From assembly GCA_001872455.1 (NCBI GenBank), contig MNXJ01000077.1, positions 1 to 64,000 on the forward strand: a DNA stretch of 64,000 nt, written 5' to 3'. The position numbers and the translations under genes are program-made. The notes beneath the pieces were generated by a model. The model was not told the origin of the DNA. It was given only the letters and a program-made list of their open reading frames with translations, and ran no database searches. Source of the stretch: Anaerolineae bacterium CG2_30_57_67. Its GTDB lineage: Bacteria; Chloroflexota; Anaerolineae; Anaerolineales; Villigracilaceae. Positions 1-64,000 of this stretch are shown here, piece by piece; positions within the stretch are counted from its first letter, which is position 1; each line of letters opens with the position of its first letter.

Positions 1-81
1 CGCCCCTTGCGCACTCCTTTCCACTCGCCGAACCGGCTTATAGGAACCACATGCATAAATTATTTCGCTTTTGATATTTAA

Positions 82-333
82 CTGATGTTACGCGATACAC
101 CAATTTGGCTGACGCCAATTTTTAGAGTTTATCCGAAAAACGGGGCAGGTGGAGCAAGGCCCGCGCAAATCGCAGATTTGCGCCACCGTTGGCTGCCCCT
201 TTTGCCAATCTTTTGGACGGGTTCTTATCTGTTCAGTGCCTATCAAACGGCTCTAAAATTTCAGTTTTCCGGTTTCTGCGGCGCAACCGCGACACAAATG
301 TCGCGCCACAAGGTTCCTGCTGCGTAACATCAG
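82..333. mobile_element. MITE-like element with 8-bp target duplication
   Basis: A 252-bp non-coding element bounded by perfect 12-bp terminal inverted repeats (CTGATGTTACGC at 82-93, GCGTAACATCAG at 322-333). It is flanked by a direct repeat ATATTTAA at 74-81 and 334-341, which looks like a target-site duplication. The interior is strongly palindromic: GGGGCAG pairs with CTGCCCC around a GCGCAAATC/GATTTGCGC stem, and GCGACACAAATGTCGC (289-304) is another hairpin. It has no credible reading frame, so it would depend on a transposase supplied elsewhere. I cannot assign an IS family from the ends. Confidence 0.7.
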
Positions 334-448
334 ATATTTAAATTGTATAGCGTTTTCGTTCTTTTTCAATCCCCCCAATATCTTACGGTTGAAGCCGATC
401 AACACAGTACAGCAGGGGATTTAGATGATGATCTTCATAAAAAGACTA

Positions 449-615
449 TGGCTCATGTGTAGACTCTGTGCAATAAGCCAAACCCTTTCAATGCGAATTA
501 CACAATTTTTTTTCGCGTTATTCGCTTCATTCGGAAAATTCGCGTTAAGATTCTTGCTCTTTGAACGGCCAAGCCTTGTAGCCTGCAACTCTTTACACAT
601 GAGCCAAATTTTCAT
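449..615. repeat. Inverted-repeat element, copy L (partial copy at 25561-25675)
   Basis: The outer ends GGCTCATGTGTA (450-461) and TACACATGAGCC (594-605) form a 12-bp perfect inverted repeat. The right two thirds (about 507-610) reappear as a near-identical reverse complement at 25561-25675, including the words TTCGCGTTATTCGCTTCATT and GCCTGCA. No target duplication is visible at either end. The segment does not encode a recognisable protein. Confidence 0.6.
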
Positions 616-657
616 CCCTGCAACGGTTGCCAGAAACCCTGAAACGTTCCACAAATC

Positions 658-693
658 TTGACATATTACGGGTTAGACAGAACCAGATATAAT
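658..693 (+). promoter_or_regulatory. Promoter region for the gene at 717
   Basis: A TATAAT box lies at 688-693, followed by a GGAG ribosome-binding site at 708-711 just before the ATG at 717. A TTGACA sits at 658-663, but the 24-bp spacing is too long for a normal -35, so the functional -35 is uncertain. Confidence 0.5.
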
Positions 694-716
694 CCCCCCA
701 TTCACATGGAGACTGT

Positions 717-1082
717 ATGAATCAAAAACCTGGACAACTCATCCCCGCCCAACCGGGCATGTTACAAGAACTGACTTTCCGCGCCAAATTGATTTTTCGT
801 CTGATGGGCGACCGGCGCGTTTCGCCGCTGGTGAAACTGCTGCCGGTGGCGGGTTTGCTCTACTGGCTGCTGCCCCTGCCAATTGACAACATGATTCCGG
901 TCATTGATGACGCCGCGCTGGTCTGGCTGACCAGTTATTTTTTCATTGAACTTTGTCCTGCCGATGTCATCCGCGAATACGTCAAAGAACTGACCGGCAG
1001 TAACAATACCATCGTCGAAGAAGCCCGCCAGGGTGCGCCGGAAGCAGAAGAGGTGATTGACGGCGAAGTGAAGGAAGAATGA
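717..1082 (+). CDS. DUF1232-like small membrane protein
   Basis: A 121-residue protein. Residues about 25-80 match the YkvA/DUF1232 pattern: a basic stretch (RAKLIFRLMGDRRVSP), a hydrophobic segment rich in Leu (LPVAGLLYWLLPLP), then the acidic 'IPVIDDAALV' turn and a second hydrophobic helix. The C-terminal 30 residues are acidic and probably cytoplasmic. The function of DUF1232 proteins is not established. A GGAG site 6 nt before the ATG supports the start. It lies 17 bp upstream of the sugar dehydrogenase gene and is probably cotranscribed with it. Family recognition is from pattern only. Confidence 0.7.
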   Translation: MNQKPGQLIPAQPGMLQELTFRAKLIFRLMGDRRVSPLVKLLPVAGLLYWLLPLPIDNMIPVIDDAALVWLTSYFFIELCPADVIREYVKELTGSNNTIVEEARQGAPEAEEVIDGEVKEE

Positions 1083-1099
1083 ATGAAGAATAAAGAATT

Positions 1100-2341
1100 A
1101 TGAAAACCCATCTTCTCCTCTCTTTTCTCACCCTCCCTTTTCTCTTCGCCTGCGCCCCGCGACAAATTCCCGTCACCGTGGCCGCGCCCACGCTGGTGAC
1201 GGCTGCCCCCGCGCCGGTTGATTCTGCGACCCGCGCGCCCAAGCCAACGCCTGAAATTTTAACCGCGCCGGTCACTGCTGCCGCCAACCTGCCCAACCCG
1301 GCCAGTGCGGTCTGGGTCGAAATTGCCAGCGGACTCAATCATCCCACCGTCATCAGCGCCGCCGGGGATGGGCTGGGACGCTTGTTCATCCTGGAACAGC
1401 GCGGCGCGATTCGCGTCTGGCAGGACGGAAACCTTTTGCCCGACCCGTTTCTGGATATTCACGAAATTGTCGGCAGCGACGGCTCGGAACAGGGCTTGCT
1501 TGGCCTGGCCTTTTCCCCCAAATTTACCCGCAACGGCTTCTTCTACATTAATTTTACCGACCGCGACGGCAATACGCACATCGCCCGCTATGCCCGCTCT
1601 GCCGAAAGCCCCAACCGCGCCGACGCCAATTCGCGCCTCGACCTGCTGAAAATTGACCAGCCCTACGAAAATCACAACGGCGGCGCGCTCGCTTTTGGCC
1701 CGGATGGGTTTCTTTACGTCGGCGTTGGCGATGGCGGCTCTGGCGGCGACCCGCTCGGCAACGGCCAGTCGCTCAACACCCTGCTGGGAAAAATTCTGCG
1801 GCTGGACGTCGATTCCGCCGCGCCCTATGCCGTCCCCGCCGATAACCCTTTTGGCGGCGAAATTTGGGCCTACGGCCTGCGTAATCCGTGGAAACTCGCC
1901 TTCGACCCGGCCACCGGCGACCTGTACATCGGCGATGTCGGCCAGGGCGATTGGGAGGAAGTGGACTTTTTGCCCGCCGGAACGCCCGGCGGCGCGAATT
2001 TTGGCTGGAGTTTAATGGAAGCGCGTCACCCCTTCAACGGCACGGATTCTGCCGAACTGACCGCGCCCGTTGCCGAATATTCTCACAGTGACGGCTGTTC
2101 CGTCACCGGCGGCGCGGTTTATCGTGGGGCGATGCCCGCCTGGCAGGGCGTCTACCTGTACGGCGATTTCTGCTCTGGCACGGTCTGGGGTTTACTGCGC
2201 GCTGGCGATTCCTGGCTGAACGCGCCGCTGTACCGGACGAGTTTTGGCATCAGCGTTTTTGGGCAGGACGAAAACGGCGAAATTTACCTGGCCGATTATT
2301 CCGCCGGGCGGCTCTACCGGCTGGAAGCGCCCCGCCCATGA
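1100..2341 (+). CDS. PQQ-dependent sugar dehydrogenase-like lipoprotein (GSDH family)
   Basis: A 413-residue secreted lipoprotein. The signal peptide ends in a lipobox (LFAC, Cys18) and is followed by a Pro/Ala-rich linker to about residue 70. The rest is a six-bladed soluble glucose/sorbosone dehydrogenase propeller, recognisable from GLGRLFILEQRGAIRVW, EQGLLGLAFSP, NHNGGALAFGPDGFLYVGVG, YGLRNPWKLAFDP and GGAVYRG. Family members oxidise aldose sugars at the cell surface using PQQ; the substrate here is unknown and no PQQ synthesis gene is nearby. The stop overlaps the recJ start (ATGA), so the two are translationally coupled. The ribosome-binding site is weak. Confidence 0.9.
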   Translation: MKTHLLLSFLTLPFLFACAPRQIPVTVAAPTLVTAAPAPVDSATRAPKPTPEILTAPVTAAANLPNPASAVWVEIASGLNHPTVISAAGDGLGRLFILEQRGAIRVWQDGNLLPDPFLDIHEIVGSDGSEQGLLGLAFSPKFTRNGFFYINFTDRDGNTHIARYARSAESPNRADANSRLDLLKIDQPYENHNGGALAFGPDGFLYVGVGDGGSGGDPLGNGQSLNTLLGKILRLDVDSAAPYAVPADNPFGGEIWAYGLRNPWKLAFDPATGDLYIGDVGQGDWEEVDFLPAGTPGGANFGWSLMEARHPFNGTDSAELTAPVAEYSHSDGCSVTGGAVYRGAMPAWQGVYLYGDFCSGTVWGLLRAGDSWLNAPLYRTSFGISVFGQDENGEIYLADYSAGRLYRLEAPRP

Positions 2342-4062
2342 GCGAACAACATTCCAAACGCTGGCTAGTCAGCGACCCGCTTTCCGCCGCCGCCAGCCAA
2401 CAGTTAAACGGCTTTCCGCTCGCCCTACAGGGGATTCTCTTCAGCCGCGGCTATGCCAGCCACGAAGACGCGCGCCGCTTTCTGGCCGCCGAAGTCGCTT
2501 TCGACACATCGCCCTGGCAAATGAAGGACATGCGCCGCGCGGTGGAACGCATCGCCCGCGCGGTTCAGCGGGGAGAAAAAATCGTCATCTACGGCGATTA
2601 CGACGTGGACGGCGTGACCGCCACCGTTTTGCTGGTCGAAGCCCTGCGCGCGCTGGGCGGCAGCGTCAGCGAGTACATCCCCAACCGCTTCGACGAAGGC
2701 TACGGCCTGAACAACGAAGCCCTCAGCCTGCTGAAAGCCGGGGGCGCGGCGCTCGTCATCAGCGTGGATTGCGGCATCCGCTCGCCTGCCGAGGCCGAAC
2801 ACGCCCGCGCCATCGCCCTCGACCTGATTATCAGCGACCACCACGAACCAGCGGGCGAAATCCCCAACGCTTATGCCGTCCTCAATCCCAAACAGCCCGG
2901 CGACGACTACCCCGAAAAATACCTGGCCGGGGTGGGCATCGCCTACAAAATTGCCGAGGCGCTCTACGAAACCCTCCAATCGGACAGCGGGAAAATCGGT
3001 GAACCGGAAAACCTGAAAAACCTGCTCGACCTGGTCGCTCTCGGCACTGTCGCCGACCTGGCCCCGCTCAACGGCGAAAATCGTGCGCTGGTGCGCGGCG
3101 GATTGCGCCAACTGCGGCAGGGCGCGCGTCAGGGGTTGGTTTCGCTGGCGGCGGTTGCCAAAATCAGCCTGACAAAAGTCACCGCCATGGATATCGGCTT
3201 CGGCCTCGGCCCGCGCATTAACGCCGCCGGTCGGCTGGATACCGCGCTCGATTCCTACCGCCTGCTGATTAGCCGCGACATCGGCGAAACCGGTCTGCTT
3301 GCCCAAAAACTGGATGGGCAGAACCGCGAGCGGCAGACTCTCACCCGTGAGATTCAAACCCGCGCCGAAACGCTGGCGCTGGCTGAAGATTCTTCCCCGC
3401 TGATTCTGTTCGCCGTTGACCCGCAGTTTAACCCCGGTGTGGTCGGTCTCGCTGCCGCGCGCCTGGCCGAGCGCTACTACCGCCCGGCGATTGTCGGCCA
3501 TGTGGACGGTGAAACAACGCGCTGTTCCTGCCGCTCCATCGCCGAATTTCACATCACCAAAGCCCTCGACGAATGCGCCGACTTGCTGCTCCGCCACGGC
3601 GGGCACGCCGCCGCCGCCGGTTTCACCCTTGCCAATGAAAATTTTCCTGCGCTGAAGGAGCGCCTGCGCCAAATCGCCGCCCGTGAACTGACCGGCCTCG
3701 ACCTGCGCCCAACCCTGCGCGCCGACGCCGAAGTGACATTCTCCGACCTGACCTTTGACCTGCTCAAAAAACTTGACTACCTGGAGCCAACCGGCTACGG
3801 CAACCCCGGCGCGGTTTTCGTCGCCCGCAGCGCGCGGATTGTTTCCAAGCGCACTGTCGGCGCAGACGCCAAACATCTCAAACTGACCCTCGGCGATGGC
3901 AGAATCACCTTCGACGCCATCGCCTTCCGCTTTGGCGAAGCCGCCGCCCGCCTGCCGGAGCGCGTGGATGTGATGTTCACGCTGGAAAACAACGAATACA
4001 ACGGCCAAAATCGCCTGCAACTCAACGTCAAAGACCTCAAACCAGCGGGAACGCCCGATTAG
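2338..4062 (+). CDS. recJ: Single-stranded-DNA-specific exonuclease RecJ
   Basis: A 574-residue RecJ, the 5'-3' ssDNA exonuclease of recombinational and mismatch repair. The DHH phosphoesterase motifs are present: DYDVDG at residues 87-92, the SVDCG motif near 143, and ISDHHEP with DHH at 167-169. The DHHA1 motif HGGHAAAAGF lies near residue 420, and an OB-like C-terminal region follows. The length fits bacterial RecJ. The start overlaps the preceding stop by four bases. Confidence 0.95.
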   Translation: MSEQHSKRWLVSDPLSAAASQQLNGFPLALQGILFSRGYASHEDARRFLAAEVAFDTSPWQMKDMRRAVERIARAVQRGEKIVIYGDYDVDGVTATVLLVEALRALGGSVSEYIPNRFDEGYGLNNEALSLLKAGGAALVISVDCGIRSPAEAEHARAIALDLIISDHHEPAGEIPNAYAVLNPKQPGDDYPEKYLAGVGIAYKIAEALYETLQSDSGKIGEPENLKNLLDLVALGTVADLAPLNGENRALVRGGLRQLRQGARQGLVSLAAVAKISLTKVTAMDIGFGLGPRINAAGRLDTALDSYRLLISRDIGETGLLAQKLDGQNRERQTLTREIQTRAETLALAEDSSPLILFAVDPQFNPGVVGLAAARLAERYYRPAIVGHVDGETTRCSCRSIAEFHITKALDECADLLLRHGGHAAAAGFTLANENFPALKERLRQIAARELTGLDLRPTLRADAEVTFSDLTFDLLKKLDYLEPTGYGNPGAVFVARSARIVSKRTVGADAKHLKLTLGDGRITFDAIAFRFGEAAARLPERVDVMFTLENNEYNGQNRLQLNVKDLKPAGTPD

Positions 4063-4130
4063 CCAAAAATCGGGAGGCGTTGGAGCGGGTTTAAAAAATC
4101 CCCTTTATCCCTTTCATTCTGTTAGCCTCC

Positions 4131-4778
4131 ATGCCTACCCTCGAATTTCACTGCCACACCCTCTACTCTAAAGACAGCCTGCTGCGCCCCGCCGATTTGC
4201 TGGCCGCCGCCCGCCGCAAAGGGTTGGACAAAGTGGTGATTACCGACCACAATTCGATTGCCGGGGCGCTGGAAGCACAGCGGCTGGACCCGGCGCGCGT
4301 CATCGTCGGCGAGGAAATTCTCACCAGCGCGGGCGAAATTTTGGCGGCTTTCGTGCGCGAGGAAATCCCCGCGCGCCTGCCTCCGTTGGAAGTGATTCGC
4401 CGCCTGCGAGCGCAGGGCGCCTTCATCAGCGTTTCGCACCCCTTCGACCCGCGCCGCGGCTGGCAGTTTTCTGCCCTGCAGGCGATTCTGCCGCTGGTGG
4501 ACGCGCTGGAAATTTTCAATTCCCGCTGCATGACGAATGAACCCAATCGCCGCGCCGAGGCGTGCGCCCGCCAAAATGGCCTGCTCGCCACCGTCGGCTC
4601 GGACGCGCACGTCGCCTGGGAGTTGGGTCGCGCCACGCTGGCGCTGGCCGAATTCAGTGACGCCGAGAGTCTCAAGGCGGTTCTCCCCGCCGCGCGCTTC
4701 CATACCCGGCTTTCCTCGCCGCTGATTCATCTCACTTCGCGCTATGCGGTGATATACAAAAAAATGGCGCGGGATTAA
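4131..4778 (+). CDS. PHP-domain metal-dependent phosphoesterase
   Basis: A 215-residue PHP (polymerase and histidinol phosphatase) domain protein. Metal-binding signatures are visible: FHCHTLYSKDS at the N-terminus, VVITDHNSIAGALEA, then SHPFDPRRGW and GSDAHVAWELG. Stand-alone PHP proteins hydrolyse phosphoesters such as 3',5'-nucleotide bisphosphates or nucleotides; the substrate here cannot be told. It follows recJ by 68 bp on the same strand, and its stop codon lies inside the hairpin of the shared terminator. Confidence 0.88.
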   Translation: MPTLEFHCHTLYSKDSLLRPADLLAAARRKGLDKVVITDHNSIAGALEAQRLDPARVIVGEEILTSAGEILAAFVREEIPARLPPLEVIRRLRAQGAFISVSHPFDPRRGWQFSALQAILPLVDALEIFNSRCMTNEPNRRAEACARQNGLLATVGSDAHVAWELGRATLALAEFSDAESLKAVLPAARFHTRLSSPLIHLTSRYAVIYKKMARD

Positions 4779-4795
4779 TCCCGCGCCATTTTTTT
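4760..4795. terminator. Bidirectional rho-independent terminator
   Basis: A perfect palindrome with stem ATGGCGCGGGAT/ATCCCGCGCCAT flanked by A and T runs lies between convergent genes. The stop codons of both neighbouring genes lie within or at the edge of the hairpin, so it can end transcription from both sides. Confidence 0.9.
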
Positions 4796-5963
4796 ACCGG
4801 AGATAGGTGGTTTTTCCACCGCCGCTGCGTTTGGGTTCGGGCGGTATGGCGCGCGGTTCCAGCAGCCCCCAGCGGCTGGCGCCCAGATAAAGAATTTCCA
4901 GAATCAATTCAGTGTAAGAAATTCCATCCGCGTTGCAAATCAGGCACAGGTCCGAAAAATCGGGCGTGATGCCGGGCAGGGGATTGATTTCGATTAGACA
5001 GGGAGTGCCCTTTTCGTCCAGCCGAATATCCACCCGTGAAATATCCAGCGCGCCCAGCACGACATGCGCGCGCCAGGCGTAATGCTGAAGTTTTTTCATC
5101 AACTCTGGTTCAACTTCCGCCGGACAGTAGTAGCCGGGCGCGCCTTCTGCGCCAATGTCTATGGATTTGGCAGCGTGGCTGTACACGCCGGGCGTCACCG
5201 AGCGCGTGCTGTCGAGTTCGACGATGGGAAAGCGGTGAAAGCCATCGGGGTTGTACCATTCCGGGTGGCGCGAGTAGCGCTTGGCGTCGGGGCGTCCCAT
5301 AACGGCGACGGTGAATTCGCGCCCTGGCAGGAAGTGTTCCACCAGGGCGGGCTGGCGATACATGTTAATAATCCAGCGCACGCGCTCGCGCAGTTCTTCC
5401 ACGGTATAGACGATGGCGCGCGCGTCTACACCCATGCCAGTGCCTTCGCGCGCCGGTTTGACAAAAAGTGGAAAGCGCAGTTCGGGGCGCAGGGATTCGT
5501 CACCACTGGTAAATTCCTGAAAAGGAGCAACAGGCAAGCGCCGGTCGCGCCAGATGCGTTTGGTGAGAGTTTTGTCGAGCGCGATGGCGTTGGTCTGCAC
5601 GCGCGAGTGGGTGTAGGGGATTTGGAGCATTTCGAGCAGGGCCGGGGTTTGCGCTTCGCGCGCGTCGCCGCCGAGTCCTTCGGCAATGTTGAAGCAAATA
5701 TCGGGCTGAATTTCTTTCAGGGCGTAGGGCAGGTTTTGGTCGGCGGGAATGAAAGCTGTCGAATGACCGTCACTTTCAATAACGCGCTGAATGGCCTGAA
5801 TGGTTTCGATGTGGTCATAATCCGCCAGGGCGTCAGCGGGAATATCCGCCTGCGGCGGCAGGCTTTCGTCCTTGGTATTGGCGAGTACGGCAACCCGCCA
5901 GGGTTTTGCTGGACGGACAATACTGGGAGGCTTTTCAGTCTCCGGTTGCGAGGGTGTGGCCAT
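4794..5963 (-). CDS. D-alanine-D-alanine ligase family ATP-grasp protein
   Basis: A 389-residue ATP-grasp protein related to D-Ala-D-Ala ligases. An N-terminal Rossmann-like domain (VAVLANTKDES, then PDICFNIAEGLGG) precedes the ATP-binding core (FPLFVKPAREGTGMGVDA) and the metal-binding end SRVDIRLDE...CLIEINPLPGITP. I chose the ATG at 5961-5963 because AAGGAG stands 7 nt before it; a longer reading to 6092 lacks such a site. The family ligates D-amino acids or other small carboxylates, and many stand-alone paralogues are not the housekeeping Ddl. No mur genes are nearby, so the substrate is uncertain. Confidence 0.85.
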   Translation of the reverse strand: MATPSQPETEKPPSIVRPAKPWRVAVLANTKDESLPPQADIPADALADYDHIETIQAIQRVIESDGHSTAFIPADQNLPYALKEIQPDICFNIAEGLGGDAREAQTPALLEMLQIPYTHSRVQTNAIALDKTLTKRIWRDRRLPVAPFQEFTSGDESLRPELRFPLFVKPAREGTGMGVDARAIVYTVEELRERVRWIINMYRQPALVEHFLPGREFTVAVMGRPDAKRYSRHPEWYNPDGFHRFPIVELDSTRSVTPGVYSHAAKSIDIGAEGAPGYYCPAEVEPELMKKLQHYAWRAHVVLGALDISRVDIRLDEKGTPCLIEINPLPGITPDFSDLCLICNADGISYTELILEILYLGASRWGLLEPRAIPPEPKRSGGGKTTYLR

Positions 5964-5998
5964 TGTTTGCTCCTTGATGGTTGAATAAACCGGGGCGT

Positions 5999-6026
5999 AG
6001 TATATAACAACCTGCTCAAAATACAA
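5999..6026 (-). promoter_or_regulatory. Promoter of the ATP-grasp gene
   Basis: On the minus strand TATACT (5999-6004) is preceded at a 16-bp spacing by TTGTAT (6021-6026), giving a plausible sigma-70-type promoter 36 bp from the start codon. Confidence 0.5.
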
Positions 6027-6078
6027 GATGTTAGTTTCTGGCGATTGCCCACAAGTCACCAACTTTCGTCCTGATGTC

Positions 6079-6128
6079 AAAAGCGGCATCAATGTCGCGC
6101 TACGTTGTGCAACATTGATGCCGCTTTT
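6079..6128. repeat. Long perfect hairpin
   Basis: Seventeen-base arms (AAAAGCGGCATCAATGT and its complement, 6079-6095 and 6112-6128) enclose a 16-nt loop containing CGCGCTACGTTG. The ATGTCGCG word resembles the hairpin modules at 289-304 and 22699-22714. It lies upstream of the ATP-grasp gene and is not an obvious terminator of any intact gene. Confidence 0.6.
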
Positions 6129-6148
6129 GTCTAACCGAAAGGCTTGCG

Positions 6149-6395
6149 CTACACTTCACCGGTAGGAAAGATGACCTCGAAGATGGAGCCCTGTCCCACC
6201 TGGCTGGTGACTTTGACGTGGCCGCCGTGCAGACGGGCGATGCTTGCCACGATGGCGAGTCCCAGCCCACTGCCGCCGGGCGTCGCGGCGGAGCTGGATT
6301 CATCGCGCGCGCGCTTTGTCAATGCGGTAGAAGCGGTCGAACAAGTGTGAAATGTGTTCGGGGGGAATGCCTGGCCCGGTTCGCGCGCACCCAAG
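6149..6395 (-). pseudogene. Remnant of a sensor histidine kinase (ATPase domain)
   Basis: The minus strand encodes GGSGLGLAIVASIARLHGG and VGQGSIFEVIFP, the G2 box and end of a HATPase_c domain. The preceding part, [20 protein letters not shown], is also unmistakable but lies in another frame and runs into a stop after KARAR. A further shift separates it from the 'VR' before the N-box DTGPG. The dimerisation and sensor domains are absent. At least two frameshifts and a 5' truncation make this a decayed gene rather than a domain protein. Confidence 0.8.
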
Positions 6396-6478
6396 CCGAT
6401 GCCTGTTCCGGGCGCAGACCGGCTGCTACCAGCACGGTTTTTTGACGAGCAACATCGTTTTGAGCAGTGTATTTAATA

Positions 6479-6621
6479 GACCTGTTCCTGAATAGCTGTT
6501 TGTCCTTAAATCCACTCAAAAATGTCATTGCGAGCCACACCCGCCCGCCAGGGCCGGTGTGGCTCGCAATGACATCCTCCAAGCGGTAAATTGCAGTAAA
6601 TTTTCTATTCAGGAACAACTC
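6479..6621. mobile_element. 143-bp MITE with nested palindrome
   Basis: Terminal repeats GACCTGTTCCTGAATAG (6479-6495) and the complement of GAGTTGTTCCTGAATAG (6605-6621) match at 15 of 17 bases. A direct repeat TAATA abuts each end (6474-6478 and 6622-6626) as a likely target duplication. The centre holds a perfect 20-bp inverted repeat, ATGTCATTGCGAGCCACACC (6522-6541) with its complement at 6556-6575. No coding capacity is present. Confidence 0.65.
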
Positions 6622-6846
6622 TAATAATCACGGAGGCACTTTGGAAATCTTCGGGAGACCCATCACGGAGCAGGGCTTTCTTAAAGTCGAAAAACATCTA
6701 ACGCGAATGAGCAAATTCCACAAATTTTACTGGGGTTATTCGCGCCATTCGCGATAAAAAGCATCGTGACTTCAAGAAACACCTGCATCACGGGGCAAGG
6801 CACCTTGCAATAAAATAGCCTTATAATCGTTAGTTGGAGACACAAA
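6622..6846. other. Non-coding AT-rich stretch upstream of ccrM
   Basis: No gene is visible. Words such as AACGCGAATGAGCAAATTCC and TTATTCGCGCCATTCGCG (about 6700-6760) resemble the interior of the repeat at 507-610. The ccrM promoter is at the right end. Confidence 0.45.
6822..6827 (+). promoter_or_regulatory. -10 box of ccrM
   Basis: TATAAT lies 19 bp before the ATG at 6847, and a TTGGAG ribosome-binding site at 6834-6839 follows it. Confidence 0.55.
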
Positions 6847-7983
6847 ATGAAATTACCCCTCAACCAAATCCTAACGGGTGATTGTGTTGAAAGTTTAAAC
6901 TCACTGCCTGAAAAATCCATTGACCTGGTATTTGCAGATCCGCCCTACAATTTGCAGTTAAAAAACGAATTACACCGCCCCAACATGACCAAAGTTGATG
7001 CAGTAGATGACCTTTGGGATCAATTTGATACTTTTGAAGCGTATGATGAATTCACTCGAAAATGGCTCACGGCCTGCAAACGGGTTTTGAAACCGACCGG
7101 CTCAATTTGGGTAATAGGTTCTTACCACAACATTTTTAGAGTTGGAACCACCCTGCAAGATTTGGGTTTTTGGATATTAAATGACGTGATTTGGGTCAAG
7201 ACAAATCCAATGCCTAATTTTCGCGGCGTAAGATTTACCAATGCCCACGAAACACTGATTTGGGCCAGCCCAGAGCAGGGTGCAAAATATACGTTTAATT
7301 ATCGGGCCATGAAAGGCCTGAATGAAGAAAAGCAAATGCGCTCTGATTGGTGGTTGCTTTCATTGGCAACGGGTTCGGAACGTATCAAGGATGAAAATGG
7401 CGCCAAGGCGCATTCTACTCAAAAACCCGAGGCTTTGTTGTATCGCGTAATTCTTTCATCGAGTAACCCCGGCGATGTTGTCCTAGACCCATTCTTTGGC
7501 AGTGGCACAACAGGCGCGATCGCCAAATGCCTGCATCGAAACTGGATTGGGCTTGAAAGAGAAGAAAAATATATTCAGGTGGCGCAAAAACGAATTGACG
7601 CCATTCAACCAGAGACGTTTGACCCGCACACTTTTGATACAAGAAGCAAAGCCAAATCTGCACCCCAAGTGGCATTTTCTGCGCTGGTGGAAAATGGTTT
7701 TTTACAAGCAGGCCAAAAATTGTTCTTTTTAAAAGATACGGCTCGCTCAGCAACCATCAAACCAGATGCGCGGATTCGTACAGCAGACGGTTTTGAAGGG
7801 AGTATTCATCAGGCTGGCAGCCATTACATGAACGGTTCTCCCTGCAACGGATGGGAATATTGGTATTTACAGGAAAATGATGGCTTGATTAGTTTGGACG
7901 ATGTTCGTCAAAAATACAGGCTGGCCGAATTACCGCCAAATCAAAAACCGACGCGCGAAGACCCAAAAATTCAGGCAGGGTAG
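6847..7983 (+). CDS. ccrM: CcrM-type DNA adenine methyltransferase (GANTC-class)
   Basis: A 378-residue beta-class N6-adenine methyltransferase. The catalytic DPPY lies in VFADPPYNLQL near residue 35, and the SAM-binding motif is LDPFFGSGTTGAIAKC near residue 215. The stretches KVDAVDDLWDQF, GSYHNIFRVG, NPMPNFRG and QMRSDWW are hallmarks of Caulobacter CcrM. The C-terminal 90 residues (ending CNGWEYWYLQ and DDVRQKYR) match the extra DNA-recognition domain of CcrM/HinfI-type enzymes that methylate GANTC. No restriction endonuclease is adjacent, so it looks like an orphan regulatory methyltransferase. Its codon use is more AT-rich than that of its neighbours, consistent with transfer. Target specificity is inferred from the family. 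Confidence 0.9.
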   Translation: MKLPLNQILTGDCVESLNSLPEKSIDLVFADPPYNLQLKNELHRPNMTKVDAVDDLWDQFDTFEAYDEFTRKWLTACKRVLKPTGSIWVIGSYHNIFRVGTTLQDLGFWILNDVIWVKTNPMPNFRGVRFTNAHETLIWASPEQGAKYTFNYRAMKGLNEEKQMRSDWWLLSLATGSERIKDENGAKAHSTQKPEALLYRVILSSSNPGDVVLDPFFGSGTTGAIAKCLHRNWIGLEREEKYIQVAQKRIDAIQPETFDPHTFDTRSKAKSAPQVAFSALVENGFLQAGQKLFFLKDTARSATIKPDARIRTADGFEGSIHQAGSHYMNGSPCNGWEYWYLQENDGLISLDDVRQKYRLAELPPNQKPTREDPKIQAG

Positions 7984-8020
7984 GGTAAAATCGCCCGATT
8001 CTCTATTCAAAGGACATATC

Positions 8021-8941
8021 GTGTTTGAAATCTTATTTTTAGGTACTTCGGCTTCTGCGCCATCCGCCAGGCGCGGACTCTCCGCTTCCATCGTTCAACA
8101 CAACGAATACCGCTTTCTGATTGACTGCGGCGAAGGCACACAGCGCCAAATTTTGCAATCCGGGCTGGGTTTCAAACATCTCACCCGCATTTTGCTCACC
8201 CATCACCACCTCGACCATATTTTGGGGCTGGGCGGGTTAATGTCCACCTTTTTACGCTGGGAGGCCATTGAGCAATTAGAAGTCTTCGGCGGCAAAACAG
8301 CGCTGGAACGAGTAAAAAAGCTGGTTTTTGACGTGGTACTGGCCGGACGCAAACCGCCCATGCCGCTTTATTTTCGAGAAATTGTGCCAGGGATAATTTT
8401 CGAGGCCGACGATTTCACCATCAGCGCCATCCCCGTCACCCATCGCGGCACAGATTGTTTTGGCTACATCTTCGAGGAAAAGGCGCGCCGCCCGTTTTTG
8501 AATGACAAAGCGACAGCGCTGGGCGTACCTTTCGGCCCGGAACGCCGTCTGCTGGTCGAGGGCCAGAGCATCACCCTGGCGGATGGAAAAATCATCTCGC
8601 CAGAAGATGTGCTGGGCGCGCTGGAGCGGGGCACGAAACTGGTCGTCATCGGCGACACGGGCCGCACCGACAACTTGCTCGAATTTGTGCGCGACGCTGA
8701 TGGTCTGGTGATTGAATCAACCTACCTGGAAGAAGATGTCGAAATGGCGCGCCAATTTTCCCATCTCACCGCCAACGATGCAGCGGAACTGGGACGCAAA
8801 GCCGGGGTTAAGCAGTTGCTTCTTACGCATATTTCGCGCCGCTACCGCGAAAAAGATGTGGTCACTGCGGCCCAAGCAATTTTTCCAACGGCGCAAGTGG
8901 CGCGCGACTTTGATGCTTTCATAATTAAACGAGAAGGATAG
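8021..8941 (+). CDS. rnz: Ribonuclease Z
   Basis: A 306-residue metallo-beta-lactamase-fold tRNA 3' endonuclease. It begins FEILFLGTSASAPSARRG and carries the zinc motif HHHLDH in LLTHHHLDHILGL, then GDTGRTDNL, ESTYLEEDVEMA and LTHISRRY. The length is that of the short bacterial form. I chose the GTG at 8021 because AAAGGA lies 6 nt upstream and the family N-terminus begins there; upstream codons of the same frame overlap ccrM. RNase Z and CCA transferase (at 12984) act on the same end of tRNA. Confidence 0.93.
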   Translation: MFEILFLGTSASAPSARRGLSASIVQHNEYRFLIDCGEGTQRQILQSGLGFKHLTRILLTHHHLDHILGLGGLMSTFLRWEAIEQLEVFGGKTALERVKKLVFDVVLAGRKPPMPLYFREIVPGIIFEADDFTISAIPVTHRGTDCFGYIFEEKARRPFLNDKATALGVPFGPERRLLVEGQSITLADGKIISPEDVLGALERGTKLVVIGDTGRTDNLLEFVRDADGLVIESTYLEEDVEMARQFSHLTANDAAELGRKAGVKQLLLTHISRRYREKDVVTAAQAIFPTAQVARDFDAFIIKREG

Positions 8942-8945
8942 CAAA

Positions 8946-9923
8946 ATGAACGACAAGTCTTTTACGCTGGGTGTTCTTACCTCGGGCGGCGACGCCCCGG
9001 GAATGAATGCCTGCATTCGGGCAGTGGTACGCACCGGCATCGCCAACAACTGCCGGGTAATCGGCGTCAGCAACGGATTCGACGGGCTGATTAACGGCGA
9101 GTTCCGTGACCTGGGGCCGCGCGATGTGGGCGGCATTTTACAGCGCGGCGGCACAATTCTTCAGACACGGCGCAGTGACCTGTTCCGCGAGGCGCGCGGC
9201 CAGCGCGAAGCCATCCGCCGCATGAACGAAGCCGGCATGGACGGGCTGGTCGTCATCGGCGGTGACGGTTCACTCAACGGCGCATTCGCCCTGCACAACC
9301 AGGGCATCAAAGTCATCGGCGTGCCGGGTAGCATTGATAACGACATCTGGGGCACCAATATTTCGATTGGTGTGGACACAGCCATGAACACCATCATGGA
9401 AGCCGTTGATAAACTGCGCGATACCGCTTCTTCGCATGGCCGCGCGTTTCTAATCGAAACCATGGGACGCGGCAGCGGCTACCTGGCCGCTATGGCCGGG
9501 ATTGTCTGTGGAGCCGAAATTATTCTCATTCCCGAAGTGCAAATAACCGTAGAAGAAGTAGCGGACGCCATCGAAGACGCCTACAAACGCGGCAAAACCC
9601 ACGCCATCATCATCAACGCTGAAGGCTCGGGACACAAAACTGCCGAATTGGCGCAAGCGCTGGACGATATGGACGTGGGTTTTAAAACACGGGTGACAAT
9701 TCTCGGCCACATTCAACGCGGCGGGTCGCCCACCGCCTATGACCGCCTGCTGGCTTCGCAGATGGGAGTCAAAGCGGTGGAAGGCCTGCTGGCCGGCACA
9801 AGCGGCATGATGACCGGGCTAAAGGGGCGCGGCGTAGATTACGTCGCTCTAGAGGAAGTTCTCAGCCACAAACGTACCGTCAATCTGGATTATTACAACA
9901 TGGCGCGCACGCTGGCGCGCTAA
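8946..9923 (+). CDS. pfkA: 6-phosphofructokinase
   Basis: A 325-residue PFK-A. The nucleotide site is LTSGGDAPGMN and VIGGDGSLNG; substrate motifs include PGSIDNDI, MGRGSGYLA and LGHIQRGGSP. Gly follows Asp in GGDG and Gly precedes SIDND, the pattern of ATP-dependent enzymes rather than pyrophosphate-dependent ones. It phosphorylates fructose 6-phosphate in glycolysis. It starts 4 bp after rnz and ends at a strong terminator. Confidence 0.95.
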   Translation: MNDKSFTLGVLTSGGDAPGMNACIRAVVRTGIANNCRVIGVSNGFDGLINGEFRDLGPRDVGGILQRGGTILQTRRSDLFREARGQREAIRRMNEAGMDGLVVIGGDGSLNGAFALHNQGIKVIGVPGSIDNDIWGTNISIGVDTAMNTIMEAVDKLRDTASSHGRAFLIETMGRGSGYLAAMAGIVCGAEIILIPEVQITVEEVADAIEDAYKRGKTHAIIINAEGSGHKTAELAQALDDMDVGFKTRVTILGHIQRGGSPTAYDRLLASQMGVKAVEGLLAGTSGMMTGLKGRGVDYVALEEVLSHKRTVNLDYYNMARTLAR

Positions 9924-9937
9924 AATTAAAAAATCAA

Positions 9938-9976
9938 AAGAGCGGGGATGGCGAATGGCCGTCCCCGCTCTTTTTC
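9938..9976. terminator. Terminator between pfkA and the mutase gene
   Basis: Stem AAGAGCGGGGA...TCCCCGCTCTT with an A run before and a T5 run after (9939-9975) lies between convergent genes and can serve both. Confidence 0.85.
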
Positions 9977-9985
9977 GTTAAATTT

Positions 9986-11665
9986 TCAAATCCAGGTGGG
10001 TTCTTCGTACACGCCAAAAGCCTGTTTCATCACGCCAATCATCTCGCCCAGCGTGGCGTAGGCGCGAACGGCGTCGAGGATGTAGGGCATGGTATTTTCC
10101 GTCCCCTGGCAGGCGATACTCAGCCGGTCGAGCGCCTGGCCGACGCGGGCAGAATCTCGCTCGCGACGCACCTGCTCCAGGCGGGCAACCTGGCGCTGAT
10201 AGCCTTGCGGGTCCATTTCGAGAATCGGCACGCTGATTGGTTTTTCCTCCACATAAGCGTTCACGCCGACAATTTTGCGCGCGCCACTATCAATTTCGCG
10301 CTGATAGCGGTAGGCCGCGTCTGAAATTTCACTTTGGAAGAAACCTTTGTCGATGGCGGGCAAGACACCGCCCAGGGCTTCGATGCGCCGGAAATAATCA
10401 TAGGCTTGCGCTTCTATGCGGTCGGTTTGCGCTTCGACGAAGAACGAGCCGCCGAGCGGGTCCACCGTGTTGGTGACGCCGGATTCTTCGGCGATGATTT
10501 GCTGGGTGCGCAGGGCAATCGTGACAGCTGATTCGGAGGGCAGGGCCAGAGCTTCGTCCATGCTGTTGGTGTGCAGGGATTGTGTTCCGCCCAAGACGGC
10601 GGCCAGCGCCTGCAGGGCGACGCGCACCACGTTATTTTGCGGCTGCTGCGCCGTCAGCGAGACGCCCGCCGTTTGGGTGTGGAAACGCAGCAGCCAGGAG
10701 CGTGGATTTTTCGCCCCGAAGGTTTCGCGCATTTCACGCGCCCAAATCCGCCGGGCGGCGCGATATTTGGCGATTTCTTCAAAAAAGTCGTTGTGGGCGT
10801 TGAAGAAGAACGAGAGGCGCGGGGCAAATTCGTCCACGTCCATGCCGCGCGCGATGCCCCAGCGCACATATTCCATGCCGTCCGAGAGAGTAAAAGCCAG
10901 TTCTTGCGCGGCGGTGGAACCCGCCTCGCGGATGTGGTAGCCGCTGATGGAAATGCTGTTCCACTGCGGGACGGTTTGCGCGCCAAATTGCATCGTATCC
11001 ACCACCAGCCGCATCGAAGGTTCGGGCGGGAAGATGTATTCTTTTTGGGCGATAAATTCTTTAAGAATGTCGTTTTGGGTCGTGCCGCGCAGCTGGTCGG
11101 GACGCAGGCCCTGCTTTTCGGCGGCGGCGATGTACATAGCCCAGATGATGGCCGCCGGGGAGTTGATGGTCATGCTGGTGGAAACTTTGTCGAGCGGAAT
11201 GCCCTCCAGCAAAATTTCCATGTCTTTCAGCGAGGAAATCGCCACGCCGCATTTGCCAAATTCGCCCAGGGCTTCCGGCTGGTCGCTGTCGTAACCCATC
11301 AGGGTTGCCAGGTCGAAGGCGATGCTCAGGCCGGTTTGGCCCTGTTCGAGCAGATATTTGAAGCGGGCGTTGGTTTCCTCGGCGGTGCCGAAGCCGGCGA
11401 ACATGCGCATCGTCCACAGTTTGGAGCGATGCAGGGTGGGATGCACGCCGCGCGTGTAAGGGTACTGCCCCGGCAGACCCAAATCACGCTGATAGTTTTG
11501 CTCGGCGACATCCAGCGGGGTGTAGAGGCGGTTGATGGGTTCGGAAGAGGTAGTCAGAAAGTTTTTTTTGCGTTCTGGTAAATTTTTCAGCGCCTTGGCG
11601 AGGTTCTTCTCCTCCCAAGTTTTGAGCGATTCCTGCAATGTGGATAGCTTCTCACGGTCATACAT
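9986..11665 (-). CDS. Acyl-CoA mutase large subunit (methylmalonyl-CoA mutase family)
   Basis: A 559-residue TIM-barrel subunit of a cobalamin-dependent acyl-CoA mutase, without the C-terminal B12 domain; a separate small subunit would be needed and is not in the window. Family stretches include [49 protein letters not shown] and [13 protein letters not shown]. The pocket is mixed: WTMRMFAGF has Phe where methylmalonyl-CoA mutases have Tyr89, as isobutyryl-CoA mutases do, whereas PEPSMR keeps the Arg equivalent to Arg207. The substrate is therefore uncertain. A good promoter lies at 11710-11737. Confidence 0.9.
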
Positions 11666-11709
11666 GACGGGCTCCTTGATAAATCAAATAAACGAGGGAG
11701 TGCAAGTCA

Positions 11710-11737
11710 ATTATAACCGCGGGACGAATCTTTTCAA
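11710..11737 (-). promoter_or_regulatory. Promoter of the mutase gene
   Basis: TTGAAA (11732-11737) and TATAAT (11710-11715) on the minus strand are separated by 16 bp. An AAGGAG ribosome-binding site follows just before the ATG at 11665. Confidence 0.65.
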
Positions 11738-11760
11738 TAAGACGCAAGATAAATCTCACG

Positions 11761-12984
11761 TTACGGTGTACCGCAAAGTTTTTGCAGCAGCGTCATTTCT
11801 TCGGCTGCGCTGGAAATTTCGCCATCCAGCCGGGCGGCGCGCAGACGGCGCAACACTTCGCCAAAGCGCGGGCCGGGGGCAACGCCCAGGGCCTGCAGAC
11901 GGGCGGCGGAAAGGTGCGGGTGAATGTCCCGCCATTTTTGGGCGTAGATTTCCAATTCCGGCTGGCGAGTGGCGAGGAAAATGGCATAGACCGCCAGCAG
12001 CGGGACGGATTCGAGGCGCGCGACCCAGGCGGAGGGACGGCTGCCGCGCAGAGTGGGCAGTTCGCGGCGCAGAGCGGCGGCGGCGCTGACGGTTTGGTAC
12101 AACCAGGCTGGCAGAATCAGCCGCGCCTGTAGTTTTTGCAAATCGCTGGCGGGGAGCGGGGAAAACCACAAGGTGTAGGTCAGCGCTCGTTGCGGCGGGT
12201 ACGCTTTCAGCGGGGAAGTTCCCGACCAGGGGGCGGATAAACCGCCCAGCGCAGGCGCCAGGTTTTCGCGCAGGTCAGCGCCGCGCGGCAGAACCTCCGC
12301 AATGATTTCCAGCAGGCCAAGTTGGTCGAGACGCATCAGCGTTTCGAGGGCGCGCGGCTCGTCCAAAATCAGGTCGAGTTCGTGACGCAGGCGTTCCGGG
12401 CTGAGGCGGGCGACCAGCGGCAGGGCGGCGGGGAAAAGCGCGAGGGTGGACGGGGCGATGGAAAAGCCATAACGGGTTGCGTAACGCGCGGCGCGGTAGA
12501 GGCGGGTCGGGTCGTCGAAAAACGAGGCGTCGTGCAAAACGCGGATAAGGCCGTTTTGTAAGTCGGCCTGAGCGTGGTGCTGGTCAAGCAGCGCGCCGTC
12601 GGCCAGGCGGATGGCGAGCGTGTTGAGGCTGAAGTCGCGGCGGGCGAGGTCGTCGGCCAACGTGGACGGCGTGACCTGCGGCAAGGCGGCGGGGCGCGGG
12701 TAGGTTTCGCGGCGGGCGGTAATCAGGTCGAGGGCGGGGCCGCCGGGGGCCTGCCAGGTGGCGGTGAGGAAGGCGGCGTGCTGGGTTAGTTTTCCACCCT
12801 GCGCGCGCTGCAGGGCGCGGCCAACGGCGGGCGCGTCGCCTTCGATGACGATGTCCAGGTCGAGCGCGGGACAGCCCAACAGCAAGTCGCGCGGGGCGCC
12901 GCCAACCAGGTAACATTGGCCGGGGGCCAGGCGTTCAATTTGCTGAAGCAGGGGCTGGGCGGGCAAAAGATCGAACAGGGACAT
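11761..12984 (-). CDS. cca: CCA-adding tRNA nucleotidyltransferase / poly(A) polymerase family
   Basis: A 407-residue class II nucleotidyltransferase. It shows the motif YLVGGAPRDLLLG, the metal-binding LDLDIVIEG near residue 45, the ARRDFSLNTLAI motif and the DDPTRLYRAARYATRYGF template region. Such enzymes add or repair CCA at tRNA 3' ends, though some members are poly(A) polymerases or A-only enzymes. The ATG is only 6 nt downstream of a TATACT box and has no ribosome-binding site, suggesting a leaderless message. Confidence 0.9.
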   Translation of the reverse strand: MSLFDLLPAQPLLQQIERLAPGQCYLVGGAPRDLLLGCPALDLDIVIEGDAPAVGRALQRAQGGKLTQHAAFLTATWQAPGGPALDLITARRETYPRPAALPQVTPSTLADDLARRDFSLNTLAIRLADGALLDQHHAQADLQNGLIRVLHDASFFDDPTRLYRAARYATRYGFSIAPSTLALFPAALPLVARLSPERLRHELDLILDEPRALETLMRLDQLGLLEIIAEVLPRGADLRENLAPALGGLSAPWSGTSPLKAYPPQRALTYTLWFSPLPASDLQKLQARLILPAWLYQTVSAAAALRRELPTLRGSRPSAWVARLESVPLLAVYAIFLATRQPELEIYAQKWRDIHPHLSAARLQALGVAPGPRFGEVLRRLRAARLDGEISSAAEEMTLLQKLCGTP

Positions 12985-12990
12985 GCAAAA

Positions 12991-12996
12991 AGTATA
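12991..12996 (-). promoter_or_regulatory. -10 box immediately before cca
   Basis: AGTATA on the plus strand reads TATACT on the minus strand and ends 6 nt before the cca ATG. This spacing places the transcript start at or near the A of the ATG. Confidence 0.5.
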
Positions 12997-13037
12997 CTAG
13001 ACTTCTCCCAGCCGTGAGCAAATTCATTTTTTGCGGG

Positions 13038-13043
13038 TATAAT
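13038..13043 (+). promoter_or_regulatory. -10 box of the leader and GNAT-MazG gene
   Basis: TATAAT lies 7 nt before the ATG of a 17-residue leader reading frame at 13051. It is divergent from the cca promoter. Confidence 0.55.
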
Positions 13044-13050
13044 AGCCGCC

Positions 13051-13150
13051 ATGTTCACCAACCCGTCCCCTGCCCCGCACCACCCCACCTGCCAGGCTGG
13101 ATAGGTTCGTTTGGTTTTGACAAACGGCTCCCAGACCTGGCGAGCCGTTT
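13051..13150 (+). promoter_or_regulatory. Possible transcription attenuator with leader peptide
   Basis: The region encodes a 17-residue peptide, MFTNPSPAPHHPTCQAG (13051-13104). An intrinsic terminator follows: AAACGGCTC (13122-13130) pairs with GAGCCGTTT (13142-13150) and runs into TTTTTC. Two alternative stems would sequester parts of it: CGTTTG (13108-13113) with CAAACG (13121-13126), and GCCAGG (13091-13096) with CCTGGC (13136-13141). Mutually exclusive hairpins just before a gene are typical of attenuators. The signal is unknown; no riboswitch class is recognised. Confidence 0.45.
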
Positions 13151-13167
13151 TTCTTTGCGAGTATGCC

Positions 13168-13941
13168 ATGACCCACTTGCTCATTCGCCGCGCAACCCCT
13201 GCCGATACAGAAGACTGGCTGAGAATGCGGCTGGCCCTTTGGCCGCATCACAGCCCGCAAGAATTGCTGCCCGAAATGGAAACCCTGCTGGCTGAACGCT
13301 GGTCGCCGGTCTTTGTGGCGGCGCGCCCCAGCGGAGGGCTGGGCGGATTCGTCGAAGGCGGCCTGCGCCGCTACGCCGATGGCTGCGACAGCAGCCCGGT
13401 CGGCTATATTGAAGGCTGGTACGTAGATGAAGATCTGCGCCGTCAGGGCGTGGGGCGCGCGCTGGTCGCCGCGCTGGAAAGATGGGCGCGCGAACAAGGC
13501 TGTACCAAAATGGCCTCCGATACCTGGCTGGACAACGAAACCAGCCGCGCCGCGCATCTGGCGCTCGGCTACACCGAAAGCGAACGGCTGATTCACTTTT
13601 GCAAACCCATCGCCGAAACCGGCTCTACCGCCGCCAACGGGCGCAGTTTGGACGAATTAACCGCACTGATGGACAACTTCGTGCGTTCCAAAGGCTGGTA
13701 CGCAGCCGAAAGCCAACGCCCGCAGACGCCCAAAAATCTGGCAATTTCGCTCGCGCTGGAAAGCGCCGAGGCGCTGGAACATTTTCAGTGGCGCGAAACG
13801 CCCGCCGACAAAAATGCCCTGGCCGCCGAACTGGCCGACATCAGCCTGTATTTGCTGCAATTGGCCTCCATCAGCGGCGTTGACCTGGAACAGGCCGTGC
13901 TGGATAAACTGGCGCTGAATGCGGCGAGGGAGTGGCGGTAG
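13168..13941 (+). CDS. GNAT acetyltransferase fused to a MazG-like pyrophosphohydrolase
   Basis: A 257-residue two-domain protein. Residues 1-150 are a GNAT acetyltransferase resembling the AAC(6')-Ib branch: LLIRRATPADTEDWLRMR at the start, YIEGWYVDEDLRRQGVGRAL with the acetyl-CoA loop at 91-99, and ETSRAAHLALGY. Residues 160-257 resemble MazG/RS21-C6 all-alpha NTP pyrophosphohydrolases: TPKNLAISLALESAEALEHF carries the first Glu pair (198, 201) and AAELADIS the ExxD (221, 224). The substrates are unknown. The start at 13168 fits the GNAT N-terminus; an upstream in-frame ATG at 13111 lies inside the predicted terminator. The stop is 30 bp before the LOG gene. Confidence 0.85.
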   Translation: MTHLLIRRATPADTEDWLRMRLALWPHHSPQELLPEMETLLAERWSPVFVAARPSGGLGGFVEGGLRRYADGCDSSPVGYIEGWYVDEDLRRQGVGRALVAALERWAREQGCTKMASDTWLDNETSRAAHLALGYTESERLIHFCKPIAETGSTAANGRSLDELTALMDNFVRSKGWYAAESQRPQTPKNLAISLALESAEALEHFQWRETPADKNALAAELADISLYLLQLASISGVDLEQAVLDKLALNAAREWR

Positions 13942-13971
13942 ACAAGTAGACAGGCGAACAGGAAAATACCC

Positions 13972-14511
13972 ATGAACATCACCGTCTTTGGCAGTTCACA
14001 ACCCCAACCTCAAAGCCCCGCGTATATGGACGCCTACACGCTAGGTAAATTACTGGCCGGGAGCGGACATACCGTCATCACCGGCGGCTACATGGGGACG
14101 ATGGAAGCCGTCAGCCGCGGCGCAAGCGAAGCGGGCGGAAAAGTCATCGGCGTCACCTGTCAGGAAATCGAAACCTGGCGCGGCGCGAAAGCCAACGCCT
14201 GGGTGCAGGAGGAACGCAAATTTCCCAGCCTGCTGTCCCGGCTGGAGGAACTCATCCGCGCCAGCGAGGCCGCCATCGCCCTGCCCGGCGGCCCCGGCAC
14301 GCTGACCGAAATCAGCCTGCTATGGAATCTGCTGATTGTGGAATCGCTGCCCCCCAGGCCGCTCATCCTGGTTGGCGAGGGCTGGCGGGCCATCTTCGAC
14401 CAGATTTTCCACTCCACCGGCGCTTCCACTGCCGCCAGCGCAAAAAAATTGCTGACTTTTGCGGAGGATGCGGAAGCGGCCATCGGCATCTTGGACTCCA
14501 ACGTCTCCTGA
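13972..14511 (+). CDS. LOG-family (lysine decarboxylase-like) Rossmann protein
   Basis: A 179-residue protein with the LOG signature: GGYMGTMEAVSRGASEAGG near residue 40 and ALPGGPGTLTE (PGGxGTxxE) near residue 100. Family members include cytokinin-activating phosphoribohydrolases, which release the free base from nucleoside 5'-monophosphates, and many bacterial enzymes of unknown substrate. The upstream neighbour has a MazG-like nucleotide hydrolase domain, so a nucleotide-processing link is possible but is inference. The 30-bp spacer is a purine word repeat (GTAGACAAGTAGACAGG). Confidence 0.85.
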   Translation: MNITVFGSSQPQPQSPAYMDAYTLGKLLAGSGHTVITGGYMGTMEAVSRGASEAGGKVIGVTCQEIETWRGAKANAWVQEERKFPSLLSRLEELIRASEAAIALPGGPGTLTEISLLWNLLIVESLPPRPLILVGEGWRAIFDQIFHSTGASTAASAKKLLTFAEDAEAAIGILDSNVS

Positions 14512-14583
14512 TGTTGAAATTAAAACAAAACCCCGGTTCAAAATTGAAAAATTTTGGACTCAAAAATACGAGAAGAGGACAAA

Positions 14584-16047
14584 ATGGCAGAAGAAAAACT
14601 TTCCACCCGCGCCGAAAATTTTTCGGAATGGTACAACGAACTGGTGCTCAAAGCCGAGCTGGCCGATTATTCGCCGGTGCGCGGCTGCATGGTCGTGCGC
14701 CCCTACGGCTGGACGTTGTGGGAAAACATTCAGCAGGCGCTGGACAAACGCTTCAAGGATACCGGTCACGTCAACGCCGCCTTCCCCCTGTTCATTCCCA
14801 TGTCTTTCTTTGAAAAAGAAAAAGAACACGTGGAAGGTTTTGCGCCCGAACTGGCAGTCGTGACGCATGGCGGCGGCGAAAAACTGGAAGAGCCCCTGGT
14901 GGTGCGCCCCACTTCCGAAACCATCATCGGCTACATGTACAGCAAGTGGATTAAATCCTGGCGCGACCTGCCCGTGCTGATTAATCAGTGGGGCAACGTC
15001 GTGCGCTGGGAACTACGCACCAAACTCTTCCTGCGCACCACCGAATTTTACTGGCAGGAAGGCCACACGGCCCACGCCACCGAGCAGGAAGCCCGCGAAG
15101 AAACCCTGCGCATGTTGGATGTTTACGCCGATTTCGCCATCAACGAAGCCGCCGTGCCCGTGCTGAAAGGCATCAAATCCGAAACGGAAAAATTTGCCGG
15201 GGCGGTCATGTCCACCACCATCGAAGCCATCATGCAAGACGCGCGCGCCCTGCAAAGCGGCACCAGCCACTACCTGGGGCAGAATTTTGCCAAAGCCTTC
15301 AACATCCAATTCACCGACCAGAACAACGAGCTGCAATATTGCCACACCACCTCGTGGGGACTTTCCACCCGCATGATTGGCGCCATCATCATGACGCACG
15401 GCGACGACCAGGGGCTGATTTTGCCCCCGCGCCTGGCGCCCATTCAGGTGGTGATGATTCCCATCTTCAAGAACGACGCCGAAAAGGCCGCCGTGCAGCC
15501 GGTCGTCAATCGCATCTGGCAGGAACTCAAAGCCGCCGGAATCCGCGTCAAAGTGGATGAGCGCGAGGGGCTGACTCCCGGCTTCAAGTACAACGACTGG
15601 GAAATGCGCGGCGTGCCCCTGCGCATGGAAATCGGCCCCAAAGATGTGGAGAAAAATTCCGTGGCGCTCGCCCGGCGCGACAAACCCGGCAGAGACCCCC
15701 AAAAACCAGGGGCAGGCGGCAAATCCTTCGTCTCACAGGAAAATCTGGCCGCCAGCGTCAGCGGAATGCTGGTCACCATTCAGGCCGCCCTGCTGGAGCG
15801 GGCCACCGCCATGCGCGACAGCCACATCCGCGACCCCAAAAACTACGAGGAACTCAAACAGGTCGTCCAAAACGATTGGGCTTTCTCGTACTGGTGCGAA
15901 AGCAAAGCCTGCGAAGCCAAAGTGAAAGAAGATACCAAAGCCAGCACGCGCTGCATTCCGCTCGAAGGCCAGCCTGACCACGCCGGAACCTGCATCGTGT
16001 GTGGAAAACCCGCTACACGCAAGGTGTATTTCGCCAAGTCATACTAA
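14584..16047 (+). CDS. proS: Prolyl-tRNA synthetase, archaeal/eukaryotic type
   Basis: A 487-residue class II synthetase that charges tRNA-Pro. The class II core shows VVRPTSETIIGYMYSKWI, RTTEFYWQEGHTAHAT and SWGLSTRMIGAIIMTHGDD. There is no long editing insertion between motifs 2 and 3. The C-terminal zinc-binding extension has Cys residues in WCESKACEAK and CIVCGK and ends in the family's usual aromatic residue, AKSY. I place the start at 14584, where the family begins, with AGAGGAC just upstream; an in-frame codon at 14554 adds ten residues. The stop overlaps the next start (TAATG). Confidence 0.95.
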   Translation: MAEEKLSTRAENFSEWYNELVLKAELADYSPVRGCMVVRPYGWTLWENIQQALDKRFKDTGHVNAAFPLFIPMSFFEKEKEHVEGFAPELAVVTHGGGEKLEEPLVVRPTSETIIGYMYSKWIKSWRDLPVLINQWGNVVRWELRTKLFLRTTEFYWQEGHTAHATEQEAREETLRMLDVYADFAINEAAVPVLKGIKSETEKFAGAVMSTTIEAIMQDARALQSGTSHYLGQNFAKAFNIQFTDQNNELQYCHTTSWGLSTRMIGAIIMTHGDDQGLILPPRLAPIQVVMIPIFKNDAEKAAVQPVVNRIWQELKAAGIRVKVDEREGLTPGFKYNDWEMRGVPLRMEIGPKDVEKNSVALARRDKPGRDPQKPGAGGKSFVSQENLAASVSGMLVTIQAALLERATAMRDSHIRDPKNYEELKQVVQNDWAFSYWCESKACEAKVKEDTKASTRCIPLEGQPDHAGTCIVCGKPATRKVYFAKSY

Positions 16048-16853
16048 TGCCTGCCATTGATATTGCCCGTCTCAAGATTCAAGCCGCCGTGCTGGTCGAA
16101 AAATTTGACCAGCCGGCGCTCTTTCTCAAAAACCTGCGCGAAATTCTCGACCTGTACGCCGATCGCACGCTGCGCGCCAACGTCACCGCCCCGGCTTCGG
16201 TTTTACCTGCCTACCACACTCCGCAGGCGGTACTGCGTCAAATTGAAATGGAGCTCAGCCCACTGATAGCCACCTTCCCGGCGCAAACCATGCTTCTTGC
16301 AGACACACTGTGGAATGATGGCACGCTCGAAACCCGCCTGCTGGCCGCCAGCCTGCTGGGACGCATTGATCCGGGTACGCCACAACTGCCCGACCGCCTG
16401 ACAGACTGGGTAACACATACCCGCGACGCCACCCTGCGAAACGCGCTGCTCACCATCAGCCTGAAACGCCTGCGGCGAGAAACCCCCAACCAATTCTTAA
16501 GCCTCATGCAGCGCTGGCTTTCGCCTCTAACGCCGAAAATGTGGTCAGACGGCCTGCAAGCCCTGCTGCCGCTGATTGATGACCCGCGCTACGACAACCT
16601 GCCGCCCATTTTCGACCTCTTCCAGCCCGTGCTGGAAAATGCCTCGTCCAACCTGCAAAATGAACTGGCGCTGGTCATCAACGCCCTCTACCGCGCCTCA
16701 CCCGTCGAAACGGTTTATTTTCTGCGAAAAACCATCCGCGCACTCAACCGGCCCGCGCCAATACTCACAATTCGCCGCACCCTGCCCTGGCTGGAAAAAA
16801 AATTACAGCCTCCGGTGCAAGAAATGCTACGCACAAAAAGCGCTATGGTATAA
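16047..16853 (+). CDS. Uncharacterised helical-repeat protein
   Basis: A 268-residue, all-helical protein without signal peptide or membrane segment. Leu/Ala-rich helices of about 35-40 residues (LLAASLLGRIDP, ALLTISLKRLRRE, GLQALLPLIDDP, LALVINALYRASP) suggest HEAT-like repeats. I do not recognise a specific family. The ATG overlaps the proS stop by one base (TAATG), so it is probably translated with proS. Its 3' end contains the TATAAT box of the next gene. Confidence 0.75.
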   Translation: MPAIDIARLKIQAAVLVEKFDQPALFLKNLREILDLYADRTLRANVTAPASVLPAYHTPQAVLRQIEMELSPLIATFPAQTMLLADTLWNDGTLETRLLAASLLGRIDPGTPQLPDRLTDWVTHTRDATLRNALLTISLKRLRRETPNQFLSLMQRWLSPLTPKMWSDGLQALLPLIDDPRYDNLPPIFDLFQPVLENASSNLQNELALVINALYRASPVETVYFLRKTIRALNRPAPILTIRRTLPWLEKKLQPPVQEMLRTKSAMV

Positions 16854-16854
16854 T
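16849..16854 (+). promoter_or_regulatory. -10 box for the LysM protein gene
   Basis: TATAAT followed by CCCGC lies at the end of the preceding gene, 23 bp before the ATG at 16878. The same TATAAT-plus-CCCGC pattern recurs in this window. Confidence 0.5.
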
Positions 16855-16877
16855 CCCGCTTCGCTTCACCAAAAACT

Positions 16878-18032
16878 ATGGCCGAACCTACTCCCCAACA
16901 AACCAAAGTTTGCCCCACCTGCGGCACGCGCCTGGCCGAAAATGCCAATCGCTGCCTGGTGTGCGGCACCGAATTAACCGCCAGCGCAGAAATCAAAAAG
17001 CCCGCATCGGTGCAAGCCAGCCGCATGCCCGAAATCACCCTCAGCCTGCCGCTGGCGCTGGGGCTTTTGGCGCTCTTTCTGATTGTTGGCGCGGCGCTGG
17101 TCTTCATCGTTTTGCGCGTTACCGGGGCCAATCTAGCCGCGGCTGGCAACGGCGCTACCGCCACCGTTACCGTCACGCCCACGCTGACTGCCACGCCAAC
17201 CGAATTTTTCACCGCCACGCCCGCCCCCACCGCCACCACCCAACCGCCGCAGGAGTACACCGTTGCCAGCGGCGATAACTGCCTCTCCATCGCCGTTGCT
17301 TTTGGCGTTTCGGCGCAGAGCATCATCGTGCTGAACAACCTGCCAGTCGCCTGTAACACACTCGATATCGGGCAAAAACTCAAAGTTCCGTACCCGACCC
17401 CTACGCCGCTGCCACAGGCCACCAATACGCTTGAACCCGCCGCCGCGACCCTGCAAGCCTGTGACAAAGTTTATTACACCGTGCAGGCCAACGACACACT
17501 TTCGTCGATTGCCAGCAATTACGCCGTACCGATGGACGCCATCAAAGCCTACAATGGCCTGCCCACCGACCAGGTTTATCTGGATATGAAGATTATCATT
17601 CCGCTGTGTGAGCGCGCCGCCACGCCCGGGCCTTCTCCCACGCCGACCATTCCGCCGCCCTACCCCGCCGCCAACCTGCTCCTGCCGCCGGATGGCGCAT
17701 CTTTCACCCTGGCAAATGACTCCATCACCCTGCAATGGGCTTCGATTGGCACACTGCGCGACCATGAAGCCTATCAGGTGACGGTGGAAGATGTGACCGA
17801 TGGGCAGGGACGCCGCAAAGTGGAATATGTCACGGATACCAAGTTTATCGTTCCGGGATCCTTCCGCCCGACAGACAGCCTGCCGCACGTCTTCCGCTGG
17901 TGGGTCACCACCGTCCGCCAAAACGGGTCGGATGACCAGGGACAACCCATCTGGGTAACAGCGGGAGCGCAATCAGCGCAACGCGTCTTCTCGTGGCAAG
18001 GAATCGCCCCGGCAGGCACACCGCAACCGTAG
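16878..18032 (+). CDS. Zinc-ribbon membrane protein with two LysM domains
   Basis: A 384-residue protein. The N-terminus has a zinc ribbon (CPTCGTRLAENANRCLVCG), then one membrane helix at about residues 55-80, a Thr/Pro linker, and two LysM domains (YTVASGDNCLSIAVAFGV; YYTVQANDTLSSIASNYAV). The C-terminal 110 residues look like an Ig-type domain (SITLQWASIG...RWWVTTVRQNG). LysM binds N-acetylglucosamine glycans, so the outer part probably attaches to the cell wall. The cytoplasmic zinc ribbon coupled to outer LysM domains is typical of Anaerolineae-type proteins of unknown role. Confidence 0.85.
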   Translation: MAEPTPQQTKVCPTCGTRLAENANRCLVCGTELTASAEIKKPASVQASRMPEITLSLPLALGLLALFLIVGAALVFIVLRVTGANLAAAGNGATATVTVTPTLTATPTEFFTATPAPTATTQPPQEYTVASGDNCLSIAVAFGVSAQSIIVLNNLPVACNTLDIGQKLKVPYPTPTPLPQATNTLEPAAATLQACDKVYYTVQANDTLSSIASNYAVPMDAIKAYNGLPTDQVYLDMKIIIPLCERAATPGPSPTPTIPPPYPAANLLLPPDGASFTLANDSITLQWASIGTLRDHEAYQVTVEDVTDGQGRRKVEYVTDTKFIVPGSFRPTDSLPHVFRWWVTTVRQNGSDDQGQPIWVTAGAQSAQRVFSWQGIAPAGTPQP

Positions 18033-18083
18033 ACGCAAAAAACAGTAAAACTGCCCCCCTTTTAATGTGGATTGGCGATACAA

Positions 18084-18117
18084 AAAAAAGACTTCCGTTG
18101 TAGCGGAAGTCTTTTTT
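18084..18117. terminator. Terminator between LysM gene and gltA
   Basis: Perfect 14-bp arms AAAAAAGACTTCCG and CGGAAGTCTTTTTT with a 6-nt loop lie between convergent genes. Confidence 0.9.
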
Positions 18118-18130
18118 GATTCATATTAAT

Positions 18131-19444
18131 CTACGCGGCGGCTTTGGCAACCACGTCTTCGAGCATGGCCGTCGAAAGGCTCTTCGGACGCTCAATCGGC
18201 TGACCGAGGGCGCGCGCCCAAACGTAGTTGGGGGTCACGCCGAGGGCGCGGCCAACGCCAAAGAGCACGGTGTAAAAGTCAAAGTCGCGCACGCCGTAAT
18301 AATACTGCAGCGTGCCGCTGATGGCGTCCACATTCGGCGCAGGGTTTTTCGCCTTACCCTGTTCCTTCAGCACCGCCGGAACCACGTCAAAGACCAGGTC
18401 AGCCAGGCGCAGCAGCTCGTCTTCGGGGAAGCGCGCTTTGGCAAAATTCATCTGCGCCATGTAACGCGGGTCTGGCACGCGCAAAACCGCGTGGCCGTAG
18501 CCGGGGATGACCTTGCCGCTGTTGAGCGTGTCCCAGGCGAATTTGTAGAGTTCCTCGCGCGAGGGCACGCCGCCAAATTGCTTGTGAACATCCATCAGCC
18601 AGCCCAGGCATTCCTGGTTCGCCAGGCCGTGCAGCGGGCCAGCCAGACCGTTCAGCGAGGCAGAGAAGGCATAGTACGGGTCCGACAGCGCAGAACCGAC
18701 TAGGTGCATGGTGTGCGCCGAAACGTTGCCAGACTCGTGGTCGCTGTGCAGGATGAAATACAGTCGCGCCAACTCGGCGTAGCCCTTCACGTCTGCCACG
18801 CCCATCATGCGGGCAAAGTTCATGCCATAATCCTGGCGGGCGTTATATTTCGGCTTTTTGGTTTCACCAAAATATTTCATGCGGTAGATAAACGCCGCAA
18901 TCACGGGCAGTTTGGCGGTCAAATCCATGCTGTCTTCGAGGGCAGCTTCCCAGTACACGTCTTTCTTCATGCCTTCGTGATACTTCTTGGCAAAGACCGA
19001 GCCATTTTGCAGAGCGAGCACCGCCTGCGAAAAAAGCGTCATCGGATGCGTCTCTTTGGGCATGGATTTCAGCATCTTGTAGACGTAATCCGGCACGTCG
19101 GCGCGTTTGGCCCAATCGGCCTCGACTTCTTCAGCCTGAGCCTTGGTCGGTACCTCGCCCACCATCAGCAAATAATACAGGCCGCCAACGTAGGGCATTT
19201 TCGCGCCGCGCGGCTTGGGCAACGCCTTCAACACTTCGGGGATGGCCATGCCGCGGAATTTGATTCCGGTGGCCGGGTCCACGTAGGAAATATCCGTCAC
19301 CAGACTTTTGATGTCGCGCATTCCGCCGACCACCTGACCAACAGTGACCTGCGCCACGACGACATCGGCGTGTTCCTTGGCGAGGGTCTTGTAGCGTTCG
19401 CGCCAGGAGGGGAGTTGAGTGGCAATTTTTTCGTGAAGAATCAT
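18131..19444 (-). CDS. gltA: Citrate synthase
   Basis: A 437-residue citrate synthase of the eukaryote-like type, condensing acetyl-CoA and oxaloacetate. Catalytic positions are readable: His in GLAGPLHGLANQE, His in IPGYGHAVLR and Asp in PNVDAISG; SDHESGNVSAH and DPRYMAQM are also typical. AAGGAG precedes the ATG. The gene follows mdh on the same strand but is separated from it by a terminator. Confidence 0.95.
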   Translation of the reverse strand: MILHEKIATQLPSWRERYKTLAKEHADVVVAQVTVGQVVGGMRDIKSLVTDISYVDPATGIKFRGMAIPEVLKALPKPRGAKMPYVGGLYYLLMVGEVPTKAQAEEVEADWAKRADVPDYVYKMLKSMPKETHPMTLFSQAVLALQNGSVFAKKYHEGMKKDVYWEAALEDSMDLTAKLPVIAAFIYRMKYFGETKKPKYNARQDYGMNFARMMGVADVKGYAELARLYFILHSDHESGNVSAHTMHLVGSALSDPYYAFSASLNGLAGPLHGLANQECLGWLMDVHKQFGGVPSREELYKFAWDTLNSGKVIPGYGHAVLRVPDPRYMAQMNFAKARFPEDELLRLADLVFDVVPAVLKEQGKAKNPAPNVDAISGTLQYYYGVRDFDFYTVLFGVGRALGVTPNYVWARALGQPIERPKSLSTAMLEDVVAKAAA

Positions 19445-19470
19445 TTTCGACTCCTTTGACAGAGAAAAAT

Positions 19471-19508
19471 AACCCCAAAGGGCGATTTTCCCTTTGGGGT
19501 TTTTACAG
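19471..19508 (-). terminator. Terminator downstream of mdh
   Basis: AACCCCAAAGGG (19471-19482) pairs with CCCTTTGGGGTT (19490-19501). On the minus strand a T-rich run follows, between mdh and gltA. Partial read-through into gltA is possible. Confidence 0.8.
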
Positions 19509-19509
19509 G

Positions 19510-20442
19510 CTAGAGAGCGACCAACTTCTTGAGCGCGTCGTGCGTTTCTTTGACCGAAACCGCCGATTTTTCAAAAGCGGCTTTTTCGTCCGCATCCAGG
19601 CTGTATTCAACGATGCGTTCCATGCCCTTGCGCCCCAACTGGACGGGCGCGCCGAAGAACATGTCGTTCAGGCCGTATTCGCCTTGCATGAAGGCCGAGC
19701 AAGGCACAATCAGGTGCTTGTCTTTGAGGATAGCTTCAGCCATTTGAGCGCAAGCCGCGGCGGGCGCGTAATAGGCCGAAGTTTTGAGCAGGTTGACGAT
19801 TTCGCCGCCGCCTTTGCGGGTGCGGGCGACAATCGCCTCCAGCCGGTCGGCAGGCAGGTACTCGCGCAGCGGAATCCCGGCTACGTTGGAGTGGCGCGTC
19901 AGCGGAACCATCTCGTCGCCGTGGCCGCCCAACACGTAGCAGTTGATATTTTCGACGCTGACGCCGGTTTCCATGGCGACAAAGGCGCGCATGCGGGCCG
20001 AATCCAAAATCCCGGCCTGACCAATGACACGCTCGCGCGGCAGACCGGTCTTTTTCAGCGCCAGGTAGGCCATCGTATCGAGCGGATTGGTCAGCACGAC
20101 GAAGATGGTATCGGGCGAATACTTCAGGCACTGCTCCGCCGCCGGGCCGACAATGCCAGCGTTGGCCGAGAGCAAATCGTCGCGGCTCATGCCCGGTTTG
20201 CGCGGCAGGCCAGCGGTGATGATGACGATGTCCGACCCGGCGGTGGCGGAATAATCATTCGCGCCCACCAGGGAAACATCCTTACCCACAATGGGCATGG
20301 CTTCCTGCAGGTCGAGGCTTTTGCCCTGCGGTACGCCTTCCACAATATCCACCAGCACAATATCGGCCAGTTCACGTTCAGCCAGCCAGTGAGCGGTGCT
20401 TGCGCCGGTCATGCCAGCGCCGATGATAGAGATTTTGTTCAT
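19510..20442 (-). CDS. mdh: Malate dehydrogenase (LDH-like type)
   Basis: A 310-residue NAD-dependent dehydrogenase. The nucleotide site is ISIIGAGMTGAS; the substrate loop GLPRKPGMSRDDLL has Arg at the position that selects oxaloacetate/malate over pyruvate/lactate; the catalytic His is in LGGHGDEMVP. It interconverts malate and oxaloacetate in the TCA cycle, next to citrate synthase. A palindrome over its promoter (20477-20494) suggests repressor control. Confidence 0.95.
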   Translation of the reverse strand: MNKISIIGAGMTGASTAHWLAERELADIVLVDIVEGVPQGKSLDLQEAMPIVGKDVSLVGANDYSATAGSDIVIITAGLPRKPGMSRDDLLSANAGIVGPAAEQCLKYSPDTIFVVLTNPLDTMAYLALKKTGLPRERVIGQAGILDSARMRAFVAMETGVSVENINCYVLGGHGDEMVPLTRHSNVAGIPLREYLPADRLEAIVARTRKGGGEIVNLLKTSAYYAPAAACAQMAEAILKDKHLIVPCSAFMQGEYGLNDMFFGAPVQLGRKGMERIVEYSLDADEKAAFEKSAVSVKETHDALKKLVAL

Positions 20443-20470
20443 TGCTCCTCCATAAGCAAAAAGTAGATTC

Positions 20471-20494
20471 TTTATACCCTACCGAGCGGTAGGG
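20471..20494 (-). promoter_or_regulatory. mdh promoter with palindromic operator
   Basis: On the minus strand TATAAA (20471-20476) is directly preceded by the palindrome CCCTACCG-AG-CGGTAGGG (20477-20494). The core ACCGNNCGGT resembles many TetR-family operators. Its position in the -10/-35 spacer would allow repression. No TetR gene is adjacent. Confidence 0.45.
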
Positions 20495-20546
20495 ACATAG
20501 TTCTTTTTGTCACACTTTTTCTACAAAATTGTAACAAAAAAATGGA

Positions 20547-21515
20547 CTAAACCAACTGCTTTTCCAAAAAATGCGTGGCCTGAATTGCTGCTGCGGCGCC
20601 CATCCCAGCCGAGGTGACCACCTGGCGAAAGTGGTCGTCGGTGACTTCGCCCGCCACAAAAACACCGGGCAGGCTGGTTTCCATGTGAACGTTGGATTGA
20701 ATGTACCCAGCTTCGTTCATTTCCAATTGGCCGCGAAACATTTGCGTGTTGGGCGTGTGGCCGATGAAGATGAAAACGCCGTCGGTTTCGAGCGAGGTTT
20801 CCTCGCCGGTTTGTAAATTTTTCAGCGCCACGCCGGTCACTTTGTCGCCACCCACAATGCGGGTAACAGCGCTGTTCCAGATGAAATTCACTTTGGGATG
20901 CTGGAAGGCGCGGTTTTGCAGAACTTTCCCAGCGCGGAGTGTGTCGCGCCGGTGAACTATGGTCACCGAGGCGGCGAAACGCGTCAGAAACAAGCCTTCC
21001 TCCAACGCAGAATCGCCGCCGCCGACGACAATCACTTTTTTATCCTTGAAAAACCAGCCGTCGCAGGTGGCGCAGTACGAAACGCCTTTGCCGGTTAATT
21101 CGACTTCGCCGCCAACTTCGAGGTGGTTGGGGCGCGCGCCGGTGGCGATGACCAGCGTTTCAGCCAGATAAACGCCGTTGTCGCCGGTAACTTTGAAGGG
21201 CCGCTGGCTCAGGTCTACGCTTTGGGCCGTGTCAAACTCCACTTTGGCGCCGAAGCGCTCAGCCTGTTTCTGGAAGAGTTCGCCCAATTCGGGGCCGCCG
21301 ACGCCTTCGGGAAATCCCGGATAATTTTCGATGGTGTGAGTCAGGGCGGCCTGGCCGCCGAATTCCATGCCGGTCAGCACCAGCGGTTCGAGTTCGGCGC
21401 GCGCGGCGTAGAGGGCGGCGGAAAGCCCCGCCGGGCCAGAACCCAGCACGAGCACTTTAACTTTTTTGGTGGCAGTGGATGCAGAAGGAGCAGAAAGGTT
21501 TCCCAAATTGAACAT
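20547..21515 (-). CDS. trxB: Thioredoxin reductase
   Basis: A 322-residue low-molecular-weight thioredoxin reductase, using NADPH to reduce thioredoxin. FAD site VLGSGPAGLSAALYAAR, redox CATC in SYCATCDGWFF, NADPH site VVGGGDSALEE and the C-terminal GVFVAGEV are all present. I chose the ATG at 21513-21515, with GAGGT five bases upstream; longer readings have no ribosome-binding site. The first 18 residues before the flavin domain are a Ser/Thr-rich extension. It is divergent from the formate/nitrite transporter. Confidence 0.93.
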   Translation of the reverse strand: MFNLGNLSAPSASTATKKVKVLVLGSGPAGLSAALYAARAELEPLVLTGMEFGGQAALTHTIENYPGFPEGVGGPELGELFQKQAERFGAKVEFDTAQSVDLSQRPFKVTGDNGVYLAETLVIATGARPNHLEVGGEVELTGKGVSYCATCDGWFFKDKKVIVVGGGDSALEEGLFLTRFAASVTIVHRRDTLRAGKVLQNRAFQHPKVNFIWNSAVTRIVGGDKVTGVALKNLQTGEETSLETDGVFIFIGHTPNTQMFRGQLEMNEAGYIQSNVHMETSLPGVFVAGEVTDDHFRQVVTSAGMGAAAAIQATHFLEKQLV

Positions 21516-21659
21516 TTTTACCTCGGACTGTGGATTTTTCGATAGAGTCATTTTATCAGATGCGCGCCGCAGAAGAAAGTGACCGAGAAGATGGAAAACA
21601 TCACCCGCTTTTGGTGACATCCGGCCAGAGAAAAAAACACTGATTTCTGATACACTCAC

Positions 21660-21677
21660 TTGTGACAAATATCACAA
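21660..21677 (+). promoter_or_regulatory. CRP/FNR-superfamily operator
   Basis: TTGTGACAAATATCACAA is a perfect palindrome of the form TGTGA-N6-TCACA, the consensus of CRP-type regulators. It sits 17 bp before the transporter ATG, just after TGATACACT, so it overlaps the likely transcript start, a place that usually means repression. No CRP/FNR gene is in the window. Confidence 0.6.
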
Positions 21678-21694
21678 TTTACCTGGAGGCGCTT

Positions 21695-22582
21695 ATGAGT
21701 GAACTTCGCATTGACGCGCTGTTGCCCGCCGAAATGGCGACGCGCGCCGAATATTTGGGGGTACGCAAAGCGGAAATGCCCGCCCTGAAAATGTTTATGC
21801 TGGCGGTTTTGGCGGGGGCGTTTATTTCGCTGGGCGCAATTTTCGCCACGACGGTCAGCGCGGGCGGCATGGCCATCAGCGCGGCGGATGGGACGGCGGC
21901 CTTCAGCGCCGGGATGCCCTACGGCGTGACGCGCCTGCTGGCGGGGCTGGTTTTTTCGCTCGGCCTGATTTTGGTGGTGGTCGGCGGGGCGGAATTATTC
22001 ACCGGCAACAATCTGATTGTGATGGCCTGGGCCAGCAAAAAGGTCAGCACGGCGGCGTTGCTGCGCAATTGGGGCATCGTCTACGCCGGTAACTTTGTCG
22101 GCTCGATCGGTACGGTTTTTCTGATGCTGATGACGCGCCAGTACACCTTTGGCGGCGCGGCGGTCGGCGTCGCCGCGCTGAAAACGGCGGTTGCCAAATG
22201 CCAGTTTACCTTTTGGCAGGCGCTGGCGCTGGGAATTTTGTGCAACGCGCTGGTTTGTCTGGCAGTCTGGATGACCTTCAGCGCGCGCAGTACGACCGAT
22301 AAAATTTTGGCGATTATTCCACCGATTACGGCGTTTGTGGCGGCGGGGTTTGAGCACAGCATCGCCAACATGTATTTTGTGCCGTACGGCCTGCTGATGG
22401 CGCAGTTTGACCCGGATTTTGTCGCCAGTGTGGCGGCGAAAGTGCCGCAGCTGGAGGCGCTAACCTGGGGCAACTTCCTCGTTAATAATTTAATTCCCGT
22501 CACGCTCGGCAACGTCATCGGCGGGGCGCTTTTGGTGGCGGCCATTTACTGGGCGGTGTTCCTGCACCAGCGCGAGAATTAA
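21695..22582 (+). CDS. Formate/nitrite transporter family channel
   Basis: A 295-residue FNT-family membrane protein with six predicted membrane segments (LKMFMLAVLAGAFISLGAIF, LLAGLVFSLGLILVVVGGAEL and others). GAELFTGNN is the conserved pore motif, and SIANMYFVP is typical of the family. FNT channels move formate, nitrite or hydrosulfide. CTGGAGG stands 5 nt before the ATG. A CRP-type operator just upstream suggests control by redox or carbon state. Confidence 0.9.
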   Translation: MSELRIDALLPAEMATRAEYLGVRKAEMPALKMFMLAVLAGAFISLGAIFATTVSAGGMAISAADGTAAFSAGMPYGVTRLLAGLVFSLGLILVVVGGAELFTGNNLIVMAWASKKVSTAALLRNWGIVYAGNFVGSIGTVFLMLMTRQYTFGGAAVGVAALKTAVAKCQFTFWQALALGILCNALVCLAVWMTFSARSTTDKILAIIPPITAFVAAGFEHSIANMYFVPYGLLMAQFDPDFVASVAAKVPQLEALTWGNFLVNNLIPVTLGNVIGGALLVAAIYWAVFLHQREN

Positions 22583-22594
22583 TTCGGCGCGGTG

Positions 22595-22725
22595 TAAATC
22601 CGACTCGTTACGCCAGCCCGAAGGGCTTCGGTGTACTGAGGCAGGGCTTCCAGCCCGCCGAACCAAGTGGAAAAACAGGCGGCTGAGCAGTTACCAGCGC
22701 GACATGAATGTCGCGGCACACAAGA
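22595..22725. repeat. Hairpin-module repeat, copy 1
   Basis: Contains AAATCCGACTCGTTACGCCAGCCCGAAGGGCTTC, broken here for description into the modules AAATCCGACT, AGCCCGAAGGGCT and the complement of GGCGGGCTGGAAGCC. Related modules occur at 40451-40627 and 56046-56204. The tail holds the GCGACATGAATGTCGC hairpin (22699-22714), seen also in the MITE at 289-304. It occupies the gap before the RAM-domain gene. Confidence 0.6.
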
Positions 22726-22739
22726 TTGGAAGGAGAAAA

Positions 22740-22973
22740 ATGATGAAATCTTACGTACTCATCAAAGTCCGCACCGGAGAAATCAAGGAAGTCGTCAAGC
22801 AACTGCGCAAAATGCCCAACGTCAAAAGCGCGGAAATGACTTTTGGCCCCTACGACGTGATTGCCGTTTTGGAACACGCCGACCTGAACAAACTGGGCCT
22901 GCTGATTGCCGCAGAAATTCAGCCCATCCCCGGCATTGAGCAGACCCTGACCTGCCTGGCGGTGGAGGTGTAG
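22740..22973 (+). CDS. Stand-alone RAM (Lrp/AsnC ligand-binding) domain protein
   Basis: A 77-residue protein that is only the alpha/beta RAM domain of Lrp/AsnC regulators: SYVLIKVRTGEIKEVVKQL, VKSAEMTFGPYDVIAVLE, and a C-terminal strand TLTCLAVEV. There is no helix-turn-helix. Such small proteins bind amino acids or other metabolites and form ring oligomers; the role here is unknown. GGAAGGAG precedes the ATG pair. The gene ends just before a strong terminator. Confidence 0.88.
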   Translation: MMKSYVLIKVRTGEIKEVVKQLRKMPNVKSAEMTFGPYDVIAVLEHADLNKLGLLIAAEIQPIPGIEQTLTCLAVEV

Positions 22974-22994
22974 CAGGGAATAGGGAATGAAACC

Positions 22995-23039
22995 GCCGCG
23001 CCGCGGGGAGAACTTCCCAGGCGGCGCGGCTGCTTTTTT
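22995..23039 (+). terminator. Terminator of the RAM-domain gene
   Basis: GCCGCGCCGC (22995-23004) pairs with GCGGCGCGGC (23021-23030), followed by TGCTTTTTT. Confidence 0.85.
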
Positions 23040-23136
23040 ATGCGGTTTTTCTCGCGCCATCGCTCAACTGCGGGGGATGGAAAAGAACAAAGAGCAATCG
23101 GTTTTTTAGAGAATCAGAGATTCAGAGACCAGAGTT

Positions 23137-25449
23137 TCAGAGTTCAGGGGTAGGAGAAATGGGAGCAACACAAAACCGAAAACCGCCGTAGTCGAAACGG
23201 TAGTTCGGAAGGTTCCAGCGACGGACCGCGGCGCGCACGTAGTGACGATCGTTGTAGAACGAGCCGCCGCGCAGAACGCGGAAGCCCGAATCTTGCTCCG
23301 CTTCACGGCCATCGTCCGGCTGGTAGGGGTACGGCTTATACAGGCTGTGCGTCCACTCCCACACGTTGCCGCTCATGTCCACGCAGCCATAGGGGCTGTC
23401 GCCCTGCGGCGAATACTGCCCAACCGGCGTGGTGTCTTTGACGTTCATGTTAAAGTTACAGCGTTTTGGATTGGGGTCGTCGTTGCCCCAGGGGAACAGG
23501 TTACCAGCCGTACCGCGCGCAGCTTTTTCCCATTCGGCCTCGGTTGGCAGGCGCAAGACAAACGCCGTCGAAGCCAATGGGCAGGCGGCAGCAAAGTTGC
23601 CAGCCCGAAACTCCCGCTGCAGCCAGGCAGCGCAGGCCTGCGCGTCCTCCCACGAGACCTGGGTAACCGGGTGATTTTGCTTATTTTTCACGCCTTTTTT
23701 ATCGCCGCGCGGGTCGTCCCAGCGCGCGCCCCGGGTTTCTTCCCATTTACTACCCGTATAAACGTAGCCGCTGCCTGTTTTTTCGGCAGTCGTCTGGTAG
23801 CCCGGGTTGGCTCGCATGAAGGCGGCAAATTGCGCCACCGTCAGCGGGGTGACGGCCATCCAGTATTCCGGCAGAGCAATGGCGCTTTGCGGTTTTTCGT
23901 CATCGGATGATTCCTTGTCGGCAGCGCTGCTGCCCATCAGGAAAGAACCAGCCGGGATGCGCACAAACTCAATGCCCGCCAGGGTAAAGCGGTTGGCAGG
24001 CGGCGGGGCGGCTTCTGCCGTTATAGCCTGCGCCGCGCCGCGGCGGGTTGGCTCTTTGCCAGCCAGCAACTCGCCGCCGAAAGCGGGCTCGTTTTCAGCG
24101 GGCGGCGTCTCGGGCTGGGCCAGGTCTGCCAGGTAAAGCAGGCTTTGCAGGCTGTCGCGGCGGGTCAGTTTGGCTTTGTAGGGTTCAATTTCCAGCAGCA
24201 CGCGCAGCATTTCGTCGTTCAGGTCGGCTTTAAAACTGGCGGCGGCTTCCAAATCGCCATGCGCCCACAGAAAGGCATTCTCAAAGAGTTCCTGAATGAT
24301 TTTGTAATGGCCCTCGCTGGTAGGTTTGATGCGGTACAGGCGTTCACGGAAGCGGCTGGAGGCGCGCATCAACACTTCCCAAGAGACGTAGACGTCGTAC
24401 TCCACCTTGAGGCCGTCGCCGCTGTTTTTCCACATCGCCCAGCGCAGGTTGACATCGTTGAGGAAGGTTTTAACCTTACGCGGGTTGCCTCCCGCGCCTT
24501 CGGCCACTGTGCGCCAGTGTTTGCTGAGGGGTGAATCTTTGGGGAGTTGCTGGCGGACGAATCCATCCATTTTATCGGTCGAAATGGGCGGCAGGTTGAA
24601 GCGCAGTTGAATAATTTTTTCGAGGTAGTCTTCGGCGTTTTCGCCGGTGACGCTTTTTTCGCTGTAATATTTTTTTACGGCGTCTTGCACAATACCCGCA
24701 TCGGCGCCCAGCACAAAAACGCAGCCGGTTTTATCCACGAACAATTTTATCGCTTCCAGCACCTGAACAGTTTTCTCGGGCATACAGCGGTCGAGGTCGT
24801 CAATGAAAATTACCAGCGCGCCGCGCTTTTCGTCAATTTTTCTTTCAGGCGCGCCGTGCACCCACAAAGCCAGCAGGCGTTCAAAAGCCTCGTCAAAATG
24901 GTCAAAAAAAGCGCTGTGCGATTTGATGGGTGAAATATCTTTGTGTTTTTGGGGGTCAAACTGCAGGCCCAGCACGCCAAAATCCACCTTCAGGCTGTTG
25001 AGAAACATGGCGGGGAAGTCGTAGCCGGGCTGTTCGGGGTCTTCCAAGCCAACCCTGATTTTTGTCAGAAAGCGCTCTTTTTTCATGGCCTGGACAATCA
25101 CGCGCACCAGCGCGGCCAGCAGTTCCTCTTCCTGGCGATATTTCCAGGCGTTGAACCAGACCGTTTTGCAGGCGCGGAACCGGCCGGGAGCAGTTTTTCC
25201 GGCAAAAGGGTTTTCCCCGCCGCTGGCGGCCTGGTCGAGCATTTTGCGGACGCGCTTCAGCAGGGTGGTTTTGCCGCTGCCCCAGGCGCCGCTGACGCCA
25301 ATCGTCAGCGGGGTGCGGGTATTTTTATCGGCCACCAGCCGGGCGAGGGTCACGGCAAAATCGTCAAAATGGAAATAGGCCGGGTCGTCGTCGCGCAGCG
25401 GCTCGTCATGCAAAATCAGCGGGGTTTCCAGGTCACGTTTTTCGGGCAT
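23137..25449 (-). CDS. KAP-family P-loop NTPase fused to an FGE-sulfatase/C-type-lectin-like domain
   Basis: A 770-residue fusion. Residues 30-330 are a KAP NTPase: Walker A GAWGSGKT (54-61), Walker B ALVIFIDDLDRC (211-222), and the typical HFDEAFERLL and EKIIQLRF stretches. A helical part and Pro/Ala linker (to about 485) lead to an FGE-sulfatase domain (about 490-765): MVRIPAG-type start, PVTQVSWEDAQACAAWL, LRLPTEAEWEKAARG, DMSGNVWEWT and VLRGGSFYNDRHYVRAAVRR. The two redox cysteines of active formylglycine-generating enzymes are absent from that last segment, so it is probably a binding domain. KAP proteins include phage-exclusion factors (PifA). The likely role is a sensor or defence NTPase; the function is unproven. 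No signal peptide; the obvious KAP membrane insertions are not seen. Confidence 0.88.
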   Translation of the reverse strand: MPEKRDLETPLILHDEPLRDDDPAYFHFDDFAVTLARLVADKNTRTPLTIGVSGAWGSGKTTLLKRVRKMLDQAASGGENPFAGKTAPGRFRACKTVWFNAWKYRQEEELLAALVRVIVQAMKKERFLTKIRVGLEDPEQPGYDFPAMFLNSLKVDFGVLGLQFDPQKHKDISPIKSHSAFFDHFDEAFERLLALWVHGAPERKIDEKRGALVIFIDDLDRCMPEKTVQVLEAIKLFVDKTGCVFVLGADAGIVQDAVKKYYSEKSVTGENAEDYLEKIIQLRFNLPPISTDKMDGFVRQQLPKDSPLSKHWRTVAEGAGGNPRKVKTFLNDVNLRWAMWKNSGDGLKVEYDVYVSWEVLMRASSRFRERLYRIKPTSEGHYKIIQELFENAFLWAHGDLEAAASFKADLNDEMLRVLLEIEPYKAKLTRRDSLQSLLYLADLAQPETPPAENEPAFGGELLAGKEPTRRGAAQAITAEAAPPPANRFTLAGIEFVRIPAGSFLMGSSAADKESSDDEKPQSAIALPEYWMAVTPLTVAQFAAFMRANPGYQTTAEKTGSGYVYTGSKWEETRGARWDDPRGDKKGVKNKQNHPVTQVSWEDAQACAAWLQREFRAGNFAAACPLASTAFVLRLPTEAEWEKAARGTAGNLFPWGNDDPNPKRCNFNMNVKDTTPVGQYSPQGDSPYGCVDMSGNVWEWTHSLYKPYPYQPDDGREAEQDSGFRVLRGGSFYNDRHYVRAAVRRWNLPNYRFDYGGFRFCVAPISPTPEL

Positions 25450-25560
25450 AGCGTTTCTCCCTCAAGCAGATGTTCCCCATTGTAGCGCAAAACTGCCAAC
25501 TTTTGAACAAATACGACAGAAATGCCGCGGCGCAAAAGAGGAGAAGAAGAAGAAAAACAA

Positions 25561-25675
25561 TGAAATCTTGGTTCATGTGTAAAGAGTGTGCAGGCTGCAA
25601 GGCTTGGTCGTTCAAAGAACAAAAATCTTAACGCAAATTTTCCGAATGAAGCGAATAACGCGAAAAAATTCGCGT
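25561..25675. repeat. Partial copy R of the repeat at 449-615, inverted
   Basis: About 105 bp matches the reverse complement of 507-610 with only scattered differences, including GAATGAAGCGAATAACGCG and GCAGGCTGCAAGGCTTGG. It lies upstream of the KAP-FGE gene in the gap to the SPFH gene. Confidence 0.6.
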
Positions 25676-25704
25676 TTGAAACATGACTTATTCCCTTGCC
25701 TCGT

Positions 25705-25734
25705 AAAAAACGCTAGATTATCTGGCGTTTTTTT
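25705..25734. terminator. Terminator-like hairpin between divergent genes
   Basis: AAAAAACGCTAGA pairs with TCTGGCGTTTTTTT around a TTA loop. Both flanking genes start rather than end here, so it may end an unseen short transcript or belong to the repeat next to it. The remainder of 25450-25829 shows no gene. Confidence 0.55.
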
Positions 25735-25829
25735 GATGTCAAGTTCATGGCTCCTGCGATTGCGCCTGCGCGGCGAGAGAGTAAGATAGGGCTAGAAATA
25801 AATCTGTCTATCTCAAAAAGGAGCATCTC

Positions 25830-26579
25830 ATGAACATCCCATTGCTTATTGGAATTGCCGTCCTGGCGCTTTTGCTCGTCCTGCCAGCCGTCAAAATCAT
25901 CTGGCAATATCAGCGCGGCGTGGTCTTCCGCTTTGGCAAACTGGTCGGCGAGCGCGGACCTGGCTTCAACGTCATCGTTCCGTACATTGACCGCTTGATC
26001 AAAGTGGACATGCGCGTCGAGACGCTGGTCGTCCAGCCGCAGGAAGTCATCACCCGCGATAACGTCACCGTGCAGGTAGACGCGGTTATCTTTTTCCAGC
26101 CCGTGAACGCTACCGATACGATTATCAAAGTCGGGAATTATGGCAAGGCCACCAGCCAGATCGCGCAGACCACACTGCGCAGCGTGCTGGGCCAATCTGA
26201 CCTGGATGAACTGCTGGCGCACCGCGATAAGATTAATCAACGCCTGCGCGAAATCATTGACAGCCAGACCGAACCCTGGGGCGTGAAAGCCAACATCGTC
26301 GAAGTCAAAGATGTGGTATTGCCCGAAGCGCTCCAGCGCGTCATGTCCCGTCAGGCTGAAGCCGAGCGTGAAAAACGCGCCAAAATCATTCACGCCGAGG
26401 GCGAATTGATCGCCTCCGAATCCCTGGCAAAAGCTGGCGACACACTCGCCGCCTCCCCAGCCAGCCTGCAACTCCGCTACATGCAAACCCTGGTTGAGAT
26501 GGCTGGCGAAAAGAACGCCACCATCCTGCCCATCCCGCTCGACCTGCTGCACGAATTTAGCAAAGCGCTCAAGGAATAA
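25830..26579 (+). CDS. SPFH-domain stomatin-like membrane protein (slipin)
   Basis: A 249-residue stomatin/prohibitin homologue. A single N-terminal membrane helix (residues 3-22) precedes the SPFH domain: YQRGVVFRFGKLVGERGPGF, IDRLIKVDMRVETL, ITRDNVTVQVDAVIFF, and the coiled coil MSRQAEAEREKRAKIIHAEGE. Slipins form membrane-attached oligomers and often pair with an NfeD protein, which I do not see here. AAGGAG is 7 nt before the ATG. A second, broken SPFH/flotillin gene lies downstream. Confidence 0.92.
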   Translation: MNIPLLIGIAVLALLLVLPAVKIIWQYQRGVVFRFGKLVGERGPGFNVIVPYIDRLIKVDMRVETLVVQPQEVITRDNVTVQVDAVIFFQPVNATDTIIKVGNYGKATSQIAQTTLRSVLGQSDLDELLAHRDKINQRLREIIDSQTEPWGVKANIVEVKDVVLPEALQRVMSRQAEAEREKRAKIIHAEGELIASESLAKAGDTLAASPASLQLRYMQTLVEMAGEKNATILPIPLDLLHEFSKALKE

Positions 26580-26620
26580 CCCGCTTCTCCTTGTGTAGCA
26601 ATAAAAATTGTTTCGGGTAA

Positions 26621-26656
26621 CAAAAATTTCAGGTTCAAAAGGACCTGAAATTTTTG
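26621..26656 (+). terminator. Terminator downstream of the SPFH gene
   Basis: CAAAAATTTCAGGT (26621-26634) and ACCTGAAATTTTTG (26643-26656) are perfect 14-bp arms, with an A/T-rich lower stem and TTTC after. Confidence 0.7.
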
Positions 26657-26779
26657 TTTCAGATATTTTTCTACTGAAATAATCGCCCAAAAGGCTAAAA
26701 AACGGTCGAAATCTCGCAAAAAAACTCATGGACGCTCTTTCAGATGTAAAAAGGCTCTCGCAAGATACCGAATACAGGA

Positions 26780-26870
26780 TATAATTAGCGCAGACAAAAC
26801 AAACCGCTACCCTCGGGGCGTTCGTTTAAGCGCCGCTTGCTGCTCTAACAGTAGGCGGCGCTGCTATTTA
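26780..26870 (+). ncRNA. Possible small RNA or structured leader
   Basis: A TATAAT box (26780-26785) is followed by a GC-rich hairpin, AGCGCCGC (26829-26836) with GCGGCGCT (26855-26862), in a region without coding potential. It could be a small RNA or the old 5' leader of the broken flotillin gene at 26993. No RNA family is recognised. Confidence 0.3.
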
Positions 26871-26992
26871 ATCCCTGTCATGAGACACAAAAATATACGC
26901 GCAACGCGATTGCGGTAAAATGTCCGCATACATCTATAAAATTTAATTTACGTAGATATGGGCAAAACATTTTCAGATCAAAAGGAGAACTC

Positions 26993-27446
26993 ACGAACGG
27001 AATACTGACACTTTTAGGGCTGTTGCTGTTTGCGCTGATTGCAATTGCCACGCTGGTATTGTTGTCGGGCATCCGCTTCATCCCCAACAACCGCATCGGT
27101 ATCGCGCAGGCGCTTGCCACCGAGGAACAAGTCCGCGCCTATGGCGGGGCCGCAGTTCCAGGTGACACAGCAGGCGCTCAACCACTTCTCGGAAGCCATT
27201 CAGCAATCGGGCGTGGATGTCGTTCCGCGCGTGATGGTGGCCGGAAACAGCGAACAGGGTAGCAGCGGCAATGTGATGGAATCTCTGCTGACGATGCTGC
27301 TCTCCGACCGCTTCAGCGCACTGGCAGAGGATGCCACGAAAAAGGCGGAACGCTCACCCGAAGCGGAAGCCCTGCGACAGCAAATTTACGAAAGTATGAA
27401 AAATAAAACCGCCGCCACAGAAACCAAACCCGGCGAGAAGAAATAA
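26993..27446 (+). pseudogene. Decayed flotillin-like gene
   Basis: AAGGAG is followed, five bases on, by ACG where an ATG would be expected. Translation from it gives a membrane helix and the flotillin-type start LVLLSGIRFIPNNRIG. This jumps directly to IAQALATEEQVRAYGG, normally near the C-terminus. After a one-base shift in a G run near 27150 the frame continues as PQFQVTQQALNHFSEAIQQS...NVMESLLTMLLSD to a stop at 27446. So the start codon, most of the SPFH core and the frame are all damaged. An assembly error could mimic the frameshift but not the deletion. Confidence 0.65.
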
Positions 27447-27469
27447 ACCCGTTTAACAGGAGCAGGCCG

Positions 27470-27510
27470 CGCCCCGGCGGAAAAACACCCAGCCGGGGCG
27501 TTTCTTTTCT
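27470..27510 (+). terminator. Terminator after the flotillin remnant
   Basis: CGCCCCGGC (27470-27478) pairs with GCCGGGGCG (27492-27500), followed by TTTCTTTTCTT. Confidence 0.75.
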
Positions 27511-27540
27511 TCATCGCTTCCATTCCAACCAAACCGCGCT

Positions 27541-27546
27541 TATAAT
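27541..27546 (+). promoter_or_regulatory. -10 box of the sensor kinase gene
   Basis: TATAAT followed by CCCAGC lies 29 bp before the ATG at 27576; an AGAGG ribosome-binding site is between them. Confidence 0.5.
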
Positions 27547-27575
27547 CCCAGCAATTCTTAAAAAAGAGGCCAGTA

Positions 27576-28625
27576 ATGCAAATAGACAAATGGATTAACC
27601 GATTGGGTGTTGTCGGCGCAACCTTGGTTCTCACCCTGGCGGCAATTGTCGTTTCACTTCTGATTGGGCTGGTCATTCAGTTTAGTGGCCGCGCCGGCTT
27701 TGGCGCGCTGATACTGGCGATCGTGTTACCGCTGGTCATCGTCACCCCGCTGGCCTACCTGGTCTCTACCATGTGGTTCCATCTGGAAGAAGCCGATATT
27801 GACCTGAGCCGCAAAGAAACCCAAATTGATTACCTGAAAAAAGTAACCTCCGAAAAAGACAGCTCCGAAAAAGACCAACTCATCCGCGACTTGAACTCGT
27901 TTGCCCAAACCGTCGCGCACGACCTGAAAACCCCGCTGACAACGATTCTTGGTTTCTCCAGTATGTTAGCCGACCATCAGGCACAATTACCACCCGAACA
28001 GCAAAAGGAAGCCCTGCAAACCATCGTGCGCACCAGTCTGAAGATGAATAACATCATTCAAGAACTGCTCCTGCTGGCAGCGGTGCGCCAATCCTTCGTC
28101 AAGACCGGCCCAATGCAAATGAACGGAACACTCAGCCAGGTGAAGCAACGCCTGCAAGGCATCATCGGCAGTTCCGAAGCAGAAGTCACCTTGCCAGACG
28201 CCACCAACTGGCCCAAGGTCATTGGCTACGCGCCATGGATTGAGGAAGTTTGGATTAATTACATCAGCAACGCCATCAAGTATGGCGGCACCCCCCCAAA
28301 GGTGGAATTGGGCGTTGATCCCGATTTCTGCAAATCGGCGGCAGGACGCAGTATGGCGCGTTTTTGGGTGCGCGACAACGGCACAGGCATCCCCGCCGAA
28401 GAACGCAAACAACTCTTCAGCGAATTCACCCGCCTCGACCAGGTACGCGCCGAAGGGCACGGCCTGGGGCTGTCAATTGTGGCGCGCGTGGTGGAAAAAC
28501 TCGGCGGCGAGGTGGGCGTGGAAAGCGAATCCGGACAGGGCAGTCTCTTTTACTTCACCCTGCCCATGCTGATGGTGGAACCTTCAACCCGCGTGCGCCC
28601 ACAACGCATTTGGCCGAAAAAATAA
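27576..28625 (+). CDS. Membrane sensor histidine kinase
   Basis: A 349-residue kinase with two N-terminal membrane helices (about 10-35 and 42-65) and almost no outer loop. A short coiled segment leads to the HisKA domain with the phospho-acceptor His in FAQTVAHDLKTPLTTILG. The ATPase domain has WINYISNAIKYGG (N box), WVRDNGTGIP (G1), FSEFTRLDQ and GHGLGLSIVARVVEKLGG (G2). There is no adjacent response regulator, so its partner is unknown. The lack of an outer sensor domain suggests it detects a membrane or cytoplasmic signal. Confidence 0.93.
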   Translation: MQIDKWINRLGVVGATLVLTLAAIVVSLLIGLVIQFSGRAGFGALILAIVLPLVIVTPLAYLVSTMWFHLEEADIDLSRKETQIDYLKKVTSEKDSSEKDQLIRDLNSFAQTVAHDLKTPLTTILGFSSMLADHQAQLPPEQQKEALQTIVRTSLKMNNIIQELLLLAAVRQSFVKTGPMQMNGTLSQVKQRLQGIIGSSEAEVTLPDATNWPKVIGYAPWIEEVWINYISNAIKYGGTPPKVELGVDPDFCKSAAGRSMARFWVRDNGTGIPAEERKQLFSEFTRLDQVRAEGHGLGLSIVARVVEKLGGEVGVESESGQGSLFYFTLPMLMVEPSTRVRPQRIWPKK

Positions 28626-28679
28626 CCTACAAACACGCCCGTAACGCGAATCTCAGCTTTGCGCTTTTTGGAGCAGGCC

Positions 28680-29300
28680 GTGAAACAAAAATACTTTATT
28701 GACAGCCACAAAGCCATCACTTTTCTGTTAATTCTGGCGCTGATGGCCTGGTTTCGCCGCTGGGAAAGCCCAACCGCCTGGCTCTACCTGGCGCTGCACG
28801 GCTCATACGGCCTGTTATGGACACTAAAAAGCCAAATTTTCCCCGACAAACAATGGGATGCCAACTGCAAATTGGGCTACGGCCTGTTCATCTGGGCCGG
28901 GCTGAGTTTATACTGGATAGCCCCGCTGATACTTGTTTCGCAAAACGTCCAGGCGCCGGCCTGGCTGATGGGCGTTTGCGTCAGCCTGTACACCTTTGGC
29001 ATTTTTTTTCACTACGCCGCAGACACGCAAAAATACATTGAGTTGAAATACAATCCCGGCCAGCTCATTACCGACGGGCTGATGGCGCGCACACGCAACA
29101 TCAACTATTTTGGAGAAATGCTCATCTATCTCGGCTTCGGCCTGCTCGCCATGCACTGGATTCCGCTGGCAGTGATTGCGCTTTACCTGGCCGTCATCTG
29201 GCTGCCGAACATGCTCAAAAAAGACAAATCGCTCAGCCGCTACCCGCAATTTTCCGAATACAAGAAAAAGAGTAAGCTATTTGTGCCGTTTGTGCTTTAA
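28680..29300 (+). CDS. DUF1295/isoprenylcysteine methyltransferase-like membrane protein
   Basis: A 206-residue protein with about five hydrophobic helices. The end, MARTRNINYFGEMLIYLGFG with a late SRYPQFSEYKKKSKLFVPF, matches the C-terminal catalytic part of the steroid 5-alpha-reductase/DUF1295/ICMT group, where NYxGE binds cofactor. The substrate is unknown. I chose GTG at 28680, six bases after GGAG, over a TTG at 28659. Confidence 0.75.
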   Translation: MKQKYFIDSHKAITFLLILALMAWFRRWESPTAWLYLALHGSYGLLWTLKSQIFPDKQWDANCKLGYGLFIWAGLSLYWIAPLILVSQNVQAPAWLMGVCVSLYTFGIFFHYAADTQKYIELKYNPGQLITDGLMARTRNINYFGEMLIYLGFGLLAMHWIPLAVIALYLAVIWLPNMLKKDKSLSRYPQFSEYKKKSKLFVPFVL

Positions 29301-29335
29301 GAAAATGAGAGCAAGAGATGAAAAGATGACTTGAT

Positions 29336-29376
29336 TTTCACCATTCATCATTCATCACTCATCATTCACCATTTCA
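29336..29376. repeat. ATTCATC word repeat before pepA
   Basis: Overlapping CATTCATCATTCATCACTC-type words fill the leader immediately before the ribosome-binding site of the aminopeptidase gene. The same words occur at 38643-38668 and 63940-64000. Confidence 0.7.
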
Positions 29377-29387
29377 AGGAGACCCCC

Positions 29388-30794
29388 ATGCTTACACTGA
29401 AACTTGATACCGCTACCACAGGTCCGATTTTCACCCCGGCGTTAGCACCGGAAACTCCCGCCGCAAACGCCCCCGGCGCCGAAAATGGCGACATCCGCAC
29501 CATTAACGGGAAAATAATCATTTCACTGGGAATGCAGAAAAAACTCAACCCCGAGTCCATCCGCCGCGCGGGCGGAGCACTCGCCAAATGGTTAGCCAAC
29601 AACAATGTCGCCGAATCCGCCATCGAGTTAGGCCCGCTCTTTATGTTGGGGATGCCCCCCTTCAGCGCTTTCAACGCCCTCGTGGAAGGATTGCTTCTGG
29701 GCGCGTTCACTTTTTCAGCCTACAAATCGGAGAGTAAGGAAAACTCCACAAATTTAACTCTTCTGATGGATCCGAAAACGGGACCCAGCGCAAACGAATT
29801 ATCCACACTCCTGCAACAAACCAGCATCACCTGCGAAGCGGTCAATCTTGCGCGCGCCTGGGCGCATGAACCTGCCAACGTCATCAACCCCATGACGCTG
29901 GCGGCGCGGGTGGAAACCCTGGCCGCAGAAAGCGGCCTGAAATGCACTATTCTGGATGATAAACAATTGAATGAAATGGGCGCGGGCGCAATTGTGGCCG
30001 TCGGCAAAGGCTCAACCACGCCCAGCCGCCTGATTGTGCTGGAGTATGCCGGAAAAAGCGACGAAAAGCCGCTGGCGCTGGTCGGCAAAGCCATCACCTT
30101 TGACACCGGCGGCTACAGCCTGAAACCGGTGGATGGCATTGTGGGCATGAAATATGACAAATGCGGCGGCATGGCGGTCATCGCCACGCTGGTGGCCGCC
30201 GCCCGCCTGGGGCTGAAGACGCCGCTGGTCGGAATCATCGCCGCCGCCGAAAACATGGTTTCGGATGTGGCCTACCGCCCCAACGACATCATCAAAACGC
30301 TTTCGGGCAAAACAGTAGAAATCATCAGCACCGACGCCGAAGGCCGCCTGGTCTTGTGCGATGCGCTGACCTACGCCCAGCAAAAGTTCGCCCCGCGTGC
30401 CGTGATTGACCTGGCAACTTTAACCGGCGGCGTGGTGATTGCGCTTGGCTCGACCCGCGCCGGATTGATGGCGAACAACGACGCCCTGGCCGAGGCGCTT
30501 TTCGCCAGCAGTGAGCGCACCCACGAGCGGCTGTGGCGTCTGCCGCTGGATGACGATTATTTTGAATTGATTAAAGGGGATGACGCCGACATGAAAAACT
30601 CGTCTGGCATTCGCAAGGCGCACCCGGTGACAGGCGGAATTTTCCTCAAGCAGTTTGTGGCCGATGACATGCCCTGGGCGCATCTCGACATCGCCGGAAC
30701 GGCGGACGTAGAACGCGACGCGCCTTACTGCCAAAAAGGTGCAACCGGCTTTGGCGTGCGGCTATTGCTTGATTACCTGAACGGGCTGGAGTAG
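29388..30794 (+). CDS. pepA: Leucyl aminopeptidase, M17 family
   Basis: A 468-residue cytosolic metallo-aminopeptidase. The metal-site motifs are VGKAITFDTGGYSLKP (Lys and Asp), GMKYDKCGG (Asp) and STDAEGRLVLCDAL (Asp, Glu and catalytic Arg). The N-terminal macro-like domain (about 1-150) is divergent. It removes N-terminal residues from peptides. CAAGGAG is 6 nt upstream of the ATG at 29388; reading further upstream passes into the ATTCATC repeat. Confidence 0.93.
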   Translation: MLTLKLDTATTGPIFTPALAPETPAANAPGAENGDIRTINGKIIISLGMQKKLNPESIRRAGGALAKWLANNNVAESAIELGPLFMLGMPPFSAFNALVEGLLLGAFTFSAYKSESKENSTNLTLLMDPKTGPSANELSTLLQQTSITCEAVNLARAWAHEPANVINPMTLAARVETLAAESGLKCTILDDKQLNEMGAGAIVAVGKGSTTPSRLIVLEYAGKSDEKPLALVGKAITFDTGGYSLKPVDGIVGMKYDKCGGMAVIATLVAAARLGLKTPLVGIIAAAENMVSDVAYRPNDIIKTLSGKTVEIISTDAEGRLVLCDALTYAQQKFAPRAVIDLATLTGGVVIALGSTRAGLMANNDALAEALFASSERTHERLWRLPLDDDYFELIKGDDADMKNSSGIRKAHPVTGGIFLKQFVADDMPWAHLDIAGTADVERDAPYCQKGATGFGVRLLLDYLNGLE

Positions 30795-30889
30795 ATACGA
30801 GTCCGCGCGTCACACGGCGCAGATCAAAATCAAACAGGCAGTAGATCAACTCGCCAACCGCGAAGTTGCCAGGTTTCAGGTTGCAAAGC

Positions 30890-31936
30890 TCAAATTTGCG
30901 CGGCCTGTTGCAAGAGCGCCAGCAAACGGGGAGCGGTCACTTGCAGGCTATATTCGGCTTCAAAACGAAGCCGCCCAGCCCGCCCCATTTTCTGGCGCAA
31001 GGCTGGCGAATTTTTCAGCGTAAGGATGGCATCCAACCATTCAGCATGGCTTTCGGCCAGAAAGCCGGTTTCGCCGTGGCGGATAATTTGGCGGTTAACA
31101 CCAACAGGCGAGGCGATCACCGGCAAGCCGCAGGCCATGTATTGGATGAGTTTATAACCGCACTTACCACGTTCAAATGGCGCATCAGGCAGAGGCATGA
31201 TGCCAACGTGAAAACCCTGAATGGCAGAAATTTCGCCAGATTCGCTCCATGGCACGGTAACAGCCTCCAGCCCAGGCAGGGAGCCGCCCACCAGCGTAAT
31301 CTGCACGCCAGCTTGTTTGCGCGCTTCTTCCAGAGCAGGTTTTACCAACGTCAGAAAAGGCGCAGTAACGGGAGAGCCAATCCAACCAAGTGTGAAGTTT
31401 CCTTGCGGCGGCGCAACAGCCGGCTGATAGCGCAGGCCATCTACCACACTGGGCAAAATTTCCACCTGTACAGCGCGCGCCTGCCGGGCGCGCGCGGCCA
31501 GGTAATCATTGCCTGCAATGACGATGCGCGCATGGCGCATGACAGAATCAATGCTCTTGCCGAGCACGGCGCGTACCACACGGCTGGAATGTTGGTCGTA
31601 ACGATGAAAAACAGCGTCGTCGTAATCTGCCACATAGGGACGCGGCAAGAAATTTTCGAACCGGGCGGGGAGCCAGGGGAACAGTTGTGTCTCCAGCCAG
31701 ATTAAGTCATAATGAGCGAGGCGTAACAATGCAGTCAGGCGGGAAAAATAAGCGCGGGCAACGCTCGTCAAAGATGGCTTATTTCCGGCGTACAAAGCGC
31801 GCAGGTAGTCATCATCAAAAAGCGGAGCAACATCCAGATGAATTCCATTTGCGCGCAGAAAGGGCAGATATTGATAAAACCGCACCCGGCTGGAAGCGCC
31901 AAGCGCCGCATAACGAGCGAGAAGCAGAATTTTCAT
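30890..31936 (-). CDS. GT4-type glycosyltransferase
   Basis: A 348-residue group 1 glycosyltransferase with a GT-B fold. The C-terminal half has FTLGWIGSPVTAPFL, FERGKCGYKLIQYMACGLPVIASPVGVN and HGETGFLAES, the nucleotide-sugar site of GT4 enzymes. Its start overlaps the preceding gene's stop by four bases, so the two glycosyltransferases are translated together. Probable role: surface glycan assembly; the sugar is unknown. Base composition is less GC-rich than that of the core genes around it. Confidence 0.88.
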   Translation of the reverse strand: MKILLLARYAALGASSRVRFYQYLPFLRANGIHLDVAPLFDDDYLRALYAGNKPSLTSVARAYFSRLTALLRLAHYDLIWLETQLFPWLPARFENFLPRPYVADYDDAVFHRYDQHSSRVVRAVLGKSIDSVMRHARIVIAGNDYLAARARQARAVQVEILPSVVDGLRYQPAVAPPQGNFTLGWIGSPVTAPFLTLVKPALEEARKQAGVQITLVGGSLPGLEAVTVPWSESGEISAIQGFHVGIMPLPDAPFERGKCGYKLIQYMACGLPVIASPVGVNRQIIRHGETGFLAESHAEWLDAILTLKNSPALRQKMGRAGRLRFEAEYSLQVTAPRLLALLQQAAQI

Positions 31937-32940
31937 ATTTTTTTGAGGGCGCGGCGCAATTCAACACCACGGTTATAAGGCTCAAACCAACCGTGCTCCA
32001 TGGATGTTAATATTTCGGCATCTGATGCAACCCGCTGGCATTGTGTTTGGCGACGCTTTTCCAGCGCACGCCGCAATCCACGCGCGGCATCCAGTTTGGA
32101 ACGTATCAAGACACGTCCACGTCCGCGCAAGAGATAATAGCCAATATAAATCAGGTTGGCGAGTAAATGCTGAGGCAGAAAGCGCCAGAACAAATGGCCG
32201 GGCATATTGCGAAGCCAAATCCATACCAAGTTGCGGTTGGCATGGTAGATGGCAAAATCGCTAGCGATGCCCAATGAAGCGGATGCGATGTGATAAACGA
32301 CCGCATCTGCGACATATAAACAACGATGTCCCATCAAACGCAGACGAAAACTCAAGTCTACATCTTCAAGGTAGCTGAACAAGTCTTCATCAAAACCGCC
32401 GACCTGCAAAAAGATATCTCTCTTATACAAAGCGGCGGCGGCACAAGCGCCAAAAACTTCACGATTTTCCAAACCACGGCTATTTACCGGATAGCCCAAT
32501 CCCCAACGCCAGGCCAGTCCGCTCACATGATAGGCATCACCGTCGCCATCCAGCAGGCTGGAATCTATGGCGCTGACCTGACGCGAGGCAAAAAAACTAT
32601 ATTGTTGGCTGTGACGAACAGCCCGCAATAAATTTTCCAGCCAGGTTGGTTCAGGAAATGCGTCCGTATTTAAAAGCGCCAACCACTCACCTGTAGCCAG
32701 ACGCGCGCCCAGATTGTTGCCAGCGGTAAAACCAGTATTTTGGGACAAACGCACCACGCGCAAAGATAGCCCCGGCCAGCGGCTTTCAATTCCATCTACA
32801 CAACCATCCGTGGAGCCGTTGTCTATAATCACAACTTCAAAATTCTTAAAGGTCTGGTCTTGCAAACAGCGCAAACAGCGCGGCAAGTAGGCCGCGCTGT
32901 TCCAGGTCAGTAAAAGGATGGAGACGGATGAAGACAACAC
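31933..32940 (-). CDS. GT2-type glycosyltransferase (rhamnosyltransferase-like)
   Basis: A 335-residue family 2 glycosyltransferase. It starts VSILLLTWNSAAYLPRCLR, carries VVIIDNGSTDG, WLALLNTDAFP as the DXD-like site, and VGGFDEDLFSYLEDVDLSFR. The C-terminal region (about 230-300) is hydrophobic and may bind the membrane. The GTG start lies 6 nt after a TAAAAT box and has no ribosome-binding site, which suggests leaderless translation. Confidence 0.88.
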   Translation of the reverse strand: MLSSSVSILLLTWNSAAYLPRCLRCLQDQTFKNFEVVIIDNGSTDGCVDGIESRWPGLSLRVVRLSQNTGFTAGNNLGARLATGEWLALLNTDAFPEPTWLENLLRAVRHSQQYSFFASRQVSAIDSSLLDGDGDAYHVSGLAWRWGLGYPVNSRGLENREVFGACAAAALYKRDIFLQVGGFDEDLFSYLEDVDLSFRLRLMGHRCLYVADAVVYHIASASLGIASDFAIYHANRNLVWIWLRNMPGHLFWRFLPQHLLANLIYIGYYLLRGRGRVLIRSKLDAARGLRRALEKRRQTQCQRVASDAEILTSMEHGWFEPYNRGVELRRALKKI

Positions 32941-32946
32941 GATGTT

Positions 32947-32952
32947 ATTTTA
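32947..32952 (-). promoter_or_regulatory. -10 box of the glycosyltransferase pair
   Basis: ATTTTA on the plus strand reads TAAAAT on the minus strand, 6 nt before the GTG start at 32940. Confidence 0.5.
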
Positions 32953-32968
32953 CTCGACTCTTGAGGTG

Positions 32969-34123
32969 CTACCCCTGAACACGCCAATCTAATATCACAT
33001 ACCATGATTGAGGAATGTTAGTGAGCATATTGCTTGTCCATAAATCAGGCGTCCACTGCGCAGTGATATTGCCCTCCCCATAGGTTTTGGGATGGCCGCT
33101 TCGATCAACAATATACCCGCCATAGGTTTGCATAGCACGCGCCCAGACAATACAGCCCTTCAGGCCACCGCAAACTTGCTCAATTTCGAGCAGGGTAATT
33201 TCAGGGCGAATGGCAAGGTGAGCGCCTTCAGGAATATCGTAACGCCACGAACCCGTGCCATCTGTTTTTTTAAAGGGCGGTATGAATGCAGGGAAACCGT
33301 TCGCCACACAGTTGGATGGTGAGCAAGGATAGTTATACGCAATGGTGACAGCGTGGTTAATATCGCCACGCTGGACTTCACAGGGACGCACAATGCCCGC
33401 CAGCGCGCCCACTCCGGCGCCTCGTTGAGAAAACCCCGCGGGCGGCAAACCAGAATTCCAGATATGATAACGATAAAGTCCGCCTGCTGTCCAATGACCA
33501 CTCTGGTCAACTTGACCGTGATTAATGCCCCATTCCTCGCCAGTATCTATGTTAATAACAACCAGTTCGCCATCCGTACCCGGGGCTGGCAGCGCCCCAA
33601 GCGGAATGGGGGCTAATTGTGACGCTCCCTTTTGTCCGTAATAAACAACGGTATCATCTATCGCATCTTGAAATCTGCTTTTGCTCCAAAGCGCTACTGA
33701 AACCAATGGCGTTTGATTGGTTACAAAATAAATATTTGGCGCATATTGTGAAGGGTCTGAACCAATAGATGTGCGGGTTTTAAAGAATGCGCTCATCATT
33801 TGCGAACTATCTGGATGAATACGCGCCGTTACCCAGTTAATAGGCGTATTCCAAATGGACGTTTCTTGATAAGGCCGCTTGCAAAAAGTTAAGATATCTG
33901 CAGGCGATGGGTAATTTTTCACCACAAGCGGCAAATAAAGCAAATAATTAGAATTCCCTTGCACTGACAAATTCGCACCGGTAAAGGCAACGGGCAAACC
34001 GAGAAATCTATTGTAGGAATCAAAAACACTTTGCCTGAACTGATAGAAGGCGCTGGTTAAGACTGGCTTTTGGGCATTTACCAATAATACACACGCAATA
34101 CCATATACCAATATTCGCATCAT
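32969..34123 (-). CDS. Secreted protein of unknown function
   Basis: A 384-residue protein. A short signal or anchor (MMRILVYGIACVLLVNAQ) is followed by a mature part with Cys residues and many aromatic residues: ETSIWNTPINWVTARIHPDSS, DGELVVINIDTGEEWGINHG, GAGVGALAGIVRP, GDINHAVTIAYNYP and MQTYGGYIVDRSG. I associate this pattern with a family of secreted actinobacterial and Chloroflexi proteins of unknown role. The conserved His and Asp/Glu positions could be an active site, but nothing proves catalysis. AGGAA lies before the chosen ATG; a reading from 34204 is less likely. It sits in an AT-richer patch. Confidence 0.7.
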   Translation of the reverse strand: MMRILVYGIACVLLVNAQKPVLTSAFYQFRQSVFDSYNRFLGLPVAFTGANLSVQGNSNYLLYLPLVVKNYPSPADILTFCKRPYQETSIWNTPINWVTARIHPDSSQMMSAFFKTRTSIGSDPSQYAPNIYFVTNQTPLVSVALWSKSRFQDAIDDTVVYYGQKGASQLAPIPLGALPAPGTDGELVVINIDTGEEWGINHGQVDQSGHWTAGGLYRYHIWNSGLPPAGFSQRGAGVGALAGIVRPCEVQRGDINHAVTIAYNYPCSPSNCVANGFPAFIPPFKKTDGTGSWRYDIPEGAHLAIRPEITLLEIEQVCGGLKGCIVWARAMQTYGGYIVDRSGHPKTYGEGNITAQWTPDLWTSNMLTNIPQSWYVILDWRVQG

Positions 34124-34222
34124 TCGCTTTCCTGACAAAAATAAATTTAACGTGGCAACAGAGTGAACGTGAGGGAACAACACGCAATGAGCAGGCATAG
34201 TCACAACCCGCTCACTGCGCGC

Positions 34223-34357
34223 CTATAAAAAAAACCTACTACAAACAACGATACTTTCGTGATTGTAGTTCATACTGTACTCCTTTCCAAGGACAACAAC
34301 AAGCCACAGTTCGAAAGGGCCTGAATGTCTCCCATAGTACAGTATCCTTGTTTTCAT
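34223..34357 (-). CDS. Possible 44-residue small protein
   Basis: An open frame of 44 codons runs from 34357 to 34223. An internal ATG at 34271-34273, preceded by AAAGGAG, would give the 16-residue peptide MNYNHESIVVCSRFFL. No family is recognised. It lies upstream of the secreted-protein gene and could be a leader. The remaining part of 34124-34612 shows no other gene, only an 8-bp inverted repeat TACTGTAC/GTACAGTA at 34273-34280 and about 34336-34343. Confidence 0.25.
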   Translation of the reverse strand: MKTRILYYGRHSGPFELWLVVVLGKEYSMNYNHESIVVCSRFFL

Positions 34358-34600
34358 ACAATCCCACAATAGAGTCAAAAGTAACACCAACAACTTACTT
34401 AGGCATAGTGCTTTCTCCCTTGCGACACCCAGATGTAAATATTTGGGCGGCGTTTGCGACCACTGCCGGGGCAAGCCCCCAGCGAGACCAGAAGGGTGAG
34501 CATCTACGCGAAAAGTTTCCTTTTGGCGTGAAACTATGGGCATTTTTGCCCTATTTAAAATTGCCAAAGCAAAATAGCACATAAATCGCCTTAAAGTTTG

Positions 34601-34606
34601 TATAAT
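34601..34606 (+). promoter_or_regulatory. -10 box of the DUF4230-like gene
   Basis: TATAAT ends 6 nt before the ATG at 34613, and no ribosome-binding site fits between; a leaderless start is likely. Confidence 0.6.
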
Positions 34607-34612
34607 GAATAT

Positions 34613-35281
34613 ATGGATAAAAAATCTGTCACTTTCTTCCTCATCGTCATCCTGCTCATTCTCGGCGCGGCCTACTACCTCGTCCAATCTATTCAGCAGA
34701 CTGCCCAAGGCGCCATCAACGGCGCTGTCGCCCCCTTTCAGCAAAGCAACGCCGCCCTGCAAACCCAAGTCTCGCAACTTGTCAATCCCACGCCCACCAT
34801 CATCCCCGACCCGGTCACTTACATTACCGAAGTGCGCGCCCTCGCCCGGCTCGAAACCATCCAATACAGCGTCGAAAAAGTCATCACCGCCGAAATCGGC
34901 CAGGGCAGTTTTGGTTTTCTCTTCGGCGACAAACTGCTCTTCGTCGCCCACGGCATCGTCATCGCCGGAATCGACATGAACAAAATTCAACCCGCCGACC
35001 TGCGTCTGAGCGGCGAAACCCTGCAAGTGCGCCTGCCCGCCGCCGAGGTTTTCATCACCACCATTGACAACCAAAAATCCTACGTCTACGACCGCTCAAC
35101 CGGCCTGCTGACGCAAGGCGTCAACGACCTGGAAACCCTCGCCCGCCAGAGCGCCGAAGCCGAGATTCAAAAAGCCGCCATCGATGACGGCATTTTGAAA
35201 CAGGCGCAAAGCAACGCCGAAACTTTCCTGTTCAAATTTTTCCAATCGCTCGGCTACAAAAACGTGACCTTTGTTCAATGA
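34613..35281 (+). CDS. DUF4230-like membrane-anchored protein
   Basis: A 222-residue protein with one N-terminal membrane helix (SVTFFLIVILLILGAAYYLV) and an outer domain. VRALARLETIQYSVEKVITAE, LLFVAHGIVIAGIDMNKI and VRLPAAEVFITTID match the pattern of DUF4230 proteins, whose function is unknown. The C-terminal helix (LARQSAEAEIQKAAIDDGIL) is amphipathic. It stands alone, on the strand opposite to its neighbours. Confidence 0.75.
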   Translation: MDKKSVTFFLIVILLILGAAYYLVQSIQQTAQGAINGAVAPFQQSNAALQTQVSQLVNPTPTIIPDPVTYITEVRALARLETIQYSVEKVITAEIGQGSFGFLFGDKLLFVAHGIVIAGIDMNKIQPADLRLSGETLQVRLPAAEVFITTIDNQKSYVYDRSTGLLTQGVNDLETLARQSAEAEIQKAAIDDGILKQAQSNAETFLFKFFQSLGYKNVTFVQ

Positions 35282-35303
35282 CTCTGCTGCAAAAATTCGT
35301 TAA

Positions 35304-35373
35304 ACACGAAGGCCTCGAAGGAACACAAAGGAAAATCTTTTTTAACCTTCGTGTACTTTGTAACCTTTGTGGT
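35304..35373. repeat. Imperfect inverted repeat
   Basis: ACACGAAGG and ACACAAAGG on the left are complementary to CCTTCGTGT and CCTTTGTGG on the right, forming a long imperfect hairpin between convergent genes. It may help end transcription. Confidence 0.5.
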
Positions 35374-35418
35374 CAAAAGCCTTTTTGCAGGAGTCTTCAA
35401 TAAAAATTCCACAATCCG

Positions 35419-36231
35419 TTACACCCGTCCCGTCCATTCGGGGCGGGTGTATTTATTTTGGAGAAGTTCTGCCGCGCGCGCCTGCTCGGCCTGCGAAAGT
35501 TCGCCCCGCTGGAAGGCGATGCCCAGCGTTTGGGAAAACGCCTCGACTGTGGCCTGCGCCGCCGTCTCCCAGGCGATTCCCCGGCCCAGGCAGGTTTGCA
35601 CCGTCACCGCCCGCGCCAGCAATTTTTGCGCCGCCTGCGCCCGTGCCGATTCATCGGCAAAGACCAGCGCGCGCGTAATGCGCGTCAGGTCGCCCGTCAG
35701 CGGCAGGGTACCGTGCTGCAAAATTCCCTCGCGCTTACGCGCCTGCGCCGACCCGATCAGTTTTTTCCCGCCCGCCACAATTTCATAGGCCGACGGCACT
35801 TCAAAACAAACCGGCCCGGCCTGTGCGGCGGAGGGCGCGGCGCGCTCTGCCTTGCTGACATCCAACCCCAGCGCGCGGCAGGCCGCCACCAGCGCCGCCG
35901 AGAGACGGTTATAACTTTCCAGCACCGTGCCCACCAACAGCGGCTCGTCCGGCGCGACACAGACCGAATAGGTCAACTCATCGGTGTGCAGGATGGCCCG
36001 TCCGCCGGTTGGGCGGCGCACCACCTCCCAGCCAAAGGAAGCCAGCGCGGCAAAATCCACATCCGCCACCGGTTGGGCGTAACCCAACGAAAGGCAGGCC
36101 GGTTCCCAGGCGTAGAGCCGCAAAGTTGGCAGCGAGTCGCCGCGCCCAGCGGATTCGAGAATGGCCTCGTCCACCGCCATATTCCACGCGCCACGCGCCG
36201 CCGGGTGCAAAATCAGCCGCCAAACGCTCAT
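35419..36231 (-). CDS. lipM: Octanoyltransferase LipM-type
   Basis: A 270-residue member of the biotin/lipoate protein ligase fold. RRPTGGRAILHTDELTYSV is the octanoyl/lipoyl-binding motif, and VCFEVPSAYEIVAGGKKLIGSAQAR includes a Cys placed like the acyl-accepting Cys of LipM. That argues for octanoyl transfer from ACP to the lipoyl domain of GcvH or dehydrogenases rather than ATP-dependent ligation. Its start overlaps the stop of the DapA-family gene by four bases. No lipA is seen here. Confidence 0.82.
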   Translation of the reverse strand: MSVWRLILHPAARGAWNMAVDEAILESAGRGDSLPTLRLYAWEPACLSLGYAQPVADVDFAALASFGWEVVRRPTGGRAILHTDELTYSVCVAPDEPLLVGTVLESYNRLSAALVAACRALGLDVSKAERAAPSAAQAGPVCFEVPSAYEIVAGGKKLIGSAQARKREGILQHGTLPLTGDLTRITRALVFADESARAQAAQKLLARAVTVQTCLGRGIAWETAAQATVEAFSQTLGIAFQRGELSQAEQARAAELLQNKYTRPEWTGRV

Positions 36232-37145
36232 ACTTTATCCAACGCGCTCAATTCCAACCAGGCCTGATCTGCCACCGCGTCAGAGACTTCCAACAACGGC
36301 GGCTTGACCGACCAGCGTTCCAGCGGATAAAAGCGTGGGAGCAGGGCTTTCAGAATCGGTGGAAAAGGTAGGTATTTATCAAGAATTCTACGGCGGCGAT
36401 TGAGCGACTCTTGCGCTTCGATGGCGTCACCATCCTGATTGTAAATATCCCAGACCTGGCGCAAAAACGGTGAATACAGGTTCGCCATGGCGGTAATCGC
36501 GCCGCCAGCGTGATGTTCGAGGGCGTGCAGGGCGAGTTTGTCGTTGCCAGTCAGCACCAAAAGCGAAGCGCCAAAACGCCGCCCAAGATCAATGGCGTGC
36601 GCCGGGTCGCCGGAGGAATCTTTGATTCCGGCAAATTTTTCGGGGTGAGACTCTTTCAGCTGCGCCAGCAAATCCAGGCTAAGCGCCACGCCCGATTGGG
36701 CGGGGATGTGGTAGCCAAGTAAATATTTTCCCTGCGGCACGGCCTGGCGGATGAGCAAATCGTACCAGCGGAAGAGTCCGTCCTCACTGGCGGCGCGGAA
36801 GTAGTAGGGCGGTAAAACCACGACGCCATCTGCACCCAGTTCAAAAGCGCGGCGCGTCAGGGTAACGGTCTCTTCCAGGCTGGGCGTACCGGTTCCAACC
36901 AATAGCCGAAAATTAGGGTAAACCTGGCGCACTTCCTGCGCCACGCGCAAAGCAATTTCGCGTTCACGCGCCGAGAAGGATGGTCCTTCGCCGGTCGTAC
37001 CAAACAGAAGCGCGCCATGACAACCTCGCGCGGCGAGCAGGCTCAGTAACGGGCACACCGGCTGAAGGCTGATGCTAAAATCAGCCTGGAGCGGGGTCAG
37101 GGCGGCGGCGTAAACTCCAGCCAGGGGATGATGCAATTCGGTCAT
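36228..37145 (-). CDS. DapA-family Schiff-base aldolase/lyase
   Basis: A 305-residue TIM-barrel protein of the dihydrodipicolinate synthase/N-acetylneuraminate lyase family. GALLFGTTGEGPSFS, GYHIP (Tyr) and FAGIKDSSGD (Schiff-base Lys) are the active-site motifs. The substrate is not determinable: PPYYFRA and YHIP fit keto-sugar-acid or related aldolases as well as lysine synthesis. It overlaps both neighbours by four bases in a phosphoesterase-aldolase-LipM operon. Confidence 0.87.
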   Translation of the reverse strand: MTELHHPLAGVYAAALTPLQADFSISLQPVCPLLSLLAARGCHGALLFGTTGEGPSFSAREREIALRVAQEVRQVYPNFRLLVGTGTPSLEETVTLTRRAFELGADGVVVLPPYYFRAASEDGLFRWYDLLIRQAVPQGKYLLGYHIPAQSGVALSLDLLAQLKESHPEKFAGIKDSSGDPAHAIDLGRRFGASLLVLTGNDKLALHALEHHAGGAITAMANLYSPFLRQVWDIYNQDGDAIEAQESLNRRRRILDKYLPFPPILKALLPRFYPLERWSVKPPLLEVSDAVADQAWLELSALDKV

Positions 37146-37774
37146 TTTTCGGTTTCCTCAATTTTCAGCACCCGAAACGGGTAAATGTTGATGACTTTCG
37201 CACCGTAGTATTCGCTGATATGGTTTTGCAGGTTTTGACGGTAGAACATGGTATGCCCGTGCAAAAAATAACGCGGGCGCGCCAGGCGAATGAGCAGGTT
37301 AAGGGCAGCCAGCCCGTGGTGGGGTGGGTCGTCGTCGTCGTGAATGCCCTGCGGCGGCGAGTGGGCGACGAACAAATCCAGCGGGCGGCCAAGCAGGCGC
37401 ATCCATGTCAGCCGCGGCAGCAGGTGAAAAACGCGCAGATAAAATTCTTGCTGGGTGTACTGGTTAGGGCTGCCCGGTTGATAAAGGACGCTGCCGCCCA
37501 ACCCGGCGACGCGCAATCCGCGTACCAGGCCAACCCGGCCATCCAGATTGTCACAACCCTGGGCCTGCGAGCGCAAATCGTGCAGGTCGTAGGCCGGGTC
37601 ATGGTTGCCAGGGACATACATGAGCGGGACGTTATACAGGGAAACCAGAAATTCCAGGTATTCGTAGGGCAGGTCGCCGCACGAAACCAGCAGACGCACG
37701 TCCGGGTAGGCTTCGCGCACGGCGGGCGTGAACAGGCGCTCAATAATCTGGTCGCTGACGGCGAGAATTTTCAT
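37142..37774 (-). CDS. Calcineurin-like metallophosphoesterase
   Basis: A 210-residue phosphoesterase. VSCGDLPYEYLEFL, YVPGNHDPAYD, DLFVAHSPP and YFLHGHT are the metal-site motifs. In the first motif (ILAVSDQI) the usual His of DxH is Gln, which weakens one metal ligand, a variation known in some members. The substrate is unknown. First gene of the coupled set with the DapA-family protein and LipM. Confidence 0.87.
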   Translation of the reverse strand: MKILAVSDQIIERLFTPAVREAYPDVRLLVSCGDLPYEYLEFLVSLYNVPLMYVPGNHDPAYDLHDLRSQAQGCDNLDGRVGLVRGLRVAGLGGSVLYQPGSPNQYTQQEFYLRVFHLLPRLTWMRLLGRPLDLFVAHSPPQGIHDDDDPPHHGLAALNLLIRLARPRYFLHGHTMFYRQNLQNHISEYYGAKVINIYPFRVLKIEETEK

Positions 37775-37810
37775 GGGGAGCTTAATTGTATGACAACCTG
37801 GGCTGGCTGT

Positions 37811-38542
37811 CTACTTTTTTTCCACCACCCAAAAATGCGACAGGCCAAAAAATTGCAGGGGTGTGGATTCCAACATTTGCAGCGCGGCGCGCAGCAATTT
37901 CCCCGCCGGCCCAAAGCGGGCAATCAGGTTGTCGTAGGCGCCGAAAATGATGCGGCGCTCCACCACCTTCAGCGGCAGACCGGCAAAGAGTTTTTGCAGC
38001 AAGTCGCCCGCCGAATAGACGCGCACGTGCGGGGCGAGCCGGTCGCGCCAGCGGCGCGGCAGATAATTGACCAGCGGCGCGTTGCCGAAATGGTATTTTC
38101 CGCGCCAGTAGATGCCGTGCGTTTCAAACGGGTAGCCACGATTGGGGACAAAAATGACGGCGCGCCCGCCAGGTTTGAGCACGCGCGCCATCTCGCGGAC
38201 GGCGGCGGCGTCATCGGCGACGTGTTCGAGCACTTCGTGGCTGAGAATCAGGTCAAAGGAAGAGTCGCCAAAGGGCAGCGATTCGCCCGCCGCGTTGAGA
38301 ATATTTGGGGAGCGCGCTCCGGCCTCGGCGGCGCGCTCAAAATCATACTCCAGCCCAAAGATTTTCCCGCCCAACGCGGCGAGATGTTCGACGTACATAC
38401 CGACGCCGCAGCCGTTTTCGAGGAGGTTGCCGTGAATGCGCTCCCCGGCGGCGGCGAGAATCATTTTCAGGCGGCGTTCCTGCCCTGCGCGCCAAACGTA
38501 GGATGGTTCGCCGCGCAGGGCGGCTTTTTCAAGGTTTCTCAT
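37811..38542 (-). CDS. Class I SAM-dependent methyltransferase
   Basis: A 243-residue Methyltransf_11-type enzyme. LLENGCGVGMYVEHLAA is the SAM motif I with Asn in place of the more common Asp/Glu just before Gly; FDLILSHEVLEHVADD and VLKPGGRAVIFVPNRGYPFE follow. Family members with the PNRGYPFE element often act on lipid or quinone-like substrates; here it is unknown. Its upstream region is filled with the CCAGTT/CCGGTT word repeat. Confidence 0.85.
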   Translation of the reverse strand: MRNLEKAALRGEPSYVWRAGQERRLKMILAAAGERIHGNLLENGCGVGMYVEHLAALGGKIFGLEYDFERAAEAGARSPNILNAAGESLPFGDSSFDLILSHEVLEHVADDAAAVREMARVLKPGGRAVIFVPNRGYPFETHGIYWRGKYHFGNAPLVNYLPRRWRDRLAPHVRVYSAGDLLQKLFAGLPLKVVERRIIFGAYDNLIARFGPAGKLLRAALQMLESTPLQFFGLSHFWVVEKK

Positions 38543-38549
38543 CGGGGAT

Positions 38550-38668
38550 TCGGTTGTCCAGTTGTGCAGTTATCCAGTTTTCCGGTTATTCGGTTGTGCA
38601 GTTATCCAGTTTTCCGGTTGTGCAGTTGTGCAGTTGTCCGGTTGTCATTCATCATTCTTCATTCTTCC
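38550..38668. repeat. CCAGTT/CCGGTT and ATTCATC word-repeat tract
   Basis: Degenerate 9-base words (GGTTGTCCAGTTGTGCAG) run across most of the gap between hutU and the methyltransferase. A 27-bp segment is repeated exactly at 38561-38587 and 38593-38619. ATTCATCATTCTTC words follow. The same vocabulary occurs at 45194-45299, 54458-54516 and 62462-62526. Confidence 0.8.
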
Positions 38669-38669
38669 T

Positions 38670-40322
38670 TTACTTCAGCATTGGCATTTTGATGCCATGC
38701 CGTTTGGCCGCGGCGATGGCGATTTCGTAACCCGCGTCGGCGTGGCGGACGACGCCCATGCCCGGGTCAGTCGTCAGCACGCGCTCCAGACGTTTGGCGG
38801 CTTCGGGCGTGCCGTCGGCCACAATCACCTGCCCGGCGTGCTGGCTGTAGCCCATGCCGACGCCGCCGCCGTGATGGAAGGAAACCCAGGTCGCTCCGCC
38901 GACAGCGTTAATCAGCGCATTGAGAATCGGCCAGTCGCTGATGGCGTCAGAGCCGTCCTTCATCGCTTCGGTTTCGCGGTTGGGGCTGGCGACCGAGCCG
39001 CTGTCGAGGTGGTCGCGGCCAATCACAATCGGCGCGCGCACTTTGCCGGTTGCCACCAGTTCGTTAAATTTCAGCCCGGCCCGGACGCGCTCACCGTAGC
39101 CCAGCCAGCAGATGCGGCTCGGCAGGCCCTGAAACGGCACTTTCTCGCGCGCCATTTTCAGCCAGCGGCGCAGATGGTCGTCTTCAGGGAAAAGTTCCAG
39201 AATGGCCTGGTCGGTGGTGTAAATATCTTCCGGGTCGCCGGAAAGCGCCACCCAGCGGAAGGGGCCTTTGCCCTCGCAAAACAGCGGGCGAATGTAGGCC
39301 GGAACAAAGCCGGGGAATTCAAAAGCGTCACTCACGCCGTAATTAAACGCCTGCTGACGGATGTTGTTGCCATAATCAAAAACTTCTGCGCCCGCGCGCT
39401 GAAAAGCCAGCATGGCCTGCACATGCTTCGCCATCGAAGCCATCGCCATTTTTTTGTATTGCTCGGGGTCAGAAACGCGCAGTTGATTGGCGGCGGCCAC
39501 CGTCAGGCCCGAGGGAACGTAATAGAGCGCCTCGTGCGCCGAAGTCTGGTCGGTGACGACATCTGGGATGACGCCGCGCGCGAAAAGTTCGCTGTACACG
39601 TCGGCGGCATTGCCGACCAGGCCGATGGAGAGCGGGCGTCCGGCGGCTTTGTTCTCCTCGACGAGGGTCATCGCCTCTTCGAGCGTATCCACCACCACAT
39701 CCACATAGCCGATGGCGCGGCGGCGCTCGGCGCGCTCTTTGTCCACTTCGACAATCAGTCCGACACCCTCGTTCATGGTGATGGAAAGCGGCTGCGCCCC
39801 GCCCATACCGCCCAGGCCGGCCGTCAGCACAAATTTTCCCTTAAGCGAACCCCAGCCGCGCAGTTTTGCCAGCGCGCCGAAAGTCTCATACGTCCCCTGC
39901 AAAATGCCCTGCGTGCCGATGTAAATCCACGAACCGGCGGTCATCTGGCCGTACATGATCAGCCCTTTTTTGGCGAGTTCGTCAAAATGTTCCCAGGTGG
40001 CCCAATGCGGCACGAGGTTGGAATTGGCAATCAGCACGCGCGGCGCGTCTGTGTGCGTTTTGAAAATCGCCACCGGCTTGCCGGATTGCACCAGCAAGGT
40101 TTCGTCTTCCTCCAGGTTTTTCAGGCTTTCCAAAATTGCGTCAAAACATTCCCAGTTGCGGGCGGCCTGTCCGCGCCCGCCGTAGACGACGAGGTTTTCG
40201 GGCTTTTCGGCCACTTCGGGGTCAAGATTGTTTTGAATCATGCGATAGGCGGCTTCGCTGAGCCAGTTTTTGCAGGTCAGCTGCGTGCCACGCGGGGCGC
40301 GGACAACACGAGGGGATGACAT
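38670..40322 (-). CDS. hutU: Urocanate hydratase
   Basis: A 550-residue, full-length urocanase that converts urocanate to imidazolone propionate in histidine breakdown, using tightly bound [87 protein letters not shown] and [17 protein letters not shown], with its active-site region, are all present. The other hut genes are not in the window. AAAGGAG precedes the ATG and TATAAT is at 40364-40369. Confidence 0.97.
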
Positions 40323-40363
40323 GGGCGATTCTCCTTTGGGAAAATAAAAACTTCTTCGGCGCT

Positions 40364-40369
40364 ATTATA
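40364..40369 (-). promoter_or_regulatory. -10 box of hutU in a small hairpin
   Basis: ATTATA reads TATAAT on the minus strand. It sits in the loop of an inverted repeat, CTTCTTCGGCGC/GCGCTGAAGAAG (about 40351-40382), which could be an operator. Confidence 0.5.
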
Positions 40370-40450
40370 CGCGCTGAAGAAGCCGAAATGGTCGCGCCAT
40401 AACGCCGAACTTTTTCACGGCGTTCCAACCGGCAAAGCAGCACAAAAAAC

Positions 40451-40627
40451 GTAATTACTCAGCCACCAAATATTTTGGCATAGCGGCGGCGGGATAAATC
40501 CCTGCCTCAAGTCATGGAAGTCGGCTAAAGCCGACTCACTTGAACAGCCCGAAGGGCTTTTTTTTGTAATGAGGCAGAGATTCAGCCCGCCGAGACGGGC
40601 AAAAAGTCAACAAACCTGAGTAATTAC
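40451..40627. mobile_element. 177-bp MITE with 8-bp target duplication (module copy 2)
   Basis: Perfect 12-bp terminal repeats GTAATTACTCAG (40451-40462) and CTGAGTAATTAC (40616-40627) are flanked by the exact direct repeat CAAAAAAC (40443-40450 and 40628-40635). The interior holds hairpins GGGATAAATCCC, AGTCGGCTAAAGCCGACT and AGCCCGAAGGGCT, the last followed by T8 like a terminator. Together with its flanks it fills the gene-free gap 40383-40668. Confidence 0.78.
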
Positions 40628-40668
40628 CAAAAAACAAAAAATTGGCGACATGAATATCACGTTACGGT

Positions 40669-41268
40669 TTATTGCCGCAATAAATTCCGCAAATCTTCCT
40701 CAATTTCAACGGGGGTCAGGCCATACGGCCAGGTGAGAATCAACGCTCCCTGACGGTCCAGCACCAGCACCGAAGCGGAATGGTCAACCGTGTAAAAGCC
40801 GGTTTTCGGGTCGGGGTCGTTTAATTTGTAATAGACGCCAAAGGCTTTGGCCGTCGCCGCGATTTCTTCCGCGCTGCCGGTCAGGCCAAGAAAAGCGGGG
40901 TTGAAGCGGGCGGCGTAGGCGCTGGCGATTTGCGGCGTATCCCGCGCCGGATCCACCGAGACAAAAATCACCTGAAATTTATCGGCGTTGGCGCCCAGCC
41001 GCCTCAGCGCCTCGCGCAGACCGGCCAGGGTCGTCGGGCAGACATCCGGACAGCCGGTGTAGCCAAAGTATAAGATGACGTATTTTCCCGCAAACTGCTG
41101 CAGATCCACCGCGCCCGCGGCAGATTGCAGGCTGAAGCCGGGCATCGGCGCTGGCGGCGAAATGTGACTGCCATTCCAGCGCGGCGGCTGGAAAAATTGA
41201 TAGAGCGCCAGCGCCCCCATCAGCGCAGCGACAACGGCCATAAAAATCAGGGTTTGACGGTTATTCAT
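40669..41268 (-). CDS. Sco1/SenC-family copper chaperone
   Basis: A 199-residue membrane-anchored thioredoxin-fold protein. An N-terminal helix (TLIFMAVVAALMGALALYQF) is followed by ILYFGYTGCPDVCPTTL with the copper-binding CxxxC, and the third ligand His in YTVDHSASVLVLD. Sco proteins deliver copper to the CuA site of cytochrome c oxidase outside the membrane. Its start overlaps the PCuAC gene by four bases, fitting a joint copper-delivery unit. Confidence 0.93.
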   Translation of the reverse strand: MNNRQTLIFMAVVAALMGALALYQFFQPPRWNGSHISPPAPMPGFSLQSAAGAVDLQQFAGKYVILYFGYTGCPDVCPTTLAGLREALRRLGANADKFQVIFVSVDPARDTPQIASAYAARFNPAFLGLTGSAEEIAATAKAFGVYYKLNDPDPKTGFYTVDHSASVLVLDRQGALILTWPYGLTPVEIEEDLRNLLRQ

Positions 41269-41711
41269 TGGTCACTGACAGGGACGTTGACGGTAATTTC
41301 TCCGGCGTTTTCAAAGACCAGAGTCACGCTAATCGCTTCGCCCGCTTTTAACTCGCGTTTGAGGCCCATCAGCATAATGTGGTAGCCGCCGGGTTTGAGA
41401 ATCGCCTCGCCGCCCGCCGGAATTTCCAGCCCGCCGGGCACTTCCCGCATGGACATCACGCCATTGTCCATCGTCGTCTCATGAATCTGCACCATTTCGG
41501 CCACGTCGCTGGAGACGGAAACTAATTTGTCGGCGGCAGAAGCGGTATTTTTGATGAGCATATATGCGCCGCTGACATCTGTCACCGCTGCGCGCGCCCA
41601 GGGGCCGTAAATTTCAATGCCGTTTTGCGCGGCAACCGGGCCGCCGGAGGCCGGAGCACAAGCGGTCAGCAGGAAAGCCAGCACAACCAACAGAAAAGAA
41701 AAATGTTTCAT
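41265..41711 (-). CDS. PCuAC-type periplasmic copper chaperone lipoprotein
   Basis: A 148-residue lipoprotein with lipobox LLTAC after a 17-residue signal. The copper(I) motif is visible: VQIHETTMDNGVMSMREV and LKPGGYHIMLMGL supply the His and Met ligands. The protein hands copper to Sco or directly to CuA. I chose the ATG at 41709-41711 because AAGGAG stands upstream; a reading from 41882 would pass through non-family sequence and overlap the SDR gene. Confidence 0.93.
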   Translation of the reverse strand: MKHFSFLLVVLAFLLTACAPASGGPVAAQNGIEIYGPWARAAVTDVSGAYMLIKNTASAADKLVSVSSDVAEMVQIHETTMDNGVMSMREVPGGLEIPAGGEAILKPGGYHIMLMGLKRELKAGEAISVTLVFENAGEITVNVPVSDQ

Positions 41712-41836
41712 CGAAATCTCCTTGATATCCGCTTTTTGAGATAAGAACAACTGTATGAAATCGTCATAATCCAAAATTTCAAAAAACAAAGGTGGTATTT
41801 TGGCCTTATCAGCCGCAACATAAATGTCGCTCAACG

Positions 41837-42655
41837 TTATGGCTCGTCTTTCCAACCCGTCCAGGTTTCGCTGATTTTCCACAAACGTTGTTGTGTTTCC
41901 AAATCGAGCGCCTGCGGCACAACGGGGGCCGGGCGGCTTTCGGCGAAATATTTTCCGGTCACCTTCGCCACTTCGGGCGAGGTCGCCAGATAGACGGAAG
42001 TCGCCGCGCCTTGTTCGGTGCTGACGCCGGTGGTGTCGAACCCGGCTTTGAGCAGTTTGGTGGTGACGACGCCGGGGTGCAGGCTGTTGGAGGTGAATTT
42101 TCCCTGCCCCAGCGCGGCCAGTTGATTGGCAAACAGGATGTTCGCCAGTTTGGATTGGGCGTAGGCGCGGTAGCCGTCATAGGATTTTTCGGCGTTCAGG
42201 TCGTCGAAATCAATTTTTCCGCGGCGATGCGCCACTGAAGAAACCGTCACCACGCGGGCGGCGCTTTCCTCCAGCAGGGGCAGCAGTTCCCAGGTCAGCA
42301 AAAACGGGGCGAGGTGATTGACTGCCAGCGTCAGTTCAAACCCATCCACAGAAAGCTGGCGCTCCTTCAGAAAAACGCCCGCATTGTGGATGAGAACATC
42401 CAGCCGGTCGAAGCGGGCTTCCACTTCCAGCGCCAGGCCGCGCACCTGTTCGAGCGAGGCCAAATCAGCCTGAGCGATGTCGAGCAGCGCGCCAGGGACC
42501 TGTGCGGCGATTTCCTCCTGCGTTTGTTCCAGCTTTTCCAGGCTGCGCCCGTGCAAAATGACCAGCGCGCCGCGCCGCGCCAGTTCCAACGCGGTGGCCC
42601 GGCCAATTCCATCGGTTGCGCCGGTGACCAGCATGATTTTATTTTTTTTTGCCAT
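41837..42655 (-). CDS. Short-chain dehydrogenase/reductase
   Basis: A 272-residue classical SDR. The dinucleotide site is VTGATDGIGRATALELARRG, followed by LIHNAGVF, the catalytic Ser in VTVSSVAHRRG, and Tyr/Lys in YRAYAQSKLANILFA. The pattern is nearest to retinol-dehydrogenase/WWOX-like SDRs; the substrate is unknown. It starts 8 bp after the DtxR-family gene and may be cotranscribed with it. Confidence 0.9.
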   Translation of the reverse strand: MAKKNKIMLVTGATDGIGRATALELARRGALVILHGRSLEKLEQTQEEIAAQVPGALLDIAQADLASLEQVRGLALEVEARFDRLDVLIHNAGVFLKERQLSVDGFELTLAVNHLAPFLLTWELLPLLEESAARVVTVSSVAHRRGKIDFDDLNAEKSYDGYRAYAQSKLANILFANQLAALGQGKFTSNSLHPGVVTTKLLKAGFDTTGVSTEQGAATSVYLATSPEVAKVTGKYFAESRPAPVVPQALDLETQQRLWKISETWTGWKDEP

Positions 42656-42663
42656 GTTTGCTC

Positions 42664-43344
42664 CTATGGTTCCGCGTAGACAAAGCGCGCAATCGAAAAG
42701 CCGAGGGTGACGGACTTTTCGTTCACGCTGAGGGTCAGGGTTTGGTTGAAGGGTAAAACCTCGCGCACCAAAACGCTTTGGCCGGGAATCAGGCCGTTTT
42801 CGTAGAGAAAGTTGAGGATTTGCGGGTTGTCTTCGGCAAATTCGTGGATGCGACGCAAGGTGACGGTGACGCCCGCCGCCAGTTCCGTCAGCGGCAGCCA
42901 GGCGCGGGTGACGCTTTCACAGCCCGGCAGGGGATTTCCATGCGGGCAAACCTGCGGGTCGCCGAGCGCCTCGCGCATGCGTTCTTCCAGCAGGGGCGAA
43001 ATGGCGTGTTCCATATTGTGAGCTTCTTCGTGGGTTTGGGTGAGCGGAATTTTGAACACGCTGACCAGCAGCCATTCCGTCAGCATGTGGCGGCGCACCA
43101 CCGAATGGGCGGCGGCGCGCCCGGTTTCGGTCAGGCTCAGCCCGCTGCGGCCCGTGCCATGAATCCAACTATCGCGCTCCATGCGCTTAAGCGTCATGGT
43201 GACGGTGGCCGGAGCGACGTTGAGCAATTCGGCCAGGCGCGCGGCGATAATTTCGCCGGTGTCGCGTTCCAGCACGTGCATGGTCATCAGATAATCTTCG
43301 ACGGTGGGCGTCGGGCGAGTCGTATCGGGATGGCGGGACATCAA
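42664..43344 (-). CDS. DtxR/MntR-family metal-dependent repressor
   Basis: A 226-residue regulator. An N-terminal winged helix (TVEDYLMTMHVLE, AELLNVAPATVTMTLKRME, LSLTETGRAAAHSVVRRHMLTEWLL) is followed by the metal-binding dimer domain (AHNMEHAISPLLEERM; CPHGNPLPG) and a C-terminal FeoA/SH3-like domain (LIPGQSVLVREVLPFN). It would bind iron or manganese and repress uptake genes. It is divergent from the FTR1 permease, and the TTAG-type palindrome between them lies over its own promoter. Confidence 0.93.
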   Translation of the reverse strand: MMSRHPDTTRPTPTVEDYLMTMHVLERDTGEIIAARLAELLNVAPATVTMTLKRMERDSWIHGTGRSGLSLTETGRAAAHSVVRRHMLTEWLLVSVFKIPLTQTHEEAHNMEHAISPLLEERMREALGDPQVCPHGNPLPGCESVTRAWLPLTELAAGVTVTLRRIHEFAEDNPQILNFLYENGLIPGQSVLVREVLPFNQTLTLSVNEKSVTLGFSIARFVYAEP

Positions 43345-43378
43345 TCACCCTAGAAAGCGCAAGGCGTAGTCTGGACGA

Positions 43379-43417
43379 ATTATAAAAATTAGTATATACT
43401 AACTTTTGTAGTACAAA
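43379..43417. promoter_or_regulatory. Divergent promoter with DtxR-type operator
   Basis: The palindrome TTAGTATATACTAA (43389-43402) resembles the TTAG...CTAA half-sites of DtxR/IdeR/MntR boxes. It abuts TATAAT of the regulator promoter (minus strand, 43379-43384). A second palindrome, TTTGTAGTACAAA, follows at 43405-43417 on the permease side. Binding would repress both genes. Confidence 0.65.
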
Positions 43418-43473
43418 TTATGTAAAATCATTTTAACATAGCAGAGAGGGCTGTCAAGCCCAAAGGAGATCGG

Positions 43474-44295
43474 ATGCTGGCAAGTTTTCTACTTTCACTG
43501 CGCGAAGGGCTGGAAGCGGCCCTGATTTTGGGAATTGTGCTCGGCGTTTTGAACAAACTTCAGCGCCGCGATTTGACTGGCGCGGTCTGGCTGGGCGCGG
43601 CCTCAGCGGCGGCGGCGGCGCTGCTCTCAGCGCTGGCGCTGAACTGGCTGGGCATGGAATTGAGCGGACGCGCCGAACAAATTTTTGAAGGCGCGGTGTT
43701 GCTGTTTGCCGCCGCCGTGCTCACCTGGATGATTTTTTGGATGCGGCGCTCGGCGGTCAACCTGAAAAACGAAATCGAAGCCAAAACACACCTGGCGCTG
43801 CGCGGCGGTGGGCTGTTTGCGCTGGCTTTCCTGTCAGTTTTCCGGGAGGGCATCGAACTGGCACTCTTTTTGCTGGCCGTGCGTCAAACCGTCAGCCCGC
43901 TGCAAACCATCGGCGGAGCAGCGCTCGGCCTGTTCGCCGCCGCCACGCTAGGGGTGGCGCTGTTTTCCTCCACGCGGCGGCTTAATCTGCGTCTCTTTTT
44001 CACTGTCACCAATTTTCTGCTGATTATTTTCGCCGCCGGAATGGTCGGGCTGGGAATTCACGAACTGAACGAAGCCGGAATCATCCCCGCGGTGACCGAA
44101 CATCTCTGGAATTTGAACGGGGTGCTGGACGAAAAAAGTGATCTGGGCCTGCTACTGAAAGCGTTGTTCGGCTACAACGGCAATCCCTCGCTGACGGAAG
44201 TGCTCGGCTACCTGGCCTACCTGGGCGGAATTTTCACCTTTCTAGCCGTCAGCCGGGCCAAACCATCTGCCAAAACAGCGCCGGTGACGGGATGA
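43474..44295 (+). CDS. FTR1-family iron permease
   Basis: A 273-residue membrane protein with seven predicted helices and the paired iron motifs REGLE (residues 9-13) and REGIE (about 124-128), characteristic of FTR1/EfeU. It takes up iron(III), often after oxidation by a partner; no EfeO or EfeB partner is adjacent. AAGGAG precedes the ATG. Control by the divergent DtxR regulator is inferred from the operator between them. Confidence 0.92.
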   Translation: MLASFLLSLREGLEAALILGIVLGVLNKLQRRDLTGAVWLGAASAAAAALLSALALNWLGMELSGRAEQIFEGAVLLFAAAVLTWMIFWMRRSAVNLKNEIEAKTHLALRGGGLFALAFLSVFREGIELALFLLAVRQTVSPLQTIGGAALGLFAAATLGVALFSSTRRLNLRLFFTVTNFLLIIFAAGMVGLGIHELNEAGIIPAVTEHLWNLNGVLDEKSDLGLLLKALFGYNGNPSLTEVLGYLAYLGGIFTFLAVSRAKPSAKTAPVTG

Positions 44296-44297
44296 AG

Positions 44298-44303
44298 TAA
44301 AAT
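44298..44303 (+). promoter_or_regulatory. -10 box of the VanZ-like gene
   Basis: TAAAAT, then TGCCCGC, then ATG at 44311 gives a 7-nt gap with no ribosome-binding site, a leaderless arrangement. Confidence 0.5.
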
Positions 44304-44310
44304 TGCCCGC

Positions 44311-44679
44311 ATGAAAAACGTTTTGCGCTGGACACCCGCCATGATTCTCATGGCGGTTATTTTTTTGGCATCGTCCACCGCCTCGGCAGACCTACCTGAC
44401 TACGGCGCGCTGGATACCCTGGTCAAAAAAGGCGGACACCTGACGGGCTATGGCCTGTTGGCGCTGGCCTACTGGTTTGGGCTGACGGGTAGCGGCGTCC
44501 ACAAACGCCAGTTTTCCCTGGCCTGGAGCATGGCGCTGCTCTATGCGCTGACGGATGAATTTCATCAATCTTTCACCCCGGGGCGTCACCCGGCGCTGCT
44601 GGATGTTTTTCTCTTCGACGGCGGCGGCGCGGCCCTGGCGCTGCTGGCGCTGAAACGAATGATGAGTGATGAAAAATGA
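44311..44679 (+). CDS. VanZ-like membrane protein
   Basis: A 122-residue protein with four hydrophobic segments and the VanZ family pattern: MILMAVIFLASS, KKGGHLTGYGLLALAYWFGL and YALTDEFHQSFTPGRHPALLDVFLFDGGGAALAL. VanZ is linked to low-level teicoplanin resistance in enterococci, but most family members have unknown envelope roles. The last residues (MMSDEK) and the following spacer consist of ATGA/ATTCTGCATT words. Confidence 0.88.
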   Translation: MKNVLRWTPAMILMAVIFLASSTASADLPDYGALDTLVKKGGHLTGYGLLALAYWFGLTGSGVHKRQFSLAWSMALLYALTDEFHQSFTPGRHPALLDVFLFDGGGAALALLALKRMMSDEK

Positions 44680-44706
44680 ACCGCTCTTCATTCCGCATTC
44701 TGCATT

Positions 44707-44712
44707 TATAAT
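44707..44712 (+). promoter_or_regulatory. -10 box before the gene at 44721
   Basis: TATAAT, then TCCCGGCC, then ATG: an 8-nt gap without a ribosome-binding site. Confidence 0.5.
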
Positions 44713-44720
44713 TCCCGGCC

Positions 44721-45137
44721 ATGACTGATAACATGAATTTTTTCTTTCCCGAACTCAATAACGCCGAAGACGGTGTTGTGCCGCTGCTCCCCGCAGCGAT
44801 GCGCTTTTTGGAATTGCGCGGCGAGCCGGTGCTGGACGACAACCCGCTGCGCGCCCGCGTCTATGTCGAAGTGACACCCTTCCAAAAACGCCCCTACATT
44901 GAGGTGATTCTGCTGGACGAAGACGGCGCCGAAGTCGCCACTGCCAGCGTCATCGAACCGATGCAGCGCAAACACGTCTTCACCCTGCATCTGCGCGGCG
45001 GAAAAATGACCGGCGTTTTCCACCTGCGCGCGCGCATGTATTACCCTTCCAACGCCGAAGACCCGACCAACCTGGCAGGGATGACCATTCTCGAAGCCGA
45101 CCAGGCGGAGGCGGAATTTGTGGTTCCGGCGCGTTAG
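44721..45137 (+). CDS. Conserved hypothetical protein
   Basis: A 138-residue soluble protein, probably beta-rich: RARVYVEVTPFQKRPYIEVILLDED, ATASVIEPMQRKHVFTLHLRGG and GVFHLRARMYY resemble an Ig-like or C2-like sandwich. No catalytic motif or signal peptide. I do not recognise a family. The next gene starts 20 bases before its stop. Confidence 0.75.
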   Translation: MTDNMNFFFPELNNAEDGVVPLLPAAMRFLELRGEPVLDDNPLRARVYVEVTPFQKRPYIEVILLDEDGAEVATASVIEPMQRKHVFTLHLRGGKMTGVFHLRARMYYPSNAEDPTNLAGMTILEADQAEAEFVVPAR

Positions 45138-45912
45138 CCGCCTGGTGACGTTGATTCTTCTACTGACCGCCTGCGCCGCGCAGCCCGACAGCCGATTGAC
45201 CAGTTCTCCGGTTGTCCAGTTGACCAGTTCTCCGGTTATCCAGTTGACCAGTTCTCCAGTTCTCCAGTTCTCCCCGCAACCGGAAAACCGGAACACCGCC
45301 CCGCCGAAAAGCCCACTCTGCTCCCCGCTGGCAGTTCAGCCGCTGGAAAAATTGAGCGAAATCATCACCCAGCCCTTTGCCATGCCGCGCATTTTGAGCG
45401 ATGGCCGCTACAGCGATGACGCCCATCACGGCGTGGATTTGGGCTACTACACCCGCGATGAGGAAAATTTCACCGGCACGCCGGTACTGGCCGCGCTCAA
45501 CGGGCAAATCGCCGGTCTGGTGACCGACCGCCCGCCCTACGGCAACGCCATCCTGCTGGAAACACCTTTCGAGCAAATTCCGCGCCGGGTGGTGGAAAGT
45601 GAAAAAATTATGAGCGGAAATTCGCTTTACACGCTCTACGCCCACCTGCAAAACGTCGCCCCGCTCCGGCTGGGGCAGGCAGTCGCCTGCGGCGAGCAAC
45701 TCGCCGAAACCGGGCTGACCGGCTTCACCGGCGGGCCGCACCTCCATTTTGAAACGCGCTGGGGGCCTGCCGGAAGCAATTTTTCCGAGGGAATGGCTTT
45801 TTATCGCGCCGACACCAGCGCGGCAGAACGCGCCAATTACGACTTGTGGCGCATGAGCGGCACCTTTCACTTGTTCGACCCGATGGAAATACTGGCAGGA
45901 GAAAAGAAATGA
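45118..45912 (+). CDS. M23 metallopeptidase lipoprotein
   Basis: A 264-residue secreted lipoprotein (lipobox LLTAC) with a LytM/M23 domain: HHGVDLGYYTRDEEN, LYAHLQNV and GGPHLHFETR carry the zinc ligands. M23 enzymes cut peptidoglycan cross-bridges. Just after the lipobox three in-frame copies of a 9-codon unit (QLTSSPV) come from the CCAGTT/CCGGTT word repeat. A TTG start at 45118 is supported by GGAGG six bases upstream and by the basic n-region that follows; it overlaps the previous gene by 20 bases. Confidence 0.87.
   Translation: MWFRRVSRLVTLILLLTACAAQPDSRLTSSPVVQLTSSPVIQLTSSPVLQFSPQPENRNTAPPKSPLCSPLAVQPLEKLSEIITQPFAMPRILSDGRYSDDAHHGVDLGYYTRDEENFTGTPVLAALNGQIAGLVTDRPPYGNAILLETPFEQIPRRVVESEKIMSGNSLYTLYAHLQNVAPLRLGQAVACGEQLAETGLTGFTGGPHLHFETRWGPAGSNFSEGMAFYRADTSAAERANYDLWRMSGTFHLFDPMEILAGEKK
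45194..45299. repeat. CCAGTT/CCGGTT word repeat inside a reading frame
   Basis: Words such as CCAGTTGACCAGTTCTCCGG repeat with a 9/27-base rhythm and keep the frame, encoding the Ser/Pro/Gln-rich linker of the M23 lipoprotein. The same vocabulary is found in non-coding DNA at 38550-38640. Confidence 0.8.
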
Positions 45913-46035
45913 TGAGGAGAGAGACAGGAAGACAGGGAGAGCAACAGATGAAGAGGCGAGGATATGAGGAGAGAGGCAGACAAGGAGAGAGACGAAAAAT
46001 CTTCTCATCTTCTCATCATCTCATCCTCTTCTCCT
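45908..46035. repeat. Purine- then pyrimidine-rich word repeat at the TolB-like gene start
   Basis: GAGAGAGACAGGAAGACAGG-type words change into CTTCTCATCTTCTCATCATC words within the first 45 codons. The reading frame is preserved, giving the odd RRETGRQGEQQ N-terminus. Confidence 0.65.
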
Positions 46036-47840
46036 CCACTTTCCTGCTGCTCCTGCTGGCCGCCTGCGCCCCGACGCCTGTCAGCCCGACGCCTGTCAGC
46101 CCGGCGGCGCTGACGGGTACGGAAACAAGCGTCAGTCCGACAGTTTCGCCGACGGCCACACTCACGCCCCCGCCGCCTTCACCAACCAGCACGCCCCTGC
46201 CTCCAGATGCCGTCTCCGTCTTTTTTCTCTCTGCCGAAGATAACGGCTACCAGCACCTGTTCGCCTACGCCCCCGGCGTTTTGCCGCTCACCCGTCTGAC
46301 CAGCGGCGCGTGGGACGACATCACCCCGGCGCTTAGCCCGGATGGAACAAAACTGGCTTTCGCCTCCAGCCGCAACGAATATTTTGACCTGTACCTGCTC
46401 GACCTGCAAACCGGCCAGGTTTCACGGCTGACGGACAGCCCGGCCTACGACGCATCCCCAGCCTGGTCGCCCGACGGACAATGGATTGTGTACGAAACCT
46501 ACATCGAAAATAATTTTGAGATTGCCGTTCTCTCCACCTCCGCCGCCGGGCAGGGCGCGCGCCTGACCACCAACCCTGCCAGCGACCAAAACCCCACCTG
46601 GGCGCCGGGCGGACGCCAAATTGCCTTTGCCTCTGACCGCAGCGGCGAAGAAGAAATTTGGGTCGCCAACCTGGATACTCCCGGCGAAAACCGCTTTCAA
46701 AACGTCAGCAACAACCCGCAAATGAGCGAGACCCACCCCGTCTGGTCACCAGACGGGCGTTACCTGGCCTGGGATGCCGCCAGCCTGACGCAACCCAGCC
46801 AGGTAATGCGCTGGGATAGCGCCGCGCCCACCACCCCCGCCAGCGCCATCGCCCCCGGCGCCGCCCCTGTCTGGAATCAGGACGGCGGCCAGGTGGCGGC
46901 GCGCCTGCAAGACCCCAACCTTGATTATCTGGTAGCCTACAACCTGCAAGGGCAAATTACCCAGTCCCCGCTGGCGCTCCGCCAAATTCGCAGCATTGTG
47001 TGGCGTTCCATTCCTATCCACAGCCTGCCACAAGCTTTTTCACGCTTCGCCGCCCAACCGACGCCGCTCTTTGTGCCGCAAACCCAACCCCCGCAGGAGA
47101 ATCTACCAGAACGCGCCATCCTCGTCGCGCTGGAAGGGCTGAACGCCCCGGAAGCCCTGTTACACGATTCTGTAGATGAATCTTTTAACGCCCTGCGCGC
47201 CCGCGTCAGCGTCGAAACCGGCTGGGACACCCTCGCCAGCCTGGAGAACGCCTACACGCCACTCACCACCCACCTCGACCCCGGGCGCGGCGACTCGTGG
47301 CTCTACACCGGGCGCGCCTTTGACATCAACGCCATCCCGCTCAACGTCGGCTGGATATATATTCAGCGTGAAGACTACAACGGCCAAACCTACTGGCGCA
47401 TCTACTTGCGCGCTCAGTCCCAAGACGGCGGTCAGGGCGAACCCCTGCGCGCCCGCCCCTGGGACATGAACGCCCGCTACGACCTCAACCCGCTTAACTA
47501 CGAACAGGGCGGCCAACTGATGAAAAACATTCCCGCCGGCTACTGGATAGACCTGACGCGCCTGGCGCGCGCCTACGAATGGCAGCGCGCCCCCGCCCAA
47601 ACCAACTGGCGCACCTACTTCAAAGGCGCGCTCTTCAACGAATTTATCCAACCCGGCGGCCTCAGTTGGCGCGCCGCCATGCTACAACTCTACCCGGCAG
47701 AGATTCTCATCACCCCCACCGTCATCATCCCGCCTACGCGCACATTCACCCCCACACCCACCGGCTACCGCTACAAGACACCCACGCCCACTGTCACTTT
47801 TACGCCTACCCTGCGCCCGACCTTCACCCCGGAGCCGTAA
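45909..47840 (+). CDS. TolB-like beta-propeller lipoprotein
   Basis: A 643-residue secreted protein. A lipobox-like LLLLAAC follows an unusually long charged N-terminus. A Pro/Thr linker leads to WD40-like TolB repeats (TPALSPDGTKLAFASSRN, SPAWSPDGQWIVYETY, NPTWAPGGRQIAFASDRSG, HPVWSPDGRYLAWDA; about 120-400). A C-terminal region of about 200 residues (VSVETGWDTLASLENAYTP, WIYIQREDYNGQTYWRIYL) is not recognised, and the end is a TPTPT tail. The start overlaps the preceding stop (ATGA). The first 40 codons are a purine-rich word repeat, so a later Met (MKRRGYEE) is possible. Confidence 0.83.
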   Translation: MMRRETGRQGEQQMKRRGYEERGRQGERRKIFSSSHHLILFSSTFLLLLLAACAPTPVSPTPVSPAALTGTETSVSPTVSPTATLTPPPPSPTSTPLPPDAVSVFFLSAEDNGYQHLFAYAPGVLPLTRLTSGAWDDITPALSPDGTKLAFASSRNEYFDLYLLDLQTGQVSRLTDSPAYDASPAWSPDGQWIVYETYIENNFEIAVLSTSAAGQGARLTTNPASDQNPTWAPGGRQIAFASDRSGEEEIWVANLDTPGENRFQNVSNNPQMSETHPVWSPDGRYLAWDAASLTQPSQVMRWDSAAPTTPASAIAPGAAPVWNQDGGQVAARLQDPNLDYLVAYNLQGQITQSPLALRQIRSIVWRSIPIHSLPQAFSRFAAQPTPLFVPQTQPPQENLPERAILVALEGLNAPEALLHDSVDESFNALRARVSVETGWDTLASLENAYTPLTTHLDPGRGDSWLYTGRAFDINAIPLNVGWIYIQREDYNGQTYWRIYLRAQSQDGGQGEPLRARPWDMNARYDLNPLNYEQGGQLMKNIPAGYWIDLTRLARAYEWQRAPAQTNWRTYFKGALFNEFIQPGGLSWRAAMLQLYPAEILITPTVIIPPTRTFTPTPTGYRYKTPTPTVTFTPTLRPTFTPEP

Positions 47841-47846
47841 CCACCC

Positions 47847-48944
47847 ATGCGGAAAGCATTTTTTTTGATGTCCACCCTGGGAGTTTTTCTGGCCGCCTGC
47901 GCCGCGCCCACCCCGCCAGCAACTCCCGCGCCGCAGACAGAAACGTCTCCACTAATTGTGGCTCCCGTTGTGGAAACTCTCTCGCCGCTCCTGGCCTGCC
48001 CCAACCCCGATTGCCTTGTCACCATCCCCGGCGACGAAACCCCTCAGCCATTGCGTTTCGACCTGCCAACTCCCGGTGCGCAGCCCGTCTCGGCCTGGCG
48101 GCCACCGCTTTACCCGGTTCCCTGGGCGCTGGCCGCCTACGACCACTTCTACTTCACCCGCCCCATCGCCGCAGATGAAGTTAACTGGCCGGTAGCCAAC
48201 TACCGCTACGGCGGCGTCTTTTTTAAAGATGTCACCCACACCGGCGTAGACATCCCCGCCAAAGCCGGAACAACCGTCCACGCCGCCGGGCCGGGAACAG
48301 TCGTCTGGGCAGGCTGGGGCCTATTCAGCGGTGAGCCCGGCAATACCGGCGACGCCTACGGGCAGGCCGTCGCCATCCGTCACGATTTCGGTTACAACGG
48401 ACAAACGCTCTACACCATTTACGCTCACATGCGCCAGGTAGACGTGGCCTACGGCGAATGGGTGGATACTGGCGACGCGCTGGGTGAGGTCGGCGATACA
48501 GGTTTCACCACCGGTCCGCATCTGCACTTTGAAATTCGTATTGGCGCAAACGCCTATTATTACACCCGCAACCCCGAATTGTGGATTGCACCGCCGCAAG
48601 GCTGGGGCGTGCTGGCCGGGCGCATCATGGAAAGCAGCGGGGAAACCATCAAAAAGGCCTCGGTGTTGGTGCGCTCCCTGGTCACAACGCAAGAATGGAC
48701 GGTTTATACCTACGGCCCCGAAGCCGTCCGCCCGGATGATTATTACAACGAAAACATGGCGCTGAGCGATTTGCCCGCCGGGCGCTACACTGTTTTTGTG
48801 CCCTTTGGGGAACATACCCGCAAAATTGAGCTGGAGATTCGCCCCGGTCAGGTCACTTATTTCACCTTTCACGGCGATGGCGGCTTCAGCCTGGCGCCCC
48901 CCATGCCTCCGGGCATGGAAAGTATTTTCACCCCCGTGAAGTAG
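47847..48944 (+). CDS. M23 metallopeptidase lipoprotein with C-terminal Ig-like domain
   Basis: A 365-residue lipoprotein (lipobox FLAAC) with a Pro-rich linker. The M23 domain lies at about 120-260: VTHTGVDIPAKAGTTVHAAG, IYAHMRQVDVAYGEWV and GPHLHFEIRIG give a complete zinc site. The last 90 residues (SSGETIKKASVLVRSL...GRYTVFVPFGEH) look like a carboxypeptidase-regulatory or CnaB-type fold. It starts 6 bp after the TolB-like gene. Probably a cell-wall hydrolase or wall-binding protein. Confidence 0.88.
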   Translation: MRKAFFLMSTLGVFLAACAAPTPPATPAPQTETSPLIVAPVVETLSPLLACPNPDCLVTIPGDETPQPLRFDLPTPGAQPVSAWRPPLYPVPWALAAYDHFYFTRPIAADEVNWPVANYRYGGVFFKDVTHTGVDIPAKAGTTVHAAGPGTVVWAGWGLFSGEPGNTGDAYGQAVAIRHDFGYNGQTLYTIYAHMRQVDVAYGEWVDTGDALGEVGDTGFTTGPHLHFEIRIGANAYYYTRNPELWIAPPQGWGVLAGRIMESSGETIKKASVLVRSLVTTQEWTVYTYGPEAVRPDDYYNENMALSDLPAGRYTVFVPFGEHTRKIELEIRPGQVTYFTFHGDGGFSLAPPMPPGMESIFTPVK

Positions 48945-48975
48945 GGGCGGCCCGCTGGTCATCCCCTGTAAAGGT

Positions 48976-48981
48976 TATAAT
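48976..48981 (+). promoter_or_regulatory. -10 box of the ACP-ligase pair
   Basis: TATAAT, with AAGGAG 8 bp further on and the ATG at 49002. Confidence 0.6.
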
Positions 48982-49001
48982 TTCAGCACAAGGAGACTTT
49001 T

Positions 49002-49253
49002 ATGAACGCAATCATCGAAAAAATTGCCACCTACATCGCCAAAGATATTCTCAAACAGCCCAAGCGGGTGATTACCCCCACAGAAAAACTCATCTCCAGC
49101 GGGTTGGTTGATTCCTTCAGCCTGGTGGATTTGGGACTGTTCATCGAAGATAATTTCGGCGTGCGCATTGACGACACTGAACTCAATGCCGAAACCTTCG
49201 ACACCCTGGAAGAGTTGGAACGGGTGATTAAGGAATTAGGAATTAGGAATTAG
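49002..49253 (+). CDS. Acyl carrier protein
   Basis: An 83-residue ACP/PCP. The phosphopantetheine Ser lies in GLVDSFSLVDLGLFIED, preceded by the usual ITPTEKLISS. Its last four residues (GIRN) are encoded by the AATTAGG repeat that also contains its stop. The next gene is an acyl-AMP ligase, so it probably receives an acyl chain from that enzyme rather than serving general fatty acid synthesis. Confidence 0.9.
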   Translation: MNAIIEKIATYIAKDILKQPKRVITPTEKLISSGLVDSFSLVDLGLFIEDNFGVRIDDTELNAETFDTLEELERVIKELGIRN

Positions 49254-49262
49254 GAATTGGAA
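49228..49262. repeat. AATTAGG tandem repeat across the ACP stop codon
   Basis: About four copies of GGAATTA span the end of the ACP gene and the start region of the ligase gene. The same 7-base unit repeats at 59088-59122 at the end of the epimerase gene. Confidence 0.85.
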
Positions 49263-49274
49263 ATTTCCGTCCCC

Positions 49275-50939
49275 ATGCTTTCTCTTCTTCAACAACATTT
49301 TCTGAACCAGCCCCAAAAAACGGCCGTCATTTTGCAGCACGCCGGGCAGCCGGACGTTTTAATTGATTATCAAACCCTGCTGGAACAATCCGCCCGGTAC
49401 GCCCGCGCCTACGAAAATGCGAAAATTTTGCCGGGCGAGGTGGTTGTGCTGATTTTGCAGCACAGCGCCGACCTGATTTTTGCCTTCTGGGGCGCGATAC
49501 TCGGCGGGCAAATCCCGTCCATCATGCCCTTTCTGACCGAAAAACTTGCGCCAGAGCGCTACCGCGCCGACCTGGCCGCGCTGGTTGGCGTCACCCAACC
49601 GGCGGCAATGGTCACCTCGCCCGAGTTCGAGGCTGAAGTGCGCGGCGCGCTTGGGCCGGGAAGTTCCGTCCGCGCGGTACTGCTTACCAGCCAAATTCCG
49701 GCCAGCGCGGAGGTCAACTTTCAGCAGGCGGGCGGCCTGGCGCGTTCATCCGAAGAGATTGTCCTACTGCAACATTCTTCCGGCACGACCGGCCTGCAAA
49801 AAGGCGTGGCACTCTCGCAGCGGGCGATTCTCAACCAGTTAACCGCCTATCGCGCGGCGCTTCAGCTTCAGCCGGAGGATGTGCTCGTCTCGTGGCTGCC
49901 GCTCTATCACGACATGGGACTGATTGCCGGGTTCTTGATGCCCATTTTGAGCGGCGTCACGCTGGTGCTGATGTCGCCCTTCGATTGGGTGCGCGCGCCC
50001 TACCGCCTGTTCCAGAGCGTCGGCCAGTATCGCGGCACGCTTTCGTGGCTGCCCAACTTTGCCTACAATTTTTGCGCGCAAAAAGTGCGCGAGCGCGACC
50101 TGGCGGGCGTGGATTTGTCCAGCTGGCGGCTGATTACCAACTGCTCCGAGCCGGTCAAGGCCGAAAGTCAGCGCGCTTTTTACGAACGATTTGCGCCTTA
50201 CGGGCTGAAGGAAAGCGCCCTGGCCTGTAGTTACGCCATGGCGGAGAATGTTTTCGGCGTGACGCAAACCCCGGCGGGGACGCTGCCGGTGACCGATGAA
50301 ATTGACCGCGCCGCCTACATCAACGAGCGGCGCGCCCTGCCGCCGCAGCCCGGCCAGGCGGCGCAGGTGATGCTGTCTTCCGGGCGGGCGCTGGCAAATA
50401 CCAAACTGCGCGTGGTGGACGAGGCGGGCAATGACCTGCCCGACCGGGTGATTGGCGAAATTGCCCTGCAAAGCGATTGTATGTTGACCGGCTACTATCG
50501 CCGCCCCGACGCCACTGAGCAAGCGCTGCGCGGCGGCTGGTACTTCACTGGCGATTACGGCTACACGCTGAACGGCGAGCTGTTTGTGGCCGGACGCAAA
50601 AAAGATATGATTATCGTCGGCGGGAAAAATGTCTACCCGCAAGACCTGGAAGCCCTGGCCTACGAAGTTCCCTGCATTCACGCCGGGCGCGCCGTCGCCT
50701 TTGGCATCGAGGATGAAAAAGCCGGAACCGAGGAAGCCGTGATTGTGGCCGAGGTGGACACGGACAACCCGCAAGAGCGCGAGCAAATCGCCGAGGCCCT
50801 GCGGCGTCACGTCACCCAAAATTCGGCCATTACGCTGCGTTACGCGCACATCGTCGGCGCAAAATGGATTCTCAAAACATCCAGCGGCAAAACCGCCCGC
50901 GCTGCCAACCGGGAAAAATTTCTAACAGAAAGCGCTTGA
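49275..50939 (+). CDS. Fatty acyl-AMP ligase family enzyme
   Basis: A 554-residue adenylating enzyme. A3-type motif LLQHSSGTTGLQKGVALS, LPLYHDMGLIAGFLMP, GEIALQSDCMLTGYYRRPD, WYFTGDYGYTLNGELFVAGRKKD and the catalytic Lys in WILKTSSGKTARAANR are present. It resembles the FAAL group, which activates fatty acids as acyl-AMP and loads them onto an ACP; the partner would be the ACP directly upstream. The start is uncertain: ATG at 49275 or TTG at 49257, both close to the AATTAGG repeat. The lipid product is unknown; no polyketide synthase is nearby. Confidence 0.88.
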   Translation: MLSLLQQHFLNQPQKTAVILQHAGQPDVLIDYQTLLEQSARYARAYENAKILPGEVVVLILQHSADLIFAFWGAILGGQIPSIMPFLTEKLAPERYRADLAALVGVTQPAAMVTSPEFEAEVRGALGPGSSVRAVLLTSQIPASAEVNFQQAGGLARSSEEIVLLQHSSGTTGLQKGVALSQRAILNQLTAYRAALQLQPEDVLVSWLPLYHDMGLIAGFLMPILSGVTLVLMSPFDWVRAPYRLFQSVGQYRGTLSWLPNFAYNFCAQKVRERDLAGVDLSSWRLITNCSEPVKAESQRAFYERFAPYGLKESALACSYAMAENVFGVTQTPAGTLPVTDEIDRAAYINERRALPPQPGQAAQVMLSSGRALANTKLRVVDEAGNDLPDRVIGEIALQSDCMLTGYYRRPDATEQALRGGWYFTGDYGYTLNGELFVAGRKKDMIIVGGKNVYPQDLEALAYEVPCIHAGRAVAFGIEDEKAGTEEAVIVAEVDTDNPQEREQIAEALRRHVTQNSAITLRYAHIVGAKWILKTSSGKTARAANREKFLTESA

Positions 50940-50963
50940 CCTACCGAACATCTGTGCTATACT
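50936..50963 (+). promoter_or_regulatory. recA promoter with LexA-like box
   Basis: TTGACC (50936-50941) and TATACT (50958-50963) have a 16-bp spacer. Within it CGAACATCTGTGCT (50945-50958) resembles the Gram-positive/Chloroflexi SOS box CGAAC-N4-GTTCG, with a good left half and an imperfect right half. Confidence 0.6.
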
Positions 50964-51001
50964 CTTATCATCGTTACCTTTAACTGCTCTGGAGAAAAAA
51001 C

Positions 51002-52087
51002 ATGGCTCGCAAATCACAACCTACTGAAGCCCCCACTCGCCAAACCCAGGATGATGCCAAACATTCCATGCTGGAAAAAGCCGTTGGTGACATCATCAAA
51101 CGTTACGGCGACGGTTCCATCATGCGTCTGGGCGAGGCCCACAGCATGGTCGTGGATACCGTTCCAACCGGCTCGCTCTCGCTCGACATCGCGCTGGGCG
51201 TCGGCGGCCTTCCGCGCGGGCGCATCGCCGAAATCTACGGGCCAGAATCCAGCGGCAAGACCACCCTCTGCCAGCACATTGTGGCCGAAGTTCAAAAACT
51301 GGGCGGAACTGCCGCCTACATTGACATGGAACACGCCCTCGACCCGGCCTACGCGGCCAAATGCGGCGTGGATATTGACAACCTGCTCGTTTCCCAGCCC
51401 GACACCGGCGAACAGGCGCTGGAAATCGCCGAAACGCTGGTGCGCTCTGGCGCGGTGGATATCGTCGTGGTCGACTCGGTCGCCGCGCTCGTCCCCCGCT
51501 CCGAGTTGGAAGGCGACATGGGCGACGCCACGATGGGCGTCCAGGCGCGGCTGATGAGCCAGGCGCTGCGTAAACTCTCCGGCGCCATCAACCAGACCAA
51601 AACGATGGTACTCTTCACCAACCAACTGCGTCAGAAAATCGGCGTCATGTTTGGCAACCCCGAAACCACCACTGGCGGCCAGGCGCTCAAATTTTATGCA
51701 TCCATTCGGCTGGACGTGCGCCGCGTGCAAAGCATCAAAGTTGGCGACGAGGTTATCGGCAACCGCACCCGCGTGCGCGTCGTCAAAAACAAAGTCGCAC
51801 CACCCTTCCGCACCGCCGAATTTGACATCATGTTCAACGAAGGCATCTCCAAAGTGGGCGACTTGCTCGACCTGGCCACCAACCTGGAAATTGTCACCAA
51901 ACGCGGCGCATTTTATTCCTATGGCGAAATTCGCATCGGTCAGGGACGTGAAAACGCCAAAGAATACCTGCGCCAAAACGGCGAGCTGGCGCGCGAAATC
52001 GAAACCGTCATCCGCCAAAAAGCCATGGGCGGAGAGTTGGTTCTGCCAATTGACACCAGCAGCGCAGATACCAGCGCAGAAGAATAA
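51002..52087 (+). CDS. recA: Recombinase RecA
   Basis: A 361-residue RecA. Walker [11 protein letters not shown], the [10 protein letters not shown] segment, Walker [15 protein letters not shown], loop L1 ([22 protein letters not shown]), and loop L2 ([20 protein letters not shown]) are all present. The Met in MEHALDP replaces the usual Ala. The C-terminal tail is Ser/Asp/Glu-rich as usual. CTGGAG precedes the ATG. Confidence 0.98.
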
Positions 52088-52108
52088 ACCAGTTTTAGCC
52101 CAGAATGA

Positions 52109-52114
52109 TACAAT
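52109..52114 (+). promoter_or_regulatory. -10 box before the gene at 52122
   Basis: TACAAT, then ACGCGCC, then GTG: a 7-nt gap and no ribosome-binding site. Confidence 0.45.
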
Positions 52115-52121
52115 ACGCGCC

Positions 52122-52691
52122 GTGAAAACAGCGCGTATTTATTTTTTTAAACTTGTTTTCGGGTTGCTGCTCGCCGCTTTGATGAACGCCTGCGCCTCGC
52201 AACCCCCCACGCCGTTTGTGCCGCCCACCGCCCCGGAACAAATCAACCCCATTGCCACCGAAATCCGGCTGATCGCTCCGCCAACCGCCGCCTTACAATC
52301 CACCCTCTTGCCGCCCAGCGAAACACCCACACCCGCGCCCAGCCCCACCCCAACCTGCCAGCCCAACCTGGAATTTCTGACCGATTTAACCTACCCTGAT
52401 GGAACTGTCGTCGCCCCGGGCAGCATCGTCGAAAAACAATGGCGCGTTCTCAACAGCGGCAGTTGCAACTGGAACACGGGCTACCGCCTGCGCCTCGTGG
52501 ATGGCTTCTCACCCCTGGGCGCAGCCCCAGAGCAGGCGCTCTACCCCGCCCTGGCCGGGAGCGAAACCACACTCCAAATCATCTTCAGCGCCCCCAACGA
52601 GCCAGGACTGTATCGCTCCTCCTGGCAAGCCTACGACTCAGAAGGCGCACCCTTCGGTGTACCCATTTTCATCGAAATCATCGTCCAATGA
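52122..52691 (+). CDS. Lipoprotein with NBR1-type (four-tryptophan) Ig-like domain
   Basis: A 189-residue lipoprotein. The N-terminus FKLVFGLLLAALMNAC ends in a lipobox-like Cys; a Pro/Thr linker leads to an FW/NBR1 Ig-like domain (VEKQWRVLNSGSCNWNTGYRLRLVDG ... SSWQAYDSEGAPFG, with the conserved Trp residues). Such domains are common in Chloroflexi surface proteins and probably bind ligands; the role here is unknown. The GTG start follows a -10 box by 7 nt. The stop overlaps the next start (ATGA). Confidence 0.82.
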   Translation: MKTARIYFFKLVFGLLLAALMNACASQPPTPFVPPTAPEQINPIATEIRLIAPPTAALQSTLLPPSETPTPAPSPTPTCQPNLEFLTDLTYPDGTVVAPGSIVEKQWRVLNSGSCNWNTGYRLRLVDGFSPLGAAPEQALYPALAGSETTLQIIFSAPNEPGLYRSSWQAYDSEGAPFGVPIFIEIIVQ

Positions 52692-53134
52692 AAACTGCAA
52701 CCTTCACCTACGACATTCACGCCACCTGCCCGCGCGAAAAAGCGCAAAAAATGCTGTCTGAATTCAGCCAGCATTCACAAATTCACCCGCTGATTATGAA
52801 GGTGGAAACTGCGCCGCCCCCGCCGGACGTTCTGCGCCGCTACTGGATTACCGACCGGCTAAAATGGGGCATCTTCACCTTCAACATCCGCTACCGCGCC
52901 GATATTTTACGCGTCAGCGACGAGGAAATTCTGACCGAAGCCTGCCAGTCGCCACGAACCACCGTCCGCAACCACACCACGCTCAGCGAAAGCGGCGGCG
53001 AAACCCACATCCACGTCGAAATGACCCTGACAGCGCCAGATTTGTTATTTGACTACGCTTTTTCCCAGGCGCAGACGGCGCACCTGGAAATGGCGCGGCG
53101 CATCAAAACCACGCTGGAAAACCCAAAAATCTGA
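52688..53134 (+). CDS. SRPBCC-like small protein
   Basis: A 148-residue protein beginning like a polyketide-cyclase/START-type domain: TFTYDIHATCPREKAQKMLSE, MKVETAPPPPDVLRRYWIT, ITDRLKWGIFTFNIRYRADI and ETHIHVEMTLTAPDLLFDYAF, with a long C-terminal helix. The fold would bind a hydrophobic ligand; none is known. Its four-base overlap with the FW lipoprotein and closeness to xdhC suggest one operon. Confidence 0.72.
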   Translation: MKTATFTYDIHATCPREKAQKMLSEFSQHSQIHPLIMKVETAPPPPDVLRRYWITDRLKWGIFTFNIRYRADILRVSDEEILTEACQSPRTTVRNHTTLSESGGETHIHVEMTLTAPDLLFDYAFSQAQTAHLEMARRIKTTLENPKI

Positions 53135-53147
53135 CAGCCTTGGCTCA

Positions 53148-53924
53148 ATGATGGAAAATTCGCTCTTTCTCCAAATCACCGAACTCCTGGCGCGCGGCGA
53201 AAGCGCAGCGCTGTGCACCGTCATCGAATCGCACGGCTCGGTGCCACGCCACGCGGGCAGTAAAATGCTGGTATTTGAAGACGGCACATTCAGCGGAACC
53301 ATCGGCGGCGGCGAGTTGGAAAGCCGCGTGCTGAAGGAAGCCGGGCGTGTCCTGTCGGAGGGCAAACCGCGCAAACTAGCCTATTCGCTGACTGACCCGG
53401 CGTGCGGCGACCCGGGCGTATGCGGAGGGCGGGTGGAGGTTTTTGTGGAACCGGTTTTTCCCCCAGAAAAAATTGTGGTGATTGGCGGTGGACACGTTGG
53501 CAAGGCGGTAGCGCACCTGGCAAAATGGCTGGGCTTTCGCGTGGCGGTCAGCGACGACCGCGCCGAGTTTTGCTCGCCCGCAGCCAACCCCGACGCTGAT
53601 GAGTTTTACCCCATGCCGATGGCCGAACTGCCCGCCGCGCTGAAAATCAACCGCCAGACCTATCTGGTGGTTACCTCGCGCGGCAGCGTGGTAGACGTGC
53701 CCGGGCTGCCGCCCCTGCTCGACAGCCCCGCCGCGTATATCGGCGTCATCGGTTCAAAGCGGCGCTGGGCCGCCACCGTGCGCGGGATGCAGGCCAACGG
53801 CGTCAGCGCGGAAAAAATCACCCGGGCGCACTCTCCGCTTGGGCTGGAAATCCACGCCGAAACGCCGGAAGAAATCGCTGTCAGCATCCTGGCCGAAATT
53901 ATCGCCCGCCGCAATCACGGCTAG
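53148..53924 (+). CDS. xdhC: XdhC/CoxF-family molybdenum-cofactor maturation protein
   Basis: A 258-residue XdhC-family protein. The N-terminal domain has SHGSVPRHAGSKMLVFEDGTFSGTIGGGELE; the Rossmann domain has VVIGGGHVGKAVAHLAKWLGF, SDDRAEFC and YIGVIGSKRRWAAT; IHAETPEEIAVSILAEI closes it. XdhC proteins insert sulfurated molybdenum cofactor into xanthine dehydrogenase-type enzymes. No xdhA/B or cox genes are in the window. The ATG at 53148 is followed by a second ATG; there is no strong ribosome-binding site. Confidence 0.9.
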   Translation: MMENSLFLQITELLARGESAALCTVIESHGSVPRHAGSKMLVFEDGTFSGTIGGGELESRVLKEAGRVLSEGKPRKLAYSLTDPACGDPGVCGGRVEVFVEPVFPPEKIVVIGGGHVGKAVAHLAKWLGFRVAVSDDRAEFCSPAANPDADEFYPMPMAELPAALKINRQTYLVVTSRGSVVDVPGLPPLLDSPAAYIGVIGSKRRWAATVRGMQANGVSAEKITRAHSPLGLEIHAETPEEIAVSILAEIIARRNHG

Positions 53925-54040
53925 CACCAGAATTTTTTTAATGGGTACAGTACGGGCGAAACCAGAACCAAGAAAACGCCACGTTGTGCGCCATTTATGC
54001 CGCTTTACAAGGCGGAGCAAAGATGTGGATGATCGCCAAA

Positions 54041-55240
54041 TTACAGGTTTTTTCTGCCTGCCTGCGCCTTGCCCATCAAGCGCATCACAGCCAATAACAT
54101 AGGCACAACTTTGATATACAGCGCGTACCAGAGCGGGTTGGGTACAAAATCCCAGGCGCCGAGCGTGCGGACGACGGTTCCGCCCAGGCCTTCCTTGAAG
54201 CGAAAAACGCCCCACATGCTGTCGCTTTCGTCAAACACGTCCGGCGCGCCCCACAGGTCGTAAACCGCGCAGCCCTGCGCCCGCGCCCATTGCAGGGCTT
54301 CCCATTGCAGCAGGTAGGCCGGCATTTTTTCGCGGTGCGCGGTGCGGCTCATGCCGTAAACGTAGTAGGCGCGCCCGGCAAAAGCGAAGAGAAAAATCGC
54401 CGCCACCGCTTCGCCGTCCACTTCGGCAATTAGCGGCTCGGCGAGGGGCGCGGCAGCCGGTTGCTCGGTTTTCCGGTTTTCCGGTTGTAACTGCTCAACT
54501 GGAGAACCGGAAAACAGCTTCCACACGGTGCGGTAATAATTTTCATCGCGGATGACAAAGCCGTCGCGCGCGGCGGTTTCGGCGTACATTTTGTAGAGCA
54601 GCGGCCAATCTTTTTCGCCGCCGACGCGCACCCGCACGCCCTTTTTGGCGGCCAGGCGCAGGTTGTAGCGCGTTTTTTGCTTCATGCGCGCCAGCATTTC
54701 TTCGTCCGATGCGCTGACCGGCAGCAGAACGGTGTTGCGGAATTGAATCTGGTCGGCAGAGAAGCGCCAGCCGCGGCGCAGTAACTCGGCGCGGATGGCT
54801 GCGCCCGCCGGGTCGGCGGATTCGCTTTCGGTGGCGGGGATGCCGGTTCCCAGCCGGACATCGGGGTCGAGCTTCAGGAAGATGGCGCCCTGCTGACGGG
54901 CGAAGCGCTCCAAGTCGGCCAGGACGCGCGTCCGCAGCGGGACATCGCTCCAGTCGAGATTCGGCCCTTTGGGGCAGTACAAAAGACACAGGCGGGCGGC
55001 CAGCCCGGCGGCGGGGAGTTTCTTCTTCAGCACCAGCGCCGCCGCTTCAATCTCCGGTTTCGCCGGGCGTGTTCCGTTCTCTATCTCTGATAACGGATTA
55101 CTGATGACTGAAAACTGCTTTTCGTCCCAGGTCAGGTAAATGGGCTGCCAGCCGCCCTGGGCTTTGACTTGCGCCCATTCCCAGGTTTGCAGAAAATGCG
55201 GGTTGGGCAGGCGGGTGAGCAGGTTATTCCAGGGGTTCAT
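54041..55240 (-). CDS. FemX/FemAB-type peptidoglycan bridge aminoacyltransferase, copy A
   Basis: A 399-residue Fem-family transferase, probably adding amino acids to the peptidoglycan stem or lipid II from aminoacyl-tRNA. PHFLQTWEWAQVKAQGGW, IFLKLDPDV, LLARMKQKTRYNLRLAAKKGV, MYAETAARDGFVIRDENYY, AYYVYGMSRTAHREKMPAYLLQWEALQWARAQG and VYDLWGAPD are typical. Two in-frame word-repeat inserts interrupt it: SPVEQLQPENRKTEQP and VISNPLSEIENGTRP. It is paralogous to the gene at 56210-57196. The ATG at 55240 overlaps the end of the retropepsin gene. Confidence 0.85.
   Translation of the reverse strand: MNPWNNLLTRLPNPHFLQTWEWAQVKAQGGWQPIYLTWDEKQFSVISNPLSEIENGTRPAKPEIEAAALVLKKKLPAAGLAARLCLLYCPKGPNLDWSDVPLRTRVLADLERFARQQGAIFLKLDPDVRLGTGIPATESESADPAGAAIRAELLRRGWRFSADQIQFRNTVLLPVSASDEEMLARMKQKTRYNLRLAAKKGVRVRVGGEKDWPLLYKMYAETAARDGFVIRDENYYRTVWKLFSGSPVEQLQPENRKTEQPAAAPLAEPLIAEVDGEAVAAIFLFAFAGRAYYVYGMSRTAHREKMPAYLLQWEALQWARAQGCAVYDLWGAPDVFDESDSMWGVFRFKEGLGGTVVRTLGAWDFVPNPLWYALYIKVVPMLLAVMRLMGKAQAGRKNL
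54458..54516. repeat. CCAGTT/CCGGTT words inside FemX copy A
   Basis: GGTTTTCCGGTTTTCCGG-type words are inserted in frame between two conserved parts of the gene, where copy B has no insertion. Confidence 0.75.
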
Positions 55241-55625
55241 TGGGTTTAAACTCGGCCCAGGATAAACCTGAGCCATCCAGTACCAGCGCCAGTGAATTGA
55301 GGATGTTGCGGCCCAAAATCCCCATCGGCTGGTCAATCAGCAGGAATTTTCCCGTAAAATTTTTGCCTAAAAATTTCATTTGCAGGCGCGTCACTTCCAG
55401 CCATTGCGAGGTGAGGCCATCAAAGCCTTGCAGTTCATATTTCTGCTGCGGAATTGGGGTAAGTTGCAGGCCATCCAGACAGCGGCGCGGCAACAGGGTA
55501 ACATCCGCGCCGCTGTCAATTAGCAGGGGCACGGAGGATAACAAAGCGCCAGTTGCCGGGTTTTGCAGGGTAACAAAAGCAACGGGCGCTGGCGGGTCAA
55601 AGTTTTCGAGGTCATACTGCGGCAT
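55224..55625 (-). CDS. Retropepsin-like (clan AA) aspartic protease
   Basis: A 133-residue protein with the single-domain aspartic protease motif VPLLIDSGADVTLLPRR (DSGA) near residue 37 and the second hydrophobic-Gly motif MGILGRNILN near residue 105. It would work as a dimer. Its gene overlaps the upstream RHH gene by 14 bases and the downstream FemX gene, so the three are probably cotranscribed. The substrate is unknown. Confidence 0.83.
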   Translation of the reverse strand: MPQYDLENFDPPAPVAFVTLQNPATGALLSSVPLLIDSGADVTLLPRRCLDGLQLTPIPQQKYELQGFDGLTSQWLEVTRLQMKFLGKNFTGKFLLIDQPMGILGRNILNSLALVLDGSGLSWAEFKPNEPLE

Positions 55626-55974
55626 AAGGGGAGTCCTGGCTCACTTCCATTTGAAAATCGGCGCACTGGGCCGGGTTTTTCAGCCGTGGGCTGGCGATGC
55701 GCGCCGGGGCGGAACCGGACGAGATTTTTGGGGCTGAAAGCGCTTCTTTCGTTTCTGCCAAAGAAGCGCGTCCCAACGCTTGTAAAAGAGCGCTATAGGC
55801 GGCGCGCTCTTCTGCGATGACTTTCTCTGGCACGGCCTGGACGGTGTATGTCATGGTCAGTTGGCGCGTCAGCGCGTAGACGATGTACTGGTTGAGCGAA
55901 ATTTTCTCGCTCTCAGCCATTTGTTCCAACTGTTGGTGCAGGCTGTCGGGCAGGCGTAAGGTCAGGCGGCTCAT
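55612..55974 (-). CDS. Ribbon-helix-helix protein (HicB/CopG-type antitoxin-like)
   Basis: A 120-residue protein. The first 45 residues are an RHH motif of the toxin-antitoxin type: LTLRLPDSLHQQLEQMAESEKISLNQYIVYALTRQL. The remaining part is Ala/Ser-rich and probably disordered, with the family-like segment EERAAYSALLQALG. AAGGAG precedes the ATG. No HicA, RelE or other known toxin is adjacent; the partner gene is the retropepsin-like protein. Confidence 0.82.
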   Translation of the reverse strand: MSRLTLRLPDSLHQQLEQMAESEKISLNQYIVYALTRQLTMTYTVQAVPEKVIAEERAAYSALLQALGRASLAETKEALSAPKISSGSAPARIASPRLKNPAQCADFQMEVSQDSPYAAV

Positions 55975-56045
55975 GGGATGCTCCTTACCAAAAACATGAC
56001 ATCATTATAGCACCGCCAGCGGTGTCTTTCAAGAAGGTTCACTCT

Positions 56046-56204
56046 GGTGATTACCCACATCTTTGCATCGCCTGATTCGGCGGGCTGGAAGCCCTGCCTC
56101 AGAGCGTGAAAGTCGGATAAATCCGACTCGTTGCGCCAGTCCGAAGGACTTCCACGAACTGAGCAGGCGGCTTTAGCCCCACGATAGAGATGTGGGTAAT
56201 CACC
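56046..56204. mobile_element. 159-bp MITE-like element (module copy 3)
   Basis: Perfect 17-bp terminal inverted repeats, GGTGATTACCCACATCT (56046-56062) and its complement (56188-56204). The interior has GGGCTGGAAGCCC, AGTCGGATAAATCCGACT and AGTCCGAAGGACT hairpins, related to copies at 22595 and 40451. No target duplication is visible. It lies just after the stop of FemX copy B. Confidence 0.7.
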
Positions 56205-56209
56205 GCAGT

Positions 56210-57196
56210 TCATTTTGCCATAAATTTGAGATAGGCCCAATAGAGCGGTGGCTGGTAAACCCGGTCGAGGGCTTGCGCGGCGCGTTTGACGACGCCGCCA
56301 AAGCCGCGCTTGAAGCGGTAAACGCCCCACAGGCCATCCGCGCGGGATTCGAACCCGGCTTCGAGGCTTTGCTCGTCTGCATCGGGAATGCCCCACAGGT
56401 CGTACTCGCTGCAGCCGCGCTGCCGCGCCCATTGCATCGCCCGCCACTGGAGCAGGTAGGCCGGCATACGGTTGCGCTCTTCGTCGGTGGAAGCGCCGTA
56501 CAGGTAGCAGGCGCGCCCGCCGCGCGCAAAAACCATCAGCGCGGCCAGCGGCTGACCGGCATATTCGGCGACGAGAATTTCGGCCATGCCCGCCGGGTGG
56601 AAGAGGTCGTAGGCTTTTTGATAATACGCGCGGGCGTGGACGCCAAAGCCATCGCGCCCGCCGGTGATTTGCATCAGCCGCTGAAAGCCGTCCAGGTCAT
56701 CCCAGGTGCGCACGCTGATTTCTTTTTTTTCGGCCAGGCGAATGTTGTAGCGGCATTTTTGTTTCATGCGCCCCAAAATTTCCTCTTCCGAGCCGTCCAG
56801 CGAGACGATGATGGTGCGCGGCGGCTGAATGTTGTGGGGGGAAGTGACCAGCGGCCAGCGGTCAACGTCTGCGGGCGTTTCGTCAGCCCAGGCATCCGGC
56901 TCAATTTTTAAAAAGATGGCGTGTTTTTGGCGGCAGACGGTGTCAATTTCTGCCAGAAATTCTTCACTGTTCGCGGATAACGGTTTACTGTTCGCCGGTT
57001 TCGGGGCGTAGGCGATGGTCAAGCCCAGCGGTAGTTTGCGAAAGAGAATTTGAATCCCGTTCTCACCAGAGACGATGCGCGCCACATCCCAGCCGAAAGC
57101 GCGTTTGAGTTCGCCCCATTCGGCGGTTTGTAAAACGTGGGGGTTGGGCTGCCGCGCGATAAATTCTTGCCAGCCGTGAAAGGAAACCTGGGGCAT
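56210..57196 (-). CDS. FemX/FemAB-type peptidoglycan bridge aminoacyltransferase, copy B
   Basis: A 328-residue paralogue of copy A: PHVLQTAEWGELKRAFGW, IFLKIEPDAW, ILGRMKQKCRYNIRLAEKKEI, GRACYLYGASTDEERNRMPAYLLQW, YDLWGIPD and GVYRFKRGFGG. It lacks the insertions of copy A but carries its own short word repeat (GATAACGGTTTACTGTTCGCC) encoding PANSKPLSANS. Having two Fem proteins suggests a bridge of at least two residues or acceptors. It starts 8 bp after the CapD-like gene. Confidence 0.87.
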   Translation of the reverse strand: MPQVSFHGWQEFIARQPNPHVLQTAEWGELKRAFGWDVARIVSGENGIQILFRKLPLGLTIAYAPKPANSKPLSANSEEFLAEIDTVCRQKHAIFLKIEPDAWADETPADVDRWPLVTSPHNIQPPRTIIVSLDGSEEEILGRMKQKCRYNIRLAEKKEISVRTWDDLDGFQRLMQITGGRDGFGVHARAYYQKAYDLFHPAGMAEILVAEYAGQPLAALMVFARGGRACYLYGASTDEERNRMPAYLLQWRAMQWARQRGCSEYDLWGIPDADEQSLEAGFESRADGLWGVYRFKRGFGGVVKRAAQALDRVYQPPLYWAYLKFMAK

Positions 57197-57204
57197 CGTT
57201 TTTC

Positions 57205-59085
57205 CTACACCAGCACATCCGTCACGTCAATCGGACGGAAATTGGCGCGGATGGCCGAGCCGGGGACAACCGCGTCGAGCAGGTCAATAATTGCTTCGGG
57301 CTGGCTGGCGGCTACCAGCGCGGCAAAACGTTCCAGCGCGGCGCGCAGGGTTTCCGCGTCGGCCAGGTCTTCGCCGGTTGAGCGGAAAACGTCGGGATGG
57401 GCGGTTTTGTCGTAGGTTTTATCACCTTCCCACAGTTCCTCGCGCAATTTTTCGCCGGGGCGAATGCCGGTGAAAACGATTTCAATATCGCGCCCCGGCT
57501 CCAGGCCAGAGAGCCGAATCAGGTCTTCGGCCAAATCCAAAATTTTCACCTGTTCGCCCATGTTGAGCAAAAAAGCCTCGCCGCCGCTGCCCATCGCCGC
57601 CGCCTGCAAAACTAGGTGGACGGCTTCGGGGATGGTCATAAAAAAGCGTTCCATTTGCGGGTGGGTGATTTGAATTGGGCCGCCAGCGGCAATCATGCGT
57701 TTGAAGCGCGGCACAACCGAGCCGCGACTGCCGAGCACATTGCCAAAACGCACCACCGCGAAAGCCTTGCCCGTGCGCCGCGCGGCGTCGAGGACAATCA
57801 TCTCGGCCATGCGTTTGGTGGCGCCGTAGACATTGGCCGGATGGACGGCTTTGTCGGTGGAAATCAGCACGAGCCGCTCCACCGAATGCTGGTCGGCAAC
57901 CTCGACGAGGTTGCGCGTGCCGAGAATATTGTTGGCAACCGCCTCCTCCACGTTGATTTCCATCAGCGGAACGTGTTTGTGCGCGGCGGCGTGAAAAACA
58001 ACCTGCGGACGGTGCGCCGCAAAGACGGCGTTCAGGCGCTGCTGGTCACGCACATCGGCAATGACGGGGGTCAACTTCAGCGCCGGATAATCTGCCTTCA
58101 GCTCGAGCAGCGCCTCGAAAATGGAATTTTCGCCGTGGCCGAGCAGCACCAATTCATCCGGCTGCCAGCGGGCAATCTGGCGGCAGAGTTCGCGGCCAAT
58201 CGAACCGCCTGCGCCGGTGACGAGCACGCGCCGCCCCTCCAGCGCCGCGCCAATCCATTCCTCGTGCATCCGCGCCGGTTCGCGGCGCAGCAAGTCGGTG
58301 ATGTCCACCTCGCGCAAACGGCTGACGCTGACTTTGCCGCCGAGCAGTTCGTAAATTCCCGGCATGGTGCGGAAGGGAACGCCTTTCAGGCGGCAGACAT
58401 CCGAAACCAGGCGGACGACTTTGCCGGGCGCGGTCGGAATGGCGATGACGACTTCATCCACTGGGCGCGCGTCGAGAATTTTGGCGAGGTCGCTCAATTT
58501 TCCAATGACCGGCACGTTGTGAATTTGATGGTTTTGTTTGGCCGGGTCATCATCCAAAAAACCAATCGGCTGAAGATTGACCTGTGGATTTTTTTGCAGT
58601 TCGCGCACGACCAGCGCCCCGGCGTCGCCCGCGCCGATAATCAAAATCTTCTTCGCTTCGCCGCTGCGGCGCGGATGGCGCGAATCGGCCCAGGCGCGCA
58701 GCGCGAAGCGGCTACCGCCAACAAACAGCAGCGAAAGCAGCCAGTCAATTGCCAGCGCCGTGCGCGAGAAGCCAATTCCCAGCCAGCCAAAACTGTAAAA
58801 AGCCACGCCAAAAGCCGAGACAATGACCGAGGCCGTCGTCACGGCGACGGCAATCAGTTTCAACTCGCCGATGCTGGCGTACACCCACAGGCGGCGGTAC
58901 AGGCCGAAAAAATAGTAGACCATCGGCTTGATGAGCAGCGACAGCCCAATCAGCCACAGCGCCGACAGGCCGTAATAGCGCGAGAAATCGGGAACATATT
59001 CCAGGCGCAGCAAATAACTGCCCATCACCGCCAGGATGATGAAGAGCATGTCGGCCAGCAGAACGTAACGGTTACGCAAGGACAT
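57205..59085 (-). CDS. CapD/WbpM-type nucleotide-sugar dehydratase/epimerase
   Basis: A 626-residue membrane protein. Four N-terminal helices (residues about 8-125) and a first Rossmann domain (ILIIGAGDAGALVVRELQ) precede the catalytic SDR domain: VLVTGAGGSIGRELCRQI, VFHAAAHKHVPLMEIN, LISTDKAVHPANVYGATKRMAE and FGNVLGSRGSVVPRF. These enzymes convert UDP-GlcNAc or similar donors to 4-keto or 6-deoxy sugars for surface glycans. It is part of the glycan block that runs to 62453. Confidence 0.92.
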   Translation of the reverse strand: MSLRNRYVLLADMLFIILAVMGSYLLRLEYVPDFSRYYGLSALWLIGLSLLIKPMVYYFFGLYRRLWVYASIGELKLIAVAVTTASVIVSAFGVAFYSFGWLGIGFSRTALAIDWLLSLLFVGGSRFALRAWADSRHPRRSGEAKKILIIGAGDAGALVVRELQKNPQVNLQPIGFLDDDPAKQNHQIHNVPVIGKLSDLAKILDARPVDEVVIAIPTAPGKVVRLVSDVCRLKGVPFRTMPGIYELLGGKVSVSRLREVDITDLLRREPARMHEEWIGAALEGRRVLVTGAGGSIGRELCRQIARWQPDELVLLGHGENSIFEALLELKADYPALKLTPVIADVRDQQRLNAVFAAHRPQVVFHAAAHKHVPLMEINVEEAVANNILGTRNLVEVADQHSVERLVLISTDKAVHPANVYGATKRMAEMIVLDAARRTGKAFAVVRFGNVLGSRGSVVPRFKRMIAAGGPIQITHPQMERFFMTIPEAVHLVLQAAAMGSGGEAFLLNMGEQVKILDLAEDLIRLSGLEPGRDIEIVFTGIRPGEKLREELWEGDKTYDKTAHPDVFRSTGEDLADAETLRAALERFAALVAASQPEAIIDLLDAVVPGSAIRANFRPIDVTDVLV

Positions 59086-59087
59086 GG

Positions 59088-59122
59088 GAATTAGGAATTA
59101 GGAATTAGGAATTAGGAATTAG
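59088..59122. repeat. AATTAGG tandem repeat at the end of the epimerase gene
   Basis: Four to five copies of GGAATTA span the spacer and the stop of the epimerase gene, whose last residues (LPNS) they encode. The unit matches the repeat at 49228-49262. Confidence 0.85.
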
Positions 59123-60050
59123 GAAGACCATTCATCATTTCTTCGATGACCGCCTGCAGACCGTCAGCCAGGGAAGTTTGGGCGCGGAAGATGAGCATGG
59201 TCTGCGCTTTGGCGGGATTGCCCAGCGAGCGGTAAATGTCGCCAGCGCGGGCGGGGGCGAATTCGGGCGCGGCGGCAGCGGGGAAGAAGCCGCGCAGGGT
59301 TTCGACCAAATCCAGCACGCGCGTCTCTGCGCCGGTGCAGATGTTGAAAATTTGTCCCGGCGCGGCGGAATGCTGGCTGGCGATCAGGTTAGCGCGCACC
59401 ACGTCGCCGACAAAAACCAGGTCGCGGGTCTGGCCGCCATCGCCGTAGATGGTAATTGGCTGGCCGTCCAGCAGGCGGCGGGCAAAAATCGGCACGGCGG
59501 CGGCGTACATGCTGTCGGGGCGCTGACGCGGCCCGTAAACGTTGAAGTAGCGCAGGGCGACAACTTCCAGCCCCAAGGAGCGGGTGTACATTTGCGCGTA
59601 AAGTTCGTCCACACGCTTGGAAACCGCATACGGCGAGAGCGGGCGCAGGGGCAAATCTTCGGCGAGCGGCATCTGCTCCAAATCACCGTAAACCGCCGCC
59701 GAAGAAGCCAGCACGGCACGTTTCACCCCGGCCTTGCGCGCCGCTTCCAGTAAAATTTCGGTGCCGCGCTGATTGATTTCAAAGCAGGGCAGCGGGTCGG
59801 CCATGCTTTGCGGCACGGAAACGAAGGCGGCCTCGTGGAAGATAATCTCCACCCCGGCGACAGCGGCGGCGGCGGCAGCCGGGTCGCGCAAATCGCCTTC
59901 GACCAGTTCGATGGGCAGCCCGGCCAGATTTTCGCGTTTGCCGGTGGAGAAGTTATCCAGCACGCGCACAAAATCGCCCTGCTGCAGCAGGGCGCGGACG
60001 ATGTGTGAACCGATGAAACCGGCGCCACCGGTTACGAGGTATTTTGTCAT
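59112..60050 (-). CDS. NAD-dependent nucleotide-sugar epimerase (GalE-like)
   Basis: A 312-residue extended SDR: YLVTGGAGFIGSHIVRALL, IIFHEAAFVSVPQSM, VLASSAAVYGD, SPYAVSKRVDELYAQ with catalytic Tyr/Lys, and LRYFNVYGPRQRPDS. It probably interconverts UDP-hexoses such as UDP-Glc/UDP-Gal or UDP-GlcNAc/GalNAc for the polysaccharide. Three bases separate it from the upstream glycosylphosphotransferase gene. Confidence 0.92.
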   Translation of the reverse strand: MTKYLVTGGAGFIGSHIVRALLQQGDFVRVLDNFSTGKRENLAGLPIELVEGDLRDPAAAAAAVAGVEIIFHEAAFVSVPQSMADPLPCFEINQRGTEILLEAARKAGVKRAVLASSAAVYGDLEQMPLAEDLPLRPLSPYAVSKRVDELYAQMYTRSLGLEVVALRYFNVYGPRQRPDSMYAAAVPIFARRLLDGQPITIYGDGGQTRDLVFVGDVVRANLIASQHSAAPGQIFNICTGAETRVLDLVETLRGFFPAAAAPEFAPARAGDIYRSLGNPAKAQTMLIFRAQTSLADGLQAVIEEMMNGLPNS

Positions 60051-60053
60051 GAT

Positions 60054-61478
60054 TTATCTTCCTTTGCGGCTTAAAACGGTGGTGATGGTGCGCAAAATGA
60101 CCAAAATGTCCATCCAAACCGAACGGTGTTTGATGTAGTACAGGTCGTATTCCAGCTTGATTTCGGTGTCTTCGACAGTGGAGGCGTAGCCGTAGTTGAT
60201 TTGCGCCCAGCCCGTCAGGCCGGGTTTGACCATCAGCCGGGCGCGGTAAAACGGAATTTTCTTTTGATATTTGGCTACCAGTTCGGCGCGCTCGGCGCGC
60301 GGGCCGACCATTGACATTTCGCCGCGCAGCACATTCCAGAACTGAGGAAACTCATCCAGCCGGGTGCGGCGCAAAAAATGGCCGACGCGCGTCACGCGCG
60401 GGTCGTGTTCCTCGGCGACCTGCGCTTTGCCGTCAGCCTCGGCGTTTTTGATCATGGTGCGCAGTTTGAGCATTTCAAATTCTTTGGCGCCCTTGCCGAG
60501 GCGGGCTTGCGTGTAAAAAATCGGCCAGCCGTCATCCAGCAAAATCGCCAGCGCCAAAAAGGGCAACATCAGCGCAAAGACCAGCAGACCAATCAGCGCG
60601 GCGAGGATATCCAGCGCGCGCGAGGCAATCAGGTAGAAGCCGCTGGCGCGGGCCTCGTCCACAAACGAGCGGATGACCCAATCCGATTCGAGGTGATGAA
60701 TGGGGACGCGCCCCATCAGTTCTTCGTAAATGGTGCGCATGCGAGTCACTTCGACGCCGCGCTCCTGCGTGTCGAGCAGCGCCTGAAAGGTCTGGCCGCG
60801 CATTTCGCCGGTAATTGCCACCACCACGTCCGAAATATTGAATTCCTCCACCAGTTCCAGCAGGCGTTCACTGCCTGCAAAAATGCGAAAACCTTCGAGC
60901 GAGGTGCCAACTTTTTCGAGGTCGTCATCAATAAAACCGATCAGGTTGAAGGGCGCGGGCAGCAGTTCGTTGACCATTTGGGCAAAACTGCGCCCGTTTT
61001 CGCCTGCGCCGACCACCAGCACGCGCCCCATCAGCCCCTGTGATGTGTACAGGCGAATGTAGATGAAGCGCCAGGCCAGCGTCAGCACAAACGCCAGCAC
61101 CAGAAAACCAGCCACACCGCGCCGCGGCAGCGAATTGGGTTCATTGGTGGTGAAAAAAATTAGGGCGTAGGCCAGCAACCCGATGGCGGCCACAATCATC
61201 AGCCCGCGCACGGTTTTGCGCCAGTTGGCAGCGCGGTGCAAATCGTACAACTCCACCAGCATCACCAGCCAGATGAAGGGCAGCAGATAGTACCAGCCCT
61301 GCAAGCGTTTTTCAAAAAATTGCAGCGAAAATTGCAAAAACGGATCTGCCGAGGCCCAAAAATAAACGCCGCCCAAAAAAGCAATCAGCGCAGCGATGAC
61401 ATCCCCCAATACAATTAGCGCTTTTTGCTCACTTGGGCGCAAACGCAAAACGGGTTGTCTTAAGTTTTCCGAAGCCAT
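60054..61478 (-). CDS. Polyprenyl-phosphate glycosylphosphotransferase (priming sugar transferase)
   Basis: A 474-residue enzyme of the WbaP/WcaJ type. Four N-terminal membrane helices (about 20-150), a CoA-binding-like middle domain (VLVVGAGENGRSFAQ), a reentrant or fifth helix at about 285-310, and the C-terminal catalytic domain: MLKLRTMIKNAEAD, FLRRTRLDEFPQFWNVLRGEMSMVGPRAER and KPGLTGWAQINYG. It attaches the first sugar-phosphate to undecaprenyl phosphate. It directly abuts the GT2 gene. Confidence 0.95.
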   Translation of the reverse strand: MASENLRQPVLRLRPSEQKALIVLGDVIAALIAFLGGVYFWASADPFLQFSLQFFEKRLQGWYYLLPFIWLVMLVELYDLHRAANWRKTVRGLMIVAAIGLLAYALIFFTTNEPNSLPRRGVAGFLVLAFVLTLAWRFIYIRLYTSQGLMGRVLVVGAGENGRSFAQMVNELLPAPFNLIGFIDDDLEKVGTSLEGFRIFAGSERLLELVEEFNISDVVVAITGEMRGQTFQALLDTQERGVEVTRMRTIYEELMGRVPIHHLESDWVIRSFVDEARASGFYLIASRALDILAALIGLLVFALMLPFLALAILLDDGWPIFYTQARLGKGAKEFEMLKLRTMIKNAEADGKAQVAEEHDPRVTRVGHFLRRTRLDEFPQFWNVLRGEMSMVGPRAERAELVAKYQKKIPFYRARLMVKPGLTGWAQINYGYASTVEDTEIKLEYDLYYIKHRSVWMDILVILRTITTVLSRKGR

Positions 61479-62453
61479 CTAGGCGCGTTTCCTTCCAAAT
61501 AACAAACTCCACAAAAAACCGCCGCCCCAACTGAGGTGCATCACCACAACCGGCAGCGCCAACAACGGCTCCCCGGCACGAATTCCGGCGGCGGTTAAAA
61601 CGGCCAGGTAAAGCGTCACTTCCAGGGCCAGTAGCAGGCCGAACAGCGGGGAAAAAGCCATCAGCAGAAAATTAATCAGCAGCGAAAGCGTGAACAGCGG
61701 TGGAAGCGCCTGCCGCCAGCGCAGCGTCGCCGGATAGCGGCACAACATCTGCCATTTCCAAAAACCGTAGCGCCAATATTGCTGCGCCAGCGCCATCAAT
61801 GTAGCGCGGGCAAAATATATCGAGCGGATTTGCGGGTCGAGCCAGATTTTACCGCCAGATTGGCGAATGCGGGCGTTGAACTCGTAATCTTCGTTGGCAA
61901 GCAGCGTTTCGTCGAAGCCGCCGATTTTTTCGACCAGCGCGCGGCGGAAGACGCCGAAAGGGACGGTATCCACCACGGCGGCCTGTTTCGCGTGACGATA
62001 GAGCGCATCGCCCACCCCCAGCGGGTGCGCCGCGGCGACAGCGATGGCGGCGGCCAGGCGGCTTTCGTCGCCGGGACGGATTTCCCACACCCCGCCGACA
62101 TTTTCACCGGCCCCGGCCAGCAGCGCGGCGACAGATTTTTCGATGTAGTCGGGGTAAGGTCGCGAATGACCATCCAGCCGCAGGATGATTTCTCCGCGCG
62201 AGGCGGCAATTGCCCGGTTGAGCGCCGCCGGAATGGAACGCGCGTCATTATCCACGACCTGCAGCCGCAGTTGCGGGTGCGCCGCGGCAAAATCTGCAAT
62301 CACCCGGCGCGTGCCATCCGTGGAGTGACCATCGGACAGGGTCACATCCAACAATGCCAGCGGATAGGTTTGCGAAAAAATCGCCTCCAGCGTGGACTGA
62401 ATGCGTCTTTCTTCATTAAAACAAGGGATGATGACGGAGACGGTGGGAAGCAA
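61479..62453 (-). CDS. GT2 glycosyltransferase of the ExoA/succinoglycan type
   Basis: A 324-residue family 2 glycosyltransferase: VSVIIPCFNEERRIQSTLEAI, DVTLSDGHSTDGTRRVI, EIILRLDGHSRPYPDYI and VEKIGGFDETLLANEDYEFNARI, then two or three C-terminal membrane helices (about 245-320). It would extend the lipid-linked glycan. The start seems to be TTG (TTG CTT CCC); no ribosome-binding site is visible, and the upstream spacer is word repeat, so the start is uncertain. Confidence 0.88.
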   Translation of the reverse strand: MLPTVSVIIPCFNEERRIQSTLEAIFSQTYPLALLDVTLSDGHSTDGTRRVIADFAAAHPQLRLQVVDNDARSIPAALNRAIAASRGEIILRLDGHSRPYPDYIEKSVAALLAGAGENVGGVWEIRPGDESRLAAAIAVAAAHPLGVGDALYRHAKQAAVVDTVPFGVFRRALVEKIGGFDETLLANEDYEFNARIRQSGGKIWLDPQIRSIYFARATLMALAQQYWRYGFWKWQMLCRYPATLRWRQALPPLFTLSLLINFLLMAFSPLFGLLLALEVTLYLAVLTAAGIRAGEPLLALPVVVMHLSWGGGFLWSLLFGRKRA

Positions 62454-62461
62454 GGGATTGG

Positions 62462-62526
62462 GGTTCCGGTTGGGCGGTTATCCAGTTTTCCGGTTGGGCG
62501 GGTGATTACTGATTACTGGTCACTGC
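62462..62526. repeat. CCGGTT and GATTACTG word repeats between GT2 and sensor kinase genes
   Basis: CCGGTTGGGCGGTTATCCAG words are followed by GATTACTGATTACTGGTCACTG. The latter encodes the last residues of the kinase (SSDQ) on the minus strand. Confidence 0.75.
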
Positions 62527-63895
62527 TCCCCGGCAGAAAAACGCTGAAGACGCTGCCCTGGCCGGGGGTGCTGCGGAGGTTGATTTTACCACCGTGCACG
62601 CGGACGATTTCCTGGGCAATTGCCAGGCCCAGCCCGGCGCCGTGCTGCTTGCCCGCCTGCCGCGAGGCGTCGGCCTGATAGAAACGCTCAAAAATGTGCG
62701 CCTGCGCTGCGGGCGCAATGCCGGGGCCGGTGTCGGCCACTTCCACCAGAAAGTCGTTTTTCAGCCCGCGCGCCGAAATTTTGACCTGTCCGCCGCTGGG
62801 GGTGAATTTGAGCGCATTTTCCACCAGATTGGTGAAAACCTGCACCAGCCGGTCGCCGTCGCCCATCAGCGCCGGGAGCGCCGGGGCGTCAAGAGTCAGC
62901 GTCAGCCCGGCGGCGCGCGCCAGCGGGGAGAATTTTTCGGTTACGGCAATCAGCACGCTGCGCAGGTCAACCCGCTCACGGCGCAGATTCGCCGTCCCGG
63001 CATCGAGGCGAGCCAGGTCGAGCAGGCCGAGCGCCAGCCGGTGCAGACGCGCTGCTTCATCGTAAATGATTTGCGCCGCCTGCTGACGTTCCGCCGGGGT
63101 TTCGGCGGTTCCATCCAGCAGCGCCTGGGCGAAGCCCTGAATGGAAGTGAGCGGCGTTTTGAGTTCGTGCGAAACGTTGGCGACAAAGGCTTTTTGCGAT
63201 TCCTGCGCGGTTTGTACGCGCCGCGTCATGGCGTTGAACGCGCCGAGCAGGTCGCGCACTTCCTGCGGGCCACTGAGCGCCAGCGGTTGGGCTTGTCCGC
63301 CGGAAAATTCCCCGGCGGCGTTGACCAGGCGCTGTAGCGGGTCGGCCACCCAGCGGGCGACGGCATAGGCCAAGAAAAGCGCCAGCGCCAGCGCCAGCGC
63401 GCCGCCCCATAGCAGCGGCGGCAGCAGTTCATCGGTCAAAATGTTGAGCGCCGAAACCGCCGGACGCGGTACGGCTGTCACCAGAAAATTACCGTTGTCG
63501 AGGCGGCGGGTGGCAAACAGCCAGGTGTTGCCCACCGCGTCTTTGGCGGTTTGCGGGGTGAGCGCCAACCGCGCCAGACGGCGGATTTCCAGCGTGGGCG
63601 AGTTTGGGCGCGAATCGGCGACAGGCTCGCGTTTGGCAGTCAACACCAGCAGGCGCAGGTCGAGTTCCGAGTCGAAACGTTGCAGGGCGGTTTGTAATTT
63701 TTCCGGCGGCAGGTCGGCCCATTCGCCTTGGCGCGCCACCAGTAGTTTTTGGGCGGTGTTCATTTTGACCGCCGCCTGACGGAACGCCAGCGGGTTGCGC
63801 ACCAAATAGACGACAAAAATCGCCGCCACCACGCTGAGCGCGGTCAGCACCAGCAGGGCGTAGGTCAGCCAAAGGCGGGAACGGAGGGAGGTCAT
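62513..63895 (-). CDS. Membrane sensor histidine kinase with HAMP domain
   Basis: A 460-residue kinase. First membrane helix at about 8-32, an outer domain (about 35-165), a second helix (LLWGGALALALALFLAYAVARW) and a HAMP region. HisKA has FVANVSHELKTPLTSIQGFAQAL; the ATPase domain has TNLVENALKFTPSGG, VADTGPGIAPAAQ, IFERFYQAD and GAGLGLAIAQEIVRVHGG. Its response regulator may lie beyond the right edge of the window. The final residues derive from a word repeat. Confidence 0.94.
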   Translation of the reverse strand: MTSLRSRLWLTYALLVLTALSVVAAIFVVYLVRNPLAFRQAAVKMNTAQKLLVARQGEWADLPPEKLQTALQRFDSELDLRLLVLTAKREPVADSRPNSPTLEIRRLARLALTPQTAKDAVGNTWLFATRRLDNGNFLVTAVPRPAVSALNILTDELLPPLLWGGALALALALFLAYAVARWVADPLQRLVNAAGEFSGGQAQPLALSGPQEVRDLLGAFNAMTRRVQTAQESQKAFVANVSHELKTPLTSIQGFAQALLDGTAETPAERQQAAQIIYDEAARLHRLALGLLDLARLDAGTANLRRERVDLRSVLIAVTEKFSPLARAAGLTLTLDAPALPALMGDGDRLVQVFTNLVENALKFTPSGGQVKISARGLKNDFLVEVADTGPGIAPAAQAHIFERFYQADASRQAGKQHGAGLGLAIAQEIVRVHGGKINLRSTPGQGSVFSVFLPGSSDQ

Positions 63896-63939
63896 GGCGG
63901 TTGTCAGTGGGCCGTGGTCAGTTGGTGGTTGTCAGGATT

Positions 63940-64000
<61 letters not shown>

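Follow-up and report, generated by a model that had tools for sequence, protein, structure and literature searches.

The window, which is the whole stretch of 64,000 nucleotides that was analysed (contig MNXJ01000077.1 of an Anaerolineae genome, here G000; other loci are labelled L and other genomes G), holds on its minus strand at positions 23137-25449 an intact open reading frame for a single 770-aa fusion of a KAP NTPase with an FGE-sulfatase domain. The gene and its features are:

23137..25449 (-), KAP-FGE gene, single intact open reading frame of 770 aa
24445..25365 (-), KAP_NTPase domain, residues 29-335, without transmembrane insert (Pfam)
25267..25290 (-), Walker A motif GAWGSGKT, residues 54-61 (sequence)
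24784..24810 (-), Walker B motif IFIDDLDRC, residues 214-222 (sequence)
23980..24432 (-), helical region and low-confidence linker from KAP to FGE, about residues 340-490 (AlphaFold2)
23173..23970 (-), FGE-sulfatase domain with C-type-lectin fold, residues 494-759 (Pfam, alignment, fold match)
23185..23256 (-), core of the DGR variable region (VR), residues 732-755 (NNY fingerprint at 12/13 positions; homology to template/variable region pairs)
23176..23184 (-), GGTTTTCGG at the VR 3' end (nucleotide motif that recurs in spite of codon usage)

The two Walker motifs, which an earlier note made from the sequence alone had placed within one 770-residue chain, were found as described, and the profile search proposed there recovered both domains far above the Pfam cut-offs, with KAP_NTPase (PF07693) at E 6.5e-42 and 144 bits versus a cut-off of 20 for residues 29-335 and FGE-sulfatase (PF03781) at E 9e-58 and 196 bits versus a cut-off of 23.3 for residues 494-759. 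The window gene product is the only KAP protein of G000, while three FGE-domain proteins are encoded in this genome. Close by on the plus strand, positions 22704-22973 code for an 89-aa protein that consists of an AsnC/Lrp ligand-binding domain alone, without the DNA-binding part.

Across 33 homologues, residues G54, W56, G57, G59, K60 and T61 of Walker A and D217, D218, L219, D220 and R221 of Walker B are invariant, and equally W98, F99, A101, W102 and Y104 of the VWFNAWKY region in the homologue alignment. The transmembrane insert is an optional feature present in many KAPs, not all, and the stretch from Walker A to Walker B contains, on inspection of the sequence, no hydrophobic segment; an insert at residues 131-180 was modelled with low confidence. 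Structure prediction by AlphaFold2, another of the proposed checks, gave confident KAP and FGE domains (mean pLDDT of the KAP domain 81.8) with a flexible linker between them, helices at residues 345-443 and pLDDT below 50 at residues 446-483. In a Foldseek comparison of the KAP model with the PDB, RdrA of RADAR and ORC/Cdc6 ranked at the top and the NRC4 resistosome lower in the list. These matches are partial, with a TM of about 0.4 of the query, and support no more than the general view of the KAP module as an AAA+/STAND-like switch, possibly with the ability to form rings. RdrA (PDB 8hr8), the best fold match, is a ring-forming defence ATPase, from which the window protein differs with about 14-15% identity over the partial match and by the lack of RdrB.

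The fold matches of the C-terminal domain comprise CalU17 (TMt 0.75), FGE and TvpA (PDB 2y3c). Aligned with the Streptomyces FGE (PDB 6muj and 2q17), the window protein reads RVLRGGSFYNDRHY---VRAAVRR; the first active-site cysteine of FGE is replaced by asparagine, and the second has no cysteine counterpart in a loop that is three residues shorter. Since the aligned stretch RGGSFYNDRHY contains no cysteine, the protein is not a formylglycine-generating enzyme, and the reading of the domain as non-catalytic, which the earlier note had based on the missing redox cysteines, holds with both of them absent. That the domain might nevertheless be an active formylglycine-generating or related oxidase, as the strong profile and the fold match to FGE and CalU17 could suggest, is hardly conceivable and was rejected, as both catalytic cysteines are absent and the catalytic positions fall inside the region that is randomised by DGRs in relatives.

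Some match to the window protein, mostly to its FGE part, was found in 139 of the 152 genomes of the family, with about 15-20 full KAP-FGE relatives in this set. The proposed survey of homologues showed the same fusion to recur in numerous Anaerolineae, with more distant occurrences in Latescibacterota and Gemmatimonadota. In the KAP tree, the window protein and L151 are sisters (97/93) within a Chloroflexota clade with 98/99 support, and the closest full-length relative is L148 (53%). In three Latescibacterota/Gemmatimonadota loci (L016, L018 and L021), a short conserved gene, HTH-like by eye in L018, overlaps the start of the KAP-FGE gene and is possibly a regulator or partner. A phage origin was rejected, with 0 phage records matching at E 1e-20 and viral contigs matching the KAP part only, and equally a plasmid origin, with plasmids covering a single domain only among the matches listed.

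The C-terminal region of these relatives is the target of DGRs. In L149, the KAP-FGE gene (1683-3944) is followed by an RT (4041-5087) with the DGR motif IGNLTSQ, an Avd (5080-5433) matching NF033474 (above cut-off) and PF22296, and a template (TR) at about 5477; a complete DGR arranged in the same way lies directly downstream of the KAP-FGE gene in L157. Between TR and VR, mismatches affect 20 of 30 TR adenines and 0 of 69 other bases in L149 (p 7e-14) and 14 of 29 adenines and 0 of 70 other bases in L157 (p 2e-9). In L148, a TR 233 bp downstream of the gene shows 13/17 mismatches at A versus 0/58 at non-A over 75 bases; in its 3' part, the sequences reveal a deleted codon and a single non-A mismatch. 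The TR has no adjacent RT, and a DGR-type RT is found elsewhere in the L148 genome. In L032, the DGR sits between an FGE protein and the KAP-FGE gene. At the family level, adenine-specific TR/VR differences together with RT and Avd in cis (L149, L157) thus identify DGR variable proteins, and the hypervariable C-termini for which the earlier note had recommended to search proved to be DGR variable regions. In L155, the contig terminates (L155:1) precisely where the variable region begins with RGGSF, as though hypervariable or repeated sequence had broken the assembly. As a binding face is the only part for which DGR mutagenesis would make sense, the FGE domain is considered a binding module. 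A DGR variable protein of the same C-type-lectin/FGE fold is TvpA, the Treponema denticola variable protein 1 (PDB 2y3c), which, however, has no NTPase and is 22% identical in the Foldseek alignment.

The window VR is homologous to the TR/VR pairs of L148, L149 and L157. Because the template codes for asparagine (AAY) at 13 positions in relatives, a DGR could yield only NNY codons there, and the window VR carries this fingerprint of adenine mutagenesis with NNY at 12 of the 13 positions, the exception, TGG, being one A change away from AGG in the L148 TR. With an NNY background of 0.57 in the window gene, this result gives p 0.007 for a test that comprises 13 codons only, and of 699 alternative placements along the gene, 3 reach 12 NNY. 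Relatives with the template present score 11/13 (L148), 13/13 (L149) and 13/13 (L157), and L151, the sister of the window protein, 13/13; the score is 5-7/13 in non-DGR Latescibacterota/Gemmatimonadota relatives, in which the region is conserved, and 8/13 in the non-DGR relatives L159 and L009. Furthermore, GGTTTTCGG, which recurs in KAP-FGE relatives, is retained in the window VR though codon usage predicts it at 1.7%, and might be a candidate homing-initiation site; a consensus scan only indicated a hairpin-like match at 23182-23201. From these sequence features we infer that the window VR was DGR-written in the past and probably lost its element fairly recently. It is quite improbable that DGRs had never targeted the C-terminus in this lineage and that the codon pattern arose by chance: a coincidence of about 0.4-0.7% is not negligible given the post hoc choice of the test, and conserved non-NNY regions do exist in some KAP-FGE clades, but at least five members of the 98/99 clade of the window protein (L148, L149, L157, L150, L007) possess a DGR or its relics and the sister L151 displays a perfect NNY score.

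On the other hand, no RT of any type is encoded in the G000 assembly (87 contigs, 98.4% complete), no template-like sequence for the window VR was detected in this genome and a search near the window gene retrieved neither a template nor, downstream, an RT relic, so that G000 lacks the pairing of a TR with an RT within one genome by which a DGR is recognised. Continued diversification by an RT and a TR that act in trans from an unassembled genome segment or from other strains would account for this absence. Trans action and incomplete loci are on record (PMC10907252), L148 provides an example of a TR without adjacent RT in a genome that has a DGR-type RT elsewhere, the second FGE-NTPase of G000 ends near a contig edge and the assembly leaves 1.6% missing; yet no RT of any class occurs in the 98.4% that is present, and the KAP-FGE genomes G065, G102, G109 and G078 are likewise without RT, so that chance incompleteness in every one of them is unlikely. 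Diversification in trans is therefore regarded as an unlikely explanation. The second NTPase-FGE protein of G000 (contig C78, L146:218-2734, minus strand) has a weak NACHT match and an FGE domain that stops before the variable region, with the contig end 217 bp further, and is possibly a broken DGR target.

Loss of the element can be followed in relatives. In L150, which shares 95% identity with L157 in the KAP domain and has syntenic flanks, the RT after the KAP-FGE gene is reduced to its first 25 codons, MNLQNQLTTWENLWLAYSNASRGKRF being the RT start. L007 retains about 66 frameshifted RT codons at the corresponding place, L158 has no DGR at the same site as L150 and L157, and L015 carries a decayed TR. 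Together, these remnants and absences demonstrate that the cassette can vanish while the sensor gene remains open. Among 14 changed codons in the VR of L150 versus L157, 11 are non-synonymous, with dN 0.08 and dS 1.04 in the remaining gene. In the putative variable region of L116 versus L118, 2 of 11 changed codons are non-synonymous, and this region may be a fixed, conserved face under purifying selection. Whether DGR-diversified immune-type sensors have repeatedly been 'frozen', with the retroelement lost and an intact gene left with one selected specificity, of which the window would be one instance, is put forward tentatively, with somewhat less than an even chance of being correct. If true, a hypermutating receptor would have turned into a germline-fixed one.

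With respect to function, the same KAP core occurs with a C-terminal TIR replacing FGE in L013 (2635-4464), the sister to L011, and with pentapeptide repeats in L024, while the FGE module, among the FGE proteins examined in related Chloroflexota genomes, is joined to TIR, CHAT, protein kinase and NACHT domains. The genes that flank the window gene are ordinary metabolic or membrane genes. In a comparison of synteny with the same genus, the neighbouring SPFH gene had homologues at only 35-41%. Across Chloroflexota loci, no neighbour family recurs besides DGR genes, shared synteny and ordinary housekeeping genes, and a conserved partner gene outside the DGR genes was rejected, in agreement with the earlier view that the gene has no obvious partner. 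The window locus lies in no known defence island and no defence-island neighbours recur among the Chloroflexota homologues, where the earlier note had suggested looking for them. No PADLOC model describes the KAP-FGE fusion. The best NCBIfam and PADLOC match is QatA (NF041923), the KAP NTPase of the anti-phage system Qat, which the window protein matches with 150.7 bits versus the equivalog cut-off of 600, and no QatB, QatC or QatD homologues were recognised among the Pfam-scanned neighbours. PifA, a KAP NTPase of F plasmid phage exclusion (PADLOC PDLC02361), is matched with 92 bits. To our knowledge, QatA has no FGE, PifA lacks it and RdrA has no FGE domain.

These ordinary flanks and the lack of recurring defence neighbours would fit a stand-alone signalling or regulatory ATPase not involved in defence, in which FGE would serve structure or self-recognition. 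Such a role is, however, judged improbable in the light of the DGR targeting in relatives, the fusion of the FGE module to TIR, CHAT, kinase and NACHT in sister genomes, the KAP-TIR sister protein L013 and QatA and PifA as the best PADLOC/NCBIfam relatives. The domain fusions and the DGR targeting equally speak for the sensor NTPase with an FGE/C-type-lectin binding module that the earlier note had proposed, a reading of the C-terminus that stands, although its DGR origin had been missed. An NLR-like KAP ATPase sensor with an FGE/C-type-lectin tip, formerly written by a DGR but at present fixed, 'frozen' and orphaned, is thus considered the probable explanation of the window gene.

As such a sensor, the window protein would be a KAP-family ATPase switch of the cytosol that probably forms oligomers and binds through a C-terminal FGE/C-type-lectin domain, the tip of which (residues 732-755) would have been written in an ancestor by adenine-targeted mutagenic reverse transcription. 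With RT, Avd and template lost in G000, the binding specificity would be inherited unchanged. Sensing would occur by binding of a ligand to the FGE face, whereby the KAP ATPase may be released to form a ring or a complex like a resistosome and trigger a cell-autonomous defensive response. The protein may act alone, and the defence may be directed against phage. No effector domain was identified in the window protein.

KAP can substitute for STAND NTPases in DGR-associated FGS systems (Kaur et al. 2021, PMC8195603). The same replacement of STAND by KAP is stated in a second paper, in which KAP NTPases are named among DGR targets, these targets are proposed to act as antigen sensors, and incomplete DGR loci and trans activity are also described (Dore et al. 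2024, PMC10907252). With these NTPase-FGS conflict systems the window protein shares the NTPase and the C-terminal FGE/FGS targeted by DGR; it differs in that no EAD or effector domain was found N-terminally, in the lack of partner genes and in the absence of a DGR from G000. KAP-FGE DGR targets are thus already in print (PMC8195603, PMC10907252), and the orphaning together with the decay series is the new part; a limited literature search found no description of orphaned KAP-FGE genes or RT stumps.

A receptor that no longer changes and yet remains intact would be expected to have a ligand that is stable and useful, and such a receptor lends itself to a direct test. We know of no ligand of a DGR-diversified NTPase sensor, and such ligands are elusive, to some extent owing to the continual change of the binding face. 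The orthologous trio L157, L150 and L158 offers a natural before/after comparison of mutator loss. In the first two of these loci, a segment of about 770 bp is placed differently, upstream of the gene in L157 and downstream in L150.
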